A DNA stretch of 64,000 bases, taken from Leeuwenhoekiella aestuarii. Its GTDB lineage: Bacteria > Bacteroidota > Bacteroidia > Flavobacteriales > Flavobacteriaceae. How positions within the stretch are numbered: the stretch's first letter is position 1; every line of letters begins with the position of its first letter. The translations under genes and the position numbers were made by a program. The notes under the pieces were generated by a model. It was not told the origin of the DNA and did not search any database. It saw only the letters and a list, made by a program, of their open reading frames with translations. The stretch is from positions 62,001-126,000 of the forward strand of contig NZ_QOVJ01000006.1 of assembly GCF_004104055.1 (NCBI RefSeq), written 5' to 3'. Below, one piece after another: positions 1 through 64,000 of the stretch.

Positions 1-1652
1 ATATTGACAAAAAATGGTGGAAAGAAGCCATTGTTTACCAGATCTATCCAAGAAGTTTTCAAGATACTGATGGTGATGGCATTGGTGATTTAAAAGGAAT
101 CATTAATCGTATGGATTATATAAAGAGCCTGGGAGTAACAGCTGTCTGGCTTAACCCTATTTACAGTTCACCAAATGATGATAACGGTTATGATGTGAGC
201 GATTACCGGAATATTATGAGTGATTTTGGCACTATGGAAGACTTTGATAAAATGCTTTCAGAAATGCACTCCCGTGACATCAAACTTGTTATGGATATTG
301 TTGTCAATCACAGTAGTGACGAGCACGAATGGTTTAAAGAAAGTCGAAGTTCTAGAGACAATCCATATCGAGATTATTATCACTGGTGGCCGGCAGAAAA
401 AGGAGAACCTCCGTATCGCTACAGCCTGTTTGATGCAGAAGGAAATGCTTGGAAATATGATAAGCAAACTGATTCATATTATTTGCATTATTTTTCGCAG
501 AAACAACCCGATCTCAATTGGGAGAATCCTAAAGTGCGTCAAGAAGTAAATGATATTCTAAAATTTTGGGCAGAAAAAGGCGTTGATGGCTTTAGACTTG
601 ATGCTTTTCAATTTGCTGCAAAAGACACGACTTTCCCTAAATTCCCTGATGGATTTGAAAAGAATTTCATTCAATATTATGCGATGCAAGATGGTTTGCA
701 TAAGTATCTTAAAGAAATGAATAGCGAAGTTTTTAGTAAATACGATGTAATGACTGTTGCTGAAGGTGCAGGCAGAACTCTGGAGGAGGCGCACGAACTT
801 GTAGATGCTGACCGAAATGAAATCAATATGGCTTATGCTTTTGACGCTGTAGATATCCCAAAAGCAGATGGTTATGATTTAGCTACTTTTAAAGAAACAT
901 TCTCAAAATGGGATAGTGCCTTTACTAAAAAAGGATGGATTTCTATATTCTTATCAAACCACGATCAGGCGCGCATGGTAAGCAGATATGCAAACGACAG
1001 CCTCGCCTACCGTGCTCCTTCAGCAAAAATGTTGAATACTTTTATATTAAGTATGCGTGGAACACCCTATTGTTATTTTGGTGATGAATTGGGAATGACA
1101 AACAACCCCAAGCTCAAAAACATAGAAGATTATAAGGATATAGCTGCCATTAATGGCTTTAAGAAAGCAAAGACCAATAATGAAGATCTGGATGAATACA
1201 TGCGTAATCTAAGATTTGGCTCTCGTGATCACGGTAGAACACCAATGCAATGGGATGCTTCTGAAAATGCTGGCTTTACCACAGGAAATCCCTGGTTACC
1301 GCTAAACCCAAATTACAAATCTGTAAATGTAAATGCAGAAGAGCAAAACGAAGAATCTGTACTGAATCACTTTAAGAAAATGACTGCGCTACGCACAAAT
1401 AACGACGTGTTGGTTTATGGTGACTATAAGTTAATTCAAAAGGAACACAAGCAGATTTATGCATTTACCAGAACACTTGACAAAGATGAAGTGCTGATTT
1501 TGTTAAATTTTAGTGAGAATGAAGCTTCATTCACTTTAGATAACCTGGCAGCGTATTCTGAAATTAAAATAAATAACTACCTTGAATTGGCGCACACGGA
1601 GTCAGAAATCACCCTAAAACCCTATCAGGCAGTTATTTTGGGAAAAGATTAA
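1..1652 (+). CDS. GH13 alpha-glucosidase / oligo-1,6-glucosidase, 5' truncated by window
   Basis: Hydrolyses terminal alpha-glucosidic bonds of malto- or isomalto-oligosaccharides. The frame is open from base 3, where the residues WWKEAIVYQIYPRSF, typical of the GH13 N-terminus, are already visible. The first ATG at 111 is therefore internal and the true start lies just before the window. GH13 conserved regions follow in order: DIVVNH (region I); GFRLD with the nucleophile Asp at 600-602; VAEG with the acid/base Glu at 762-764; and SNHDQAR with the third Asp at 963-965. The catalytic triad is intact. The QIYPRSF start and overall length fit the oligo-1,6-glucosidase/alpha-glucosidase group. 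Such genes often end flavobacterial maltodextrin operons, but nothing upstream is visible here. Trehalose synthase is a less likely alternative. Confidence 0.93.
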   Translation, partial: IDKKWWKEAIVYQIYPRSFQDTDGDGIGDLKGIINRMDYIKSLGVTAVWLNPIYSSPNDDNGYDVSDYRNIMSDFGTMEDFDKMLSEMHSRDIKLVMDIVVNHSSDEHEWFKESRSSRDNPYRDYYHWWPAEKGEPPYRYSLFDAEGNAWKYDKQTDSYYLHYFSQKQPDLNWENPKVRQEVNDILKFWAEKGVDGFRLDAFQFAAKDTTFPKFPDGFEKNFIQYYAMQDGLHKYLKEMNSEVFSKYDVMTVAEGAGRTLEEAHELVDADRNEINMAYAFDAVDIPKADGYDLATFKETFSKWDSAFTKKGWISIFLSNHDQARMVSRYANDSLAYRAPSAKMLNTFILSMRGTPYCYFGDELGMTNNPKLKNIEDYKDIAAINGFKKAKTNNEDLDEYMRNLRFGSRDHGRTPMQWDASENAGFTTGNPWLPLNPNYKSVNVNAEEQNEESVLNHFKKMTALRTNNDVLVYGDYKLIQKEHKQIYAFTRTLDKDEVLILLNFSENEASFTLDNLAAYSEIKINNYLELAHTESEITLKPYQAVILGKD

Positions 1653-1739
1653 GCTAGCTTTAGTTATTATTTAATACCCCTAGAAATCACCCACCAAGAA
1701 GCTTTTGTATCTTAATTTTTACTAATCAATATCAGCCTA

Positions 1740-2273
1740 GTGGATACCTCTTACTTCTTTAAAAATAACGACTTGATAATTGAGTCACTTATTGGGACCA
1801 CTATAATCTTTGTTCTTATAGTGGTCTATACGCGTCTTTTTGGTCTTAAAAGCTTCAGTAAAATGACAGGATTTGACTTTGTCATAACCGTTGCCATCGG
1901 TAGTATTTTAGGTATGACCATTAATTCAGGAAATCCTTCTATTCTATTAGGGGCAGCAATCCTTTTTATTTTATACGCACTCAATTATACAGTTACCTTA
2001 TTGCGCTACAAATCTGAAAAAGCAGAAAATCTCATAGATAATGAACCTCTTATTCTGATGGAAAATGGTGAAGTGATTTGGGAGAACATGAAAGCCAGTA
2101 AAGTCACCGAAGCAGAGCTTAAATCAAAACTACGAGAAGCAAACGTTATTAGACTGAAACAGGTCAAAGCCGTCATCCTTGAAACTACAGGAGAAATAAG
2201 TGTTTTGCATACCAATGATGAATCTATCGAGATTGAAGATTACATTATGGGTGACGTTATTAGAAAAAAATAA
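1740..2273 (+). CDS. DUF421 (YetF-like) membrane protein
   Basis: A 177-residue protein with a GTG start. Three hydrophobic segments lie at about residues 15-36, 45-62 and 67-90, followed by a soluble C-terminal part of about 85 residues. This is the DUF421/YetF arrangement, and the stretch ENGEVIWENM resembles the start of the YetF C-terminal domain. The family's function is not settled; some members are linked to spore or envelope processes in Firmicutes. It starts 87 bp after the alpha-glucosidase on the same strand, with no clear terminator between, so co-transcription is possible but there is no functional link to sugar use. Confidence 0.8.
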   Translation: MDTSYFFKNNDLIIESLIGTTIIFVLIVVYTRLFGLKSFSKMTGFDFVITVAIGSILGMTINSGNPSILLGAAILFILYALNYTVTLLRYKSEKAENLIDNEPLILMENGEVIWENMKASKVTEAELKSKLREANVIRLKQVKAVILETTGEISVLHTNDESIEIEDYIMGDVIRKK

Positions 2274-2390
2274 ATCTCTTAATAAATGGAAATAGGTATT
2301 AAAAAAATATCACCTGAGCGACTACTAAAATTGATACCGCTTGTTATTCAAAATCACTAAACAATTCATTTAAATTAATCTTCAAACAAA

Positions 2391-2415
2391 AACGGGATCT
2401 CTAGGAAATCCCGTT
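2391..2415 (-). terminator. Rho-independent terminator of the SDR gene
   Basis: A perfect 8-bp stem (2391-2398 with 2408-2415) has a 9-base loop and is followed, on the minus strand, by TTTTTGTTTG. It sits 31 bp past the stop of the SDR gene. Confidence 0.8.
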
Positions 2416-2445
2416 ATATTAGTCAAGATTAACTGCTGCGACAGA

Positions 2446-3240
2446 CTAAATAATATAATTGGCAACACCCCCATCTACACGTAAAGCCGCACCATTTGTT
2501 GCAGCCGACAACGGACTAGCAACGTAAACTACCATATTTGCTACTTCTTCGGTCTCCGCAAAACGCTGAATGAGCGACGTAGGTCTGCGCTCTTCAAAGA
2601 AATCCTCTATAACTGCATCAAGGCTCGTGTCATTTTTCTCTGCTTGCGCTTTTAAATCTTTTTCATTAGCTCTACTCATTGTAGGTCCTGGCAAGACACT
2701 GTTCACGGTCACATTGGTACCCTTGCTCAGTCTTGCAAGACCTCTTGAAATTGCAAGTTGGGCAGTTTTACTAAAACCATAATGCACCATTTCTGTGGGT
2801 ATATTCAGTGCCGATTCGCTAGAAATAAATATGATTCTTCCTTCATTCTTTTTAAGCATCTTAGGAAAATAGTGTCTCGCTAGACGCACGCCACTCATCA
2901 CATTGACTTCGAACATTTCAAACCATTCATCATCTGTGATATCTGCAAAATCTACCTGATTGAAAATCCCTACATTGTTCACAAGAATATCAACATCGGA
3001 TATTTCTTTCAATAAATGATCTATATGATCTTTCTGTGCAAAGTCTGCAACTATACCAGTGATCGAATCATTACCCGTTTCCCTTTTAAGCTCCTCAACA
3101 ACTTTAGCGATATCATCTGCTTTTCTTCCATTGATAATAACCGCTGCTCCCTCTTGGGCTAAGCCTTTTGCGATAGCTTTTCCTATTCCTGCTGTAGAAC
3201 CGGTAACTAGCGCTGATTTTCCTTTCAGTTGTAAATCCAT
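2446..3240 (-). CDS. SDR family NAD(P)-dependent oxidoreductase
   Basis: Cytosolic short-chain dehydrogenase/reductase of 264 residues, the usual classical SDR length. The Rossmann glycine motif TGSTAGIG is at residues 13-20. NNVG at 88-91 is a variant of NNAG. The catalytic Ser is at 140-141, and YGFSK at 154-158 supplies Tyr154 and Lys158. RADGG-type C-terminal residues (RVDGGVANYII) close the fold. Arg39 after the second strand hints at NADP preference, but the substrate cannot be deduced. The gene is monocistronic, with its own promoter-like box and terminator. Confidence 0.9.
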   Translation of the reverse strand: MDLQLKGKSALVTGSTAGIGKAIAKGLAQEGAAVIINGRKADDIAKVVEELKRETGNDSITGIVADFAQKDHIDHLLKEISDVDILVNNVGIFNQVDFADITDDEWFEMFEVNVMSGVRLARHYFPKMLKKNEGRIIFISSESALNIPTEMVHYGFSKTAQLAISRGLARLSKGTNVTVNSVLPGPTMSRANEKDLKAQAEKNDTSLDAVIEDFFEERRPTSLIQRFAETEEVANMVVYVASPLSAATNGAALRVDGGVANYII

Positions 3241-3271
3241 TTCATTTTTTTTTAGTTGTAATAATATATAT

Positions 3272-3279
3272 CAAATTTA
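3272..3279 (-). promoter_or_regulatory. Candidate -7 box for the SDR gene
   Basis: TAAATTTG on the minus strand matches the Bacteroidota -7 consensus TAnnTTTG and lies 31 bp upstream of the ATG. The nearest TTG is only 13 bases further upstream, so the -33 element is poor. Confidence 0.4.
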
Positions 3280-3498
3280 CTAAACTGATTTTCAATAAAA
3301 ATTTTAACGTCCTGCTAAAAAAACCCATAAATAATTTACAAACACTTTAAAAACAGCATTTTAAAATTATAATTTATGTGAAATTTTAGATTTTAAACTT
3401 AACATAGCTTAACAAATCGTGTTTTTTTTTAATAGTTCGTAGGCAATTCTACCCTACAAATACTCCTAGTTTAGCAGTAACATTTAAAATCTAAAAAG

Positions 3499-4086
3499 AT
3501 GAAACGATTAGTTGTATATACGAGTTCTGTATTATTAACGCTAGCTATTACAGCTTGTAATACCGATGCGAAAAAGCAGGATTTAGCGGAGACTAAAACT
3601 GAAGTAAAACTTGAAAAACCTCAACCACCAGAAGAAGTTATTCCTGAAGGCTACGAACTGTATAAAAGTTCAAAATTATTAAATGACTGGAAAGTTAGCT
3701 TACTACACCCAGACCGAGCATCTGTTGATGCAACAGGAACTCAATTATCTATAAAATATTCAGGTGAAGACAACTCATTTTACGGTGGCTTAACTGATGG
3801 ATTTATTATGAGCATGACAATGATGAACAATGAAGATTCTGAAAAACATATAAATAATAATACTCCTGAGAAAATGGGTGATTATGATGTTTATAAATAT
3901 CAGGCTCCTAACAGTATTGGTTCTGCACAAGTAGATCATTATTTAGTTAAAATAACGCCTGAAAATGATTCAGAAGCAGTCTATGCTGATTTTGCAACAG
4001 CGGTAAAAGGTAAATCAACAAGTGAATACGAGACGATGATAAAAGAGATTTTTAAATCTATGAAATGGTATAAAACCAGTGAATAA
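3499..4086 (+). CDS. Putative lipoprotein of unknown function
   Basis: A 195-residue protein with a lipoprotein signal peptide: MKRL, a hydrophobic stretch, then the lipobox ending at Cys20 (LAITAC). The residues after the Cys are Asn, Thr, Asp. The mature part is charged and soluble; after a Pro/Glu-rich linker (residues 38-50) a single compact domain follows. No family was recognised. It is probably anchored in the outer or inner membrane, facing the periplasm or surface. It is monocistronic, with 258 bp of AT-rich sequence upstream and a strong terminator downstream. Confidence 0.8.
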   Translation: MKRLVVYTSSVLLTLAITACNTDAKKQDLAETKTEVKLEKPQPPEEVIPEGYELYKSSKLLNDWKVSLLHPDRASVDATGTQLSIKYSGEDNSFYGGLTDGFIMSMTMMNNEDSEKHINNNTPEKMGDYDVYKYQAPNSIGSAQVDHYLVKITPENDSEAVYADFATAVKGKSTSEYETMIKEIFKSMKWYKTSE

Positions 4087-4103
4087 TATTCAAATTGCAT
4101 AAT

Positions 4104-4131
4104 AAAAAGGCGCCGTAATTGGCGCCTTTTT
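4104..4131. terminator. Bidirectional terminator between converging genes
   Basis: An 11-bp perfect stem (4104-4114 with 4121-4131) has a GC-rich core, a 6-base loop, five A before and a T run after. It can end the lipoprotein gene on the plus strand and the nitronate-monooxygenase-like gene on the minus strand. Confidence 0.9.
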
Positions 4132-4150
4132 TATTATACTCCTGTGCGGC

Positions 4151-5083
4151 TTATAATTCTGGTAGCACGCTATTTTTATATTCTGCTATAATTTCTTCAA
4201 CAATTGCAGCTGCAGGTTTGATTTCTTTAATGATACCGGCAATCTGCCCTATTTCTAACTCACCTTCTTCCAGATCGCCTTCAAACATGCCTTTTTTTGC
4301 CCTCCTCTTTCCTAAAAGATTAACCAATTCGTCTTTAGAAGGATTCTTTCGATACAATTCTTTTACATCCTCATAAAATTTATTCTTAAGCAAACGCACG
4401 GGAGCCAATTCTTTCAACGTTAGTTCTGTAGCACCTTCTTGAGCTTCAAGAACTAAATTTTTATAAGCCATATGGCTACTGGCTTCGGGAGTTGCTACAA
4501 ACCTGCTGCCTATCTGAACGCCATCTGCACCTAAAATCATTGCGGCTAGCATACCTTTTCCTGTTGCAATACCTCCTGCTGCGATTAGAGGGATTTCTAA
4601 TTTTTCCTTAACCATTGGTATCAAAGTGAACGTAGTCGTCTCTTCTCGTCCATTATGTCCACCCGCTTCAAAACCTTCTGCAACCACTGCGTCTACACCA
4701 GCTTCTTGAGCTTTCAACGCAAACTTTACACTACTTACTACGTGAGCTACTTTAATACCGTGACCTTTCAAATGCGAGGTCCAGGTTTTAGGGTTTCCGG
4801 CACTGGTAAACACAATTTGCACATCTTCATCAATAATGATCTGCATGAGTTTATCAATATTAGGATACAGCAAAGGCACATTCACCCCAAAAGGTTTGTC
4901 TGTTGCTTTTTTACATTTCTGAATATGCTCTCGCAGAACATCAGGATACATAGAACCGGCACCTAAAAGACCTAAACCGCCAGCATTACTTACAGCACTT
5001 GCTAATTTCCAACCACTATTCCAGACCATTCCTGCCTGAATTAAGGGATATTTGATATCAAAAAGTGCTGTGATTCTATTCAA
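4151..5083 (-). CDS. Nitronate monooxygenase family flavoprotein
   Basis: A 310-residue FMN-dependent TIM-barrel enzyme of the nitronate monooxygenase (old name 2-nitropropane dioxygenase)/FabK family. Visible marks are YPLIQAGM near the N-terminus; GGHNG at residues 141-145, with the family's catalytic His143; AAGGIATG at 168-175; and ADGVQIGSRF at 186-195, which bind the FMN phosphate. The FabK enoyl-reductase role cannot be excluded, since the families share these motifs. The gene starts 9 bp after mnmA and is probably co-transcribed with it. That pairing does not explain its job. Confidence 0.85.
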   Translation of the reverse strand: MNRITALFDIKYPLIQAGMVWNSGWKLASAVSNAGGLGLLGAGSMYPDVLREHIQKCKKATDKPFGVNVPLLYPNIDKLMQIIIDEDVQIVFTSAGNPKTWTSHLKGHGIKVAHVVSSVKFALKAQEAGVDAVVAEGFEAGGHNGREETTTFTLIPMVKEKLEIPLIAAGGIATGKGMLAAMILGADGVQIGSRFVATPEASSHMAYKNLVLEAQEGATELTLKELAPVRLLKNKFYEDVKELYRKNPSKDELVNLLGKRRAKKGMFEGDLEEGELEIGQIAGIIKEIKPAAAIVEEIIAEYKNSVLPEL

Positions 5084-5092
5084 ACTAAAAAT

Positions 5093-6298
5093 TTATGAAA
5101 TTACTCCTGAGCCCAGACATTCTGCGCCATCATACCAGGCAACAAACTGCCCTTCACTAATAGCCGATTGTGGTTCATAAAAAGAAACATAAAGCCCCTC
5201 TTCTGTTTTGTGTAACAATGCTTTTTGTAAAGGTTGACGATAACGAATACGCGCTTCTACGTCGCGAATCTCTCCATTTTCTAAAGCCAGATCTTCACGA
5301 ATATAATGCACCTCATCCTCCTGAACAAAAAGTGCATTTCGCAATAAACCAGGATGATTTTTACCCTGACCGGTATAAATCACATTCTCTTCCACGTCTG
5401 TATCAATAACAAAAAGTGGCTCTGGGGTACCACCAACAGCCAGACCTTTACGCTGTCCTTTTGTAAAGTAGTGTGCTCCCTGATGTTTGCCCACAACCTT
5501 TCCATCTGTGACACTATATTTTGGTTTTTTAGCAAGTGTAGCAACATCGCTTACAGCTATTGCAATACTATCATCAGTTTCAGTCTGTAAAGCTTCTATT
5601 TTCTCTTGTGCTTTTTCAGCAGCTATTTCAACAATAACCCCTTCTTTAGGCTTCAATTTTTGCTGAAGAAAGTCTGGTAATCGTACTTTTCCTATAAAAC
5701 ATAATCCTTGTGAATCTTTTTTTTCTGCAGTTACCAGGTCTTGGGCTTTAGCAATTTTACGAACCTCACTTTTTTGCAAATTTCCGATAGGAAATAAGGT
5801 TTTAGACAATTGCTCCTGAGAAAGCTGACATAAAAAATAAGACTGATCTTTATTAGCATCTGCTCCTGCTAGTAATTGGTAGACGGACTTGCCATTAACT
5901 TGGGTCTCCCCCTTTTGGCAATAATGACCGGTAGCTACATAGTCAGCCCCTAGCTCTAATGCGATTTTCATAAACACATCAAACTTGATCTCACGGTTAC
6001 ACAACACATCTGGATTAGGCGTACGTCCTTTCTCATATTCCCGAAACATATAATCTACAATACGCTCTTTATACTGCTCACTCAAATCTACAGTCTGAAA
6101 CGGGATACCTAATTTTTCTGCAACAAGCATCGCATCGTTGCTATCATCAAGCCACGGGCATTCATCAGAAATGGTTACCGAATCATCGTGCCAGTTTTTC
6201 ATAAACAGCCCAATCACGTTATATCCGGCTTCCTTAAGCAAATATGCAGAAACACTACTATCTACTCCGCCACTAAGACCTACCACTACGGTTTTCAT
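5093..6298 (-). CDS. mnmA: tRNA-specific 2-thiouridylase MnmA
   Basis: Cytosolic enzyme that activates U34 of tRNA Lys/Glu/Gln with ATP and inserts sulfur to form s2U34. The PP-loop SGGVDSS is at residues 9-15. The two catalytic cysteines are visible: Cys100 in [10 protein letters not shown] and Cys200 in GLCFIGK. At 401 residues it is longer than the approximately 360-370 of proteobacterial MnmA. The extra length is an Ala/Glu-rich stretch at about residues 219-262, which as far as I recall is common in Bacteroidota. It is the first gene of a two-gene unit with the nitronate-monooxygenase-like gene. Confidence 0.97.
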
Positions 6299-6335
6299 AT
6301 GCTATAATTTGAGTTTTAAGTCGGAAGACTTGTTG

Positions 6336-6343
6336 CAAAATTA
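6336..6343 (-). promoter_or_regulatory. Candidate -7 box for mnmA
   Basis: TAATTTTG on the minus strand fits TAnnTTTG and would start a transcript about 30 bases before the mnmA ATG. No good -33 TTG is seen. Confidence 0.4.
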
Positions 6344-6403
6344 CGAAATTTAAAACCAGACTTCTCGCCAGTACATTTTTCAAAGTATAAGGACCAAAAA
6401 CAA

Positions 6404-6435
6404 AAAAAGCTTCAGCGTTTAGACTGAAGCTTTTT
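6404..6435 (-). terminator. Terminator of yidC
   Basis: A 12-bp perfect stem (6404-6415 with 6424-6435) with an 8-base loop lies 26 bp past the yidC stop, and T-rich sequence follows on the minus strand. Confidence 0.85.
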
Positions 6436-6460
6436 CAATTTTAGTCGGGACAAAAAAGTA

Positions 6461-8323
6461 TTATTTATTCTTTTGTTGCTTTTCTGCTTGCTCCATCATT
6501 TCAGAAAATTTCTTAGAGAAACGATTTTGCTTTTTAGGTTTTGCCTTAGCAGTTGCAATTTTAGCATGAATTCTATCTTCATCCAAAATAAAGTTCTTTA
6601 TCACAAGCATAATCCCTATAGTAATCAAGTTTGAAATGAAATAGTACAAGCTCAAACCACTCGCATAATTGTTGAAGAAAAACAACATCATTACAGGAGA
6701 TAAGTACATCAGGAACTTCATATTTGGCATTCCCGGTTGTTGGGTTTGCTGCATATTTTGCCCGGTTGTCATCGTCATATAAATGAAGATTGCAATAGAC
6801 GCCAAAATAGGAAACAAACTAACGTGATCACCGTAAAACGGAATGTGGAATGGTAAATCTGCAATTTTATCATAACTCGATAAATCGTCTGCCCATAAAA
6901 AGCTTTTATGCCTTAGCGCAAATGCAGAAGGAAAAAAGGTAAATAAGGCGTAGAACACGGGTATCTGAAGCAAGCCGGGTAAACAACCACTCAGCGGACT
7001 CGCACCTGCCTTGCTGTAGACCTTCATGGTTTCCTGTTGCTTCTTCATTGGGTTATCTGCATACTTCTCGTTGATCTCATTGATTTCAGGTCTTAAAACC
7101 TTCATTTTAGCCTGAGACAAGTATTGCTTGTATTGTACTGGAGACAATAACAATTTCATAGAGATCGTCAATAAAATAATAGCGATTCCGGCAGGGAAAT
7201 ACGTGATCAAGAAATTAAAAAACGGAATAATAACGTATTTGTTAATCACTCCAAATATACCCCAACCTAAAGGCATCGCTTCATCGATGTCTCGATCGTA
7301 GTTGTTTAAAATCTGATAATCTGTAGGACCATAATAGAAATCCATAGCATAATTAAGCTCGCCGTTCACAGGTTTTAAAGCCATTTTAGCTCCGTACTGC
7401 TTTGTGAATAACGTATCTACTTCCTCATCTTCCACCAGATTGTTAGACGTAAACGTCACTTTTTCAAAAGGCTGATCTGTCAATAATATAGAACTGAAGA
7501 AATGCTGTCTGAAGTTGAACCAATTCACATCGGTCTCGATCGCGTCGTCATCACCGTTTTGACTCAGCTTATCGTGATCGCCATCTTCATACTCGTAAGT
7601 TAAACGTGTATACCGGTTCTCATAACTGATGCTTTTTGCGTGGCGATATCCTTTAAGCTCCCAATCCAGATTTACAGGCTGAGAAGTGTTCATCACATTC
7701 TGAAGTCCGGTTGTTTTGATACCGAAGCCCATCATATAATCATCTGGCTTCAGCGTATAGCGATACTCTAAATATTCTGAATCTGAAACTTTTAATTTCA
7801 TCGAAAGCACCTGATTCTCGCCTTCTTTAGATAAAGTAGGCTCAAAATACATGTTCTCACTGTTCAGCGTACGGTTATCAGAAGTACTAAAGTTTAAATT
7901 AAAACGCGTGTTTCCGTCTTTAATTAAATAAACAGGAACCGAATCATAGCTTTTAAAATTCTTCAAACGTGCTTCGGTAATAAAACCACCTTTGTTGCTC
8001 ACTTTAAGCGCCAGAACTTCATTTTCAATTTCGGTTACGTCATCTGTAGCAGAAGGCAATGTTGCAGAATATGCAAAACTTCCTAGAGTAGATTTGTAAC
8101 GTTCTAATGCCAAAGAGTCATCTTGAGGAACAGCAGTCTCTGCTTTTTCTGAAGGTTCTGCGGCAAGAGGCGAAGCCTTTGCAGCTTCAACCTGCTCTTG
8201 TTTAGCTTTCTCTGCGGCAAGCTCCTCTTCTGTAGGCTGATTTTGCCAAAGCATAAATAATAATATAGCTCCTATTAAAAGGAACCCTATCATTGACTGT
8301 TTGTCAAATTTCTTTTCTTCCAT
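6461..8323 (-). CDS. yidC: Membrane protein insertase YidC
   Basis: Inner-membrane insertase that helps membrane proteins fold with or without SecYEG. At 620 residues it has the Gram-negative layout. TM1 (IGFLLIGAILLFMLW) is at the N-terminus. A charged linker and a large periplasmic beta-sandwich domain follow, to about residue 350. A C-terminal core of five TM segments begins near PAGIAIILLTISMKLLL, with the insertion groove and the family stretch LSGCLPGLLQIPVFYALF. The tail is rich in Lys (KKQNRFSKK), as expected for ribosome contact. It lies 112 bp after pyrG on the same strand and ends at its own terminator. Confidence 0.97.
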   Translation of the reverse strand: MEEKKFDKQSMIGFLLIGAILLFMLWQNQPTEEELAAEKAKQEQVEAAKASPLAAEPSEKAETAVPQDDSLALERYKSTLGSFAYSATLPSATDDVTEIENEVLALKVSNKGGFITEARLKNFKSYDSVPVYLIKDGNTRFNLNFSTSDNRTLNSENMYFEPTLSKEGENQVLSMKLKVSDSEYLEYRYTLKPDDYMMGFGIKTTGLQNVMNTSQPVNLDWELKGYRHAKSISYENRYTRLTYEYEDGDHDKLSQNGDDDAIETDVNWFNFRQHFFSSILLTDQPFEKVTFTSNNLVEDEEVDTLFTKQYGAKMALKPVNGELNYAMDFYYGPTDYQILNNYDRDIDEAMPLGWGIFGVINKYVIIPFFNFLITYFPAGIAIILLTISMKLLLSPVQYKQYLSQAKMKVLRPEINEINEKYADNPMKKQQETMKVYSKAGASPLSGCLPGLLQIPVFYALFTFFPSAFALRHKSFLWADDLSSYDKIADLPFHIPFYGDHVSLFPILASIAIFIYMTMTTGQNMQQTQQPGMPNMKFLMYLSPVMMLFFFNNYASGLSLYYFISNLITIGIMLVIKNFILDEDRIHAKIATAKAKPKKQNRFSKKFSEMMEQAEKQQKNK

Positions 8324-8379
8324 AATTATTGAGGCATCACTGCCTTATTACTGTATTTGTAACTGATTTTTGTGCTGTT

Positions 8380-8399
8380 TTTTTCGCCTAGGCGAAAAA
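8380..8399. repeat. 20-bp perfect palindrome between pyrG and yidC
   Basis: Bases 8380-8399 (TTTTTCGCCT followed by its own reverse complement) are fully self-complementary. The site lies in the 112-bp gap between the pyrG stop and the yidC start. There is no T run after the hairpin on the transcribed strand beyond the stem itself, so it is a poor standard terminator. It could be an attenuator, an RNA-processing site or a protein-binding site. Confidence 0.6.
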
Positions 8400-8435
8400 G
8401 TTATATGTGGGCTAGAGCAATAACAATCCCATAGA

Positions 8436-10094
<1,659 letters not shown>

Positions 10095-10133
10095 TTAAGC
10101 TCTTTTTAACATGAAGAGCGCGTCTACGGGATG

Positions 10134-10141
10134 CAAAGGTA
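10134..10141 (-). promoter_or_regulatory. Candidate -7 box for pyrG
   Basis: TACCTTTG on the minus strand matches TAnnTTTG exactly. The predicted start near 10127 gives a leader of about 50 bases to the pyrG ATG. Confidence 0.5.
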
Positions 10142-10184
10142 GGGATTTATTGGCGAACCTTTTAAGCTGAAAATGGTATTATTT

Positions 10185-10427
10185 TTAAGACTTTCTTTTG
10201 GGTTTAGGAGCCGGGTATTCACGCCTGATCTTAAAGATAAGTTCCTCTAAGCCATTGATTTTTATCTCGTGCATTTGCTCCATCATAAAACCTAGTTTTC
10301 CTTCAGGGAAGCCTTTTTGCTTAAACCAACCAAAATAATATTCAGGGATCTCAACCAGATAACGGTCTTTATACTTACCAAAAGGCATTTTATAATGCGC
10401 TAGCTCTACAAGACTTTCTGGATTCAA
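10185..10427 (-). CDS. DUF3820 family protein
   Basis: An 80-residue basic protein. The core MPFGKYKDRYLVEIPEYY and the following WFKQKGFPEGKLG fit DUF3820, a small family described in some bacteria as a putative quorum-sensing-regulated factor. Its biochemical role is unknown. It is the third gene of a run MATE pump - pentapeptide protein - DUF3820, starting 2 bp after the pentapeptide gene stop. There are no membrane segments or signal peptide, and the tail is Lys/Arg/Pro-rich (PAPKPKRKS). Confidence 0.75.
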   Translation of the reverse strand: MNPESLVELAHYKMPFGKYKDRYLVEIPEYYFGWFKQKGFPEGKLGFMMEQMHEIKINGLEELIFKIRREYPAPKPKRKS

Positions 10428-10429
10428 AA

Positions 10430-10996
10430 TCAGACAATTTTTATTTTATACGAGGACAACAACCCTGCAATTCCTTCCTTACTAAAAACCGCACCGGCAA
10501 TCTTATTTTTATCGGGATTTAAGGTGTAGTTTAATGCCGAAGAAAAATCAGTCTTTTGCAAATTTGTTTTTTCAAAAGTCGCACCTGCAAGATCACATTC
10601 ACTTAAAAATACAGTACTCAGATTTGCCTCTGTAAAATCTGCTTCCTTAAACTGACATTGATAAAACTGAGACAAAGTCAAATCTAACTTATAAAAACTA
10701 CTGAAATTAAGAATACAAGACTGGCAATTGATCTGAAACAGAAAATCTGAACATGCTTCAAAAGCAATACCCAGCATTTTACAGTCTATAAACTCACATT
10801 CTTGCAAAGCGGTCTGCGTCAATTTTACAGCGCTCAAGTCACAATTTTCAAAGGTGCAATTTATAAAAGTCAACTTAGATAGATTTGCTTTTGCAAAAAG
10901 ACAACTCTTAAAGATGCAATCTTCAAAATCTGCAATAATTGGGTTTATAACAAAGTCAACTCCTTCATAAACTTCATCAGTTAGCAACTCGTTCAT
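10430..10996 (-). CDS. Qnr-like pentapeptide repeat protein
   Basis: A 188-residue protein built of pentapeptide repeats with the A(D/N)LXX-type pattern. Examples are CTFENCDLSAVKL, CQFKEADFTEANLS and CDLAGATFEKTNLQKTDF, in two blocks (about 20-85 and 90-155). These should form a right-handed quadrilateral beta-helix. The end NPDKNKIAGAVFSKEG matches the C-terminal cap seen in Qnr-type proteins, which mimic DNA and protect gyrase. It overlaps the MATE gene by 4 bp (ATGA), so translation is probably coupled. Gyrase protection is an inference; many pentapeptide proteins have unknown targets. Confidence 0.85.
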   Translation of the reverse strand: MNELLTDEVYEGVDFVINPIIADFEDCIFKSCLFAKANLSKLTFINCTFENCDLSAVKLTQTALQECEFIDCKMLGIAFEACSDFLFQINCQSCILNFSSFYKLDLTLSQFYQCQFKEADFTEANLSTVFLSECDLAGATFEKTNLQKTDFSSALNYTLNPDKNKIAGAVFSKEGIAGLLSSYKIKIV

Positions 10997-12366
10997 AATT
11001 CTGTTTCTATTGAAGATTCTACAGAATTTTTATGGATCAATTTTCGGCTTAAATAATTAAAACGAATATATAACAACACCGCCGAAGCACTGAGCCCGGC
11101 TAACAAACCGTACCAAATTCCCTGACTCCCCATCTGATCTGCCTGACCAAAATACCAAGCTACTGGAAAGCCTACTAACCAATAAGCAATAAAGCAAATT
11201 CCCGTCGGGATATTAACATCTTGCAAGCCACGGAGTGCACCTAAAATAACCACTTGCAAACCATCACTAAGCTGAAAAAGGGCGGCAACAATGAGCAATT
11301 GAGCTGCCAACGCAATGACCTCAATATTATCTAAATAGAACGTAGGTAGAATATCTTTGAGCAAAATAAAGCCTATTGCAAATACCGCCTCGATCAGAAA
11401 AACCTGTAAAAAGAGTGAAAATGCAATGCGGCGCATATTTTTATAATCAGATTTGCCTTTTTGATTTCCCACGCGAATGGTCGCAGTAACACCCAGCCCT
11501 ACAGCTATCATAAAAGTCATTGCAGCGAGATTTAGTGCAATTTGATTGGCTGCCTGAGCATTAGTCCCTAAAATTCCTGAAAGAAAAATACATGAAGTAA
11601 ATAACGAAACTTCAAACAGCATTTGCATAGCGGTAGGAAATCCCAGATCAAAAAGCTTCTTAAAAACAGGAAGTTGAAAAGCTTTGCGACGCGTCCAGAT
11701 AAAATAAGGCTTGAATTTGTTTTTTCGGCTTAGAATATAATAGAGCATCCACAGCATAAAAAACCGTGAAATGAGCGTTCCGTAAGCGGCACCTACTAAT
11801 TCCAGTCTTGGAAAAATCCAAAAACCATAAATAAGAATAAAGTTGAAAAACACATTCACTACATTAGAAACCAGTGTTGCATACATCGCATAGCGCGTGT
11901 TTGACAAACCGTCAGCAAACTGTTTGAATGCCTGAAAAACCATCAAAGGAATCAACGAAAATGCAACAATATCCATATACGGAATTGCAAGTTCTACAAC
12001 CTCAACCGGCTGATCGAGGTAATATAAGATAGGCTTAGCAAGAAGTAACAGAACAAAAAGTAAAATTCCGTTTAAAGCACACATCACGATACCGTGGTGA
12101 AAATAATTTCTTCCGGTTTGCACATCTCCTTTACCATCTGCTTCTGCGACTAATGGCGTAATTGCAAATGAAAAACCAATCCCTAGAGAAAGTGCAATAA
12201 AAATAAGACTGTTACCCAGTGAGACAGCTGCAAGTTGTGCAGGACCCAATCGCCCAACCATCAGGTTATCTGCAAGCGCAACCAGAATATGCCCCAGTTG
12301 GCCCAACATTACCGGATAGGCGATCTTCAAATTTTGACGGAATTCTTTAGTATAATCAGCTAACAA
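10993..12366 (-). CDS. MATE family multidrug efflux transporter (NorM-like)
   Basis: A 457-residue inner-membrane antiporter that expels cationic drugs or metabolites using Na+ or H+. Twelve hydrophobic segments can be traced. The N-terminal half holds PVMLGQLGHILVALADNLMVGRLG, and the second half repeats the pattern from FPTAMQMLFEVSLF; both are typical MATE halves. The first codon is TTG; no in-frame ATG lies upstream. It leads a coupled unit with the pentapeptide protein and DUF3820 gene. This context suggests a detoxification cassette, but the substrate is not known. Confidence 0.93.
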   Translation of the reverse strand: MLADYTKEFRQNLKIAYPVMLGQLGHILVALADNLMVGRLGPAQLAAVSLGNSLIFIALSLGIGFSFAITPLVAEADGKGDVQTGRNYFHHGIVMCALNGILLFVLLLLAKPILYYLDQPVEVVELAIPYMDIVAFSLIPLMVFQAFKQFADGLSNTRYAMYATLVSNVVNVFFNFILIYGFWIFPRLELVGAAYGTLISRFFMLWMLYYILSRKNKFKPYFIWTRRKAFQLPVFKKLFDLGFPTAMQMLFEVSLFTSCIFLSGILGTNAQAANQIALNLAAMTFMIAVGLGVTATIRVGNQKGKSDYKNMRRIAFSLFLQVFLIEAVFAIGFILLKDILPTFYLDNIEVIALAAQLLIVAALFQLSDGLQVVILGALRGLQDVNIPTGICFIAYWLVGFPVAWYFGQADQMGSQGIWYGLLAGLSASAVLLYIRFNYLSRKLIHKNSVESSIETEL

Positions 12367-12387
12367 AACAGCATTTTTTTAGGACTG

Positions 12388-12395
12388 CAAAAGTA
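12388..12395 (-). promoter_or_regulatory. Candidate -7 box for the MATE operon
   Basis: TACTTTTG on the minus strand matches TAnnTTTG. It would give a short leader of about 15 bases before the TTG start. The -33 element is not clear. Confidence 0.4.
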
Positions 12396-12489
12396 ATACT
12401 AAAGATTAAGACTCTTCTGATTTTAAAGGAAGCATTGCTCGTTAAGAATTTTGAATTTACAATGGCATTAACAGCGAATTTTTAGGGCG

Positions 12490-13095
12490 ATGCATAACTT
12501 TACCTTTCTTATGAAGTACATCGAAAATCTGGAACATAAAGACATCCCTCTAAGCATAGAAAAAGAAGCCAGAATTGCACTATCATACTACCCCCAGTTG
12601 GCTGATACTAATATCTCTTTAAAATTCAAAAACGATATTAAGAAATCTACTATGCAGGCTCAGCCTGTTTTTAAATCACTTTTAAGACCTAGAAAAAAGC
12701 GTGATTATGTGATCTTTATAAGCAAAAAGGTAAAGATTGAAGATGAAGCATTTAAAATTACCGATATTCCTTCTGACGTACTAATTGGATGGATTGGTCA
12801 TGAACTGGGTCACATTATGGATTACCGGGATCGCAGCAGCTTAGGCTTGATCTGGTTTGGATTAAAATACCTGTATTTCCCAAAATTTATTCGAGAAGCA
12901 GAACGTGCTGCAGATACCTTTGCTGTAGCCCACGGAATGGGAGAATATATTTTAAAGACTAAAGATTTTATTCTGAATCATGCGCACATATCAGAAATCT
13001 ATAAAGCCAGAATAAAAAGGCTTTACCTATCTCCAGAAGAGATTATGATACTTATTAATGAAAATAAAATACCCGAAGAAGAGCTAGAAAATTAA
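12490..13095 (+). CDS. Cytosolic zinc-metallopeptidase-like protein (HELGH)
   Basis: A 201-residue protein with a zincin motif HELGH at residues 104-108. About 28 residues later EAERAAD (136-142) follows, the place where M48/gluzincin-type enzymes carry the third zinc ligand and its Asp partner. There is no signal peptide and no real membrane span; a mildly hydrophobic loop (LIWFGLKYLYF) lies between the two motifs. It is shorter than typical M48 proteases, so this is a minimal or divergent member. A second ATG at 12511 is an alternative start. Its stop codon overlaps that of the convergent GH3-family gene. Confidence 0.7.
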   Translation: MHNFTFLMKYIENLEHKDIPLSIEKEARIALSYYPQLADTNISLKFKNDIKKSTMQAQPVFKSLLRPRKKRDYVIFISKKVKIEDEAFKITDIPSDVLIGWIGHELGHIMDYRDRSSLGLIWFGLKYLYFPKFIREAERAADTFAVAHGMGEYILKTKDFILNHAHISEIYKARIKRLYLSPEEIMILINENKIPEEELEN

Positions 13096-14621
13096 GCCTG
13101 CTCTTTTACAAATGCCTCCCACTCGGCAAACTTCTCTTCGTTCATTACTTTTTCCATTTTTACTTGTCCGCCTTTTTTCTTATTGGCGCCACTCCATTCG
13201 TAAAAAACATCAGGATTTACGGTGTTTACAAAAACACCTTTAAGCGCTTTACTGCGAGCTACCGCATAATTTTTATTGGCATCTTGTAAGCTTTTATCTA
13301 AGGCGTCAGCCAGCTCTTCATTAGAAACTGAAGTTTCGGTCCCTAAATACCAATAGTGATAAAACTCATCGTCTTCCGGATTACGCTTTGCAGCAATAGT
13401 AAACTCAGGTATTTTGATATCAAACTTTTCTTCCAACTCCTGTACAGCGGCTTCCATTTTATTTACCGAGAGTTGAGAACCCACGGTGTTCAGGAAAAAC
13501 TTAGTTCTACCTGTAATTTTTATTTCTGCTCTAGCTTTATCTGTAAAGGCAATCGTATCACCTATTAAATACCTCCACGATCCTGAAACCGTTGAAATGA
13601 TCAAAATATAGTCTTGATCTTCTTCTACGTCAGCCAAACTAACCACCGGCGCATCTTGTACGATTGAGCCATCCTCATTAATATAGTCAGGATTCATCGG
13701 TACAAATTCAAAATAGATTCCGTTATCTGTAACCAGTTTCATAGACTGGGTTTCAGGTCTAGCCTGAAATGCAATGAAACCTTCTGAAGCCAGATAGGTA
13801 TCAATTACAGTAATTGGTTTTCCTAGTAAAGCATTAAAGCTTTTTTCATAAGGCTGAAACGCCACCCCTCCTGAAGTATACACCTGAAGATTAGGCCAAA
13901 TCTCATGAATATTCTTAAGATCATGGTACTCAATGACTTTCTCTAGCATCAGCTCGATCCAGCTCGGAATTCCGCTTAAAGCACCAATATCCCATTCTTC
14001 AGCTTTCTCAGCAATATGTTGCACGCGTTCATCCCAATCTTCGATCTTCGCGATATCTTCACCCGGCTTGTAATACCCTCTAAACCAAAACGGAATATTA
14101 CTAGCGCTTATCCCACTAATTTCACCTTCCTCGTGACCATTTCGCTTTGCGAGATCTGTAGAACTTCCCAGCATCATAATTTCCTTTTCAAAGAAATCAG
14201 ACTCCAGATCAAAATGAGCCAATGCCCCTACTTGCTTAATACCGGCTGTACGAATAGCATCAACCATCTCGTCTGTTACAGGAATACGTTTACTGCTCTT
14301 GCCCGTGGTACCGCTACTTAACGCAAAATAATCTGGCGTTCCGGGCCACGTTACATCTACCTCGCCATCGTGTAATTTAGACCACCACTCTTCATTAAGA
14401 CTATTGTAATCAAAAAATGGAACTTCCTCTGCAAATGTTTTTGCTACATTCTCAGACTTTAAAATAGCATCAAAACCATAAAACAAACCAAACTGCGTAT
14501 TCTTAGCTTTTTCAAGCAATTTTTTAAGTACTTCTTCTTGCTCTTCTAAAGGATTAGATTCAGGGATTACTTTATCTGATATATCTATAATACCTTTTAT
14601 GAGTGCGCCTAAAATTGCCAT
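13092..14621 (-). CDS. GH3 auxin-responsive-promoter family acyl-adenylating enzyme
   Basis: A GH3-family protein of about 509 residues in the ANL (acyl-AMP-forming) superfamily. In plants GH3 enzymes join amino acids to jasmonate or auxin; bacterial substrates are unknown. The ATP-binding loop is visible as LSSGTTGKSSKRIP near residue 110. TYLASEGF and the acidic YLIGDTIAFTDK stretch fit the adenylate-binding motifs. The ATG at 14621 (MAILG) was preferred over the upstream in-frame ATG at 14651, because the latter sits in the T tract of the neighbouring gene's terminator. There is no signal peptide. A TAnnTTTG-like box overlaps that T tract. Confidence 0.85.
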   Translation of the reverse strand: MAILGALIKGIIDISDKVIPESNPLEEQEEVLKKLLEKAKNTQFGLFYGFDAILKSENVAKTFAEEVPFFDYNSLNEEWWSKLHDGEVDVTWPGTPDYFALSSGTTGKSSKRIPVTDEMVDAIRTAGIKQVGALAHFDLESDFFEKEIMMLGSSTDLAKRNGHEEGEISGISASNIPFWFRGYYKPGEDIAKIEDWDERVQHIAEKAEEWDIGALSGIPSWIELMLEKVIEYHDLKNIHEIWPNLQVYTSGGVAFQPYEKSFNALLGKPITVIDTYLASEGFIAFQARPETQSMKLVTDNGIYFEFVPMNPDYINEDGSIVQDAPVVSLADVEEDQDYILIISTVSGSWRYLIGDTIAFTDKARAEIKITGRTKFFLNTVGSQLSVNKMEAAVQELEEKFDIKIPEFTIAAKRNPEDDEFYHYWYLGTETSVSNEELADALDKSLQDANKNYAVARSKALKGVFVNTVNPDVFYEWSGANKKKGGQVKMEKVMNEEKFAEWEAFVKEQA

Positions 14622-14656
14622 GGTTTGGTTGTTAGTTCTGATTTCTATCAAAAATA

Positions 14657-14682
14657 AAAGACCTCGTGATAACGAGGTCTTT
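14657..14682 (-). terminator. Terminator of the M28 peptidase gene
   Basis: An 11-bp perfect stem (14657-14667 with 14672-14682) with a 4-base loop is followed on the minus strand by TTTTATTTTTG. It lies 27 bp after the peptidase stop. Confidence 0.88.
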
Positions 14683-14708
14683 ACTTAGTAGAAGTTTAAC
14701 AGCAAAAC

Positions 14709-16124
14709 TTATTTCTTAAGCGGTTGTCGGTTTGGTATTGCGGGTTTCACTCCATAAGTATCAAATAAGTAAACCAGGCTGGTCATTGTTGCAGCGCCTA
14801 ATTCTAATTCTCTTTTATTTACCGCATCAAAAGTATCATTACTCGCATGATGATGATCAAAATAACGCTGAGAATCAGGTCGTAATCCTGCAAGAACTGT
14901 ACCTTCTTCTTTTAATGGACCAACATCTGCACCGCTACCTCCTAATTCAAAAAAGTGGATCAAATAGGGTTTGAATAATGGAATCCAGCTTTGTACCTGA
15001 GCAAAGTTTGCCGCGTCTGCATCAAAAGAAAAACCTCTAGGTGTAAAACCACCGGCATCACTTTCTAAAGCAAAAACGTGCTTCTCCCCTTCTTCTTTAG
15101 CTACCTTAGCATATTCAGTACCGCCGCGCAGACCGTTCTCTTCATTCATAAAAAGCACCACACGAATACTGTGTTTTGGCTTATAGTTAGCTGCTTTCAT
15201 CAACCTTAAAACCTCCATACTTTGTACAACACCTGCTCCATCGTCATGGCTTCCGTCTCCCAAATCCCATGAATCTAAATGACCACCTACAACCATAAAT
15301 TCATTAGGTTTCTCACTGCCCGTGATCTCGCCAATCACATTAAAAGAAGGCACATCTTCTTCATAGTTTTTACAGTTCATTTTTAAATAAAACTGAGTCT
15401 TCTCATCTTTTTTAAGCATTTTACTTAAAAGCGCTGCACCATTAGTACTGATAGCAGCTGCCGGGATTCGCTGCTCGTTTGGCAAATCACCATAAGACAT
15501 CGCACCCGTGTGTGGCAGGTCATCCATTCTTAAATTCATAGATCGCACGATCACGCCTACCGCTCCATATTTTGCTGCTTCTTTAGCTCCAGAATAACGC
15601 TGATCCACACAACCACCATAGGCATTAAACGTCTGAATAAGGTCTGCCTGCATGGGGCGGTTGTAAAAAACAATTTTACCTTTAATTCGATCTTCACCGT
15701 ATTTAGCCAGATCATCCAGTCCTTGTACTTCGATTACTTCTGCAGTAATGCCAGAAGGTTTAGTTGCAATAGAACCTCCCAATGCGCAAATCGGCACATC
15801 TACTTTGGTGTCTACTCCTTCAATAAAAGCTTTTTCAGGAGCACCACGCTCCCATTTGGGAACCATTACAGGCTGCAACCATACTTTATCAAGGCCTATG
15901 CCCTCTAATTCTTCTTTAGCCCATTGTACAGCCTTTTCTGCTCCCGTGCTACCGCTTAGACGTGGTCCAATTTCATTAGACAAAGCATCAAGCCACTCAT
16001 AACTCTGACCGTCTAAAAGTGATAAATCATAAAAATTACGCAGTTGTACCGAGTCTTTTACAGTCTGTGCAGAAAGGACGTTTAGACTTAATAAGGCTAC
16101 GAGGAGTAGATAAATTCTTTTCAA
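14709..16124 (-). CDS. Secreted M28 family zinc peptidase
   Basis: Exported aminopeptidase/carboxypeptidase of 471 residues. A Sec signal peptide (about residues 1-19, ending LSAQ) is followed by a PA-type insert and then the di-zinc catalytic core. Likely zinc ligands are the His in VVGGHLDSWD, the Asp in HDDGAG, the Glu in NEENG (preceded by the general-base Glu), the Asp in ESDAGG, and a His in FDHHHASNDTF. No PKD or T9SS sorting domain follows, so it probably stays periplasmic. It is likely used for peptide scavenging. Confidence 0.92.
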   Translation of the reverse strand: MKRIYLLLVALLSLNVLSAQTVKDSVQLRNFYDLSLLDGQSYEWLDALSNEIGPRLSGSTGAEKAVQWAKEELEGIGLDKVWLQPVMVPKWERGAPEKAFIEGVDTKVDVPICALGGSIATKPSGITAEVIEVQGLDDLAKYGEDRIKGKIVFYNRPMQADLIQTFNAYGGCVDQRYSGAKEAAKYGAVGVIVRSMNLRMDDLPHTGAMSYGDLPNEQRIPAAAISTNGAALLSKMLKKDEKTQFYLKMNCKNYEEDVPSFNVIGEITGSEKPNEFMVVGGHLDSWDLGDGSHDDGAGVVQSMEVLRLMKAANYKPKHSIRVVLFMNEENGLRGGTEYAKVAKEEGEKHVFALESDAGGFTPRGFSFDADAANFAQVQSWIPLFKPYLIHFFELGGSGADVGPLKEEGTVLAGLRPDSQRYFDHHHASNDTFDAVNKRELELGAATMTSLVYLFDTYGVKPAIPNRQPLKK

Positions 16125-16194
16125 AATTTGTTGTGTTTTTTAGATGAACTTTAAAATTAAGATTCTATTACGGTATATGGTTTCATTAAACAAA

Positions 16195-16220
16195 AAAATC
16201 GCCTCAATTGAAGCGATTTT
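16195..16220 (-). terminator. Terminator of the PPK2 gene
   Basis: An 8-bp stem (16195-16202 with 16213-16220) with a partly paired inner loop is followed by T7 on the minus strand, 20 bp past the PPK2 stop. Confidence 0.8.
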
Positions 16221-16239
16221 ATGTTAAAGCTGAACTTAT

Positions 16240-17106
16240 TTATTCCGTTTCCAGTTGCTTGCGGTACGCATCAAGGTTATGCTTTGTTTTCGCATCTAGC
16301 TCCGGCTCTATAATATCTTTATATTCCGAAAGTTTTTCGAGTAATATATTAGCTAAAATCAAACGCGCAGTAGGCTTATCATCTGCAGGGATAATATACC
16401 ACGGGGCGTGAAATTTTGAAGTTTTATTAAGGGCATCTTCATAGCATTTCTGATATTCATCCCAGAGTTCGCGTTCTTTTAAATCTGCTGCAGAAAACTT
16501 CCAGTTTTTATTGGGTTTATTGAGACGACGCAGCAACCTGTTCTTTTGCTCTTCTTTAGAGAGATGCAAGAAGAATTTAAAGATGATGGTCCCGTTTTCA
16601 GCAATGTGCTTTTCAAAATTATTGATCTGCTCAAAACGCTTTTCCCAGAATGCTTCATCAATATCTGAAACACTATCAATTCCCGGAATGTTTTCGTTCA
16701 AAACATATTCCGGATGTACCCGTGTCACCAAGACGTTCTCATAATGGGTACGGTTAAAAATACCAAACTTGCCCCGAGCTGGTAATGCAATATAATGACG
16801 CCATAAATAATCGTGGCCCAACTCTAAACTTGTAGGAACTTTAAAACTATGAACAACAACACCGCGAGCGTTGAAGTTTTTAAAAACCTCCCGAATCAAA
16901 CTATCCTTCCCGGCAGTATCCATGCCTTGAATACAGATCAACGCGGCATATTTACCTTGCGCATACATGGCGTTTTGAATTTCTGCAATCTTTTTACTAA
17001 CCGAATCCAGCTCTTTTTCAAGTTCTTTTTTCTTACCGAAATCCTGATGGGTTTCCCGGTCTTTTAACTGAATAGGTTGTGTAATTTGATAATCTGAAGC
17101 TTTCAT
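16240..17106 (-). CDS. PPK2 family polyphosphate:nucleotide phosphotransferase
   Basis: A 288-residue cytosolic kinase that transfers phosphate from polyphosphate to nucleotides. Walker A is seen as GMDTAGKDS (near residue 60). Lid and Walker B parts follow in GIFNRTHYENVLV and the Arg-rich HLSKEEQKNRLLRRL. The N-terminal helix region with DFGKKKELEKEL fits single-domain PPK2. The exact class (ADP, GDP or AMP substrate) cannot be read off. It starts 55 bp after the sigma-54 activator gene without a terminator between, so it may be the last gene of that operon. Confidence 0.92.
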   Translation of the reverse strand: MKASDYQITQPIQLKDRETHQDFGKKKELEKELDSVSKKIAEIQNAMYAQGKYAALICIQGMDTAGKDSLIREVFKNFNARGVVVHSFKVPTSLELGHDYLWRHYIALPARGKFGIFNRTHYENVLVTRVHPEYVLNENIPGIDSVSDIDEAFWEKRFEQINNFEKHIAENGTIIFKFFLHLSKEEQKNRLLRRLNKPNKNWKFSAADLKERELWDEYQKCYEDALNKTSKFHAPWYIIPADDKPTARLILANILLEKLSEYKDIIEPELDAKTKHNLDAYRKQLETE

Positions 17107-17161
17107 AGTTGGTTATTTATGCGGTAATAGATATTAAAATTTTCAGAGGTTTTCATCAAAA

Positions 17162-18325
17162 CTATTTACTGGCAAAAAGTTTTACATCTTCTTCAGAGAC
17201 TTCACTTCCACCCAAAATAATTAAGCGCTCCACAACATTACGCAACTCTCTAATATTACCGGTCCAGTCGTACTCTTGTAATTTACTGATTGCCTTATCA
17301 GTGAAGTTTTTAACAGCAGTCCCTTGCTCTGTTGCTACCTTATTAGAAAAATGAGTTACTAGTAACGGAATATCGTCTCTACGATCATTTAATGCAGGAA
17401 CAGGTACTAAAATCACAGCCAGGCGATGGTATAAATCTTCTCTAAATTTACCCTCTGCTATTTCTTTCTTAAGGTCTTTATTGGTTGCCGCTAAAACACG
17501 AACATCTACTTTAATATCTTTATCACTACCCACACGAGAAACTCTATTCTCCTGAAGTGCACGTAGCACTTTGGCTTGCGCCGAAAGACTCATATCGCCT
17601 ATCTCATCTAGAAATATTGTTCCGCCATTAGCAGCTTCAAATTTACCGGCGCGATCTTTATTTGCTGAAGTAAAAGCGCCTTTCACATGACCAAAAAGTT
17701 CACTCTCTATCAATTCTGAAGGTATCGCAGCACAATTCACCTCAATCATAGGGCCTTTTGCGCGATCACTTTTCTCGTGAAGCCAATGCGCTACGAGTTC
17801 TTTCCCCGTTCCATTAGGCCCGGTAATGAGTACACGCGCTTCGGTGGGAGCTACTTTTTCTATAATATCTTTGATCTTGATAATGGCTTCGCTCTCACCA
17901 ATCATCTCATACTGCTTACTGACCTTCTTCTTGAGACGGGTATTTTCAACAACCAGATTCTTTCGGTCTAAAGCATTTCGAACCGTGTTTAAAAGTCTGT
18001 TGAGATCCGGTGGCTTTGAAATATAATCAAAGGCGCCCAAACGCATCGTATTTACAGCGGTATCCAGATCTCCGTGCCCCGAAATCATGACCATGGGTAT
18101 TTCAGGCTTTATCTTTTTTGTAGCTTCCAGTACCTCTACGCCATCCATCTTTGGCATTTTAATATCACAGAGAACAAGATCATAATCATTGTCTTTAATT
18201 TTCTCCATCCCTGCCAGACCGTCCTCAGCTTCCTCTACCTGATATTCTTTACTTTCCTCTGTAAGAATTTTAGTTAAAACCCTGCGGATGGCCGCTTCAT
18301 CTTCTATGATTAATATTTTTGACAT
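17162..18325 (-). CDS. Sigma-54-dependent response regulator lacking a DNA-binding domain
   Basis: A 387-residue two-component regulator. The receiver domain has the phosphoacceptor Asp54 (LVLCDIKMP) and conserved Lys104. An AAA+ sigma-54 activation domain follows, with Walker A GPNGTGKE (169-176), the sigma-54 contact loop GAFTSA (216-221), Walker B-type GGTIFLDEIGDM and a full C-terminal lid. NtrC-type proteins usually add a Fis-type helix-turn-helix. Here the protein ends about 20 residues after the lid (VSEEDVKLFASK). It presumably activates RpoN from solution or through a partner. No sensor kinase is next to it. Confidence 0.92.
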   Translation of the reverse strand: MSKILIIEDEAAIRRVLTKILTEESKEYQVEEAEDGLAGMEKIKDNDYDLVLCDIKMPKMDGVEVLEATKKIKPEIPMVMISGHGDLDTAVNTMRLGAFDYISKPPDLNRLLNTVRNALDRKNLVVENTRLKKKVSKQYEMIGESEAIIKIKDIIEKVAPTEARVLITGPNGTGKELVAHWLHEKSDRAKGPMIEVNCAAIPSELIESELFGHVKGAFTSANKDRAGKFEAANGGTIFLDEIGDMSLSAQAKVLRALQENRVSRVGSDKDIKVDVRVLAATNKDLKKEIAEGKFREDLYHRLAVILVPVPALNDRRDDIPLLVTHFSNKVATEQGTAVKNFTDKAISKLQEYDWTGNIRELRNVVERLIILGGSEVSEEDVKLFASK

Positions 18326-18327
18326 CT

Positions 18328-19215
18328 CTAAAATTTAAATTTGACACCGGTTCTAAAATAAAACGTATTGTCGCTATTTATCTTGTAAATATCGTCCCGG
18401 TTATTATTACGCAATCTAAAGTCATTATTTATTGAATGTGTTGCGTATGCATAATATAGCAAATGCTTTGTGAAAAAATGCTCATATCCTAAACCACCCA
18501 GAATAATCGTCATCGAAATATTTTCTGCTGTTTGATCATTTATAGTCATGTTGTTCTGAATGTTAGCAAAAAAGTTATCAAGTGTAACAAAAGCCTGTAA
18601 AGCATCTTTATGATCATCGTTTAAATAATGCCGAATATTTGTTTTAGGTACACCGAGGGTATAGGTCCAGTTGGGATGAAATTCCCGGTAATAATTAACT
18701 AACGGAAGCGGAAAGTTACGTCCCGGAGTAGTTGAATAATCAAGCCCAAAAATCCAGCGATATGGCTTTGTGGTAGAAGCATCTTTCATATCGTTTATTG
18801 CGTAAATCGAAGCCGTGTAAATCCAGTCATCACTAACCAAACTTCCGGCTAGATTTGAGTTTATACGTGCACCCGCTTTTACTCCAAAACGCCAGTTTTC
18901 TTTGGGCTTCCAAACATAACCCACGTAGCCAGAAATACGGTGTAATGAACTTACATCTTGAATGTTGAATCCTGCAGGAACCGCATCCTTTATATCAACG
19001 TTTACATTTCGGTATTCAAACCCGGCAACGATTATTTTATTCAAGTCTTTATCCAACGGAATAGGCACCTGCAACAAGGCCCTAAAACGTCCAACCGCAT
19101 TATCAGAATTACTAAAAGGGATATGCATATACTCTACCCGAGCGATATCTGTTGATTGTGCCTGAGCACTTAGTGCAAAAAGCACGGTAATACTAAAAAT
19201 GAGTTTCTTGATCAT
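18328..19215 (-). CDS. DUF6268 family outer-membrane beta-barrel protein
   Basis: About 295 residues. The ATG at 19215 was chosen because it gives a clean Sec signal peptide (IKKLIFSITVLFALSAQAQ) and lies just after the mscS stop; the in-frame ATG at 19260 would add a non-signal extension overlapping mscS. The mature part alternates aromatic and polar residues and ends in FYFRTGVKFKF with a terminal Phe, as outer-membrane barrels do. It matches DUF6268, whose function is unknown. It is sandwiched between mscS and the response regulator with gaps of 2-7 bp. Confidence 0.8.
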   Translation of the reverse strand: MIKKLIFSITVLFALSAQAQSTDIARVEYMHIPFSNSDNAVGRFRALLQVPIPLDKDLNKIIVAGFEYRNVNVDIKDAVPAGFNIQDVSSLHRISGYVGYVWKPKENWRFGVKAGARINSNLAGSLVSDDWIYTASIYAINDMKDASTTKPYRWIFGLDYSTTPGRNFPLPLVNYYREFHPNWTYTLGVPKTNIRHYLNDDHKDALQAFVTLDNFFANIQNNMTINDQTAENISMTIILGGLGYEHFFTKHLLYYAYATHSINNDFRLRNNNRDDIYKINSDNTFYFRTGVKFKF

Positions 19216-19222
19216 ATATATT

Positions 19223-20146
19223 TTAGGAGTCTGAAGAGTTTGTGCGGTAAAAATGTACATCTCGCTGTGGAAACGGAATTGTAATATTGTTTTTCCTGAA
19301 TTCTTGATCTATTCGAAACCGAATTTCACTTTTAATTCTAGGGTCTGAGAAGCTATCGTTAATAAAGAAATAAACACCAAACATTAAAGCTGAATCACCA
19401 AAATCTTCAAAAAGCACCGTAGGTTTAGGAGTTTTGAGAACCCCATTTTGTTGACCTGCACATTCTAATAAAATTTTACGAACCAAATTCGTATCGCTAC
19501 CATAAGCTACGCCAACTTTTACCGTTTCTCGCGTTGTGCGATGGTTCTGGGTGTAGTTGTAAACGATGTCACTTATGAAATGATGATTAGGCACAATGAT
19601 TACTTTATCATCGCGAGTAAGCGCTCTTGTAGTACGCAGCTTAATTTCAAATATGCGACCGACCTTACCATCAATTTCAACTACATCTCCTACAGATAAA
19701 GACTTGTCGATCATTATAAAAATTCCGCCAATAATATCAGTAAAAAGATCTTGCAACGCCAGACCAAGACCTACGAACAATGCTGCCGATGCGGTGAGCA
19801 AAACAGTCACATCAATACCCGATGCGCTCAGGGTGATAACAACAACGATAACATAAACGATGTAACGTATGAATTTGAAAATACTCTTAAACTTGAGCTC
19901 ATTCTCAAGATCCATTTTACGAGTAATCAAGCTTCGTATAAGCCTTAAGGCCGCTGTTGCAACTATAAATGACAACACAACCAGTAACAAATGGCCTACA
20001 GTAAAATCTATAGGTGTATTACCTGTTTTAAAATGAATACCGAGCTCGAGAAAATCCTGTATGGTTCCCCATATATTTTCTTCGAGGACGTCCTTTACCT
20101 TTTCGGCACTTTCCTTAACGGTTTCTTTTACTTCGTCTTGAATCAT
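19223..20146 (-). CDS. MscS-type mechanosensitive channel
   Basis: A 307-residue small-conductance mechanosensitive channel of the inner membrane. A short N-terminal region is followed by hydrophobic segments (LLLVVLSFIVATAALRLI, IRYIVYVIVVVITLSA). The pore-lining TM3 then carries the Gly/Ala pattern ALFVGLGLALQDLFTDIIGGI. A beta domain (SVGDVVEIDGKVGRI) and an alpha/beta C-terminal domain follow. Family members release solutes on hypo-osmotic shock. It is in the operon ABC ATPase - ABC permease - mscS - DUF6268 - response regulator. Confidence 0.93.
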   Translation of the reverse strand: MIQDEVKETVKESAEKVKDVLEENIWGTIQDFLELGIHFKTGNTPIDFTVGHLLLVVLSFIVATAALRLIRSLITRKMDLENELKFKSIFKFIRYIVYVIVVVITLSASGIDVTVLLTASAALFVGLGLALQDLFTDIIGGIFIMIDKSLSVGDVVEIDGKVGRIFEIKLRTTRALTRDDKVIIVPNHHFISDIVYNYTQNHRTTRETVKVGVAYGSDTNLVRKILLECAGQQNGVLKTPKPTVLFEDFGDSALMFGVYFFINDSFSDPRIKSEIRFRIDQEFRKNNITIPFPQRDVHFYRTNSSDS

Positions 20147-20147
20147 C

Positions 20148-21437
20148 TTAGTACTTAATCCACTTTAAAATTTCTTTATAAGTAGGTTTTTTACCATACA
20201 TTAAAATCCCCACCCTATATATTTTTGAACCAAACCAAACGGTAAAAATAAAACTAGCTACCAGTATACTTACCGATAAAGCGAGTTGCCACCACGGTAC
20301 TCCAAAAGGAATACGCATCAACATAACAATAGGCGAGGTGAGCGGTATCATAGAAAATATTGTTGCTACAGAACCATCAGGATTCTCGATTACTGCAAAA
20401 AAGCCCACATAAATCGCCAACATTAACGGCATAATGATAGGAAGCATAAACTGTTGCGTATCGGTCTCACTATCTACCGCCGCACCTATTGCCGCATAAA
20501 TAGAGCTATACAAGAAGTATCCTCCTATAAAATAAACCAGAAAGAACCCGGCTAATTTGAGCAAGGGTAAATTGAGAATATCAAGAACGATAAGTTCTAT
20601 TTTATCAAGATCTGTAGTTGCCATATTACCCACAGGTGTATTGGGAGCTGTTGCATCTAAACCCAGATAAAGCGTCAAAAAAGTTAACAAACCTCCACCT
20701 ATAATCAACCAAATCATAAACTGCGTGATACCAGCCAATGTCGTTCCCATAATTTTACCCATCATGAGTTTAAAAGGCTTCACTGATGAAATGATTACCT
20801 CAATAATCCGATTCGTTTTTTCTTCGATTACAGAGCGCATAACCATATTACCATAAATGATGATAAACATCATCAACAAATACCCGGCACCACCCCCAAA
20901 ACCGGCTTTGATCCAGCTTGATATTTTTGAAGTCCGTTCTCCTTGAAAGTCCTCAATGTTTATTGAAACCAGGGTTTTTGCTTCATCAATTAAATCTAGA
21001 TCGACTCCGCGATCCAGCAACTTTTCATTGGTGATTTTAGTCTGAATTTGCTCCTCTATACTTTCTAAGGTAGAAATCCCCGGAGCTTCGTTTCCGAAGA
21101 AAATTACACCAGATGTATTTTTCTTTACGTTTTCAGGAATATAAAGTAATCCAAAATAGTTGTTCTTTTCAACCTCTGTTTTAGCCACTTCGAGTCCGGC
21201 AGGAGAGAGATCCAAATAATCTATACTCTCTGTATTCTCAAACTCTTTATAAAACATTGCGCTTTCATCAACCACAACAATGGTTTGTTTCCCGGCTTGA
21301 TTGAGCTGTGTCAAATAGGTAATAAGCATTATCATCCCCACTACAATCAACGGACTCAAAAAGGTCATGATTATAAATGAGCGATTACTTACCCGTGCTC
21401 TATATTCTCTTCTGATTATTAAACCTAAAGCTCCCAT
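20148..21437 (-). CDS. ABC-2 type exporter permease (NatB-like)
   Basis: A 429-residue membrane subunit with the NatB/ABC-2 layout. One TM lies near the N-terminus (residues 22-43), then a periplasmic loop of about 130 residues. Five to six TMs follow from about residue 175, including GYLLMMFIIIYGNMVMRSVIEEK with the conserved EEK turn. Its ATPase is encoded directly upstream, with a TAATG overlap of one base. NatAB-type pumps export Na+ or drugs, but this broad group also handles lipids and peptides. Confidence 0.9.
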   Translation of the reverse strand: MGALGLIIRREYRARVSNRSFIIMTFLSPLIVVGMIMLITYLTQLNQAGKQTIVVVDESAMFYKEFENTESIDYLDLSPAGLEVAKTEVEKNNYFGLLYIPENVKKNTSGVIFFGNEAPGISTLESIEEQIQTKITNEKLLDRGVDLDLIDEAKTLVSINIEDFQGERTSKISSWIKAGFGGGAGYLLMMFIIIYGNMVMRSVIEEKTNRIIEVIISSVKPFKLMMGKIMGTTLAGITQFMIWLIIGGGLLTFLTLYLGLDATAPNTPVGNMATTDLDKIELIVLDILNLPLLKLAGFFLVYFIGGYFLYSSIYAAIGAAVDSETDTQQFMLPIIMPLMLAIYVGFFAVIENPDGSVATIFSMIPLTSPIVMLMRIPFGVPWWQLALSVSILVASFIFTVWFGSKIYRVGILMYGKKPTYKEILKWIKY

Positions 21438-22393
21438 TAATTTGCGTTGATGGTTTGAATAAATATATCATTTACTGTAGGCACTACTTCAACAAAATGA
21501 TTGATAGTCCCTTTTGCTGCTAAAAAGTTCAGCAACTCGTTAGGTTTTAAATCTTCAGGAATTTTAACTTGTATTTTGAGATCATTTTCATTAATAGTTT
21601 TAAAATGAGCTTCATGCATTTCCCAATTAGAAGGAATTGAATTTAAAACTTCAGTTTGTAAAAGCTGTAAACCTGATAAACTATCGTTTGCTGTTTCTAA
21701 ACCTATTTCAAAAGTATTGGTGCGGTATGCCCGTTTGATATCTACCAAACGACCATCTAATATTTTATTGCTTTTATGCATTAGGGCAATGTGATCACAC
21801 ATTTGTTCAACAGATTCCATACGGTGTGTTGAAAAAAGTATGGTAGCTCCTTCTTCACGTAACTTAAGAATTTCGTCTTTGATCAACGATGCATTAATTG
21901 GATCAAAACCACTGAAAGGTTCATCAAAAATTAAAAGCTTAGGCCTATGAAGCACCGTAACAATAAACTGTACTTTTTGCGCCTGACCCTTAGACAATTC
22001 TTGTATTTTTTTATTCCACCAACTCATCATACCTAAACGCTCAAACCAGTAGGTACTGCGTTCTTTTGCTTCTGCTTTAGTGAGTCCTTTTAGTCTGGCT
22101 AAATAAATCACCTGCTCCCCTACTTTCATAGACTTGTAAAGGCCGCGTTCTTCTGGCATATACCCTATATTGATAATATGCTTTTGATCAAGAGGTTCCC
22201 CATCTAAAAAAACCGTGCCGGTATCTGGCATGGTAATCTGATTAATAATGCGAATCAATGTAGTTTTACCAGCCCCGTTGGGACCTAGTAATCCAAAAAT
22301 ACTTCCTTTTGGAACAGTAATAGAAAGATCATTGAGTGCGGTATAATTGCCGTATTTTTTATGAATATGGTCAGCGACTAAGAGGTCTGTCAT
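21437..22393 (-). CDS. ABC transporter ATP-binding protein (NatA-like)
   Basis: A 318-residue ATPase. Walker A is GPNGAGKT (near residue 38-45), the signature is LSKGQAQKVQF (a Q-rich form of LSGGQ), and Walker B is KLLIFDEPFSGFD, with the switch His in STHRME. About 90 C-terminal residues form a DUF4162-like domain often found in ATPases of ABC-2 exporters. It pairs with the permease that follows. It opens the five- or six-gene minus-strand run ending at PPK2. Confidence 0.94.
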   Translation of the reverse strand: MTDLLVADHIHKKYGNYTALNDLSITVPKGSIFGLLGPNGAGKTTLIRIINQITMPDTGTVFLDGEPLDQKHIINIGYMPEERGLYKSMKVGEQVIYLARLKGLTKAEAKERSTYWFERLGMMSWWNKKIQELSKGQAQKVQFIVTVLHRPKLLIFDEPFSGFDPINASLIKDEILKLREEGATILFSTHRMESVEQMCDHIALMHKSNKILDGRLVDIKRAYRTNTFEIGLETANDSLSGLQLLQTEVLNSIPSNWEMHEAHFKTINENDLKIQVKIPEDLKPNELLNFLAAKGTINHFVEVVPTVNDIFIQTINAN

Positions 22394-22590
22394 AGAATGT
22401 AAATCACCTTGAGCAAGCCCATAAGGTATTATAATGAAACAACTTTTTAATTCGAGGCAAGCCCCATAATATTTAAATCTCGATTATCGAGTAAAAATAA
22501 AAGCTAAAGATATGAAAAGCTTACAGCCTATAGGCCAGTTAAGAATTATTTAGTACCTAAACGATACGCTAAAGTCCTAAAAAACAAAAA

Positions 22591-22618
22591 CCCACCCTTA
22601 ATTTGCATCAAGGATGGG
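22591..22618 (-). terminator. Terminator downstream of dnaJ (distal)
   Basis: A 9-bp stem (22591-22599 with 22610-22618) is perfect only as minus-strand RNA, where the single mismatch becomes a G-U pair. It is followed by TTTTTGTTTTTT. Confidence 0.82.
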
Positions 22619-22642
22619 AAAAAAATTGCTATGAAAAAGAAA

Positions 22643-22671
22643 AATATCACTAACTAGTGATTAGTGATATT
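22643..22671 (-). terminator. Inverted repeat directly after dnaJ (proximal terminator or stabiliser)
   Basis: A perfect 11-bp inverted repeat (22643-22653 with 22661-22671) with a 7-base loop lies 36 bp past the dnaJ stop, with TTTTTCTTTTT following on the minus strand. It is AT-rich and weaker than the distal terminator. The two stand in tandem. Confidence 0.6.
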
Positions 22672-22707
22672 CAAATATACACTTTTTTCTTAATATCATC
22701 TTAAAAT

Positions 22708-23835
22708 CTAAGAAAACATGTCTTTAACCTTCTCGAAAAAAGACTTATCCTCTCGCTGTGGTTGTGGAGAGAAATGCTCATCATCAAGCATATTTTCAAA
22801 GAAAGTTTTTTGTTCTTTATTGAGGTTTTTAGGCGTCCACACATTCACGTGTACCAATAAATCTCCTTTACCATACCCGTTAATTGACGGAATACCTTTT
22901 CCGCGTAAACGTAATATCTTACCGCTTTGAGCTCCCTCTTCAATTTTGATTCGCACCTTACCGGTAACGGTATCGATCTCTTTACTTGTACCCAGAACTG
23001 CTTCAGGAATACTTATATATAAATCGTAATGTAAATTATCTCCTTCACGGCTTAATGTCTCATGCTGCGCTTCTTCAATCACAACGAGCAAGTCACCTGC
23101 AATACCATTATTACCTGGTGCTTCGTTACCTTTTCCGGTAACTTTTAACTGCATTCCGTCTACAACACCAGCCGGTATTTTGATAGAAACCGTTTCTTCT
23201 TCGGTCTTCATTCCTTGGGAATCCGCGTCTGCAGCTTTAGATTCTATAATCTGACCGCTACCGCCACATGCTGTACAAGGAGAAGCTGTTTGCATTCTAC
23301 CTAAAATCGTATTCGTAACTCGAGTAACTTGACCACTACCACCACAAGTTGTACAGGTTTTATAAGTTGTACCGCTTGCTTGCTTTTTACGCTTTACTTT
23401 GATCTTTTTCTCTGCACCATTGGCAATTTCTTCTAAAGTAAGTTTTACACGTATACGTAAGTTACTCCCTTTGGTTCTTCGCTGACCGCCAAAGCCGCCA
23501 CCGAAACCTCCAAAACCGCCTCCGCCGCCGCCAAAGGCGCTACCGAAAATATCACCAAACTGGCTAAAGATGTCGTCCATATTCATGCCGCCACCGCCGC
23601 CAAAGCCACCGCCTTCAAAGGCTTGATGACCGTATTGATCGTAACGCGCACGTTTATTTTCATCACCTAGTACTTCATATGCTTCTGCAGCTTTCTTAAA
23701 GAGTTCTTCAGCTTCAGAATCCCCCGGATTTTTATCTGGGTGATACTTGATCGCCTTCTTCCTATATGCCTTCTTTATCTCTGCAGCCGTTGCATTTTTG
23801 CTTAAGCCTAGTATGTCGTAATAATCTTCTTTCAT
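22708..23835 (-). CDS. dnaJ: Chaperone DnaJ, two-repeat zinc finger form
   Basis: Cytosolic Hsp40 co-chaperone of DnaK. The J domain is at residues 1-70, with HPD at 32-34. A Gly/Phe-rich linker spans about 75-118. A cysteine-rich region and C-terminal substrate-binding and dimer domains follow. Only two CxxCxGxG motifs are present (CTTCGGSG at 161-168 and CTACGGSG at 187-194) instead of the usual four. They are separated by a non-Cys stretch, so a single zinc site is expected. This form is, as I recall, usual in Flavobacteria and not a mutation. It is co-transcribed with grpE, 41 bp upstream. Confidence 0.95.
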
Positions 23836-23876
23836 CCCTGTCTCTGCTTCAATTTATTAGTAGTAACTCTTACTTC

Positions 23877-24443
23877 TTACTGCCCAACTACAACCTTTGG
23901 GTAGCGAATGATTTTTTCTCCTAACTGATATCCGTTCTCAACTACATCAACAATTTTGCCTTTCAAGCTATCTTTAGGAGCCGGAATCTGTGTGATTGCT
24001 TCATGTAAGTCAGCATCAAAAGCGTCACCGGTTTTTACTTCCATTTGCTTTAAACCTTTTGCCTTAAGTGTCTCTCTCAACTTATTACTGATAAGCTCTA
24101 CACCTTTTTGCAGGTTTTTGTCTTTTGCTTTTTGAATTTCTGTCATCGCTCTGTCAAAATCGTCCAGAACTGGCAGCATAGCCTGCATAACTTCCTGACC
24201 TGCGGTCTTAAACATTTCTACACGCTCTTTACTTGTGCGACGTTTATAGTTTTCAAATTCAGCAAAAAGACGTAAAAACTTATCTTTTTCCTTTTCTAAG
24301 TCAGCTTTATATTTAGCCAATTCATCTTCGCTATCTTCAATTTCAACAGCATCACTTTGTGACTCTGCATCAGCCTGTTGCACATCTTGCGCTTTATTTT
24401 CTTCGTTCTCGTGAAGGATCTCTTCTTTATTTTCTGAACTCAT
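23877..24443 (-). CDS. grpE: Nucleotide exchange factor GrpE
   Basis: About 188 residues. An acidic, Gln/Glu-rich N-terminus and a long coiled coil (about residues 45-100, ENYKRRTSKERVEMFKTA) are followed by a beta-rich wing domain with the ending GYQLGEKIIRYPKVVV. This is the classical GrpE layout. It releases ADP from DnaK. The ATG at 24443 was chosen (MSSENKEE): a longer in-frame reading from 24485 would run through the promoter at 24471-24502. It is the first gene of the grpE-dnaJ operon. Confidence 0.95.
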   Translation of the reverse strand: MSSENKEEILHENEENKAQDVQQADAESQSDAVEIEDSEDELAKYKADLEKEKDKFLRLFAEFENYKRRTSKERVEMFKTAGQEVMQAMLPVLDDFDRAMTEIQKAKDKNLQKGVELISNKLRETLKAKGLKQMEVKTGDAFDADLHEAITQIPAPKDSLKGKIVDVVENGYQLGEKIIRYPKVVVGQ

Positions 24444-24470
24444 TGTATATCTTATTTGCTTTGCAATTGG

Positions 24471-24502
24471 CAAAAGTACTGCCATTGTTGTAAAAATGTC
24501 AA
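24471..24502 (-). promoter_or_regulatory. Promoter of grpE-dnaJ
   Basis: On the minus strand TTG (24502-24500), a 21-base spacer, then TACTTTTG (24478-24471). This fits the Bacteroidota consensus TTG-N17-23-TAnnTTTG. The predicted start near 24464 gives a 21-base leader. Confidence 0.65.
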
Positions 24503-24556
24503 AATGTCACCAATATATTTTATAGTTTATTTAAGAGCAAATGTTATTGTTTCTTC

Positions 24557-24564
24557 TATTTTTG
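24557..24564 (+). promoter_or_regulatory. Candidate -7 box for the YceI gene
   Basis: TATTTTTG fits TAnnTTTG and lies 33 bp before the ATG at 24597. No well-placed -33 TTG is present. Confidence 0.4.
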
Positions 24565-24596
24565 AACTCTCAATTAACACTAAAAAAGTATTTAAA

Positions 24597-25268
24597 ATGA
24601 AAATTAAATTTTTAACGTTATTTACTATGGCTGCGCTACTTACAGCTGCAGTATCTTGTAAAAATGAAGCTAAGAATGAAACGGAAGCTGCAGATGCTGA
24701 AACTGCTGCTGAAGTAACTGCTGAAGCTTCAAAATTTATGCTTGATAAAGAAGAATCAGAAATTAGCTGGGAAGGTGCAAAACCAACTGGTACTCATACA
24801 GGTACTTTAGGTCTTGAATCTGGAGTTGTTCGCCTTGAAGATGAAATGCTTAGTGGTAGTTTCCTAATCGATATGACTTCTATAGTTGTTACAGATCTTG
24901 AAGGAGATCAAAAAGCAAGTCTTGAAGATCACCTTAAAGGAACAGTTGAAGGTAAAGAAGGTGACTTTTTTAACGTAAATAAATACCCTACTGCTGCTTT
25001 TGAAATTACTGGAGTAACAGAAAAAGATGGTAAGAAAATAATGGCTGGTAACCTTACACTTAAGGAAACTAAGAAAAACATCGAGTTCCCTGTAACTTAT
25101 GAAGTTGCTGGTAACACGTTAACTTTAAAATCTGAGCCATTTACAATAGACCGTACCGACTGGAATGTAAACTACGGTTCTAAATCGGTATTTGATAACT
25201 TAGGTGATAAATTCATCAACGATGAGATTGAATTAGAATTTACAATTGTTGCTAACCAACAAATGTAA
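24597..25268 (+). CDS. YceI-domain lipoprotein
   Basis: 223 residues from the ATG at 24597, chosen because it begins a lipoprotein signal peptide with Cys21 (LTAAVSC); the frame is open further upstream but has no signal there. An acidic Ala/Glu linker (about 22-45) leads to a YceI/lipocalin-like domain from FMLDKEESEISWEGAKPTGTH onward. The family marks SLEDHLKGTVEGKEGDFF and EPFTIDRTDWNVNYGS are visible. YceI proteins bind isoprenoid-type lipids in the periplasm; the ligand here is unknown. It is monocistronic and divergent from grpE. Confidence 0.9.
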   Translation: MKIKFLTLFTMAALLTAAVSCKNEAKNETEAADAETAAEVTAEASKFMLDKEESEISWEGAKPTGTHTGTLGLESGVVRLEDEMLSGSFLIDMTSIVVTDLEGDQKASLEDHLKGTVEGKEGDFFNVNKYPTAAFEITGVTEKDGKKIMAGNLTLKETKKNIEFPVTYEVAGNTLTLKSEPFTIDRTDWNVNYGSKSVFDNLGDKFINDEIELEFTIVANQQM

Positions 25269-25292
25269 TCTCATTCAATACTATTGAATTAT

Positions 25293-25318
25293 AAAACCGG
25301 CTCAAGGCCGGTTTTTTT
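25293..25318 (+). terminator. Terminator of the YceI gene
   Basis: A 9-bp stem (25293-25301 with 25307-25315), GC-rich at its top, has a 5-base loop and a T7 run to 25318. Confidence 0.88.
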
Positions 25319-25351
25319 ATGCATAAACTTTTACGGTTTTAAATGACCCGA

Positions 25352-26254
25352 CTAGCCTAAAAGATCTTTTAAAGCATTGTGTAAGTGTTTGTATTTAAAA
25401 CTATAAATCGTTTCGGTCTTTTCTGAACTCACTTTCTGACTTTCTAAAACTACAGCAGCCATCTCACCTAGCAAAAGCTTTAAAGCAAACTCTGGAACAT
25501 TAGGTAAGATCAAAGGCTTATCTAACAATGCAGCAACCTCTTTAGTCAACGTCTTATTGGTTACCGGATTTGGAGCTACTGCGTTATAAATCCCGTCGAG
25601 ATTCTCTTCAATAACCGTTTTAAATATTCCTGCTAAATCTTCTAAATGAACCCACGATTGCCATTGCTTACCATCTCCCAAAGGAGCGCCTACATATGCT
25701 TTTATTGGCTGTGCTAATTTTTCTAATGCACCACCATCTTTTGCCAAAACAACACCCACACGTACTTTTGCAACTTTTAGCCCCAATTCTTGGAACTGAT
25801 TTGCTGCTTTTTCCCAAGCTTCAACAACAGTTCCTAAAAATCCTTTATTATAGGTCTTAAAAGCTTCGGTATAAATACTGGTTTTTGAAGAAGGATATGC
25901 ACCTATAGCACTAGCAGAAACAAACTGTTTTACCTCGTTAGGCGTATTCTGTAACGTTTTAAAAAGAAGAGCTGCGGTATTTGTACGACTTTCTAAAATG
26001 GTTTTCTTGTAGCTATCTGTCCAGCGTTCTGCAATGCTCGCACCTGCCAAGTGAACAACGCTGGTGACACCATCTAAGCAAGCTGTATCAATCTCTCCGG
26101 TTTTGGCATTCCACACAAAACCATGATAGTTTGTTTTAGTCTCTACTTTCTCTGGACTTGTAGTTAAATAATTTACTGCAATCCCGGCATCTAATAGTTG
26201 TTTACACAATTCTTGTCCCACTAGACCTGTGGCACCTGTAATTAAAATTCGCAT
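25352..26254 (-). CDS. TIGR01777 family NAD(P)-dependent epimerase/nucleotide-sugar-type protein
   Basis: About 300 residues. The extended-SDR Rossmann motif is at the start: RILITGATGLVGQEL. The ATG at 26254 (MRILITG) was chosen over the upstream 26281. SASAIGAYP and GTVVEAWEKAA cover the catalytic region, where the usual YxxxK is replaced as is normal in this family. The C-terminal PNPVTNKTLTKEVAALLDKP and DUF1731-like end (KHLHNALKDLL) match the TIGR01777 group, related to E. coli YfcH. The substrate is unknown. Confidence 0.88.
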   Translation of the reverse strand: MRILITGATGLVGQELCKQLLDAGIAVNYLTTSPEKVETKTNYHGFVWNAKTGEIDTACLDGVTSVVHLAGASIAERWTDSYKKTILESRTNTAALLFKTLQNTPNEVKQFVSASAIGAYPSSKTSIYTEAFKTYNKGFLGTVVEAWEKAANQFQELGLKVAKVRVGVVLAKDGGALEKLAQPIKAYVGAPLGDGKQWQSWVHLEDLAGIFKTVIEENLDGIYNAVAPNPVTNKTLTKEVAALLDKPLILPNVPEFALKLLLGEMAAVVLESQKVSSEKTETIYSFKYKHLHNALKDLLG

Positions 26255-26403
26255 CGCTTGTTTTTGCACTAAGTTAGCCACTAAGCGCTTAGTGATAGCC
26301 TATTTGATAGATGTTTAACAATCCTTTAATCTATAATGCGTTATTGTACTTTAGACTTAAATATGCTTATAGTAACTTGCAGTCCTTACTAGGTTATGTA
26401 TTT

Positions 26404-28008
26404 ATGAAAAATCTGATTTTAGCAATCACTACCGGACTTTTACTGGCATTAGCCTGGCCTACTTATGGTTTTCCTTTATTACTCTTTTTCTGCTTCGTTC
26501 CGTTGCTTTGGGTAACACAGAAATCCATTTTAAAACCGGTTAAAAAATCGGGACTTAAACTTTTCGGCCTTGCCTATTTAGTCTTTTTTATATTCAATAT
26601 CATAACCACTTGGTGGCTGTATAATTCCACAGGATTTGGGATGTGTTTTGCTGTTTTGGCAAATTCCCTTTTAATGACAGTTGTATGGATGCTCTATAGA
26701 CGAGTTAGCAAGAGTCTTTCTGTAAACTTAAGTCTGGTTTTTCTCATTTCACTATGGATGCTTTTTGAGTTCATGCATCTTAACTGGGAATTTTCTTGGC
26801 CCTGGCTCAATCTGGGCAATGGTTTTGCTACGTACACCGGCTGGATTCAATGGTATGAATTCACGGGGACTTTTGGCGGAACACTTTGGGTTTGGGTTGT
26901 TAATGCTTTAATTTTTAAAGGAGTTTTGGCTTTCGCCGAAACAAAAAATCAAAGAAAGCTGTTTATAAAATTAGCAGTTGCTGCCGGAGTAATTCTTATT
27001 CCTATTGGTGCTAGTCAAATTATTTATCACAACTATACAGAAACTCAAGATCCTGTTGAAGTTGTTTTGCTTCAACCGAATATTGACCCCTATACTGAAA
27101 AATACAATACTACAAATGAGCGTATTGCAGATTTACTTTTTGAAGAAGCTTCTAAGAGTCTAACCGATTCAACAGATTTCTTAATCGCTCCCGAAACCGT
27201 ATTGGCTGAAGGTGCCGGTGTAGATATTCGCAATTTTGAATACAGTGCCGAAAAGGAAAAAGTAAAAGATTTTTTAAATACTTATCCTGACTTAAACTAC
27301 CTGGCGGGAATTCAATTTTACAGGTTGTATACCAACGAGGAAGATATTTTATCTACAACAAACTACGTTGGTAAAGACCGGATTGGGAATCCGATTTGGG
27401 CAGACTTTTTCAACTCTGCTTTTTTACTGAATCAATCAGACACCTCACAGATTTACCACAAAAGTAAATTGGTCGTTGGGGTTGAAAATTTCCCGTATCA
27501 AAGTATTTTAAAACCGATATTGGGTGATGTAATGATCGATCTGGGCGGTACGGTTTCGATGAAAACGACTCAAAAAAACAGAGTCGCATTTACAGGGATT
27601 AATGAAACTAAAGTTGCTCCTATTATTTGTTACGAGTCGGTTTACGGAGATTTTGTAACTGATTATGTTAAAGCTGGAGCAGAATTTTTAGCCATCATAA
27701 CTAATGATGCGTGGTGGGGAGACACTCAAGGTCATAAACAACACCTCAACTACGCCAGACTTCGGGCTATAGAAAACCGAAGAAGTATCGCGCGTAGCGC
27801 AAACACGGGTATTTCAGCAATAATCAATCAGAAAGGAGAAATTGAGAAAGAATTAGGGTATGGCTTACGAGGAACTTTAAAAGGCAATGTAAACAAAAAC
27901 AGCAAGCTTACCGTTTACAGCAAGCACGGGGATTATCTTGCTAAACTGGCCTTTATTCCAGCAATTGGCCTTTTAATTTTTTCATTCTTCCAAAGAAAAA
28001 AGCACTAG
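26404..28008 (+). CDS. lnt: Apolipoprotein N-acyltransferase
   Basis: Inner-membrane enzyme that adds the third acyl chain to lipoproteins. The ATG at 26404 gives 534 residues and begins directly with the first TM (KNLILAITTGLLLALAWP). The frame is open back to 26311, but that extension has no family support. Six to seven N-terminal TMs are followed by a periplasmic nitrilase domain with the triad Glu (IAPETVL), Lys (YHKSKLVVGVE) and Cys (ICYESVYGDF). A final TM lies at the C-terminus. It is divergent from the epimerase and converges on the polysaccharide locus. Confidence 0.93.
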   Translation: MKNLILAITTGLLLALAWPTYGFPLLLFFCFVPLLWVTQKSILKPVKKSGLKLFGLAYLVFFIFNIITTWWLYNSTGFGMCFAVLANSLLMTVVWMLYRRVSKSLSVNLSLVFLISLWMLFEFMHLNWEFSWPWLNLGNGFATYTGWIQWYEFTGTFGGTLWVWVVNALIFKGVLAFAETKNQRKLFIKLAVAAGVILIPIGASQIIYHNYTETQDPVEVVLLQPNIDPYTEKYNTTNERIADLLFEEASKSLTDSTDFLIAPETVLAEGAGVDIRNFEYSAEKEKVKDFLNTYPDLNYLAGIQFYRLYTNEEDILSTTNYVGKDRIGNPIWADFFNSAFLLNQSDTSQIYHKSKLVVGVENFPYQSILKPILGDVMIDLGGTVSMKTTQKNRVAFTGINETKVAPIICYESVYGDFVTDYVKAGAEFLAIITNDAWWGDTQGHKQHLNYARLRAIENRRSIARSANTGISAIINQKGEIEKELGYGLRGTLKGNVNKNSKLTVYSKHGDYLAKLAFIPAIGLLIFSFFQRKKH

Positions 28009-28023
28009 AAACTTACCTGAAAA

Positions 28024-29412
28024 CTACTGACCGCGATAGTAAATTATCGTACTTATTGTTTTTAGTAAAATATTGAGATCGAGAAACACATTACGGTGCT
28101 TAATGTAGAACAAATCGTATTGTAATTTTTCTAAGGTATCATCTACAGATTCGGCATAGCGTCCGCGCACCTGAGCCCAACCTGTTAAACCAGGCTTCAC
28201 AACGTGTCGTATTTCATAAAATGGGATCTTTTCTGAAAGCTCCTTTACAAAAACAGGACGCTCTGGACGAGGACCTATAAGGCTCATTTCCCCTTTTAAA
28301 ACATTAATACATTGTGGAATTTCATCAACACGTGTGTTTCGAAGAAACTTACCAAAAGGGGTTATGCGCGTATCCTTTTTCTGAGCCCATTGAGCTCCAC
28401 CAGATTCTGCATCAATCACCATCGTTCTAAACTTTATAATCTTAAAATGCTTTCCGTTTTGACCAACGCGTACCTGCGTATAGAACAGAGGCCCTCTATT
28501 TGCTATAAGATTTCCTAAAAGGATCAAAGGGAGTACAATAAGTGTCAAAAACAACACGAATGCCGCAAAAATTACATTAAAAAAACTACTGACAAATAAG
28601 TAAAACCGATTCTTATTACTTCGGCTAAATGGAAAATATTTATAAAAATCACGTTCTACATGCTGCACGGGGACCCGTTGCGTAATTTCTTCATAAACCT
28701 GAGTATATTCTCTAATAGGGAATCCTTGTTCTAAAAGTGTAATCAATTTATTATACAAATCAACTCCTACACCTTGTGATGGACTCGCCACAACGATTTC
28801 TGAAACAGAATAACGCTTTATGGCTTTCAGTAAATTATCAACTTCAATGGCCCTTAATCTTCGATCAAAAGAATCTGGTTTTATATTATCTGTATTTACA
28901 AAACCTATCACACGATAATTAGGATCTGCAACATGAAGGTTTTCTGCAATTAAATTGATATCAAAGCTATTTCCTACAACCAGTATTCGTTTATTGAATC
29001 GCGGTGCAGAAATAAGGTTAATATAAGTATAGCGCCACAGCAACAATCCTACAACTAAAGAACCAAAGAAAAATAAGATTTGTAAGCGGTTCTCTGGTAA
29101 CACCGGAGTAAAAAACGGCGTTAACACAAAAAACAAAACGGTCATAGAAACCGTTAATAAGACATTTTTAAGTGTAGTCTGAAATGAAGCTGCTTTCTGC
29201 AGGTCATACATCTCAAAGATTGCCGCAAAAAGTGTGTAATACAGTATGAGAATAAATACCCACTTCCAGCTATTAGGTTTAAATTTCAAATAATCAAAAT
29301 CAAAACCATTATAGACCAATGCAATCATCAAAAAGATGAATACAAGGTCAAATATACGCAGTAGTATTTTGCGCTCTGAGATTTCGAAGTGAATGTTCGG
29401 TATCCAAGACAT
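28024..29412 (-). CDS. Polyprenyl-phosphate sugar-1-phosphate transferase (initiating enzyme)
   Basis: Starts glycan synthesis by moving a sugar-1-phosphate from a UDP-sugar to undecaprenyl phosphate at the inner membrane. At 462 residues it has the WcaJ-like layout. Four N-terminal TMs come first, then a Rossmann/CoA-binding-like domain (RILVVGNSFDINLIAENL). A TM near residue 270 and the bacterial sugar-transferase catalytic domain follow, with KIIKFRTM, DEIPQCINVLKGEMSLIGPRP and KPGLTGWAQVRGRY. It is the last gene of the polysaccharide locus in transcription order. Glucose, galactose or HexNAc specificity cannot be read. Confidence 0.93.
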   Translation of the reverse strand: MSWIPNIHFEISERKILLRIFDLVFIFLMIALVYNGFDFDYLKFKPNSWKWVFILILYYTLFAAIFEMYDLQKAASFQTTLKNVLLTVSMTVLFFVLTPFFTPVLPENRLQILFFFGSLVVGLLLWRYTYINLISAPRFNKRILVVGNSFDINLIAENLHVADPNYRVIGFVNTDNIKPDSFDRRLRAIEVDNLLKAIKRYSVSEIVVASPSQGVGVDLYNKLITLLEQGFPIREYTQVYEEITQRVPVQHVERDFYKYFPFSRSNKNRFYLFVSSFFNVIFAAFVLFLTLIVLPLILLGNLIANRGPLFYTQVRVGQNGKHFKIIKFRTMVIDAESGGAQWAQKKDTRITPFGKFLRNTRVDEIPQCINVLKGEMSLIGPRPERPVFVKELSEKIPFYEIRHVVKPGLTGWAQVRGRYAESVDDTLEKLQYDLFYIKHRNVFLDLNILLKTISTIIYYRGQ

Positions 29413-29446
29413 TTAGGGCTGTTTGGGCATTCAAATATAACGTATT

Positions 29447-30460
29447 TTAAGTCAAAATGTTAGACCACTGCTCCTTAACGGTATTCCAGTCATAGCGCTT
29501 AGCATACTCTTGAGCGTTTTGCGCTATATTCTGAGCTTTTTCTTTGTTATCAACTAAAGATATTATTGCTTTTACAAATTCATCACGATCCCCATCAGCG
29601 ACCAATAAACCAGTTTCTTTATTCTTGATTATATAGGGGACTCCTCCTACTCTTGTACTAACTACAGGCAGACCTAAAGCCATAGCTTCTAAAAGGCTTA
29701 CTGGTGTATTATCAATATGAGTAGTATTTATAAAAATAGCATAATCTGCAGCAAGATCTAGCCATTCTGTTTTTTCCTGTTTCCCTGTAAAAGTCACAGG
29801 CAAACCTTTTTTAAGCGCATACATTTTACAAGCTTCTAAACTACCATCTTTATCAGGGCCTACCATACACAAATGAGCGTCTGGATAGTAATCACGTAAT
29901 TTTTCTAAAACTTCAAGAGCTAACATTGGATTGTAAATTGCTGCAAAAGAACGTACCCATAATAATTTAGGTTGAATATCTTTTCGAAATTTAAATCTAT
30001 AATCAGTAAGATCTAACATATTAGGAATAACCTCAATACCTGTGTAACCTGTATTCTCAAAGTGATGGGCTAAATATGCTGAAGGAGCAACTAACCTATA
30101 GGCATTTTTAAATAAAAAATCTGAAGCTTTTTGACTTCTTTTTAAGCGTTTTGGTAAGTTACCACCATGTAATATGGGGATATAGTTTAACCGAAATAAA
30201 TTACATATTCGAGCTGCAGCATAAGCAAACCAAAAATTCTGAGTGCTATACGTATCTATTAGCACATAATCTGTTTGCTTTCTATATCGAAGAATAAGCT
30301 GAACCATATCTAGTAGACGAACTGGCTTCGAGCGTTTAGAACTCGCGTAAAAAACAGTAAATCCTAAAGCTTCTAATTTAGGTCCTAGTGTATCAATACC
30401 TGTTGGAGTAAATCCCTTAATGGCTAATTTGTTTCCGAGGTAGAGTATCGTTTTTTTCAT
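29447..30460 (-). CDS. GT4-family glycosyltransferase
   Basis: 337-residue GT-B enzyme. The C-terminal nucleotide-sugar-binding part shows the E-x7-E-type motif as NTPVSLLEAMALGLPVVSTRVGG and the preceding AADYAIFINTT. The N-terminal acceptor domain is short. The start overlaps the end of the O-antigen ligase/polymerase gene by 44 bp, so the two are translated from one message. It is placed next to the initiating transferase, and could add an early sugar (inference only). Confidence 0.87.
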   Translation of the reverse strand: MKKTILYLGNKLAIKGFTPTGIDTLGPKLEALGFTVFYASSKRSKPVRLLDMVQLILRYRKQTDYVLIDTYSTQNFWFAYAAARICNLFRLNYIPILHGGNLPKRLKRSQKASDFLFKNAYRLVAPSAYLAHHFENTGYTGIEVIPNMLDLTDYRFKFRKDIQPKLLWVRSFAAIYNPMLALEVLEKLRDYYPDAHLCMVGPDKDGSLEACKMYALKKGLPVTFTGKQEKTEWLDLAADYAIFINTTHIDNTPVSLLEAMALGLPVVSTRVGGVPYIIKNKETGLLVADGDRDEFVKAIISLVDNKEKAQNIAQNAQEYAKRYDWNTVKEQWSNILT

Positions 30461-31787
30461 AAACTACATTCAATAAAGCTAAAGCATACAGAAATGCCGG
30501 TGCCGCCACACGCATAGACGAGTGGTTAATGGTCAGAAACCAAAAGCCAAAAAAAGAATAAAACAGGTAGTTTCTTCGGTTTCCAATTCTATAGAACAAA
30601 GGTGTACAAAATAATATCAATAAAGCGATCAATCCAAAAACCCCATGTTCAGAAAGTAGTCTGCTTATTTCATTGTGTGAGGCAGCAAGGATATCTAATT
30701 TTTCTTCTCGGTATTCTTTGGTTTTACCCACTCCAATCCCCATTATGGGGTTATTTATAAAAAAGGTAAGTTCAGAAGTAATAAGTTCTTGTCTTCCGGT
30801 TGAAAGGTCTTCTTTAATACGACCTGCTGCATCTTTATTGGCATACCTCAAATCAATAAGTCCCATTGTTCTTACTGATGTAATCAACCATGTTATGGCT
30901 ATTGCACTTCCTAAAATCACCATATAAAATGAAATGGAGTTTCGTTTTCTAGAGGAAACTCCCTGAAAGTACATCACCATAAAGGCTATACTGATTAAAG
31001 CAGCGGTAAACATTCCTCCTCTGGAAAAGGTTATAATTCCCCGATAGGTTAAAAACATCAGTAGCCCTATATTTAAAAAAAAAATCAGCTTATTCTTCCC
31101 ATTGACAAAAATCTGTATAACCAAAGCGAACATTCCGATTCCAAGGGCAGTAGCCACTTGATTGGGTCCATAACCTCCAGATAGTGCAAAATTAGATTGT
31201 GTACCGTTAAGCACATCACGGGTGTCTGGCGTAAAAAAGAAAAGATAAACTCCCATTGCAATCACAGGCATCAATAAACACCAAACTATATTATGAAGTT
31301 GCTGGCGCGTTATACGTCGATCAAAACAATATAATGCTGCTATTCCCAGACAAAAAGGTCCACTTAAATTGAAAATCACAGCTTTTCGCACATTGGTGTC
31401 GAAATTGAGTGTCTCGGCTGCGTAAATCACTCCCGGAATAAGTAAGAGTAAATACAACCAATACGGAGCTGATCTACGGGAGGTTCCGCTGAAAAACAAT
31501 CCCAACAGAATAAAACAAATTACCGAATATTTACCGGCCTCCCAGGGAATCAAACTTCCGCCGGTCATCCTAAAAAACACTTCTCCTGCGGTCATGTAAG
31601 CCGCTGCATATAAGACCTGATTTTGCTTATTGCCACTTTGAAAAACCCACAACGTAAAGAAAACTATAGAACCTAAAAAATATATTAAGCCGAAAAATCG
31701 AAACAAATAGATCACAAAACCTATCGCAATGTGAAGTGCGATAAATTGCAAGTATCTTTTATTATAGTTCTTAAATAATTTCAGCAT
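30417..31787 (-). CDS. O-antigen ligase / polymerase family membrane protein (Wzy/WaaL-like)
   Basis: 456 residues with 11-12 hydrophobic segments and one larger periplasmic loop. The loop is followed by NPIMGIGVGKTKEYREE and AASHNEISRLLSEHGVFGL, the H-x-E type stretch of the Wzy_C/O-antigen ligase family (PF04932-type). It either polymerises repeat units (Wzy) or ligates glycan to a lipid A core or protein (WaaL/PglL). Sequence alone does not separate these. No Wzx flippase is in the window, so its pairing with the ABC exporter is notable. Confidence 0.85.
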   Translation of the reverse strand: MLKLFKNYNKRYLQFIALHIAIGFVIYLFRFFGLIYFLGSIVFFTLWVFQSGNKQNQVLYAAAYMTAGEVFFRMTGGSLIPWEAGKYSVICFILLGLFFSGTSRRSAPYWLYLLLLIPGVIYAAETLNFDTNVRKAVIFNLSGPFCLGIAALYCFDRRITRQQLHNIVWCLLMPVIAMGVYLFFFTPDTRDVLNGTQSNFALSGGYGPNQVATALGIGMFALVIQIFVNGKNKLIFFLNIGLLMFLTYRGIITFSRGGMFTAALISIAFMVMYFQGVSSRKRNSISFYMVILGSAIAITWLITSVRTMGLIDLRYANKDAAGRIKEDLSTGRQELITSELTFFINNPIMGIGVGKTKEYREEKLDILAASHNEISRLLSEHGVFGLIALLILFCTPLFYRIGNRRNYLFYSFFGFWFLTINHSSMRVAAPAFLYALALLNVVYEKNDTLPRKQISH

Positions 31788-32841
31788 ACAAGGTTATTAC
31801 GTGCTCAATAATTTCAGACTCCCCAAATTCACAAAGAACCTTTTCTCTAAAGCCTGCTGCATTAGCCCTGAATTCACTATCTGCAGAACTAGATTTCAAA
31901 ACAGCTTCTGCAAGAGCCTCTTTATCTCTAGGAGGAATGATTTTGCCATAATGCCCTAATACTACTTTGCACTGCCCCACGTCAGTTGCTACTGCATCAA
32001 GACCTGCCTGACCGTACTCCAAAAGGGCCAAAGGTAAACCTTCAGAATCTGAAGATAGAACGCCTACATCAAAATGCGGTAAAATGGCAGACATTTTTAA
32101 GTGTGTTCCGTAATAAAAAACGCTTTTCGTGAAAGGTTCGGCTTTCATCCGCTCAAAAAGTGAATCAGCATAAAAACGATCTGCTGCCTGCCCAAAAAGG
32201 TGCAAGGTAAAAGCGGCGTCCTGTTCTAAAACCCATTTAAAAGCATCCAGCAGCAACTGGTGGTTTTTTTGTGGCCGTAAATTGGCAACACAAACAATGC
32301 GTTTACCTTTGGCTCCAAAAACTTCAAAATCTGAATCCATGGGTAAAGCTTCCGCAATAAAATTTTTAATGTAGAAGGCATTCTCAACCTTCAATTTTTC
32401 TATAGACCAATGAGCGAGTTTTTCATTGACTGCAAAAACAGCATCAAAAAAGACACTTAGCATTCTTAATGAGGTTGCTTTTCGCTCTGCCAGAAATTCA
32501 CTTTTCCCGTAATGATCGTGCCATATTAATTTCAGACCGGGTGTAACCAGCTTGACCAAAACACTTACAAAACAGCTGCTTCCATGCGCCTGAATGACAT
32601 CAATATTGTGTTTCTTGATAAATTGCTGCAGTCGAAATACCGCTGCAAAATCCAGTCGACGCTTTCGCTCCAAATACAAATAAGGAATTTCCGGATCGAT
32701 CAATGCTTTTAAAGCACCTTCCTTTCGCGTGACGCAAAAGGCAGAAACTGCTATACGCTTATGCAAGGCATTTGCATAATTCACGGCCATACGTTCGGCG
32801 CCACCAATTTCTAAACTATCTATAAGTTGCAAGACGCGCAC
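31771..32841 (-). CDS. GT4-family glycosyltransferase
   Basis: 356 residues with a GTG start. The N-terminus RVLQLIDSLEIGGAERMAVN is the standard GT4 opening with the acceptor loop GGAER. The donor domain has RIVCVANLRPQKNHQLLLDA and SDSEGLPLALLEYGQAG, where the first Glu of E-x7-E and its partner are present. It overlaps the ligase/polymerase gene by 17 bp. The sugar is unknown. Confidence 0.9.
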   Translation of the reverse strand: MRVLQLIDSLEIGGAERMAVNYANALHKRIAVSAFCVTRKEGALKALIDPEIPYLYLERKRRLDFAAVFRLQQFIKKHNIDVIQAHGSSCFVSVLVKLVTPGLKLIWHDHYGKSEFLAERKATSLRMLSVFFDAVFAVNEKLAHWSIEKLKVENAFYIKNFIAEALPMDSDFEVFGAKGKRIVCVANLRPQKNHQLLLDAFKWVLEQDAAFTLHLFGQAADRFYADSLFERMKAEPFTKSVFYYGTHLKMSAILPHFDVGVLSSDSEGLPLALLEYGQAGLDAVATDVGQCKVVLGHYGKIIPPRDKEALAEAVLKSSSADSEFRANAAGFREKVLCEFGESEIIEHVITLYAEII

Positions 32842-32842
32842 G

Positions 32843-33955
32843 CTATAAAAGGTTTTCTATTTCAGAATTAAAGCGTTCTAAAGTATAGTTTCTGGACCAA
32901 ATTGACGCTTCTGCAGCCATAGTTTTAAGCTTAGTTTTATCAACCAAATGCTCCTGAAGTTTTTTGACATCGCTATCTAAGTCCATTTGTAAAAGCACTC
33001 CGCGTTTTCCGAAATCCAGCATCCACAGCACACATGAAACCGGAGTAGCGATAGGAATCACACCCCACCACATGGCTTCAGCCACCACTTTTGGCCAGCC
33101 TTCACTTTTTGACGGAAGCATCAAAAAATGACTCTTTTTGTAGGCTTCTTTTACGGCTTCCGCAGGCTGATTCCCGTGCAAAAATAACTGGTGCTCCACA
33201 TTCAATTCCTTTGCAACTTTATTCAAATGTTTGCGTTCCGGGCCTTCCCCATACACGTGCAATTCTGAAGGAAAGCCTTGTTCAATCAATTCGGCTACCA
33301 ATTCTAAAGCATAAACCGGTTGCTTACCGGGTGAAAGGCTGCCTACAAAAAGAAAACGCAAGGGTAAATCGTACTTGCGCCTGGGTATTTCCATTTTATC
33401 CTTTTCAGTATACGTAGCCGTAAAAAAAGCTTTGACATTAGCGCTTTGCTTCGGCCAGTCGCCATAGACGATTACCTGCATATTTTTGGTCAAGAAGGTA
33501 TTGCTTAGTATCCATTTTTGAAAGCGATAGCTCCTGGGCTGTTTCACCCCGGGTTTCCAGTTGCCGGCATATTTTGCAGTTTTGGATTTATGCGGAAAAA
33601 AAATCTGAACCAATGCACCTAGTAAGCCCACGTTTCCGGGACAACGGAGATGAATATGATCTGCCTCTTGCATCGTTCTGTAAATAATCTTTAAAACTGA
33701 AGGAAGCAGCCTCAGCGTTTTGAAAACAGATTTTAAGCCCAGGATATCAAAATCCGGTACCGCTTTGAATTCAAGGTTTTTCGCTTTATAAGGCAAGTCA
33801 ATTGCACCCGGTTTTTCTGAACTAAAAGTACCCACAACCAAAACCTCATCGACGTGCTGAAACCAAAGATTCATCTCCCGCACATAAGGCGCATAGGAAT
33901 AATATTCGCCGCTTTTTTTGAAATGCTTAATATGGGTGATAACTGCAAACTTCAC
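32843..33955 (-). CDS. GT4-family glycosyltransferase
   Basis: 370 residues with a GTG start. The donor-binding half shows LRFLFVGSLSPGKQPVYALE and SKSEGWPKVVAEAMWWG with both Glu of E-x7-E. The N-terminal half is less typical and lacks a clear GG loop; HLRCPGNVGLL marks the mid part. It sits between two other transferases, with gaps of 1 bp and an overlap of 4 bp, so it is part of one transcript. Confidence 0.88.
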   Translation of the reverse strand: MKFAVITHIKHFKKSGEYYSYAPYVREMNLWFQHVDEVLVVGTFSSEKPGAIDLPYKAKNLEFKAVPDFDILGLKSVFKTLRLLPSVLKIIYRTMQEADHIHLRCPGNVGLLGALVQIFFPHKSKTAKYAGNWKPGVKQPRSYRFQKWILSNTFLTKNMQVIVYGDWPKQSANVKAFFTATYTEKDKMEIPRRKYDLPLRFLFVGSLSPGKQPVYALELVAELIEQGFPSELHVYGEGPERKHLNKVAKELNVEHQLFLHGNQPAEAVKEAYKKSHFLMLPSKSEGWPKVVAEAMWWGVIPIATPVSCVLWMLDFGKRGVLLQMDLDSDVKKLQEHLVDKTKLKTMAAEASIWSRNYTLERFNSEIENLL

Positions 33956-34947
33956 CTGCGTTTAGGCTTATTAAATAATAAACTCCACCAACCTGCCACT
34001 CTTCCTGCAGCTTCTTTAAATGCCCCTTTTTTATCTTCCGCAGTAATAACGTTGCTAAACCGAATCATGGTTAGCACCAATGCTGTTGCGTTCCATTTGA
34101 ATCGAGCCTTTAAATTCGGACTGGGGTATTTTACGCGCCACACGTACCAACCGTTGCGGATGACCATTTTGCCGTATTTAAAGAGATCTGGTCTTCCCGC
34201 CGGATTGTGATGGTGTTCAAGTCTGGCTTTTGTATTAATCCATAATGATTCCAATTTAGAAGCCCGTAAACTGAAATCGGCATCTTCATATAAACTATAC
34301 CCTTCAAAATAGTTTGAAAAATTTAGATGTTTAAATAAGCTAGTTTTATATGCAGCTACACCTCCCATAAGTTGTTCTACGGGATAAATTTTTCCGCTGG
34401 GAGGTAAAAAGCTAATAGATCGTCCGTGTCCAAAATCAGGCATAAAACCCGGTGCAGCATCAGGCTCTAATCCAAATAACGCACGCAATTGAAACCGACT
34501 CCCCTCTTTACGTTGATACCCATCAAAAACAAACCAATCTTTCCTTGGCTCATTTTGATCGAATTCCCAAGCTACTTCATTGGTAATATAACCACCAACC
34601 CCAACAGCATTGGGTTTTTCATGAAAAGTTCGAAGAATTTGCTCAAAATAATCGGGTTCTAAAATGACATCATCATCTAAAAAACATACAATTTCAGACT
34701 GAGGATTTAATTTTTCAATACCAAAATTCCGCTGACGCGTAAGTCCGCGATCCTGCTCTTCAACTTTAAAATACTTAAGCTTAGGAATTGCCTTTTGATT
34801 AAGAACTTCGGCTGTTTGATCATCTAAAGAAGCATCAATAACCAAAATCTCATCCGGATAAAGCCTTTGCTTTTCTACTGATTTTAAAAGTGTCACCAAC
34901 GCTTGTGGACGCTGATACGTACAAATGATTAAGGAAAAACTACGCAT
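33952..34947 (-). CDS. GT2-family glycosyltransferase
   Basis: 331-residue GT-A enzyme. SLIICTYQRPQALVTLLKSV opens the fold, EIVCFLDDDVILEPDYFEQI gives the metal-binding DDD, and YEDADFSLRASKL gives the ED base motif. GRSISFLPPSGKIYPVEQLMG resembles rhamnosyl- or galactosyl-transferase-type GT2 loops, but the donor sugar is not certain. The C-terminus has basic residues and no TM. It overlaps the next gene by 4 bp. Confidence 0.9.
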   Translation of the reverse strand: MRSFSLIICTYQRPQALVTLLKSVEKQRLYPDEILVIDASLDDQTAEVLNQKAIPKLKYFKVEEQDRGLTRQRNFGIEKLNPQSEIVCFLDDDVILEPDYFEQILRTFHEKPNAVGVGGYITNEVAWEFDQNEPRKDWFVFDGYQRKEGSRFQLRALFGLEPDAAPGFMPDFGHGRSISFLPPSGKIYPVEQLMGGVAAYKTSLFKHLNFSNYFEGYSLYEDADFSLRASKLESLWINTKARLEHHHNPAGRPDLFKYGKMVIRNGWYVWRVKYPSPNLKARFKWNATALVLTMIRFSNVITAEDKKGAFKEAAGRVAGWWSLLFNKPKRR

Positions 34948-34958
34948 AAAGTACAGGC

Positions 34959-36467
34959 TTATTTATAACGTTCACCAAGTGCGATCAAGCGTTGGGCATA
35001 CCATTTTGAAAGTCTATATTGCCTCAACTTCTTTGGAATATGAAGCAACCGCTTCAACACCAAATACGACTTACCGCGCACCAAATTCAATATAAAATGC
35101 TTGTATTTATATTCTTTTTGCTGACTGGGAGTGAAATGCTTTAGGGTGTAATACATAATAGTCGGGCTTGGCACTGGTTGTAACGCTCCTACAGGAGCAT
35201 CTAGTTCCCAAGGTTTGGATGTTGGCTCCTCTTGTCCCCAAAACCGATAGCCTCCGGCTGGTGGCTTTAAGTGCAAATTAACGGAAAACGGATTATACAA
35301 CACTATTGCTCCAGCTTTTAAAAGTCGTAATCCAAAGTCACTATCTTCCCCATAGCCGCCATCAAAATTAACATCATTCCCAATCAACTTCCGTACAAAG
35401 CTCATACGCACACAACTATTAGCATTGCTAAACTGATGGGCTACTCCAGACTTTTGTGTGCCAATTGGGTTACTTCTCAAGTAAGCTTCTAAATCGTTCA
35501 AATCATTGGTATAATGCTTTGCTCTAACATCCCTCCCATTACAAGCATCTGCTTTATAGGTTTCTAAAAAACGAATATGATTTTCAATAAAATTTGAAGG
35601 TATTCGTATATCATCATCTCCAAAAATGATATAATCACCTTTACATTTCATTATAGCCTCATTACGCGCACGGCAACTGCCGGAGGTCTCCTGCCAGATC
35701 AATTGAAACCTATAAGGTAAATCCAATTCATAAACAGTAGCGTCTCTATTTGCAACCGGAGTTGCATCTACAACGATAACCTCTAAAGGTAGTACACTTT
35801 GAGCGGCATAATCCTTTAAAAGCTTAACAGTATATTCCTGCCGAAACATCGTAGGAATAACTACAGAAACCTTAACATCTTGAAAAGATTTTAAGGCTTT
35901 TAAGGGTAAATACTTAGTAGACCGAATCAATCTAACATGCTGCTTTGCTTTAAGCAGATTAATCAATTCCGAAAGCCAAGCGCTTATTGGTTGACGTACT
36001 AACATATACAGACTATGTCCAACCTTAAAATGTTTCCGGTAAAAAATATAGCGCTCTAAAGCACTAATTTCGATAGTGCTTACCACGGACGGAAAAAGTC
36101 CTTTGACATATAGGGGGACTCCACCAGCCTCTCTTAATAACCTATAGCCCAGTTCAATTCCAGAAATCGCCTGGTTTTTAAAGCTTTCATCAAATCCTTT
36201 AAGAAAATCCCATACTTGCTCCCGAATTACAAAATGATCAGGATTCACACGCCAATTAACGCATTGCGTAGTGTTCTCAAAATCATTGATAAACCACCAG
36301 AAGGTTGCGGTTTGATAAACCAATTCAGGAAAGCAATTCTTAAATCCTTGATCATAACTGGAGTGCCATAGATCTCCTGGCCCCTTAGCCAGTTGGTCTA
36401 GCATTTTTAAATCAGGGGTACCCGTGTATAATAAGATTTCTCCTGTATCGGTTATATAGCGAGTCAT
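34959..36467 (-). CDS. GT2-family glycosyltransferase with an extra half-GT2 at the N-terminus
   Basis: 502 residues. A complete GT-A domain begins near residue 200 with KVSVVIPTMFRQEYTVKLL, has the metal site IFGDDDIRIP and the ED-type motif GYGEDSDFGLRLL. The first 190 residues are unusual. The stretch DHFVIREQVWDFLKGFDESF followed by GIELGYRLLREAGG looks like the C-terminal half of another GT2, with no nucleotide-binding first half or DxD before it. So this is one active transferase plus a degenerate, or acceptor-binding, half domain. The start ATG is well supported by its 4-bp overlap with the gene before. Confidence 0.85.
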   Translation of the reverse strand: MTRYITDTGEILLYTGTPDLKMLDQLAKGPGDLWHSSYDQGFKNCFPELVYQTATFWWFINDFENTTQCVNWRVNPDHFVIREQVWDFLKGFDESFKNQAISGIELGYRLLREAGGVPLYVKGLFPSVVSTIEISALERYIFYRKHFKVGHSLYMLVRQPISAWLSELINLLKAKQHVRLIRSTKYLPLKALKSFQDVKVSVVIPTMFRQEYTVKLLKDYAAQSVLPLEVIVVDATPVANRDATVYELDLPYRFQLIWQETSGSCRARNEAIMKCKGDYIIFGDDDIRIPSNFIENHIRFLETYKADACNGRDVRAKHYTNDLNDLEAYLRSNPIGTQKSGVAHQFSNANSCVRMSFVRKLIGNDVNFDGGYGEDSDFGLRLLKAGAIVLYNPFSVNLHLKPPAGGYRFWGQEEPTSKPWELDAPVGALQPVPSPTIMYYTLKHFTPSQQKEYKYKHFILNLVRGKSYLVLKRLLHIPKKLRQYRLSKWYAQRLIALGERYK

Positions 36468-37603
36468 TCGTTTATAACAGTTTTATAAAATGCTAAATTT
36501 TGTTCTACCACAACCGCGGTCGCAAATTTCAATTTCACATGCGCTCGTGCTTTCTTACCCATGCTTGAGCGAAGATTGGAATTTTCTAACAGTTCCTGAA
36601 TGCTATCAGCAAACTGTTGATGTTCTTTTGGATTTACCGTATAGCCAGTCTCTCCATCGATCATCACCTCGTTAGCCCAACCAATATCAGAAGTTACCAA
36701 AGCCTTTTCCATCGCCATGGCTTCTATCCAGGTCATCGGCAGTGCCTCTGCAAAACTGGGCAACACTACAACACTTGCCTTCGCCAATTGGTGCTGAACT
36801 TCAGTATAAGGTAGCACTCCCATAAATTCGACCTGTTTATGAAATTCAGGCTTTAACGCTTCCAAAAAGAGTTCTTGTGTAGATCGACCGGTGAATATAT
36901 CGATCACATCAGTTCCAACTAAAATAAGTTTGGCTTCTTTGTGCGCTGTAAAAACCAAATTGCAAATTTGAGTAAGTTCTAGAACACCTTTTTTTCGGAT
37001 GATAGTCCCAAAGTAAAGTATTCGACCTTCCTCCGGCAGAACTTCAGCCGGCTGAAAAGCCTCCACGTTGATGGAATTGGGGATAACTCCAATTTCTTTT
37101 TCTAAGCCAAAAATTTGTTTAGTGAGCTTTGCTGTAAAAGCACTCACCGCAAGAATATGATCGGCATTTTTAAGCGCTTGGTGTTCAAACCAACGATTTT
37201 TAGTTTTTTGTTTGCGCTGCTCCAAATGACAAAAATAGGCATCGGTCCCATGAAGTCGAATTACCAATGGACATTTAAAACGCATCAAAGCCGTAATTCC
37301 GGTCCAATCCGGCGCTTCAACAATGTCTATGTTCTCAAGAAGAATAAATTTATTGATATACCGCTGTAAAAACTTGCGGTGCAAATACCAGCCGGCAAAG
37401 CTATACTTCCGCTTGGCGATGCTGTGAATTTTGATTCTCTGATCTTCAAACACCCTATCCTCCGCCTGACTATACACAAAAACCGTAACCCGTTCCCCGG
37501 CCTGAACCAGGCTTGATGCCAAATTTTTAATACTGGTCCCTAATCCTCCACTACGGTTTAATTGAGCATGTGGATATTCCGGAGTTAAAAAAGCAATATG
37601 CAT
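36464..37603 (-). CDS. GT4-family glycosyltransferase
   Basis: 379 residues with both GT-B halves typical. HIAFLTPEYPHAQLNRSGGLGTSI carries the N-terminal glycine loop. In the donor half, GRILYFGTIIRKKGVLELTQ and PSFAEALPMTWIEAMAMEKA give E-x7-E. The opening resembles glycogen-synthase-like or sucrose-synthase-like GT4 members more than the GGAER type. It overlaps the next gene by 4 bp and abuts the previous one by a single base. Confidence 0.91.
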   Translation of the reverse strand: MHIAFLTPEYPHAQLNRSGGLGTSIKNLASSLVQAGERVTVFVYSQAEDRVFEDQRIKIHSIAKRKYSFAGWYLHRKFLQRYINKFILLENIDIVEAPDWTGITALMRFKCPLVIRLHGTDAYFCHLEQRKQKTKNRWFEHQALKNADHILAVSAFTAKLTKQIFGLEKEIGVIPNSINVEAFQPAEVLPEEGRILYFGTIIRKKGVLELTQICNLVFTAHKEAKLILVGTDVIDIFTGRSTQELFLEALKPEFHKQVEFMGVLPYTEVQHQLAKASVVVLPSFAEALPMTWIEAMAMEKALVTSDIGWANEVMIDGETGYTVNPKEHQQFADSIQELLENSNLRSSMGKKARAHVKLKFATAVVVEQNLAFYKTVINE

Positions 37604-38694
37604 CAGTCCAGTAGATTTATATGTTCTGCGACCATACGGTCTAGAGAATATTCGTTTTCAATTAAAATCGAAGTATCTTCATTTATTTTGAGATCCCCGG
37701 CTACAATATCAGTTAAAATCAAAGAAAGCTTCATTTTATCTTTAGCTGAAAACAAAAATCCATTCGCACCATCCCTAATAATCTCAGGATTGCCGCCAAC
37801 AGTTGTGGTGATCACAGGAACATTTGCCGATAGACTTTCAAGAATTGAAAGACTGAAGCATTCCATATACGTAGGTTGAATCAGATACTCATAATCGGCT
37901 AGAATCTTCGGAATCTCTGAAGAACTGCCTCTAAATGTTAATAAATGATCAACCGCTTTGTCTATTGCCTGTTGTTTAAGCCCATCTTCCAGCGGACCTT
38001 CACCGTAAACTGTTATGTGTAACTCATTTTGCACCTCAGGCTTTAGCATCGACAAGGCATCGATTAAATCCTGCAAACCTTTCGACTCCCTCAGATGGGA
38101 AACCACGACGAACTGAACTTTACCTTCCAGTTTCTGGTCGTTACTTTTTCTCTTTTTAAAGACTGAAGTATCAATCCCGTTGTAAATCACCCCGGTTTTA
38201 CGGGCCACTACTTTGCCCAGATCCTTTACAATATGCCGGGCCGTATAGCTGCTCACCCCGATAAACCGGTCTGTAGCCTTATGATTTAAATAACCTTTAA
38301 GTCTATTCTTGAGCCGTTTTTTAATAGGAAAACCATTTAAAGGGCGCGGATTATGATCTACTGCGATTACTGTTTTGATCATTCCAGCCTGTTTGGCTTT
38401 TTTATAAAATGGTGTGCAGAGTTCGGTGAAATGCGTAACCAGTGCGGTATATAGCTTGCCCTTTTCTTGAAGGTGTTTTAGAAAAAAAGCTTCAACACTC
38501 AAGTTTCCTTCCGCCGAAAACACATTAACATCCGTATAAAAATCCAACTCGTGTAAATCCGGAAAAAACCAGTCAACGTCATAGCCTTTAGCCTTTACAG
38601 CCCGATCATAGGCTACAAAAAAACGATCCATCCCACCAATACGGTCCGGACGTAAAACATAATTACAAACTACCGCTAGTCTTTTGGTACTCAT
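37603..38694 (-). CDS. GT4-family glycosyltransferase
   Basis: 363 residues. The N-terminal half has the motif RIGGMDRFF, a variant of the GG loop. The donor half shows VQFVVVSHLRESKGLQDLID and PTYMECFSLSILESLSANVP with E-x7-E. GVSSYTARHIVKDLGKVV lies between the halves, as is common in GT4. Compared with the AT-rich genes near 48-53 kb, this stretch is clearly richer in G and C. Confidence 0.91.
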   Translation of the reverse strand: MSTKRLAVVCNYVLRPDRIGGMDRFFVAYDRAVKAKGYDVDWFFPDLHELDFYTDVNVFSAEGNLSVEAFFLKHLQEKGKLYTALVTHFTELCTPFYKKAKQAGMIKTVIAVDHNPRPLNGFPIKKRLKNRLKGYLNHKATDRFIGVSSYTARHIVKDLGKVVARKTGVIYNGIDTSVFKKRKSNDQKLEGKVQFVVVSHLRESKGLQDLIDALSMLKPEVQNELHITVYGEGPLEDGLKQQAIDKAVDHLLTFRGSSSEIPKILADYEYLIQPTYMECFSLSILESLSANVPVITTTVGGNPEIIRDGANGFLFSAKDKMKLSLILTDIVAGDLKINEDTSILIENEYSLDRMVAEHINLLD

Positions 38695-40097
38695 AGAATC
38701 GCTTTTAATGCTTCAACACAAGCCCTGGTGGTTTTTTCGAGGGGTTTACCTATTTGCATTGCGATAAGCTTTTTTCGGTTTTCCAGATCAAGTTCAGGAT
38801 TTTCCAGGTAGGTGTTTACCGCGTTAAAAAGTTCATCTTCGTTCTTGGCAATCTTCACCGCCCCACTTTTAACCACGTTACCATAGTGCTCGTAGTGTAA
38901 AAACCGCTGGTCGTTGTAGAGTCCGTTATTCCCATTCCCAAAGGCCGTGTTGACAACCGGCTTCTCAAACAACATAAAATCAAGGCTCATAGTAGATAGC
39001 ATATTGACGTTGAGATCGCAAAATTTAAGTATTGCTTTAAGCATACTCAGATCCTCGAGGGTAGGTACGCGTTGCGACCATGGCTCGGGGTGCCCCTCAC
39101 GGGTAAGTTCCCATTTGGGGTGATTCCATTTGATTTCCGGGTACTTCGCTTTGGTTTCTGCGAATCGGCTCTCGTCTTCCGCTGGCGAAGTACGTACCAG
39201 GAGCTGGCAGGATTCAATCGCTCCGTTGCGAATACCCTCGGCCAGGGTTGCGATCACCAAAGGATCGTTGGGTCCAATGGTTGCGTCGGCACAGCTGTAA
39301 CACAGGATTTTTTCTTCGGAATTTAGGCCGAAAGTTTCATAAAACTCAGCCTTTGAAATATCAAATTGAGGTAACACATAGGGTTCAAATTGCGGCGTAC
39401 CTACTATGGAAACGGCTTCGGGTTTTGTAAAGGAGTAAAACCGAAGCAACTCGTTTTTCATCAATTCACTCCAAACTAAAAAATAGTCAAAGCTTGCCGC
39501 CATCCTGCCTTTTGAAGCCAGATTATCCCACGAAAAAATAAAGGATGCGGTGGGTATTTTTAATTTTTTCGCCCAAAATACCAACGTAGCAATAAATGGG
39601 GGGCGCTGATGAGTGAAAAACAATAAATCGGGTTGGTGTTCCTGCACGAATTGCCCGTATTGTTTTACGACAGCATCAGCAGCAAAGCTTTGTTCCTGAA
39701 ATTGCTCATACTTAAGAATGCTCTTTTCGCTATGAAAAACCGAACTGACCGCATAAACTGCACGAACCAGCAAACCATGCGGACTCCAGCTTTTAGCCTT
39801 ATTCATCTCGTAATTATCTGCGATTCCCGGATTGGTTTTATGCTTTTGAAGGTGCGCGACTTCTTTGAGTTTACGCCAAAACCAGTTCTTCTTAGTCTCG
39901 GTAAATACCGGAAGTTCAACAATCGTAAATTTCGCTGCATCCAGCTCAGGAAAAGCAGAATAAGGAAGCCCGGAAAAGATGATTATTTTATAAAAAGAGC
40001 GTGCCGCCTCGTCAAGAAATGTACTTAAAACGAAGTTGCGAAAACCAACACCATCTGTAATGACAATTCCTAAAGTTTTTGGGGATTCAGAATTCAA
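38691..40097 (-). CDS. Putative GT-B-type glycosyltransferase or surface-polysaccharide protein
   Basis: 468 residues with a TTG start, as no in-frame ATG or GTG lies before the first conserved residues. The family is not recognised with confidence. Visible parts are a Rossmann-like start (LGIVITDGVGFRNFVLS), FTHQRPPFIATLVFWAKKL and SFIFSWDNLASKGRMA in the middle, then YFLVWSELMKNELL. A second Rossmann-like half ends in MSLDFMLFEKPVVNTAFGN. The two-domain order and the Ser-Trp-Asp-Asn stretch resemble CDP-glycerol-transferase-like or DUF354-like GT-B proteins. It is in the densest GC part of the locus. Confidence 0.6.
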   Translation of the reverse strand: MNSESPKTLGIVITDGVGFRNFVLSTFLDEAARSFYKIIIFSGLPYSAFPELDAAKFTIVELPVFTETKKNWFWRKLKEVAHLQKHKTNPGIADNYEMNKAKSWSPHGLLVRAVYAVSSVFHSEKSILKYEQFQEQSFAADAVVKQYGQFVQEHQPDLLFFTHQRPPFIATLVFWAKKLKIPTASFIFSWDNLASKGRMAASFDYFLVWSELMKNELLRFYSFTKPEAVSIVGTPQFEPYVLPQFDISKAEFYETFGLNSEEKILCYSCADATIGPNDPLVIATLAEGIRNGAIESCQLLVRTSPAEDESRFAETKAKYPEIKWNHPKWELTREGHPEPWSQRVPTLEDLSMLKAILKFCDLNVNMLSTMSLDFMLFEKPVVNTAFGNGNNGLYNDQRFLHYEHYGNVVKSGAVKIAKNEDELFNAVNTYLENPELDLENRKKLIAMQIGKPLEKTTRACVEALKAIL

Positions 40098-40162
40098 AAT
40101 TGAAGATTTGAAGATTAGGGTTATTGAAAAGTAGTTCTGCTTTTGTATTTCTATTTTTCAGG

Positions 40163-41284
40163 CTAAAGATCCCGGAATTGCTTCTGATGATCAATTTGCC
40201 AAAATGTTTCGGTTCTTAATGCTTCCAGAAATCCGCAGGCGGCTGTTTTAGCCGATTTTTTGCCTTTTGGTTTTACGCTTACTGCTTTCGCGGAAGCAAT
40301 ACCAGCGGAAATAGCTGCTTTTGTATTATCTACGTGAATAATACTATCAGTCTTTAAATCCCGGTTTTCCTGGCGTCTGCCCACATTAACAGTGGGTATC
40401 CCTAAATAGGGTGCCTCGTGAATCCCGGCACTGCTGTTTCCTATCAAAAAATCTGCGTTTTTGAGCAAGGTAATAAAATATTCAAACCGCAAGGACGGAA
40501 AAAGCCTGAATCTGGGGTGGCCTTCAAATTGCTGATAAGTCTCTAAAATAGCCGTGGACCCGAGGTCGTTGTTGGGGTAAATCACAATATAATTCTGATC
40601 ATCATCCAAAAGGGCTTCAACAAAATCAGCTGCATGAGCAGCTGTTTCCTGATGCGCGGTGGTCACCGAATGAAATAAGACTACTGCATAATTCTTAAAA
40701 GGAATGTCGTAGTAGGCTTTTGCAGTTTTTAAAGGCGGTAGGCTATCACTAAATAAAACATCTAAATCAGCTGAACCGATATTGAAAATACTGCTCTCGA
40801 GTTCACCCATTTGCACAAGACGTTTAGCTGCTGTCTCGTGAGAGACAAAATGAATGTGACTCAATTTACTCACTGAATGCCGAATGAGTTCGTCAACGGT
40901 CCCCGAAAGTTCGCCGCCTTCAATATGCCCCACCAAAACATTATTCAACGAACCCACAATCGCTCCTGCCAGAGCTTCAACCCGGTCGCCGTGAACGATA
41001 ATCAAGTCCGGTTGAAAAGTCTTTACATAGGTTGAAAAACCTTCAATAGTTTTAGCCAGGGTCAGGTCCATCGTTGCCTCAGAGGTATGATTGGTAAAGC
41101 GATAGATATTTTGAAAACCGGCCTTTTCGATCTCAATAACGGTAAGACCGTATTGCTCAAGCAAATGCATTCCGGTAGCGAAAATACCATACTCAAAATC
41201 TGAGGCATCGTTTACCGCTTGTATGAGGGATTTCAGTTTCCCAAAATCTGCCCGCGTACCGCTAAGGAAGGCTATTTTTTTCAA
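40163..41284 (-). CDS. neuC: UDP-N-acetylglucosamine 2-epimerase (hydrolysing), NeuC-type
   Basis: 373 residues with a TTG start (in-frame ATG absent). It converts UDP-GlcNAc to ManNAc and UDP, the first step to sialic acid. Marks are KKIAFLSGTRADFGKLKSL at the N-terminus, the catalytic stretch VHGDRVEALAGA, and GHIEGGELSGTVDELIRHSVSK typical of the hydrolysing NeuC branch. GNSSAGIHEAPYLGIPTVNVG binds the uracil/diphosphate. LegG-type enzymes of legionaminic acid synthesis share these motifs, so the exact sugar stays open. It stands downstream of neuA and neuB with one gene between. Confidence 0.88.
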   Translation of the reverse strand: MKKIAFLSGTRADFGKLKSLIQAVNDASDFEYGIFATGMHLLEQYGLTVIEIEKAGFQNIYRFTNHTSEATMDLTLAKTIEGFSTYVKTFQPDLIIVHGDRVEALAGAIVGSLNNVLVGHIEGGELSGTVDELIRHSVSKLSHIHFVSHETAAKRLVQMGELESSIFNIGSADLDVLFSDSLPPLKTAKAYYDIPFKNYAVVLFHSVTTAHQETAAHAADFVEALLDDDQNYIVIYPNNDLGSTAILETYQQFEGHPRFRLFPSLRFEYFITLLKNADFLIGNSSAGIHEAPYLGIPTVNVGRRQENRDLKTDSIIHVDNTKAAISAGIASAKAVSVKPKGKKSAKTAACGFLEALRTETFWQIDHQKQFRDL

Positions 41285-41286
41285 AG

Positions 41287-42207
41287 CTATTTTGATTTTA
41301 AAAAGAACTTTTCCGGAAAAAAACGGTAGTTAGCGTAAGGCTCATTCAGCATTTCGACTTCCAAATTTGGATTAAAAATCACAGAACAACCACTTAAAAT
41401 AGAGGCTGTTTTAATTAGTTTATTACACTCAGAAAGAATTAGACAGTCAATTAAAGCCTCCCGATTGATTTCCCTTAGATTCTTTGAAGTTATATGAATT
41501 GGCTTCCCATTTTTAGACCGGTTAACCGAACGGGTTAGGATATACTCGTTTCCAAAATGAGTGGTCATATAATCGATAAAATTATGATCATCACTAGCCA
41601 AAAAAAATTGAGTGATCTCAGAGTTCTTTGATAATTCGGTATGCATGATTTCTTTTACCAGCTCGTATGATACTGCAGGAGCTTCGCTTACCTTGTCTGT
41701 GCCTCTATAATGCACGCCGATAATACGGTTTGTTTCAAAATGATCTACAATATAGTTTTGCACATATTCAATTACACCCGTATCGATTTCTAAATACTTT
41801 CTGATTAAATAATTAGCTCGATCCAAATTTAGACGTGAATTGTAATTCCAGGCCCTGGACAAGCCTAAATCCTTAAAAGAGCGCATCGCAGCATAGCTTA
41901 GAAAAAAAGATTTTTTACCCCCCTTTTTTAACTGTATTAATTCCGAAAAGCTCTTTGATCCTATTCGCTTAGATGGATTTCTAAAAACCACAAAAGGTTT
42001 TAAACCCTCGGATTCACAATATTCAAGGATTTCAAGCAACCATATAAAATTTGCACCAAATCCCATTATAGAAAAAATCTCAACAGCAAATATCCCTTTA
42101 GATTTATTCTCTAAAATGATTCTTTTATTGCGCTGTAGGCGAAGGTTAAAATAATAATCCATTCCTCGTTGATACGCCGAGCTCAGGAATAATTTTATGG
42201 AACTCAT
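41287..42207 (-). CDS. Fucosyltransferase-like protein (NodZ / O-FucT superfamily)
   Basis: 306 residues, no signal peptide. The key stretch [11 protein letters not shown] is the R-G/R-T-D motif of GDP-fucose-dependent fucosyltransferases (GT23 NodZ/FUT8, GT11, O-FucT). A later region, [20 protein letters not shown], fits the third conserved region of that superfamily, where a Ser/Thr-rich loop follows a short helix. No GDP-fucose synthesis genes are in the window. It overlaps neuB by the ATGA of its start, so it is translated with the nonulosonic acid genes. The superfamily call is fair; the donor is inference. Confidence 0.65.
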
Positions 42208-43244
42208 TGAATATCGCTGGCTTTCAATTGTTCATCTTCAGCAATTGCGCGTGTTGCTATTTTTCCAAGGATATCTTCAAAATGTTCGGCCAAAATCTCA
42301 CCGGTTCCCGGTCGTTTTACCCATATATTTTCTTCCGTAAAGACTTCTCCCTTTTCGATCGGAGCGATGGTACAAAGGGTTGCGAATGCAAAATCAATAG
42401 TTACCTGTTCTTCCTTTGCCGGAGCTTTTTCGCCCCCGCGCATCTGCCAGATTTCATTACTGGATTTTATGAGTTCACCGCAAGCTTTCTCATCCATACT
42501 ACACACAATATCCGGACCCGTACGCTGCATATGATCTGTAAAATGACGTTCTAAAATGGAGGCGCCTAAAGCAATTGCACCCAGACAAGCATTGTTATTC
42601 AACGTATGATCTGATAACCCAAAAGGTACATCAGGAAATGCCTCGTGCACTTGAGTCATTGCGCCCAGTCTGACTAAATGGGTGGGCGTTGGATATAAAT
42701 TGGTGGTATGCAGCAAAGCGAAAGGGGTACCGGCTTCTTTAAAAATTTGAACTGCCTTAGAAATACTTTCAATAGTATTCATACCTGTACTAAGGATGAC
42801 CGGTTTGCCAAAACCTGCAATGTGTTTTAGCAGGGGATAATTATTGCATTCTCCCGAACCTATTTTATAGGCCGCGACACTCATGGCCTGAAGCCGGTTT
42901 GCTGCAGCACGAGAAAATGGTGTGGAAATGAAAATCATTCCTTTTTCTTCCACATAGTTTTTTAAGGCAATTTCATCGGATTCATCAAGCGCGCAACGCT
43001 TCATAATCTCGTAAATAGAAACAGCTGCATTCCCCGGAATTACCTTTTTGGCAGCACCACTCATTTCATCTTCCACAATGTGTGTCTGGTGTTTGACGAC
43101 CTCAGCTCCGGCCCGGTAAGCTGCATCAACCATCTCCTTAGCCACCTGCAGCGAACCTTCGTGACTGATGCCGATTTCGGCTATGACAAGTGGTGGATAA
43201 TCCCTTCCTATTTTACGATTTTCGATTTGGATGTATGGGTTCAA
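42204..43244 (-). CDS. neuB: N-acetylneuraminate / nonulosonic acid synthase, NeuB-type
   Basis: 346 residues with a TTG start. It condenses ManNAc (or a related 6-carbon amino sugar) with phosphoenolpyruvate to a 9-carbon acid. The TIM barrel carries [56 protein letters not shown] and [20 protein letters not shown], followed by ILERHFT. The C-terminal SAF (antifreeze-like) domain is seen as [18 protein letters not shown]. All family landmarks are intact. The first-step enzyme NeuC and the activating enzyme NeuA are in the same run. Confidence 0.93.
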
Positions 43245-43261
43245 AAGTTTGGATTTTATTC

Positions 43262-43921
43262 TTAGTTATAAAATTTCAGGTACAACTCCGCTTTCTTAAA
43301 ATCAGCTTCTGTATCAATATCGATATCGGCAAAAGGGTGCTCCACAATTAAGGGATAATTATTTTCCCCGAGAAGTTTCCCCTCTTTTAACAATTCCGTT
43401 TTAAAAATATAGAGCAGTCCATTTTCATAATACAAAGGCTCAAGATCCTGACTGCGTTGCCCCATTTGATAATTGTAGGGGATAAACCGATTATTTGAAA
43501 TGGTTCCCACTTTATGTTCATTTCGGGAAACCGTCATCAGACTGTCGCAATCCTCTTGCTCAAAAATCGCGATGGCTTCTTTAAGAAGACCTTTCGGCCT
43601 TAATGGGTTTGTAGGTTGTAATAAGATAACAGCATCGTGTTGCTTCTGGAGTTGACTTACTGCGTGTTGCAAGGCGGTAACTACTGGGGCTTCGTCACCG
43701 GCTAAGGCATCGGGCCTTTTAACAACCTCAACACCTACTTTTTTTGCATATTCAAGAACACATTTATCATTCGAGGTAACCACCACATTGCTAAAACCAT
43801 TATCTTGAGCATAGGCTATACTATGGCCCACTAGCGGTTTGCCTCCAAATTGTCGCATATTCTTTCCGTGAAGGCGCTGTGAACCGGCACGAGCGGGGAT
43901 TAAGACAAGGTAATTGTTCAT
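43262..43921 (-). CDS. neuA: CMP-N-acetylneuraminate cytidylyltransferase, NeuA-type
   Basis: 219 residues, normal for a single-domain acylneuraminate cytidylyltransferase. It activates the nonulosonic acid as a CMP-sugar in the cytosol. The CTP-binding start [23 protein letters not shown] has the Arg and Lys of the family. [18 protein letters not shown] and [12 protein letters not shown] follow, and the metal-binding [11 protein letters not shown] near the C-terminus completes the set. It is the first of the four-gene neuA-neuB-fucosyltransferase-like-neuC run. Confidence 0.93.
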
Positions 43922-43928
43922 TTAAAAT

Positions 43929-44903
43929 CTAATAAACATTTAGTTTTTTGAGCAACTTATCCCAAGGAAGGAAATTAATATCGAATAATTTATTACTGTT
44001 TATCATTATGCCTAAAATGTGAGAGGCCATTTTTCCTCTTCGAGTAGCTTTTAAATTATCTTTAAGCCCTCTATAAATAACTTCAACATTGCTACTATGA
44101 TTGTTAGCTATTGCTTTATGTAATAAGTTAATCAACAAACGATAAGCACTATTTGCTACTTTAATATTCGAAATCCTTACTGATCTTTCTAAGTTGACTA
44201 AGATAGCAAATGCTTCAGACTCTTTAAACGCTTGATTATAGCCTTGATTTAAAGATGTCTTAGATGAAGGGTGCGATCTGTATAAAAATAATTCTGTTTC
44301 TATTATGCTATAAGCTTTGGGACTAATGTCAACAAAAAGCCTTGTAAAGAATTCAAACTCCTGACTTTTTTTTAAGGTATTATCAAAAAGCGATCTACCA
44401 TTTAAAAAGTCTCTTTTAAAAGCTACGGAACCTGTGATTAATTTTAAGTTCCATAAAAAATAATCTGTATATAATTCTTGGGTTTTGAATACCTGCATCG
44501 GCTTTTTATTTTCTAATAGTTCATTAGTAAAAAAGCCAGAACTTATTACAAGTTGTACATCATTTTTAAAAGCATGTATTTTAGTTTCGATAAATTGAGG
44601 TAGCATATAATCATCAGCATCAAACCAGTTAACAATAGCTCCGGAAATTTGATCAAAACCAAAATTTCGGCAACTATTCGCTCCTTTAGGCAAGCTATTT
44701 GGCCGTTGAAAAATTTTAAATCGGCCATCGTAAAAAGCAATATGCTCCGCAATAGTTACACTTGAATCCGTAGAGCCATCATCAACAACGATACACTCCC
44801 AGTTTGAATAACTTTGCCTTTGTATACTGAGTAATGTTTCTTTCAAATACTTTTCACCATTGTATACAGGAATAATTATAGAGAACTTTGCATCTGAAAT
44901 CAT
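43929..44903 (-). CDS. GT2-family glycosyltransferase
   Basis: 324 residues. It opens with KFSIIIPVYNGEKYLKETLL, then WECIVVDDGSTDSSV. The metal site is NWFDADDYMLPQF and the ED-like position is KSQEFEFFTRLF. The first 110 residues resemble the two near-twin GT2 genes at 52-54 kb (same NWFDxDD and PKGANSCRNFGF stretches), so these three share a recent common ancestor. It lies directly before neuA, which makes it a candidate for building the acceptor of the nonulosonic acid. Confidence 0.9.
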   Translation of the reverse strand: MISDAKFSIIIPVYNGEKYLKETLLSIQRQSYSNWECIVVDDGSTDSSVTIAEHIAFYDGRFKIFQRPNSLPKGANSCRNFGFDQISGAIVNWFDADDYMLPQFIETKIHAFKNDVQLVISSGFFTNELLENKKPMQVFKTQELYTDYFLWNLKLITGSVAFKRDFLNGRSLFDNTLKKSQEFEFFTRLFVDISPKAYSIIETELFLYRSHPSSKTSLNQGYNQAFKESEAFAILVNLERSVRISNIKVANSAYRLLINLLHKAIANNHSSNVEVIYRGLKDNLKATRRGKMASHILGIMINSNKLFDINFLPWDKLLKKLNVY

Positions 44904-46141
44904 TTGGATATAAGTTCACTTAAAGTTGCTCTTAAATATGAAGGTGAAAAATAACCTTGAAGTTTTAGTTCATATAAATTAGCAACTGTATTATTTTTCC
45001 ATTGATGATACAACTCTTCAAGTCTAAATGTTATAAGGTTAACGTCATCAGCCTCAGCAACAAATGAATAATTTTCACCTAAAAGTCTACGCACTTCACT
45101 ATGTTTTGGCCCCAAATGTAATATAGGATTGTTGGCTTGTACGAGATTAGGAAATTTTGCCGGTAAAAACGGACTCACCTCAGCTGCTGCTTCTAATACA
45201 ATAGTTACCGCACTATGCTGCTCCAACCAACGCACCTGTTCATAAACCATAGATCCGGTATACCGATAAATAGCTTCTACTTCATTACAAACTTTAGAGA
45301 GTTTAGGTTCATGATAAGCTCCCGGACCTATCAATAAGAGTTTGGCATGCGTTTGAGCTTCAGAATACTGTGCTAAAAACAAATTCCAGGCTTGTATTAA
45401 TGGATAGGGATCCCGTTGCTTTAGTAAATTCCCGGCATGCAAAACATTAAAATGCTCCGGATTAAAAAACTCAGGAAATATTGCATCTACAACTACGACT
45501 TCGCTGGGTTGGTGCGGTAATAGGATCCCTTTGGTTTTAAAATTAACATCAAAAGTTCCCATCCAGTCTTGCAAACCTTTGGAGGGGTAGCTCAACCATT
45601 GCGCCTTATGAGCTACTTTCTTAAAAAAAGCTTCCTTTTGAACGCTCCCGGGTTGCATCCAATCATAGGGTTTGGGATACCAATGGAAGGGATAGGGATC
45701 ATGTATATAGGCCAACCACTTTGCATGCCATTCAGGTAGTTTTAGTAAAGCAGCATGCGTACGATAACTTGCTCCTTTACTCAATGTGAGTACAATATCA
45801 TAGTCAGCTAATCGTAAAGGCTTTAAAGCCGACACCATACTATTGACATCATTAAAGAAGGTAAAAGAAAATCCAAACTGTTGCTCTAAAGACTTAGAAA
45901 AATCTGTTTTGGTAATGCGCTGCAAGACCCGCTGTCCTCTACTCAACCAGTAATTGATATCGGTTTTCTTTTCTTGAATTAAGACGGCTTGAACACCAGG
46001 TAAGTGTATCTCTTTATGGGAATAATGATAGACAGTGATTTCAAACCCGGCTGATAATAATGCACGTATCAAGGCATAATTAGCCTTTCCGGCACTACTT
46101 GCATTAATATCTATCGTTTCGGATAAAATTAGAATATTCAC
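44900..46141 (-). CDS. GT4-like (GT-B) glycosyltransferase
   Basis: 413 residues with a GTG start. NILILSETIDINASSAGKANYAL gives an opening with an Ala/Gly loop. The region YDIVLTLSKGASYRT and LAYIHDPYPFHWYPKPYDW is aromatic-rich. The donor half has FNVLHAGNLLKQRDPYPLIQ, then VTIVLEAAAEVSPFLPAKFPN in the place of E-x7-E, close to GT-B proteins with altered donor sites. It is likely a transferase but more distant than its neighbours. Confidence 0.75.
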   Translation of the reverse strand: MNILILSETIDINASSAGKANYALIRALLSAGFEITVYHYSHKEIHLPGVQAVLIQEKKTDINYWLSRGQRVLQRITKTDFSKSLEQQFGFSFTFFNDVNSMVSALKPLRLADYDIVLTLSKGASYRTHAALLKLPEWHAKWLAYIHDPYPFHWYPKPYDWMQPGSVQKEAFFKKVAHKAQWLSYPSKGLQDWMGTFDVNFKTKGILLPHQPSEVVVVDAIFPEFFNPEHFNVLHAGNLLKQRDPYPLIQAWNLFLAQYSEAQTHAKLLLIGPGAYHEPKLSKVCNEVEAIYRYTGSMVYEQVRWLEQHSAVTIVLEAAAEVSPFLPAKFPNLVQANNPILHLGPKHSEVRRLLGENYSFVAEADDVNLITFRLEELYHQWKNNTVANLYELKLQGYFSPSYLRATLSELISK

Positions 46142-46144
46142 AAA

Positions 46145-47140
46145 TTAGTAATGGTAGGTCTTTGGAATATAAAACTTAAAAATCTTCTTAATGATCTTTT
46201 TCTTAAGCTTAAAAACCCAACTATTTCTCAACTTGGGATATTCCATAGTATCAATCAGGTTCAAAGTTAGGTTTTCAGATTCACCTGATAACGCATCCAA
46301 CATATCGTACATCCATTGTTCTGGAGAATTACCCATATGAAAAGCGCTGTACCTGCTAAGAGACAATCTAAAATATCCTGAAATATCAATTGGAAAATCG
46401 ACATAATTTTCTTCTGAGTGATTTCCAACTTTTATGAAAGAGGGTTCAAACGGAACTGAACTAAACAATATATCCCTACGTAAAGTAAGCACTTGGTGAT
46501 CGCTCCCAACTATGGCTTTTACACTTCCTTTATTTAATATGGGCCAAAGTGCATTTTGATTTATTTCTTTATGCCAATTTATACTCTCTAAAAACTTGTT
46601 ATAATTTTCAAAATTTTCTGGAATTGGCTCAAATTCTAATTTATACTTTCCTTTAAGAATTGCTTTCTGAACAGAAAATGTTGCATAAGTTAATGAGCGA
46701 CGACTTGGGTAAGGCGCGACCGAACCAGTCTCTGGAATTGAATTAAATATCTTGAAAGTATCTTGAACCCAATTTGTACCAAACAATATATCGCAATCAG
46801 TAAGTGTTATTAATGGCTCTCTAGACATTCGGGCTGCACCTATTTGAGCATCAATTTTACCAATATTATCTGCTAATAAAACTAAGCTTTCTATTTTTCC
46901 ATCTTTGTGCAATTCAATCTGATACTCCTGTACTCTTTTACAAGAACTATTATCTACTACTGTAATTGCCGATGTTTTAGGTAGGGTTTTTATAAGAGAT
47001 TTTATTGAAAGTTTGAAAACCTCAAACATTTCTGCATAGTAACCTTCAAGCTGAGGAATGTACACAACTGTGATAACCCTATGATTATAGGTGCTTTTAA
47101 CCCTAGCATTCCTCTTTTGAGGGTTCAACCCATCACGCAT
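46145..47140 (-). CDS. GT-A-type (GT2-like) glycosyltransferase
   Basis: 331 residues. A GT-A fold is suggested by ITVVYIPQLEGYYAEMFEVF and AITVVDNSSC, and the D-x-D is in LITLTDCDILFGTNWV. The C-terminal half is unlike typical GT2 and carries FSRYSAFHMGNSPEQWMY-type aromatic and His residues. A basic tail KKKIIKKIFKFYIPK may rest on the membrane. The start Met is used because it overlaps the previous gene by 8 bp; the conserved domain only begins about 20 residues in. Confidence 0.72.
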   Translation of the reverse strand: MRDGLNPQKRNARVKSTYNHRVITVVYIPQLEGYYAEMFEVFKLSIKSLIKTLPKTSAITVVDNSSCKRVQEYQIELHKDGKIESLVLLADNIGKIDAQIGAARMSREPLITLTDCDILFGTNWVQDTFKIFNSIPETGSVAPYPSRRSLTYATFSVQKAILKGKYKLEFEPIPENFENYNKFLESINWHKEINQNALWPILNKGSVKAIVGSDHQVLTLRRDILFSSVPFEPSFIKVGNHSEENYVDFPIDISGYFRLSLSRYSAFHMGNSPEQWMYDMLDALSGESENLTLNLIDTMEYPKLRNSWVFKLKKKIIKKIFKFYIPKTYHY

Positions 47141-48296
47141 CTTTTTTTATTATATATTCACTCTCTACCAAAGAAACTAATTGGGTTGATATATTTGCAT
47201 ATGAATGATTCTGCATATATAGGTTTCTATAATCATTTGATATCAAATTGACTTCGACATTTGTAAGCTTTTTTATGTAGGCACATATATTTTGAAAGTC
47301 TTCTTCATTTGAAAATTGAAAATCATGTTGAAGACTATTAAGCCTAGAAGTCATAGCTCCTACTCCATTGTGTATAATTATTCTTCCTGCAGCCATAGCC
47401 TCAACCCCGACTAATGGACCTGTCTCCCATTTAGATGCGATAATTACACAATGAATTTTTCTGTAAAATTGAATTAACTCATCATAATTTAAATGTCCTG
47501 TAAAGATAATTTTATTGTAACAAGCATATTGTTTTTTGAGCCTATTCAAATCAGGTCCTCTTCCAATAACATATAATTGATCATTCTTTGTTGATGATTT
47601 TAAAAACATCTTGATAACTAACTCTGTCTGTTTTATATGATAAACAGCTCCTATCACTGCAAATGTTTTTACAGTTGAGTTAAGTATCTCTAGTTTTAAA
47701 AAATCATTTTCTCTTGCTGTTGTCTGATCAAGATATCTTAATCCGACACCCAATTCTTGAACACTTTCCGTACAATTCTCTATAGAATGCAAAACTAATC
47801 CATCTACTTTTTTAAAAACAGGATTTAAAGCTTCTTCATTAATTTTATTAACTATTCTTACTAAACAAATTTTATTATATCGGTCAGTTAATTGTACAAA
47901 AGTCTGTTCATAATTTGAATGAAAGGATCCCATATAGATTAGAATATCACAGGAAACAAGCATCCTTTGTATTAATGCCTCAACTCGCTCACGATACCTA
48001 AAATGCTTTTTAATTACTTTATTTGCGACATAAAAGTAGGGACTTCCTTTAAAACCATTTTTGAGCCAAGCAAATAATGAGAAAAGTCGTATTGCTAAAG
48101 TTTCTTTATAGACCTCCAAATACAAAGACGTTACATTGGTTTTAAAAAAATCAAATACTTGGGATTTATTATCCAAATAAGAAGTAGAAAGTAATTGGAC
48201 TTCATACCCCGCCTCTTCTAGGGCTTTTGCAAAAATACCTGATTCGATTTCTCTTCCTCCAACTTGGCCTATAGGACCAGCAATTAAAATTTTCAT
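47133..48296 (-). CDS. GT4-family glycosyltransferase
   Basis: 387 residues. KILIAGPIGQVGGREIESGIF has the glycine loop of the acceptor domain. The donor half has TFAVIGAVYHIKQTELVIKMF, LYVIGRGPDLNRLKKQY and ASKWETGPLVGVEAMAAGRI with E-x7-E. A His-Ser-Asn stretch follows IYMGSFHSNYEQTF. It overlaps its neighbours by 4 and 8 bp. AT-rich composition sets this and the next genes apart from the 37-41 kb part. Confidence 0.88.
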   Translation of the reverse strand: MKILIAGPIGQVGGREIESGIFAKALEEAGYEVQLLSTSYLDNKSQVFDFFKTNVTSLYLEVYKETLAIRLFSLFAWLKNGFKGSPYFYVANKVIKKHFRYRERVEALIQRMLVSCDILIYMGSFHSNYEQTFVQLTDRYNKICLVRIVNKINEEALNPVFKKVDGLVLHSIENCTESVQELGVGLRYLDQTTARENDFLKLEILNSTVKTFAVIGAVYHIKQTELVIKMFLKSSTKNDQLYVIGRGPDLNRLKKQYACYNKIIFTGHLNYDELIQFYRKIHCVIIASKWETGPLVGVEAMAAGRIIIHNGVGAMTSRLNSLQHDFQFSNEEDFQNICAYIKKLTNVEVNLISNDYRNLYMQNHSYANISTQLVSLVESEYIIKKDA

Positions 48297-49210
48297 TTAA
48301 AAAACTTTCGACTATGTAGGTAAATTACAAACAAGAAACTGAAATAATACTTAAACTTAGTAATGACTTTTGTTTGCAAATCAACCGATGAATAAGATTC
48401 TAAATGATAATACAGAGACTTACTTTTTAACAATACAGCCATCCAACCAAAATATTTATAAAGTCGAGGAGTCATAAGCCCTTTTCTATTGAGTAAATCA
48501 ATAATGCTTTTTGAGGCTTTTATTTTTGATTGAACCCGTATAGGGTTGCCTGTATAAAACTCCCCAGTATTGGAATGATTATGTTTTCGCCCATAATAAA
48601 GCGTTTTATCAATTGAGATACCGTTATTCCTCTCGGTAAGTATATTAGTATAGCATTCCCACTCTTCAGCATACAAGAGTTCTTCCTTGAAACGAATATC
48701 GTTAAAGCACTCTTTTCGCCATAATACTGAACAAGAATTAAAGGGTAATTCCTGAGTAATTAACTTACTATAATGTTTTAAGCCTTGAATAGGAAAACTA
48801 TCTAATTTCTCAGAAGTGTCAAAAACCTTATCAAACTTCCCTTCGAAAACTTCCCGTCTATACCTACAAAACTTTAAATCTGGACGAGAGTGTATTTGAT
48901 CTACGCAAAGTTTCAAATTTTGCGGATGAACAATATCATCATCATCAAAAAAAATAACGTATTCACCCTTAGCATGGTCTAGTCCTTTATTTCTGCAACC
49001 CGGAAGTCCCTTTTTATAGTTATGGTTTCTTTGAAAATAACGTATTCTGGAATCTCGCAAATAAGGCATTAAAACTTGTAAAGTATTATCCTCGCTTCCG
49101 TCATCTACTATTAATAATTCCCAACTTTTATAAACTTGATTAAGTATACTCTGTATAGTTTCCTCAATGAAATGGGCTCTATTATAGGTAGCCATTATGA
49201 TAGAAACCAT
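48293..49210 (-). CDS. GT2-family glycosyltransferase
   Basis: 305 residues. The ATG at 49210 was chosen (MVSIIMATYNRAH), since the in-frame upstream codon at 49219 is only a TTG inside the previous gene; the ATG sits one base after that gene's TAG. WELLIVDDGSEDNTL, the metal site YVIFFDDDDIVHP and the base region AEEWECYTNIL are intact. SNTGEFYTGNP is a distinctive acceptor-side loop of unknown meaning. Confidence 0.91.
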   Translation of the reverse strand: MVSIIMATYNRAHFIEETIQSILNQVYKSWELLIVDDGSEDNTLQVLMPYLRDSRIRYFQRNHNYKKGLPGCRNKGLDHAKGEYVIFFDDDDIVHPQNLKLCVDQIHSRPDLKFCRYRREVFEGKFDKVFDTSEKLDSFPIQGLKHYSKLITQELPFNSCSVLWRKECFNDIRFKEELLYAEEWECYTNILTERNNGISIDKTLYYGRKHNHSNTGEFYTGNPIRVQSKIKASKSIIDLLNRKGLMTPRLYKYFGWMAVLLKSKSLYYHLESYSSVDLQTKVITKFKYYFSFLFVIYLHSRKFFK

Positions 49211-49211
49211 A

Positions 49212-50207
49212 CTATACAAAGTTTCCTTTTAAACATTTTATTAGAATGTTTAAGGTTGTTTTATTGCTAAAATTCACTCCAAATAAGATTTCTGGTGTTC
49301 GAAATATTATTCGGAAAAGATTAGGTATATTTTGCAATTCTTTTTTAGAAAGTATTATTTCTCTAATTCTTTTGATCAAAAAGTATTTTACCATTTCAAA
49401 ATCTTGGTTACTTTTATTACAATATGTCCTAAAGGTTTTTAGTATTACAGTTTTATTATCCCAGTAGAAAAAAAAACAGCGACTATTAGCTTTTGACAAA
49501 GAAGCTAAAAACTCTGCGATATTAGAAGGCCAGTCTTGTAATTTTGCTAAACTTAAGAACATCTTTAAAAGATTATTCTCATACTCAGATGAATAATCTT
49601 CATTGTACTGAATTGTGCTACTCAGACTTCTATTATGAATTCTATATTTATATAGATTTTGATTAACATGACCCATTTTAAAACTTGCAGAAGCTCTCAA
49701 CCAAAAATCATAATCCTCTAGTAGAAAAAGAGATTCGTCATAAGGCTCTAAGTACTTATAGCTTGTATGCTTATAAAGGAACGAGCAACCAACAACATTT
49801 CCAAATAAAAGATTTTCAATAGGTCCTGCTTTCATGTATCTTACATTATCACCTTCTTGATCTATTATATCATAATCTGAAAAGATAATGTCTAAATCTT
49901 TTTCCTTTAATTCCGTCAGCAAAACCTCTAAGCAGTTAGTTTTTAAAATGTTATCGTGAGAGGTCCATGTTAAGTAGCTACCCTGAGCTATTTTATGACC
50001 TAGGTTTAAAGAGGCTGGTAATTTGAGATTTGCACTGTTATTTATAATTTTAATTCTACTATCTTCTTTAGAATTTACCTCTAAAATATCTTTAGTTTTA
50101 TCTGAAGAAAAATCATTTACACAAATCAACTCAAAATTTTCATATGACTGCATAATAACACTGTTAAGAGCTTCCTGCAAATAGCTTTCCCCATTATATA
50201 TGGGCAT
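49212..50207 (-). CDS. GT2-family glycosyltransferase missing its first strand (in frame with upstream WbsX-like gene)
   Basis: 331 residues from the first ATG, which reads MPIYNGESYLQEALNS. In a normal GT2 about 6-8 residues (x-I-S-V-I) precede PIYNG and form the first beta strand. Here those codons exist upstream in the same frame (VIKQADLISVI at 50240-50208) but contain no ATG, GTG or TTG start. They are cut off by TAA at 50241-50243, which is the stop of the WbsX-like gene. FELICVNDFSSDKTKD, the SHDN metal region and EDYDFWLRASAS are otherwise typical. It either initiates at an odd codon, restarts at the ATG, or is a broken C-terminal half of a fusion. Confidence 0.8.
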   Translation of the reverse strand: MPIYNGESYLQEALNSVIMQSYENFELICVNDFSSDKTKDILEVNSKEDSRIKIINNSANLKLPASLNLGHKIAQGSYLTWTSHDNILKTNCLEVLLTELKEKDLDIIFSDYDIIDQEGDNVRYMKAGPIENLLFGNVVGCSFLYKHTSYKYLEPYDESLFLLEDYDFWLRASASFKMGHVNQNLYKYRIHNRSLSSTIQYNEDYSSEYENNLLKMFLSLAKLQDWPSNIAEFLASLSKANSRCFFFYWDNKTVILKTFRTYCNKSNQDFEMVKYFLIKRIREIILSKKELQNIPNLFRIIFRTPEILFGVNFSNKTTLNILIKCLKGNFV

Positions 50208-50240
50208 TATTACACTTATTAAATCTGCTTGTTTTATAAC

Positions 50241-51365
50241 TTAATTCTTCTGCGTTAACTTTAATTCTTTAATTACCTTTAAAAAAGAAATACCAAACTC
50301 TTGATCAGGCTCCAAATAATTACCTTCTGCCCATTCGTTCCAAGATTTAATAATAATTATTTGTGGATTTTCTGGTTTGCTTTTTAAAATCCGTATCATA
50401 TGATCCAAATGTTCTTTCCAGGCATTTGGTGTCGCATTCTTAAATATAAGGGACTTCTTTCCTGATCTTGGAGAGTTGTCCCAATTTGGAAAAGCGCAGG
50501 GAATATATTTTTTATGAGGTATATCTTGAGACAATAATTTCACCCCTTTTTTGTAATCAAATATTAAGGGGCGTCTTCGCTCGCCTATTTTATTGGTATA
50601 ACCAATGAGGCTTTTATACTTCATTTCAATTCTATTTAAAAACGAGCCATTTTTAAACCAAGTGTCTTGGTTGTATCTCATCCTTCTAAATATATCAATA
50701 CCTACTTGACCAAAAATAAATTCATTAGATTTAATGAAATCTATATTATTAACAATCGTAGCTACAAAATAAACTCCATTAAATCCTTCTTGAATAGCCC
50801 AAAAATTAAAAAGTTCTAGAAAATGCTCAAGATTTGGGATATCGTCTATTCGGTAAATATGAAACATGGGTTTGTTTCCTACTTTTATGTAGCGTTCATC
50901 CTTAAAAAAAGGTAATAAATAATCAAAATATTGTCTATAATCTAAGTCTTCCCCGTACTCCTGTTCTATGAGGATATCCGGACTTTCAACTCCATGCCAT
51001 ATTCCTTTCCAAGTTTCATTTGCCCAACAAAAACAAAAAGGAATCTTAACCTTTTTGTTTTCCAACATTTGCTCTGCTGGACGTTCAAGCAAATATTTAT
51101 CACCTCCAAACCAATACTGGTAATAGATAAAACCATCTATACCATAATCCAACGCTAGCTCTGATTGTTTCTCTTGAATTTCCGGGAGTCTTAAATCATA
51201 AAAGCCAAAATCTGCAGGTAATTTAGGTTGCTTATGTCTTCGAAATAATGGTTTTGCTTTAGCTACATTTGTCCACTCAGTGAAACCTTTACCCCACCAC
51301 TCATCATTTTCAGGAATTGGATGATATTGAGGTAAATAATAAGCTAGAAATCTTATTTCACTCAT
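50241..51365 (-). CDS. WbsX-like (GH99-like) glycan-biosynthesis protein
   Basis: 374 residues from the ATG at 51365 (MSEIRFLAYYLPQYH). An in-frame ATG at 51383 is possible, but the shorter one overlaps the previous gene by 8 bp, as is common here. The marks of the WbsX/GH99-like family (PF14307 type) are clear: YYLPQYHPIPENDEWWG, WTNVAKAKPLF, GIDGFIYYQYWF, FCFCWANETW and the C-terminal IIKSWNEWAEGNYLEP. The family occurs in O-antigen and capsule loci, where it is thought to act as a transferase or an endo-mannosidase-like processing enzyme. Its stop is in frame with the following GT2 gene. Confidence 0.9.
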   Translation of the reverse strand: MSEIRFLAYYLPQYHPIPENDEWWGKGFTEWTNVAKAKPLFRRHKQPKLPADFGFYDLRLPEIQEKQSELALDYGIDGFIYYQYWFGGDKYLLERPAEQMLENKKVKIPFCFCWANETWKGIWHGVESPDILIEQEYGEDLDYRQYFDYLLPFFKDERYIKVGNKPMFHIYRIDDIPNLEHFLELFNFWAIQEGFNGVYFVATIVNNIDFIKSNEFIFGQVGIDIFRRMRYNQDTWFKNGSFLNRIEMKYKSLIGYTNKIGERRRPLIFDYKKGVKLLSQDIPHKKYIPCAFPNWDNSPRSGKKSLIFKNATPNAWKEHLDHMIRILKSKPENPQIIIIKSWNEWAEGNYLEPDQEFGISFLKVIKELKLTQKN

Positions 51366-52200
51366 TTTTATGTAATTCGTCATACTTCGAAAATAGTGAT
51401 AAGTGCAAAAATTTTCTAAAAAACAGATCTAGTACAAATTTCTTACTGTTAAACAACTTAAACTGTCGATCTTTTAAATAGAACATCGTTTCTTCAAGGT
51501 GTTTAAAAGATCCGTAATGTTTTACAAAAAAATCAGCATGTTTTATACTTAAATAGTTTAACGAATATTCCACTTGCTCTTTCGTCATTGCATTCAACAT
51601 AGAGTTTGCTTTTTTTCTATAATAAAACAAAGCTTCCTTAATTTGAAAAACTTTACCTCCTCCTTTCAGTAAACCTATCCAGAAATCCCAATCTTCCCAG
51701 CCATAAATTAGATTTTTGTCATATCCTCCAACTTCAATCCAATCCACCTTTTTGAAAATTGCAGTACAGGGAATAATATTATTTCTACTTAATTTTCTTT
51801 GAGAGTATGAAGGTAATTCCCACATACCTTGATCATCTCCAAAAAACTCAGTTAACGTATAAACCAATTTAATGTCTAAATCATTGGAGAGGATTTCAAA
51901 TGATCTGGATATAAAATTTTTATTAATCCGATCATCCGCATCTAATGGTAATATATATTTCCTCGTTGCAAAAGTAATACCTGTATTACGTGCAGTACTT
52001 AGCCCCTTATTTTCTTGATTTATGAGAAAAAAACGATTATCATTGGCAATTAACTCTTCAATAATAATTTTAGAATGATCAGTGCTTCCGTCATTGACTA
52101 CAATACACTCCCAATCTGTATAATACTGATTTTTAACAGACTTTATGCAATCACTTATAAACTCTCCTTGATTATAACAAGGTATTATTATACTTACCAC
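51358..52200 (-). CDS. GT2-family glycosyltransferase
   Basis: 280 residues with a GTG start two bases after the previous stop; the next in-frame Met is far downstream. VSIIIPCYNQGEFISDCIKS, WECIVVNDGSTDHSKI, the metal site YILPLDADDRINKN and base motif WEDWDFWIGLLKGGG are complete. It is short for a GT2, with a basic C-terminal tail and no TM. It forms one coupled run with WbsX and the following GT2 genes. Confidence 0.91.
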   Translation of the reverse strand: MVSIIIPCYNQGEFISDCIKSVKNQYYTDWECIVVNDGSTDHSKIIIEELIANDNRFFLINQENKGLSTARNTGITFATRKYILPLDADDRINKNFISRSFEILSNDLDIKLVYTLTEFFGDDQGMWELPSYSQRKLSRNNIIPCTAIFKKVDWIEVGGYDKNLIYGWEDWDFWIGLLKGGGKVFQIKEALFYYRKKANSMLNAMTKEQVEYSLNYLSIKHADFFVKHYGSFKHLEETMFYLKDRQFKLFNSKKFVLDLFFRKFLHLSLFSKYDELHKNE

Positions 52201-52202
52201 TT

Positions 52203-53183
52203 TTATATATGCACCTTAAAAGGTTTCAGATAAACATTTTTTTTTGTAATCGTTCCTAAAATCCATTTAACTGAGGCTAAAATTTTGGACTTTAACGAGT
52301 TATTAAAATAAACTAAGCTCATTATCAGATACAAATATGTTTTCATTCGAGTCTTGAAATCTTGAGTGTTAACACTCTTTAAAAGATATTGGTAAAGCAG
52401 TGTAAAGAGATAATATTTAGTTTCATTACTTATTAGGTGATTATAGTTCTTTAGTACCCAAAACCTCACAATTACGTTTGATAAAAATTTTTTAGGATTG
52501 TCCATTATACTATTTGACATGTTCCTTTCATGTTCACGAATTACAACTCCAATTCTATCAGAGGTTTTATATGACTCACCTAATGCTAGAATTCGAATAT
52601 GATAATCATAATCCTGAGATTGGTATAACTGTTCATTGAAATAAATTCTATTCTTTTTTAAAAATTTTTTTTTCCAAAGAGGTGCCCCTGTTAACCAAAA
52701 GATTTTAAATTGGATATAATCATCAAGTGGATTTTGAGACACTAATTTTTGACATCTTAATCCTTGCGTTCTGTTTTCTTTCAAACTATAAATTTCTGAT
52801 TGGCAAATCATAAAATTGGGCAGTCCTTTTTCTAATTCCTTTACGCCTTCTTGTAATTTATGACTTAACATCAAATCATCATCATCAAACCAATTCACAT
52901 ATTCCCCCTTACTCAACTCAAATCCATAATTCCTGCACGCATTAGCGCCTTTAGGGCGATCTTTGGGACGGTGATGGTATTGACATCGAGAGTCTTTCGC
53001 TACATATTCAGCCAGTAGCTTATCCGTACCATCCGTACTCCCATCATCCACAACGATACACTCCCAGTTAGTATAAGTTTGCGCTAATATCGAATCAAGA
53101 GTCTCCCTAATCAGATTCGCCCGATTATAAGTAGGGATTATTATGGAGACTAGACTTTTATTATTTTTCTTGTCTTTTTCCAT
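52203..53183 (-). CDS. GT2-family glycosyltransferase, near-twin N-terminus with the next gene
   Basis: 326 residues. The first 105 residues (LVSIIIPTYNRANLIRETLD, WECIVVDDGSTDGTD, HHRPKDRPKGANACRNYGF, NWFDDDDLM) are close to identical to those of the gene at 53150-54064, at both protein and DNA level. The C-terminal 210 residues are unrelated to it. The DDDD metal site and a YQSQDYDYHIRIL base region are intact. The start ATG is internal to the neighbour, with a 34-bp overlap. It is one of three related GT2 genes in the locus. Confidence 0.91.
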   Translation of the reverse strand: MEKDKKNNKSLVSIIIPTYNRANLIRETLDSILAQTYTNWECIVVDDGSTDGTDKLLAEYVAKDSRCQYHHRPKDRPKGANACRNYGFELSKGEYVNWFDDDDLMLSHKLQEGVKELEKGLPNFMICQSEIYSLKENRTQGLRCQKLVSQNPLDDYIQFKIFWLTGAPLWKKKFLKKNRIYFNEQLYQSQDYDYHIRILALGESYKTSDRIGVVIREHERNMSNSIMDNPKKFLSNVIVRFWVLKNYNHLISNETKYYLFTLLYQYLLKSVNTQDFKTRMKTYLYLIMSLVYFNNSLKSKILASVKWILGTITKKNVYLKPFKVHI

Positions 53184-54064
53184 AAATCTTTCATTAATTG
53201 ATCTCTGAAAAAAAGAGAATTTAAAAAAATCACCTCTTTAAAACCTCCCTCTTTCAAACTACTGTAAGAGTAATTTTTACCTAAATTAATATAATGCTTA
53301 ACATATTTCTTCTTGTAATTTTTAGTAATCAATTTTTTAATTAATTTCCAACTGCGAACTAAATCTAATGCTTTTTCTTTCGAGTTAACAATACTTGTTT
53401 GCTCATTCAAATGCATTCTATAGTAAGCCCCAGTATCTGGAGCAAATAATATTTTGTCGGCATTTAAAAAAATATTGGTAAAAAATAATCCATCTTGGTT
53501 AATCTTTAAATACTCATTCCAAGGTGATGAATTGACGATTAAACTTCGGGGAATTAGAAAGCAATGTAAAGGGTAAAAAGTACTATACCTTCCGTAGTCT
53601 TCAAGTAATTCAATTGGATTGTAATAATCTCTATAAATCTTTAAATCCTTCATAACTAGTTGATTACCATTGAAATCATACTTTCTATACCATTTACAAG
53701 TTAATACAGTATAAAAACTTTGATTTATTATTAAATTTACTTGAGCTTCTAGTTTATTTTCTTTTATGATATCATCACTATCCAACCATTGAATATACTC
53801 CCCCTGACTCAACTCAAACCCATAATTCCGACACGCATTAGCCCCTTTAGGGCGATCTTTGGGACGGTGATGGTATTGAAATCGAGAATCTTTAGCCACA
53901 TACTCCGCAAGCACCTCATCCGTACCATCCGTACTCCCATCATCCACTACAATACACTCCCAGTGGGTATAGGTCTGCGCCAGCACCGAATCCAGGGTCT
54001 CCCCGATCAAATGCGCCCGGTTATAAGTGGGGATGATGATAGAGACTAAAGGTTGTTCATGCAT
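53150..54064 (-). CDS. GT2-family glycosyltransferase, first gene of the downstream glycosyltransferase run
   Basis: 304 residues. The N-terminus LVSIIIPTYNRAHLIGETLD and HHRPKDRPKGANACRNYGF match the next gene almost exactly. The metal site is IQWLDSDDIIKEN. The C-terminal part differs (LLEDYGRYSTFYPLHCFLIP, FLNADKILFAPDTGAYYRMH) and probably recognises another acceptor. It follows 431 bp of non-coding DNA and a promoter-like site at 54174-54207, so it is taken as the first gene of the second transcription unit of the locus. Confidence 0.91.
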   Translation of the reverse strand: MHEQPLVSIIIPTYNRAHLIGETLDSVLAQTYTHWECIVVDDGSTDGTDEVLAEYVAKDSRFQYHHRPKDRPKGANACRNYGFELSQGEYIQWLDSDDIIKENKLEAQVNLIINQSFYTVLTCKWYRKYDFNGNQLVMKDLKIYRDYYNPIELLEDYGRYSTFYPLHCFLIPRSLIVNSSPWNEYLKINQDGLFFTNIFLNADKILFAPDTGAYYRMHLNEQTSIVNSKEKALDLVRSWKLIKKLITKNYKKKYVKHYINLGKNYSYSSLKEGGFKEVIFLNSLFFRDQLMKDLWKKTRKIIKV

Positions 54065-54173
54065 AACTAAAAATCCTAAATACCAATTTTAATAGATTAC
54101 CTCTGTAGGAGTACCCGTTTAAGCAGGCTGATCATTTCACAAACCTGCTTGCCAGGCCAAATCCTGAATCATT

Positions 54174-54207
54174 CAAACCTAATCGAGCTAAAACTCCATA
54201 TATCCAA
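54174..54207 (-). promoter_or_regulatory. Candidate promoter of the glycosyltransferase run
   Basis: On the minus strand TTG (54207-54205), a 23-base spacer, then TAGGTTTG (54181-54174), an exact TAnnTTTG. The spacer is at the upper limit. The predicted start near 54167 leaves a leader of about 100 bases that can fold into a 7-bp hairpin. Confidence 0.5.
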
Positions 54208-54297
54208 CGGATACATTTCACATAACAAACCTGTAGCTACTCCGTAGCAAAGGCGTAGGTAAAGCGTATTATGCCTAAATCAAAAAAAACCTCACTC

Positions 54298-54334
54298 CGG
54301 CAAATCCGGCAGAATCGGCAGAATCGGCAGGAAT
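54298..54334 (+). repeat. Four 9-bp tandem units
   Basis: CGGCAAATC, CGGCAGAAT, CGGCAGAAT and CGGCAGGAA(T) stand back to back: two exact copies flanked by two near copies. They end 13 bp before the TTG of the plus-strand promoter-like site, so they may be binding sites for a regulator, or a slippage product. Confidence 0.6.
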
Positions 54335-54346
54335 GACCACTCCCAA

Positions 54347-54377
54347 TTGCCTCAGCCTAAAAAGCAACTTAATTTCG
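54347..54377 (+). promoter_or_regulatory. Candidate promoter of the orphan forward gene
   Basis: TTG (54347-54349), a 20-base spacer, then TAATTTCG (54370-54377), one mismatch from TAnnTTTG. It would leave a leader of about 110 bases. Confidence 0.4.
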
Positions 54378-54495
54378 GCTTTATAAATTCGTTTTAAGCA
54401 CTGCATCCCTAAACGGTTTAGATCAACACCTACAAATTAGAAATGCAGTAACAAAACAAGGACAACTAAAACATGTATAACGTAATCAAACTACT

Positions 54496-55242
54496 ATGGC
54501 TACACTCAAAGGCTTGATCAAAATAGAAGGCACCCTCGACGGCTTAACCTTCTACAAAGGAAAAAACGGCTATTTCATTCGCACCAAAGGCGGCATCAGT
54601 AAAAACCGTATTAATAACGACCCGGCATTCATCCGTACCCGGGAGAATGCCACCGAATTTGGCTTAGCGGCCACATCAGGTAAAATACTACGACAATCAT
54701 TAGCGAAGCTTTTGCACAATACCCAAGACCCCACGTTGCCATCCTGCCTGATGCGTAAACTGATGTTGATCAAAAATCAGGACACCACCTCTCCAAGAGG
54801 GCAACGCAGTCCAGCGGTAGGCTTAACAACTCCTGAAGGCAAAGTGCTCTTGCAAAATTTTGATTGTAACGAAAATGCAATTTTGGCCCAAGTGCTTCGT
54901 GCCGACTATACAGTAAACACAACTACCGGCGAGATCAGTATTCCGGATTTCGTTCCCGGGACACAATTGGTCGCTCCTCCGGGAGCTACCCACGTCACCT
55001 TGCAATCGGCCTTCCTAAATTTAGATTTCACAACCGAAGCCCGAAATTTGCAACTTAGCGATCCACTCAACTTGTCCATCAACCTGACGCCCCATAACGT
55101 GACACTTGCTCCGGCTGCGGTTACAGGTTCAGGGGTTACGATGATTCTTTTACAACTTTCCTTTTTTCAGAAGATAAACGGGGTACAGTATCACCTCAAT
55201 AATGGTGCGTTCAACACCCTCAACATTTTACGGGTGGTTTAA
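54496..55242 (+). CDS. Conserved-looking protein of unknown function, forward strand inside the locus
   Basis: 248 residues with no signal peptide, TM or known motif. The N-terminus is striking: LKGLIKIEGTLDGLTFYKGK then GYFIRTKGG, DPAFIRTRENATEFG and a basic helical stretch LRQSLAKLL. The rest is beta-rich, with Thr/Leu/Pro-rich strands (TQLVAPPGATHVTLQSAF). I have seen similar N-termini in multi-copy Bacteroidota proteins of unknown function, but no role is known to me. It is the only plus-strand gene in the 33 kb locus, facing the methyltransferase gene 43 bp away. Ordinary codon use suggests it is a true gene. Confidence 0.72.
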   Translation: MATLKGLIKIEGTLDGLTFYKGKNGYFIRTKGGISKNRINNDPAFIRTRENATEFGLAATSGKILRQSLAKLLHNTQDPTLPSCLMRKLMLIKNQDTTSPRGQRSPAVGLTTPEGKVLLQNFDCNENAILAQVLRADYTVNTTTGEISIPDFVPGTQLVAPPGATHVTLQSAFLNLDFTTEARNLQLSDPLNLSINLTPHNVTLAPAAVTGSGVTMILLQLSFFQKINGVQYHLNNGAFNTLNILRVV

Positions 55243-55285
55243 TTTTTCAGCTAAGAAAGTCGGTTAAACACATAATCGGATTTCT

Positions 55286-56008
55286 TTATTCAAAGGCATA
55301 AGGACTAGCATCAAATTTGGACTCAGAAGCCAGAATTCCGTACCGCTTATATAAACTTAAATTCAGATTGCTTTCAGTTTTCCAGGTTTGAATAATTTCA
55401 CGTTCCATGGGTCTACTGGTATCATCTAAGAACCATATAGTGCCGTTATGACTATTGTCCGTTAAAAAAGGATAAGCACTGTAACGGGCATAAGGCGTAC
55501 TTCCACCAAAAGGTCCGTCTACTAACACAAAATCAAAAAGCGTGTCTCCTATTTCAGATTTTAAAATAGCAGTATCGTACCATAAATGTTGTTCTTTATA
55601 GGCCCATTCCTTGGAAACGTCCTTTAAAGGACAATAAAGGATCGTAACACTATCTGAAAGGCCTAGAGCATCAAGCTGGGCTTCCATGGCATTTTTCCAG
55701 GTGAGATCTGATTCAACGGAATAAAATATAAAATCATCTCCTAAGTTTTTTAGGGTTTGAGCTATATATAGCGTAGTGGCTCCGCTACCAAACTCAATAA
55801 TCGTTTTGGCTTTTCTTATGTGTATAAGATTTAGGCAATGCACTATCGCTCTGGGGGTCATCGACCAACCCGTTTCCGGAATAAAATAAGGTCTTGGCAA
55901 TAAATGCAAAAGTTTATTAGAAGCATAGAGCTGCTCTTGAGCATAAAGCATTTTTTTCTGATTGGCTCTAAGCTCATTAACAATACGCTTTATTTTTTTA
56001 AACATCAT
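55286..56008 (-). CDS. Class I SAM-dependent methyltransferase-like protein
   Basis: 240 residues. The SAM-binding motif I is TIIEFGSGATTLYIAQ (near residue 70), motif II is FYSVESDLTWKN, and motif IV is DFVLVDGPFGG. GWSMTPRAIVHCLNL precedes them and may contribute to substrate binding. It overlaps wzt by 11 bp, so the two are coupled. In ABC-exported O antigens a methyl- or phospho-methyl cap is sometimes read by the Wzt C-terminal domain. This gene could supply such a cap, but no such activity is shown by the sequence. Confidence 0.82.
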   Translation of the reverse strand: MMFKKIKRIVNELRANQKKMLYAQEQLYASNKLLHLLPRPYFIPETGWSMTPRAIVHCLNLIHIRKAKTIIEFGSGATTLYIAQTLKNLGDDFIFYSVESDLTWKNAMEAQLDALGLSDSVTILYCPLKDVSKEWAYKEQHLWYDTAILKSEIGDTLFDFVLVDGPFGGSTPYARYSAYPFLTDNSHNGTIWFLDDTSRPMEREIIQTWKTESNLNLSLYKRYGILASESKFDASPYAFE

Positions 56009-57278
56009 AAGACACCTTATAGTCGACTAAAATCTTACTTTGACTGGAAACTACTTCCTTAAAACCTTTGTAGAAAAACCCTTCAGCCACATCAAATTGA
56101 AAAGCATGTTTAGCCCAGTCTGCAACTGCTCCCTTATAAGTCAAATGCGTAGTCACCCAATACGAACCGGAATTAAGCGGTAACTTATCAAGACTAAACA
56201 CAATTGTATTTGTAGTATTTGAACTTGCTTCTTCTGCTTGCATTTTAGTACTAAACCACAGTAACCTGTTACCGGTGATATCGTCTATACGAAAGTCAAG
56301 CCGCACATCTTTAATTTGATAATCTATAGCACTTTCAAGCTGAAAGCAAATATCTAAAGCTTTTCCGGTCGTTGGTTTTTGATAATGACCTCCATTTAAA
56401 AAGCGAACAGACGCTATTTTCACTAGACCGGTTCCGCTACGTTCAAAATCACTTATGGATATCCGTTCTGATGCGTTCTTCTGAATTCCTAAACTCAGAT
56501 AATGCCCAACAGTATCATCCACCTTTCCATCAAAAATGGACGTCCCGTTTTCTAGTAAAAGTCCGCGTGTACACAGATTGCGAACACTTTCCATATTATG
56601 ACTTACAAACAACACGGTTCTCCCTTCTCCCTGAGAAATATCCTGCATCTTCCCAATCGCCTTTTTTTGGAATTCAGCATCACCCACCGCAAGCACTTCA
56701 TCCACAACAAGGATTTCGGGTTCCAAATGCGCAGCAACAGCAAAGGCCAAACGTACGGTCATCCCACTACTGTAGCGTTTGGTGGGCGTATCGATATAGC
56801 GTTCACACCCGGAGAAAGCAATGACCTCGTCGAGCTTTCGGGTGATTTCCGCCTTTTGCATCCCAAGTATAGCACCGTTTAAATAGATATTTTCCCGTCC
56901 GGTCAATTCATGGTGAAAACCCGTACCGACTTCAAGTAAAGAAGCAATTCGACCCCGACTTTTAATTATCCCGGTACTTGGTGCAGTTACCCGGGAAAGT
57001 ATTTTAAGCAAGGTAGATTTCCCTGCACCGTTTTTTCCGATAATCCCCAGAACTTCGCCTTGTTTGACTTCAAAATTGATATCCTGCAACGCCCATACAT
57101 AGTCCTCGGTTGACTTTTGACTTCGGTCATTTATCGCACCTACTTTTAAAAAGGGGTCTTCCTTGCCGCGTAACTTTGCCCAATTACGCTTAAAATCGTC
57201 ACGTAAGGTTCCCGTACCCACAGTACCTAATCGGTATTGCTTGGAGATGTTTTCGGCTTTGAGGATGATGTCACTCAT
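55998..57278 (-). CDS. wzt: Polysaccharide ABC exporter ATPase with C-terminal carbohydrate-binding-type domain
   Basis: 426 residues. The ATPase half has Walker A GKNGAGKS, signature YSSGMTVRLAFA, Walker B ILVVDEVLAVGD and switch His FVSHNM. The N-terminal stretch ISKQYRLGTVGTGTL and DINFEVKQGEVLG match O-antigen/teichoic exporters. The last 150 residues (GTGLVKIASVRFLNGG, then a beta-sandwich pattern) form a Wzt C-terminal-type domain, which in O9a-like systems binds the chain terminus. It overlaps the permease gene by one base. Confidence 0.93.
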   Translation of the reverse strand: MSDIILKAENISKQYRLGTVGTGTLRDDFKRNWAKLRGKEDPFLKVGAINDRSQKSTEDYVWALQDINFEVKQGEVLGIIGKNGAGKSTLLKILSRVTAPSTGIIKSRGRIASLLEVGTGFHHELTGRENIYLNGAILGMQKAEITRKLDEVIAFSGCERYIDTPTKRYSSGMTVRLAFAVAAHLEPEILVVDEVLAVGDAEFQKKAIGKMQDISQGEGRTVLFVSHNMESVRNLCTRGLLLENGTSIFDGKVDDTVGHYLSLGIQKNASERISISDFERSGTGLVKIASVRFLNGGHYQKPTTGKALDICFQLESAIDYQIKDVRLDFRIDDITGNRLLWFSTKMQAEEASSNTTNTIVFSLDKLPLNSGSYWVTTHLTYKGAVADWAKHAFQFDVAEGFFYKGFKEVVSSQSKILVDYKVSYDV

Positions 57279-58141
57279 TAGATCGTATCAATAAAATTCC
57301 TCCCCGTACGATTAAAAACAATTAAGCCCACAAAAAAGACTACCAGACTCAACACACCGCAATATCCCAACAATACCCAGTTGAAAATCCCTTCCTGCAA
57401 AGTCATATATCGAAATGCTTCGATTAAAATCGCAATGGGATTCAATTCGATCAACCAGGCATATTCTGAAAGCGTTTTACTGTTTTGCACTTCAGCTATA
57501 GGGTACATCACTGCCGAAACATACATCAACAAGGTCGTAGCAAAACCGATTAAAATCCGGAAATCTCGGTATTTTGTGGTCAACGAACTGATCAACATCC
57601 CTAAACCTAAGCCCAAAACTGCCAGAATTCCCAATACCAACGGAAATAGCCACAACGTGATATCGGGGTGTAATGCGTAGCCGTTCAACACACAATACCC
57701 ATAGAAACAAGCAAAGATCAACAACTGAATACTTAGTTTAAAAAGCGCAGAAATAGCCTGTGACATTGGCGTGATAATACGCGGAAAATATACCTTGGCA
57801 AACAAACTGGCATTACTGGCAAAGGTATTGGAGGTGTTATTTAAACATTGTGCAAAATAACTCCACATGGTGATCCCGGCTAAATTGAACAAAAAAGGAG
57901 GTGCTCCTCCTGTTGAAATACTGGCGATATTATTAAAAACCAATGTGAAAATCACTCCCGTAAACAGGGGCTGAATCAAATACCATAGTGGACCTAAAAT
58001 GGTTTGTTTATATGCAGAAATAATATCACGGCGAACAAAAAGTATTAGCAAATCTTTATACCTCCAGATCTCCTTAAAATCAATGGCAAGCAGAGGTTGC
58101 TTCGCATTGATTTCATAAAGCCACTCTTCTTGCTCTTCCAT
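57278..58141 (-). CDS. wzm: Polysaccharide ABC exporter permease
   Basis: 287 residues, an ABC-2 type membrane subunit. Six TMs start after an N-terminal amphipathic part. WRYKDLLILFVRRDIISAYKQTILGPLWYLIQP is the usual start (cytoplasmic gate helix and first TM). FARVYFPR-like LFAKVYFPRIITP precedes TM3, and NRTGRNFIDTI ends the protein. With Wzt it moves undecaprenyl-linked glycan across the inner membrane. Both its start and its neighbours' ends overlap by one base (TAATG), so stoichiometry is probably set by coupling. Confidence 0.93.
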   Translation of the reverse strand: MEEQEEWLYEINAKQPLLAIDFKEIWRYKDLLILFVRRDIISAYKQTILGPLWYLIQPLFTGVIFTLVFNNIASISTGGAPPFLFNLAGITMWSYFAQCLNNTSNTFASNASLFAKVYFPRIITPMSQAISALFKLSIQLLIFACFYGYCVLNGYALHPDITLWLFPLVLGILAVLGLGLGMLISSLTTKYRDFRILIGFATTLLMYVSAVMYPIAEVQNSKTLSEYAWLIELNPIAILIEAFRYMTLQEGIFNWVLLGYCGVLSLVVFFVGLIVFNRTGRNFIDTI

Positions 58142-60624
58142 TATTTTTCTAATTGGTCACTTAACCAACGACTGGCTTTTTGATACACGCTGCGACCTTT
58201 ACTTAAAAGACCCTTAGATTTTGGCTCACGATACGCATCTCCGTATTTGCCATAAGCATATCCGTACTCATACCCATAACCGTAACCGTAGCCGAGCTTG
58301 CTTTTTGCACTAAAATAGTTCAGGACAAAACTGATATTATTGACTTCTTTCTTTTTGTATTTATCGTTAATCAGTCGCAGCATACCTTTTTTAGTATAGT
58401 GCTGCCTAATCACATAGAGTGTCGCATCTACATAATCATCCAACTCCAGTGCATCGGAAACCAATCCAACCGGTGGGGTATCTAAAATGATGTAATCGTA
58501 TTTTTTCTTCAATTCTTCAATCATTACATCCATCTGATCACTCATCAGGAGTTCTGAAGGGTTAGGAGGAACAGCCCCGGCAAGAATCACATCTAAATGT
58601 GGAATTTTAGTTTGTTGCGTAATTTCATCTAATGAACATTCACCGATTAAATAATTCACCACTCCGGCATCGTTAGGCAAATTAAAGTCTCCAAATATTT
58701 TAGGTTTCCGCAAATCAAGCCCCACCAAAACGGTCTTGCGTTCGCTTAATGCAAACACACTGGCCAGGTTGATACTGCAAAACGTTTTTCCCTCTCCACT
58801 TACTGAAGAAGTGATTCGCACCGTTTTTGCTCCTTCAATATTTTGCTTTCTGTAAATAAACTGCAAACTGGATCTCAAACCCCGGAAAGACTCCGCTATT
58901 GCAGATCTTGGGTCTTCTATTACTAATAAATTACTTTTTGAAGTACTCTTCCCAATCGCCCCAAGCACAGGAATTGTTGAAAGTCTCTTAATTTCATTTG
59001 GATTTCCAATCTTCGTATCAAAAAAGAAAATTAAAAAAACAATAACCAGGGGCACAACCGTTCCACCTACAACAGCCATTACATAACTCACTTCAGTATT
59101 AGGCCCTATCGCTCCGCCTCCGGTATCTTTGGCTTCATCGATGATCACGATATCAGAAACATTTGCTGCTTTCACAATACCAGCCTGACTGCGCTTATCT
59201 AAAAAGACTCCATATGCCCCTTCTGTAAGATTGTATCTTCGTTGTATGCCAAATAACTGCTGTTGCTCTTGAGGAAGCTTGCGCATTTGTCCTTCTGTTG
59301 CAGCAATTTCGCTACGCACTTCCTGCAATTGACCGCGTAAAATTTGCTGGCTGGAAGCCATATTTTCAAACAAAACGGCTTTGATCGCATTGATCCGGCG
59401 ATCTAGATCTTTAAATGCAGGATTATTTGGTTTTGCAGTGTAAGCAAGACGGCGACGCTCTTCTGCCAACTCAATAATGCTGGAAACACTTTGAGTTACA
59501 CTTCCTTCGCCAATCCCGGTTATGGATGGAGCGGGAATGTCTGTCCCATAATCCTCTCGGGAACGTAAATACGTTTCTAAATCTTGATAATAGTTTAAAC
59601 GCTGTTCGAGATTTTGCTTTTGTGCATCCAATTCGGTCACTTTAGCGATCAAACTTTCCTCACTACTGCCAATTCCTATACTGCTGTTCTCATCCCGAAA
59701 TTTATCGAGCTCTTCCTGCACATTTTTCATCTCAACAGATTTCACTGCGAGACTACTATCTATGAATTGTATGGTCTTGGTGGCAAAAAGATTTTTACGT
59801 TCTAATTGGGTTTCAGCCAAAATACGCACTGAAGCATTTAAATAATCTACTAAACGGGCTTTATTACTTCCGGTGAGGCTTAAGCTAAGTATACTAGAAC
59901 CTGATGGGGTCTGATCAATACCAACCCCCCGATACCTTCCTACAACCCCGTTAAAAGAATTGAATTTTATAAAATATTCTTTTCCAGGTTGAGCCGGAAC
60001 TCCAGAGGGATTCAATTTAAAATTAAAATAGGGCAAGTTTACAGGATCCCCTAATACATATTCTTTTTCAAAAGATGCTGCTGGCAAGGGAATGGGCAGT
60101 TGCTCTTTGGTAGTATAGTTCTGAGCAGATCCTGATCCACCTTTAAAATCGATATGCAACGCGTAATGGGTGTCATCGGTAAAAACAACTGTGATCATTT
60201 TTCCCAACAACTGAGATCGCTCGGTATTTACATCTACCACAAACGGAGTTTGACCATAAATATCTTCAAGATGATATGCTCCTTGCTGTAAATAATCTAC
60301 ATAATATTGTAATTCTTCTACAACGCGTTCATTATGACTGCGAGAGCGTAACAAAATGATTGCGGTTTGCACTTTGTCCGTAGTACCGCCCCAATTAAAC
60401 GTAAGACTGGTATTTGATGTGAAAAACGGGTTCTGATCATCTTTTACGGTGATCATAGTATTCATTCGGTAGACCGTTTGCCGTCTTACATTTTTATAAT
60501 GAGCAATATAATAAGCAATCCCAATACAGATTAGAAATAGCGGCCACCAACTGATGATCTTCAGCAGGAAACCTCTAAAATCGAAAAAATTCTGCAGATC
60601 TTTTATTTCAAATTCATCTTCCAT
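58141..60624 (-). CDS. wzc: Polysaccharide co-polymerase / BY tyrosine autokinase
   Basis: 827-residue inner-membrane protein that controls chain length and contacts Wza. The order is a Wzz-like N-terminus with TM1 (about 27-45), a long periplasmic coiled-coil region (about 280-480), TM2 (about 510-530), then a cytosolic BY-kinase domain. The kinase has Walker A SSVSGEGKTFCSINLA, Walker A' VLVGLDLRKPKIF and Walker B YDYIILDTPPVGLVSD. The C-terminal tail carries nine Tyr within about 21 residues (58231-58296), the autophosphorylation cluster. Combined in one chain, as in Gram-negatives. Confidence 0.95.
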   Translation of the reverse strand: MEDEFEIKDLQNFFDFRGFLLKIISWWPLFLICIGIAYYIAHYKNVRRQTVYRMNTMITVKDDQNPFFTSNTSLTFNWGGTTDKVQTAIILLRSRSHNERVVEELQYYVDYLQQGAYHLEDIYGQTPFVVDVNTERSQLLGKMITVVFTDDTHYALHIDFKGGSGSAQNYTTKEQLPIPLPAASFEKEYVLGDPVNLPYFNFKLNPSGVPAQPGKEYFIKFNSFNGVVGRYRGVGIDQTPSGSSILSLSLTGSNKARLVDYLNASVRILAETQLERKNLFATKTIQFIDSSLAVKSVEMKNVQEELDKFRDENSSIGIGSSEESLIAKVTELDAQKQNLEQRLNYYQDLETYLRSREDYGTDIPAPSITGIGEGSVTQSVSSIIELAEERRRLAYTAKPNNPAFKDLDRRINAIKAVLFENMASSQQILRGQLQEVRSEIAATEGQMRKLPQEQQQLFGIQRRYNLTEGAYGVFLDKRSQAGIVKAANVSDIVIIDEAKDTGGGAIGPNTEVSYVMAVVGGTVVPLVIVFLIFFFDTKIGNPNEIKRLSTIPVLGAIGKSTSKSNLLVIEDPRSAIAESFRGLRSSLQFIYRKQNIEGAKTVRITSSVSGEGKTFCSINLASVFALSERKTVLVGLDLRKPKIFGDFNLPNDAGVVNYLIGECSLDEITQQTKIPHLDVILAGAVPPNPSELLMSDQMDVMIEELKKKYDYIILDTPPVGLVSDALELDDYVDATLYVIRQHYTKKGMLRLINDKYKKKEVNNISFVLNYFSAKSKLGYGYGYGYEYGYAYGKYGDAYREPKSKGLLSKGRSVYQKASRWLSDQLEK

Positions 60625-61515
60625 CTAAAGTCGCGCGAATAAAAGAATTGTTGTGGTTGCAAGAGTTAATATAGAAACCACAGTAGTTAAGGATTGTAAA
60701 CCGGTCGTACCTAAACCTAATGATTTCTGTGGAAGCGGATTCACTAAGATCACATCATTGGGCTGAATATAATAATACGGAGAATTCAACGCTTCTATTT
60801 GGGTGAGATCTATATGATGAATTTTCTTTCCGCCGGGATATTGACGAATGATCAACACATCGGTACGATCCCCATATTCTGTAATATCACCACTATTTAC
60901 TATGGCGTCAAATAGTGAAAGCTGTTCTACCAGTTCTACTTTAACACCGGGTCCTCCTACCTCTCCACCTATTGTGTATTTAATTCCTGCAAGTTTAACG
61001 GTAACAAATATGTTTGCTTCTTCAGTGAAATAATCGTCTAATAATCTCTTTTCGATTAGGGCTCTTATCTCTTCCGTTGTATATCCTAATACGTGAATTT
61101 CTCCTAAGGTTGGCAAGCGTATAGCTCCATGGCGGTCAACTGCAAAACCATCATAATAATAGCCTTCTCCCAAACTATTACCTTCCGCTTCTGCCGTTTG
61201 CGGATTGAATAAAGCAACCAATTCCTGATCAAGTGCTTTAACCCGTATACTCAACACATCATTGGTTTGTACACGATATGGTGGCTGCTGCAAATTGACC
61301 TGAATTAAACTGTCTTGTGCGGACTGGGACTCTTGTAGATACGTAAGTTTTTTAGTTGAAATACACGAACTCAAGGTAGTCAGGAAGACTAGAATCGATA
61401 ATCTGAGTACGATCGATGTATCCGATAGCCTGAAAAAGACTTGAAAAAAGGAATAGCTCCGCTGACTTATGTCCCATAATGAAGGGAAAAGTAGCTTATT
61501 TGTAGGAATTTTCAT
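60625..61515 (-). CDS. wza: Outer-membrane polysaccharide export lipoprotein
   Basis: About 296 residues. A lipobox LTTLSSC is at about residue 44-50, so there is a long stretch before the signal's hydrophobic core. The ATG at 61515 was preferred over the in-frame ATG at 61533 because the promoter's predicted start falls near 61533. After the Cys come a poly_export (PES) domain (YRVQTNDVLSIRV, GFAVDRHGAIRLPTLGEI) and two SLBB-type segments. A C-terminal hydrophobic helix (TTVVSILTLATTTILL) may cross the outer membrane. It is the first gene of the export unit wza-wzc-wzm-wzt. Confidence 0.9.
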   Translation of the reverse strand: MKIPTNKLLFPSLWDISQRSYSFFQVFFRLSDTSIVLRLSILVFLTTLSSCISTKKLTYLQESQSAQDSLIQVNLQQPPYRVQTNDVLSIRVKALDQELVALFNPQTAEAEGNSLGEGYYYDGFAVDRHGAIRLPTLGEIHVLGYTTEEIRALIEKRLLDDYFTEEANIFVTVKLAGIKYTIGGEVGGPGVKVELVEQLSLFDAIVNSGDITEYGDRTDVLIIRQYPGGKKIHHIDLTQIEALNSPYYYIQPNDVILVNPLPQKSLGLGTTGLQSLTTVVSILTLATTTILLFARL

Positions 61516-61539
61516 ATTAAGTTGGGGTTGCAACTACGA

Positions 61540-61547
61540 CAAATATA
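61540..61547 (-). promoter_or_regulatory. Candidate -7 box for wza
   Basis: TATATTTG on the minus strand matches TAnnTTTG. The predicted start is near 61533, giving an 18-base leader to the ATG at 61515. The -33 region has no well-placed TTG. Confidence 0.5.
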
Positions 61548-61575
61548 TCGTTTAACAATTAATTATGAAATAGAA

Positions 61576-61607
61576 AAGAGGCTAAACTTCAACGAAGTTA
61601 ACCTCTT
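61576..61607 (-). terminator. Terminator of recQ
   Basis: A broken stem (6 bp at 61576-61581 with 61602-61607, and 6 bp at 61585-61590 with 61594-61599) is followed on the minus strand by TTTCTATTT. It lies between the recQ stop and wza, and separates the two units. Confidence 0.65.
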
Positions 61608-61640
61608 CAGTAAATTATTTTAATCAGAAATTGCAAACAG

Positions 61641-63842
61641 CTAGTTGGCAACTTCACTTATAAACTTTATCCGGTAAAGACGCAATTCATCTTCGTCATA
61701 ATCCCCGTCAAATTCATCAAGTGCCGCTTCTATTTTATCGGACTCAGCTTCAAGGAAGTATTCGTGAAGTTCTTCCTGTTGATCTTCGTCAAGAATATCT
61801 TCTATCCAGTAGTTTATATTCAACTTGGTACCGCTGTAAACAATAGCCTCCATCTCCTTTACAAAATCAGGCATTTCCAAACCTTTAGCTGATGCAATAT
61901 CGTCTAACGGCAACTTTCGGTCAACATTCTGAATAATATATAACTTTAAGCCACTATTAGACCCCGTAGATTTTACAACAAGGTCGTCTGGCTTCAGAAT
62001 ATCATTTTCCTCAACATAGGCTGTTATTAATTCTATAAACTCGCGTCCATACTTCTTGGCCTTACCTTCACCCACGCCAAATACATTTGCCATTTCTTCA
62101 ATGGAAGTAGGATATTTTATCGCCATATCCTCTAAAGAAGGATCCTGAAAAACAATATAAGGTGGCACTCCTTTACGCTTACCTACCTTTTTACGTAGAT
62201 CTTTTAGCATGGCTACCAACTTAGGATCTGTACCTCCTCCGGGTTTTACTATACGCTCTGCAGGCGCATCGTTAGCCTCTTCAAAAGCATGATCTTCAGT
62301 CATCATAAAAGACTCAGGTTTAGAGACAAATTCTTTACCTTTTTTCGTCAATTTGATAACCCCATAAGTTTCTATATCTTTCTTCAAGTATCCTGCAACC
62401 AGAACCTGACGCAATAAAGCTTTCCAATAAGAAGGTTCTTTGCTTTTCCCTATTCCGAAATAAGAGTCACTATCTGTTTTATGTGAGGAAATAATCGCGT
62501 TAGATTTACCAACAAGTGTAAAAACCAATTCTTTTCCTTTATAGATCTCGCCGGTTTTCCCAACTACTTCAAGAAGCTTTACGACATCTTCTTGAGCTTC
62601 GTGTTTTTTCTTAGGATTACGTACATTATCATCAAGGTCTCCCCCTTCACCGGTCTCGTTATCAAACTCCTCCCCAAAATAATGCAAAATAAATTTCCGC
62701 CTCGACATTGAGGTTTCTGCATAAGCTACAACCTCTTGCAAGAGTGCGTGACCAATTTCTTGCTCGGCGACCGGTTTACCGCTCATAAATTTTTCAAGCT
62801 TCTCAATATCTTTATAAGAATAATAAGCAAGACAATGCCCTTCTCCGCCGTCTCTTCCGGCACGACCGGTTTCCTGATAATAACTTTCTATACTTTTAGG
62901 AATATCGTGATGGATCACAAAGCGCACATCAGGTTTATCAATCCCCATTCCAAATGCAATGGTAGCCACCACCACATCAACATCTTCCATCAAAAACATG
63001 TCTTGATGCTTTACGCGTGTTTTGGCATCAAGCCCTGCGTGATACGGTACAGCCGAAACACCATTAACCTGTAAAACTTGAGCTAACTCTTCAACACGCT
63101 TTCTGCTTAAACAATAAATGATTCCGCTTTTACCCTGATTTTGCTTTACAAAACGAATGATATCCGCATCAACATTCTTAGTCTTAGGTCGTATCTCATA
63201 ATACAGGTTAGGTCGGTTAAATGATGCTTTAAAAGAATTAGCTTCTGAAGTCATCCCCAGATTCTTCATAATATCTTCTTGCACCTTTGGGGTTGCGGTA
63301 GCAGTTACTGCGATGATAGGAATAGCATCCCCTATACGCTTTATGATTTGTCTCAGGTTGCGATATTCTGGTCTAAAATCGTGCCCCCATTCGCTAATGC
63401 AATGGGCTTCATCAATAGCAACAAAACTTATTTTTTGAGAGCGCAAAAACTCCACATGCTCTTCTTTGGTCAACGATTCCGGAGCTACATAAAGAAGCTT
63501 GGTTATTCCATTAGAAATATCTTCTTTAACCTGTTTTATCTCTCCCTTAGTAAGTGAAGAGTTGAGTACATGGGCAATACCGTTTTCTTTAGAAATACCC
63601 CGTAGCGCATCAACCTGATTTTTCATCAAGGCAATTAAAGGACTAACTACGATTGCAGTGCCTTCTTGTATCAATGCGGGTAATTGGTAGCAAAGCGATT
63701 TACCACCACCGGTAGGCATAATCACAAAAGTATGTTTTCCCTCAACAATGCTTTTTATAACATCTTCCTGTAAGCCCTTAAATTGACTAAAACCAAAATA
63801 TTTTTTAAGGGACGCGTGTAAGTCTATTTCTTCTGAACTCAT
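61641..63842 (-). CDS. recQ: ATP-dependent DNA helicase RecQ
   Basis: 733 residues. The helicase core has FVIMPTGGGKSLCYQLP (motif I), ATIAFGMGIDKPDVRFVIHH, and DEAHCISEWGHDFRPEY (motif II plus aromatic loop). The motif VI region is QETGRAGRDGGEGHCLAYYS. An RQC-like winged-helix part and an HRDC domain (PPYIVFQDPSLEDMA) follow. The four zinc Cys of E. coli RecQ are not seen in the usual spacing, which is common in this form. A long acidic C-terminal end (DEFDGDYDEDELRLY) is typical of the flavobacterial protein. It acts in recombinational repair. Confidence 0.96.
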   Translation of the reverse strand: MSSEEIDLHASLKKYFGFSQFKGLQEDVIKSIVEGKHTFVIMPTGGGKSLCYQLPALIQEGTAIVVSPLIALMKNQVDALRGISKENGIAHVLNSSLTKGEIKQVKEDISNGITKLLYVAPESLTKEEHVEFLRSQKISFVAIDEAHCISEWGHDFRPEYRNLRQIIKRIGDAIPIIAVTATATPKVQEDIMKNLGMTSEANSFKASFNRPNLYYEIRPKTKNVDADIIRFVKQNQGKSGIIYCLSRKRVEELAQVLQVNGVSAVPYHAGLDAKTRVKHQDMFLMEDVDVVVATIAFGMGIDKPDVRFVIHHDIPKSIESYYQETGRAGRDGGEGHCLAYYSYKDIEKLEKFMSGKPVAEQEIGHALLQEVVAYAETSMSRRKFILHYFGEEFDNETGEGGDLDDNVRNPKKKHEAQEDVVKLLEVVGKTGEIYKGKELVFTLVGKSNAIISSHKTDSDSYFGIGKSKEPSYWKALLRQVLVAGYLKKDIETYGVIKLTKKGKEFVSKPESFMMTEDHAFEEANDAPAERIVKPGGGTDPKLVAMLKDLRKKVGKRKGVPPYIVFQDPSLEDMAIKYPTSIEEMANVFGVGEGKAKKYGREFIELITAYVEENDILKPDDLVVKSTGSNSGLKLYIIQNVDRKLPLDDIASAKGLEMPDFVKEMEAIVYSGTKLNINYWIEDILDEDQQEELHEYFLEAESDKIEAALDEFDGDYDEDELRLYRIKFISEVAN

Positions 63843-63863
63843 TAAAGCTTATTCAAATTTGCA

Positions 63864-63871
63864 TACATTTG
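63864..63871 (+). promoter_or_regulatory. Candidate -7 box for the kpsF-like gene
   Basis: TACATTTG fits TAnnTTTG and would start transcription near 63878, about 50 bases before the TTG at 63927. No -33 TTG is evident. Confidence 0.35.
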
Positions 63872-63926
63872 TATTCTAAATATAATAAATTCTACAGCAC
63901 TAACAAACGGCTTAATCTTATATCTT

Positions 63927-64000
63927 TTGAATACTTACAAGCAGATTTTAGACAGCGCCAAGCGAACCATCACTTTGGAGCAAGAAGCTGTTGCCAATCT
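63927..64000 (+). CDS. kpsF: KpsF/GutQ-type arabinose-5-phosphate isomerase, 3' cut by window end
   Basis: Only about 24 codons are in the window. From a TTG at 63927 the frame reads NTYKQILDSAKRTITLEQ and continues EAVANL, which matches the conserved N-terminus of KpsF/GutQ (ILxxAKRTIxxExxAVxxL). These enzymes make D-arabinose-5-phosphate for Kdo in LPS. No in-frame ATG lies between the last stop (63843) and this codon, so the TTG start is likely. It is divergent from recQ. The family match rests on a short stretch. Confidence 0.65.
   Translation, partial: MNTYKQILDSAKRTITLEQEAVAN

Follow-up and report, generated by a model that had tools for sequence, protein, structure and literature searches.

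The window, the whole 64,000-nt stretch of Leeuwenhoekiella aestuarii DNA analysed here, carries on its minus strand a WbsX-like gene which is followed directly by a GT2 glycosyltransferase gene (Table 1). The upstream frame matches the Pfam profile Glyco_tran_WbsX (PF14307) over profile positions 2-350 of 350 (E = 1.4e-124), and the downstream frame matches Glycos_transf_2 (PF00535; E = 1.3e-29) from residue 9, counted from the GTT codon that adjoins the WbsX stop. The score of the latter match, 103.7 bits as compared to a cut-off of 23.3, together with Foldseek matches of an AlphaFold2 model (mean pLDDT 63.9) to the GT-A enzymes 5hea, 6p61 and SpsA, places the protein in the GT2 family. Reading of the minus strand confirmed that, as originally predicted, the two genes share one frame, and that exactly 11 codons, not one of them ATG, GTG or TTG, separate the TAA of WbsX (50243-50241) from the first ATG of the GT2 frame (50207). 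Positions 50243-50205 read TAA GTT ATA AAA CAA GCA GAT TTA ATA AGT GTA ATA ATG, the four codons ahead of the TAA being ACG CAG AAG AAT (TQKN), and the start-free stretch thus encodes ...DLISVI directly before MPIYNG. The position to which WbsX had been extended in the original prediction, 51365, is indeed an ATG of this gene, but the second one, the first being located at 51383. The junctions within the operon are tight, with 2 nt before the GTG of the upstream GT2, an overlap at the start of WbsX, 3 nt between its stop and the ATA, and 1 nt before the ATG of the next gene. The GTG of the upstream GT2 is placed directly at the first strand of that protein (GTG GTA AGT ATA), and GTG ATA AGT is found at this position in G011, a single-contig genome of the same genus.

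Table 1. Coordinates of the genes and sites discussed (window positions unless a genome and contig are given; G000 is the genome of the window)
Feature	Position	Strand	Remarks
Upstream GT2, GTG start	51358..52200	-	GTG 2 nt past preceding TAA, kept in G011; end overlaps WbsX
WbsX-like glycosyltransferase gene	50241..51383	-	380 aa from ATG 51383; second ATG 51365; PF14307
TAA stop of WbsX	50241..50243	-	Kept in G011
ATA, proposed GT2 start codon	50235..50237	-	3 nt past TAA; kept in G011
GT2 glycosyltransferase gene, from ATA	49212..50237	-	341 aa plus stop TAG; PF00535, GT-A fold matches
Beta strand 1 codons (LISVIMP, model residues 6-12)	50202..50222	-	AlphaFold2 model
ATG, first standard start codon in GT2 frame	50205..50207	-	Start there would drop residues 1-10
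Downstream GT2 gene	48293..49210	-	ATG 1 nt past TAG of the proposed AUA-started GT2
infC	G000:C3:604090-604590 (L096)		11 orthologues, L095 and L097-L106
RmlD-like gene	G000:C3:446031-446876 (L178)		12 orthologues, L179-L190

Conservation of the junction and starts of homologous GT2 genes

In G011 the junction reads TAA GTT ATA AAA AAA ACA GAT TTA ATT AGT ATA ATA ATG. The two genomes are 86% identical in DNA over the 701 bases of the junction region, and the encoded proteins are 73% (GT2) and 87% (WbsX) identical, with a dN/dS of 0.17 for the GT2 (dN 0.144, dS 0.851) and of 0.10 for WbsX. The ATA is accordingly retained, in one other species, in a gene under purifying selection, and the retention of the junction in G011 coupled with the dN/dS of the GT2 indicates that the arrangement of the two genes has persisted and that the GT2 is a working gene. 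The four residues ahead of the WbsX stop vary (TQKN in the window versus SLKG in G011). Of the changes between the two species in the 11 codons before ATG 50207 just one is synonymous, which means that these codons do not of themselves prove coding. Of the 13 genomes of the genus, two encode a WbsX of this type, namely that of the window and G011, and these were also the sole genomes with a full-length DNA match to the junction region among the 397 genomes of a draw from the family (the window's own included), in which the next best GT2 was 45% identical. The pair being carried by one other genome, its conservation rests on two sequences, which counts against AUA. A further search for the pair returned a 49-base plasmid match, which lies inside a WbsX-type gene, and a GT2 search of named contigs yielded four relatives, the nearest named ones being from Salinimicrobium and Flavobacterium. 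WbsX was absent by tblastn from the other GT2 loci that were fetched, the flanks of which are short.

In the AlphaFold2 model of the GT2 read from the ATA, which was built on a four-sequence alignment, the first beta strand comprises residues 6-12, the first ten residues having a pLDDT of 85; this agrees with the earlier assignment of DLISVI to the first strand of the GT2 fold. Initiation at ATG 50207 (residue 11) would, according to this model, cost the protein most of strand 1. For comparison the best GT2 frame was taken at each of 45 loci, 43 of which gave a match (L014 and L019 gave none). A standard start precedes the first codon of strand 1 in 39 of these 43 (the nearest being ATG in 27, TTG in nine and GTG in three, although some of the TTG codons may be due to chance in AT-rich DNA), and in a further two (L065 and L067) the strand itself opens with ATG. 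No standard start is present up to this codon in the loci of the window and G011, and in the window's GT2 a start-free span thus lies between an in-frame stop and coding sequence which the protein needs. In seven loci (L017, L049, L051-L054 and L056) an ATG is positioned exactly four residues ahead of the strand, the same spacing as that of the ATA. A run of 11 start-free codons is, taken alone, not rare; that the junction is no product of chance is argued by the presence of the needed strand in this stretch, the starts in 41 of the 43 GT2 loci and the recurrence in a second species.

Start context and rival readings

A start-context matrix was derived from 414 ATG start sites in sequence amounting to approximately 0.39 Mb (G000) and 0.40 Mb (G011). 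The start sites of the window's genome carry no Shine-Dalgarno signal and are A-rich and G-poor at positions -14 to -10, a composition which, taken with the nearest named relatives of the GT2, suggests a member of the Bacteroidota close to the Flavobacteriaceae; initiation without Shine-Dalgarno sites is described for the Bacteroidetes in PMC6847099, which also reports A as favourable at -3 and -6 in F. johnsoniae. At the ATA these two positions are G and T, which counts against AUA. The ATA scored 4.96 in the window (73rd percentile of real starts) and 8.22 in G011 (96th percentile), as against 0.71 for the 95th percentile of internal ATG codons (n = 160). In a scan of 120 positions it ranked fourth in the window and second in G011; that the matrix does not single it out counts against AUA. 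Local folding at the ATA (-1.8/-1.9 kcal/mol) is close to the start-site median of -1.7. Context, then, favours the ATA a little without deciding the matter.

Translation from ATG 50207, which is probably what automatic annotation would report, would give a GT2 of 331 aa that lacks most of strand 1 and does not contain QADLISVIMPIYNG. This ATG is the first standard start of the frame, is present in G011 as well, and has the start-like context of an average start (54th percentile in the window, 53rd in G011). Against it stand the removal of residues 6-10 of strand 1 in the model, the solved relatives 6p61 and 5hea, which align upstream of it (from residues 2 and 5, respectively, of the frame read from GTT), and a local folding of -6.3/-3.8 kcal/mol, stronger than that at the ATA. 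Furthermore, the residue that corresponds to ATG 50207 is mostly not methionine in the 43 loci (Leu in 27, Thr in eight, Met in five and Ile in three), and the three Met loci other than the window and G011 (L058, L063 and L065) likewise have a standard start, located upstream of strand 1 or at its first codon. A start at ATG 50207 is in our view unlikely. It is highly improbable that the GTT adjoining the stop (50240-50238) initiates translation, as this codon, in frame and kept in G011 though it is, has two mismatches to AUG as compared to one for AUA, and scored at -0.70 and 1.51, the 9th and 26th percentiles of real starts in the window and G011, respectively.

A WbsX-GT2 fusion that had been cut by a recent nonsense change was put forward in the original prediction, a sequencing error at the TAA was named there as a possible refutation, and a dead GT2 gene was additionally considered; what speaks for any of these is nothing but the shared frame. 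The fusion was rejected as the stop is common to G011, is preceded by a complete WbsX profile, and has no fused counterpart in the 27 WbsX-bearing genomes found among 397. WbsX is a stand-alone frame in all 27 genomes that bear it among the 397 of the one family draw (E <= 1e-20), the open frames being 359-395 aa in length (of the 27 matches two contain one stop and five span just about the first 210 residues), and the search for a fused form in relatives which had been proposed as a check gave none in these 27. A sequencing error was discarded since the same TAA is followed by a likewise start-free stretch in G011, and the dead gene since the GT2 frame is intact and has the low dN/dS given above. 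On sequence grounds WbsX ends naturally at the TAA, and a split of recent or artefactual origin, or a dead GT2, is barely credible. Partial readthrough of the TAA, by which WbsX and a WbsX-GT2 fusion would both be made, had likewise been proposed; it would accord with the shared frame, the lack of a further stop between the domains and the retention of the junction in G011. However, two neighbouring genes share a frame in one third of cases by chance, no fused frame occurs in the 27 WbsX matches, the window and G011 do not have the same last four WbsX residues, and readthrough by itself yields no free GT2. Readthrough, for which positive support did not emerge and which is not needed to account for the junction, is thus very unlikely.

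Missing standard starts elsewhere in the genus

The genus contains further genes in which a standard start is lacking. The start of infC is AUU in E. coli, and in Leeuwenhoekiella no ATG, GTG or TTG is present where IF3 begins in any of the 12 genomes (of 13) that gave a match; all 12 instead have ATA GCA AT[A/T], and two have a later ATG. Across the phylum, where 60 of 61 genomes gave a match, 23 of the best 30 infC loci have no standard start before the domain. An RmlD-like gene (PF04321, E = 2.3e-17) is present in all 13 genomes of the genus, and in each of these no ATG, GTG or TTG occurs before the strand LILGASGF, while ATC or ATT is found a few codons upstream; in five genomes a TTG encodes the first Leu of the strand. 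This gene likely has a genus-wide AUC/AUU start. The recurrence of near-cognate starts in the genus, at infC and the RmlD-like gene, makes AUA more credible for the GT2.

A survey of starts covered 334 pairs of orthologues from G000 and G011, was read by eye with no statistical test, and included some short, probably spurious frames. In a first pass 45 pairs had seven or more codons ahead of the first standard start, with half or more of these codons conserved. In a second pass 79 pairs shared eight or more codons ahead of the later of their two first starts, and ten of these pairs also had no fewer than two synonymous changes and six identical residues among the last ten. These ten include dnaX, infC, the RmlD-like gene and an RluA-like frame, along with others that are short or resemble leaders. 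The GT2, with its one synonymous change, falls outside them, so that the case for its start rests on the homologues. Several other observations were made in the course of the survey. The frame that we term RluA-like from a motif has a TTG start in the window's genome (G000:C3:500553-501284, L121) and 39 aligned codons without a standard start in G011 (G011:C1:2501552-2502271, L143). In what we take to be dnaX (G000:C3:549218-549910, L123; G011:C1:2454227-2454934) there is a conserved run of ten A, shortly past which one frame terminates while another goes on, a layout like that of programmed frameshifting or slippage. Within the window, 25 of 27 codons are conserved with respect to G011 before the first TTG of the stretch at 63846-64000 (G000:C6:125846 onward), in a frame divergent from a RecQ-like gene; this conserved stretch looks like a promoter and leader, not coding sequence.

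A probable AUA start and its proposed coupling to termination of WbsX

WbsX and the GT2 are most likely separate genes of one glycan operon, the GT2 probably starting at AUA (50237-50235), which would be reached after termination of WbsX. Initiation at a non-standard codon was the last of three readings offered in the original prediction, and is the best supported of these. The AUA would be decoded by the initiator fMet-tRNA, giving the GT2 the N-terminus MKQADLISVIMPIYNG... and (M)KQADLISVIMPIYNGESYLQ as the expected N-terminal peptide. Owing to the position of the AUA just 3 nt past the WbsX stop, within the few nucleotides of an upstream stop that are typical of termination-reinitiation, ribosomes that finish WbsX would most likely re-initiate there, and this would offset the weakness of the codon in a genome with no Shine-Dalgarno signal at its starts. 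Such re-initiation, at a low rate, would lower the dose of the GT2. The use of AUA, its coupling to WbsX termination and the lowered dose are all three what we infer from the features of the locus.

The likeness of the junction to coupled gene pairs in other operons, as described in PMC6728339 and PMC10666635, lies in a start a few nucleotides from an upstream stop; the GT2 differs in its AUA codon and in its distance of +3 nt, the commonest coupled distances in PMC10666635 being -4 and -1 nt. Re-initiation is there reported as strongly distance-dependent, a gap of +2 nt having cost 5, 20 and 70% in three E. coli pairs. According to PMC13009471, S. aureus uses AUA starts in infC, ccpN and citZ, with ccpN and citZ AUA reporters giving approximately 10% of the AUG level in poor medium and ccpN up to 30% in rich medium. 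As would be the case for the GT2, AUA in ccpN and citZ stands on an ordinary protein and lowers output, but the non-AUG starts of S. aureus, these two among them, are reported in the same paper with extended Shine-Dalgarno sites, a signal that the starts of the window's genome do not display. An ATT start in E. coli yielded approximately 0.3% of the output from ATG (Hecht et al. 2017, cited in PMC10666635), and output of the GT2 could accordingly be very low. A near parallel is infC, in which a rare near-cognate codon is kept across species in place of ATG, with a similar arrangement in Leeuwenhoekiella. In E. coli infC is subject to autoregulation by IF3 (PMC13009471), whereas for the GT2 there is no known reason for such control; infC differs, moreover, in that the AUA of the GT2 comes directly after an upstream stop.

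Starts at AUA and the coupling of stop and start are each known, and their combination on a glycan gene of a genome without Shine-Dalgarno signals would represent a modest addition; among the matches listed in our literature searches there was no AUA start for a Bacteroidetes gene. It is conceivable, albeit doubtful, that the genus maintains AUA, AUC and AUU starts as a regular device in a small set of genes beyond infC, the GT2 and the RmlD-like gene among them, and that the AUA at the junction is a selected, IF3-dependent throttle which keeps the transferase scarce. If this were true, re-initiating ribosomes would accept AUA at a low, IF3-dependent rate, and the scarcity of the transferase would be tied to the level of IF3. 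Gene finders that are limited to ATG, GTG and TTG would clip the GT2 by ten residues, and with them most of a core strand, which could make a live transferase appear broken, and the RmlD-like gene suggests that the genus holds further such genes. The junction between WbsX and the GT2 offers a natural test of whether re-initiation close to a stop relaxes the choice of start codon where Shine-Dalgarno sites are not used.
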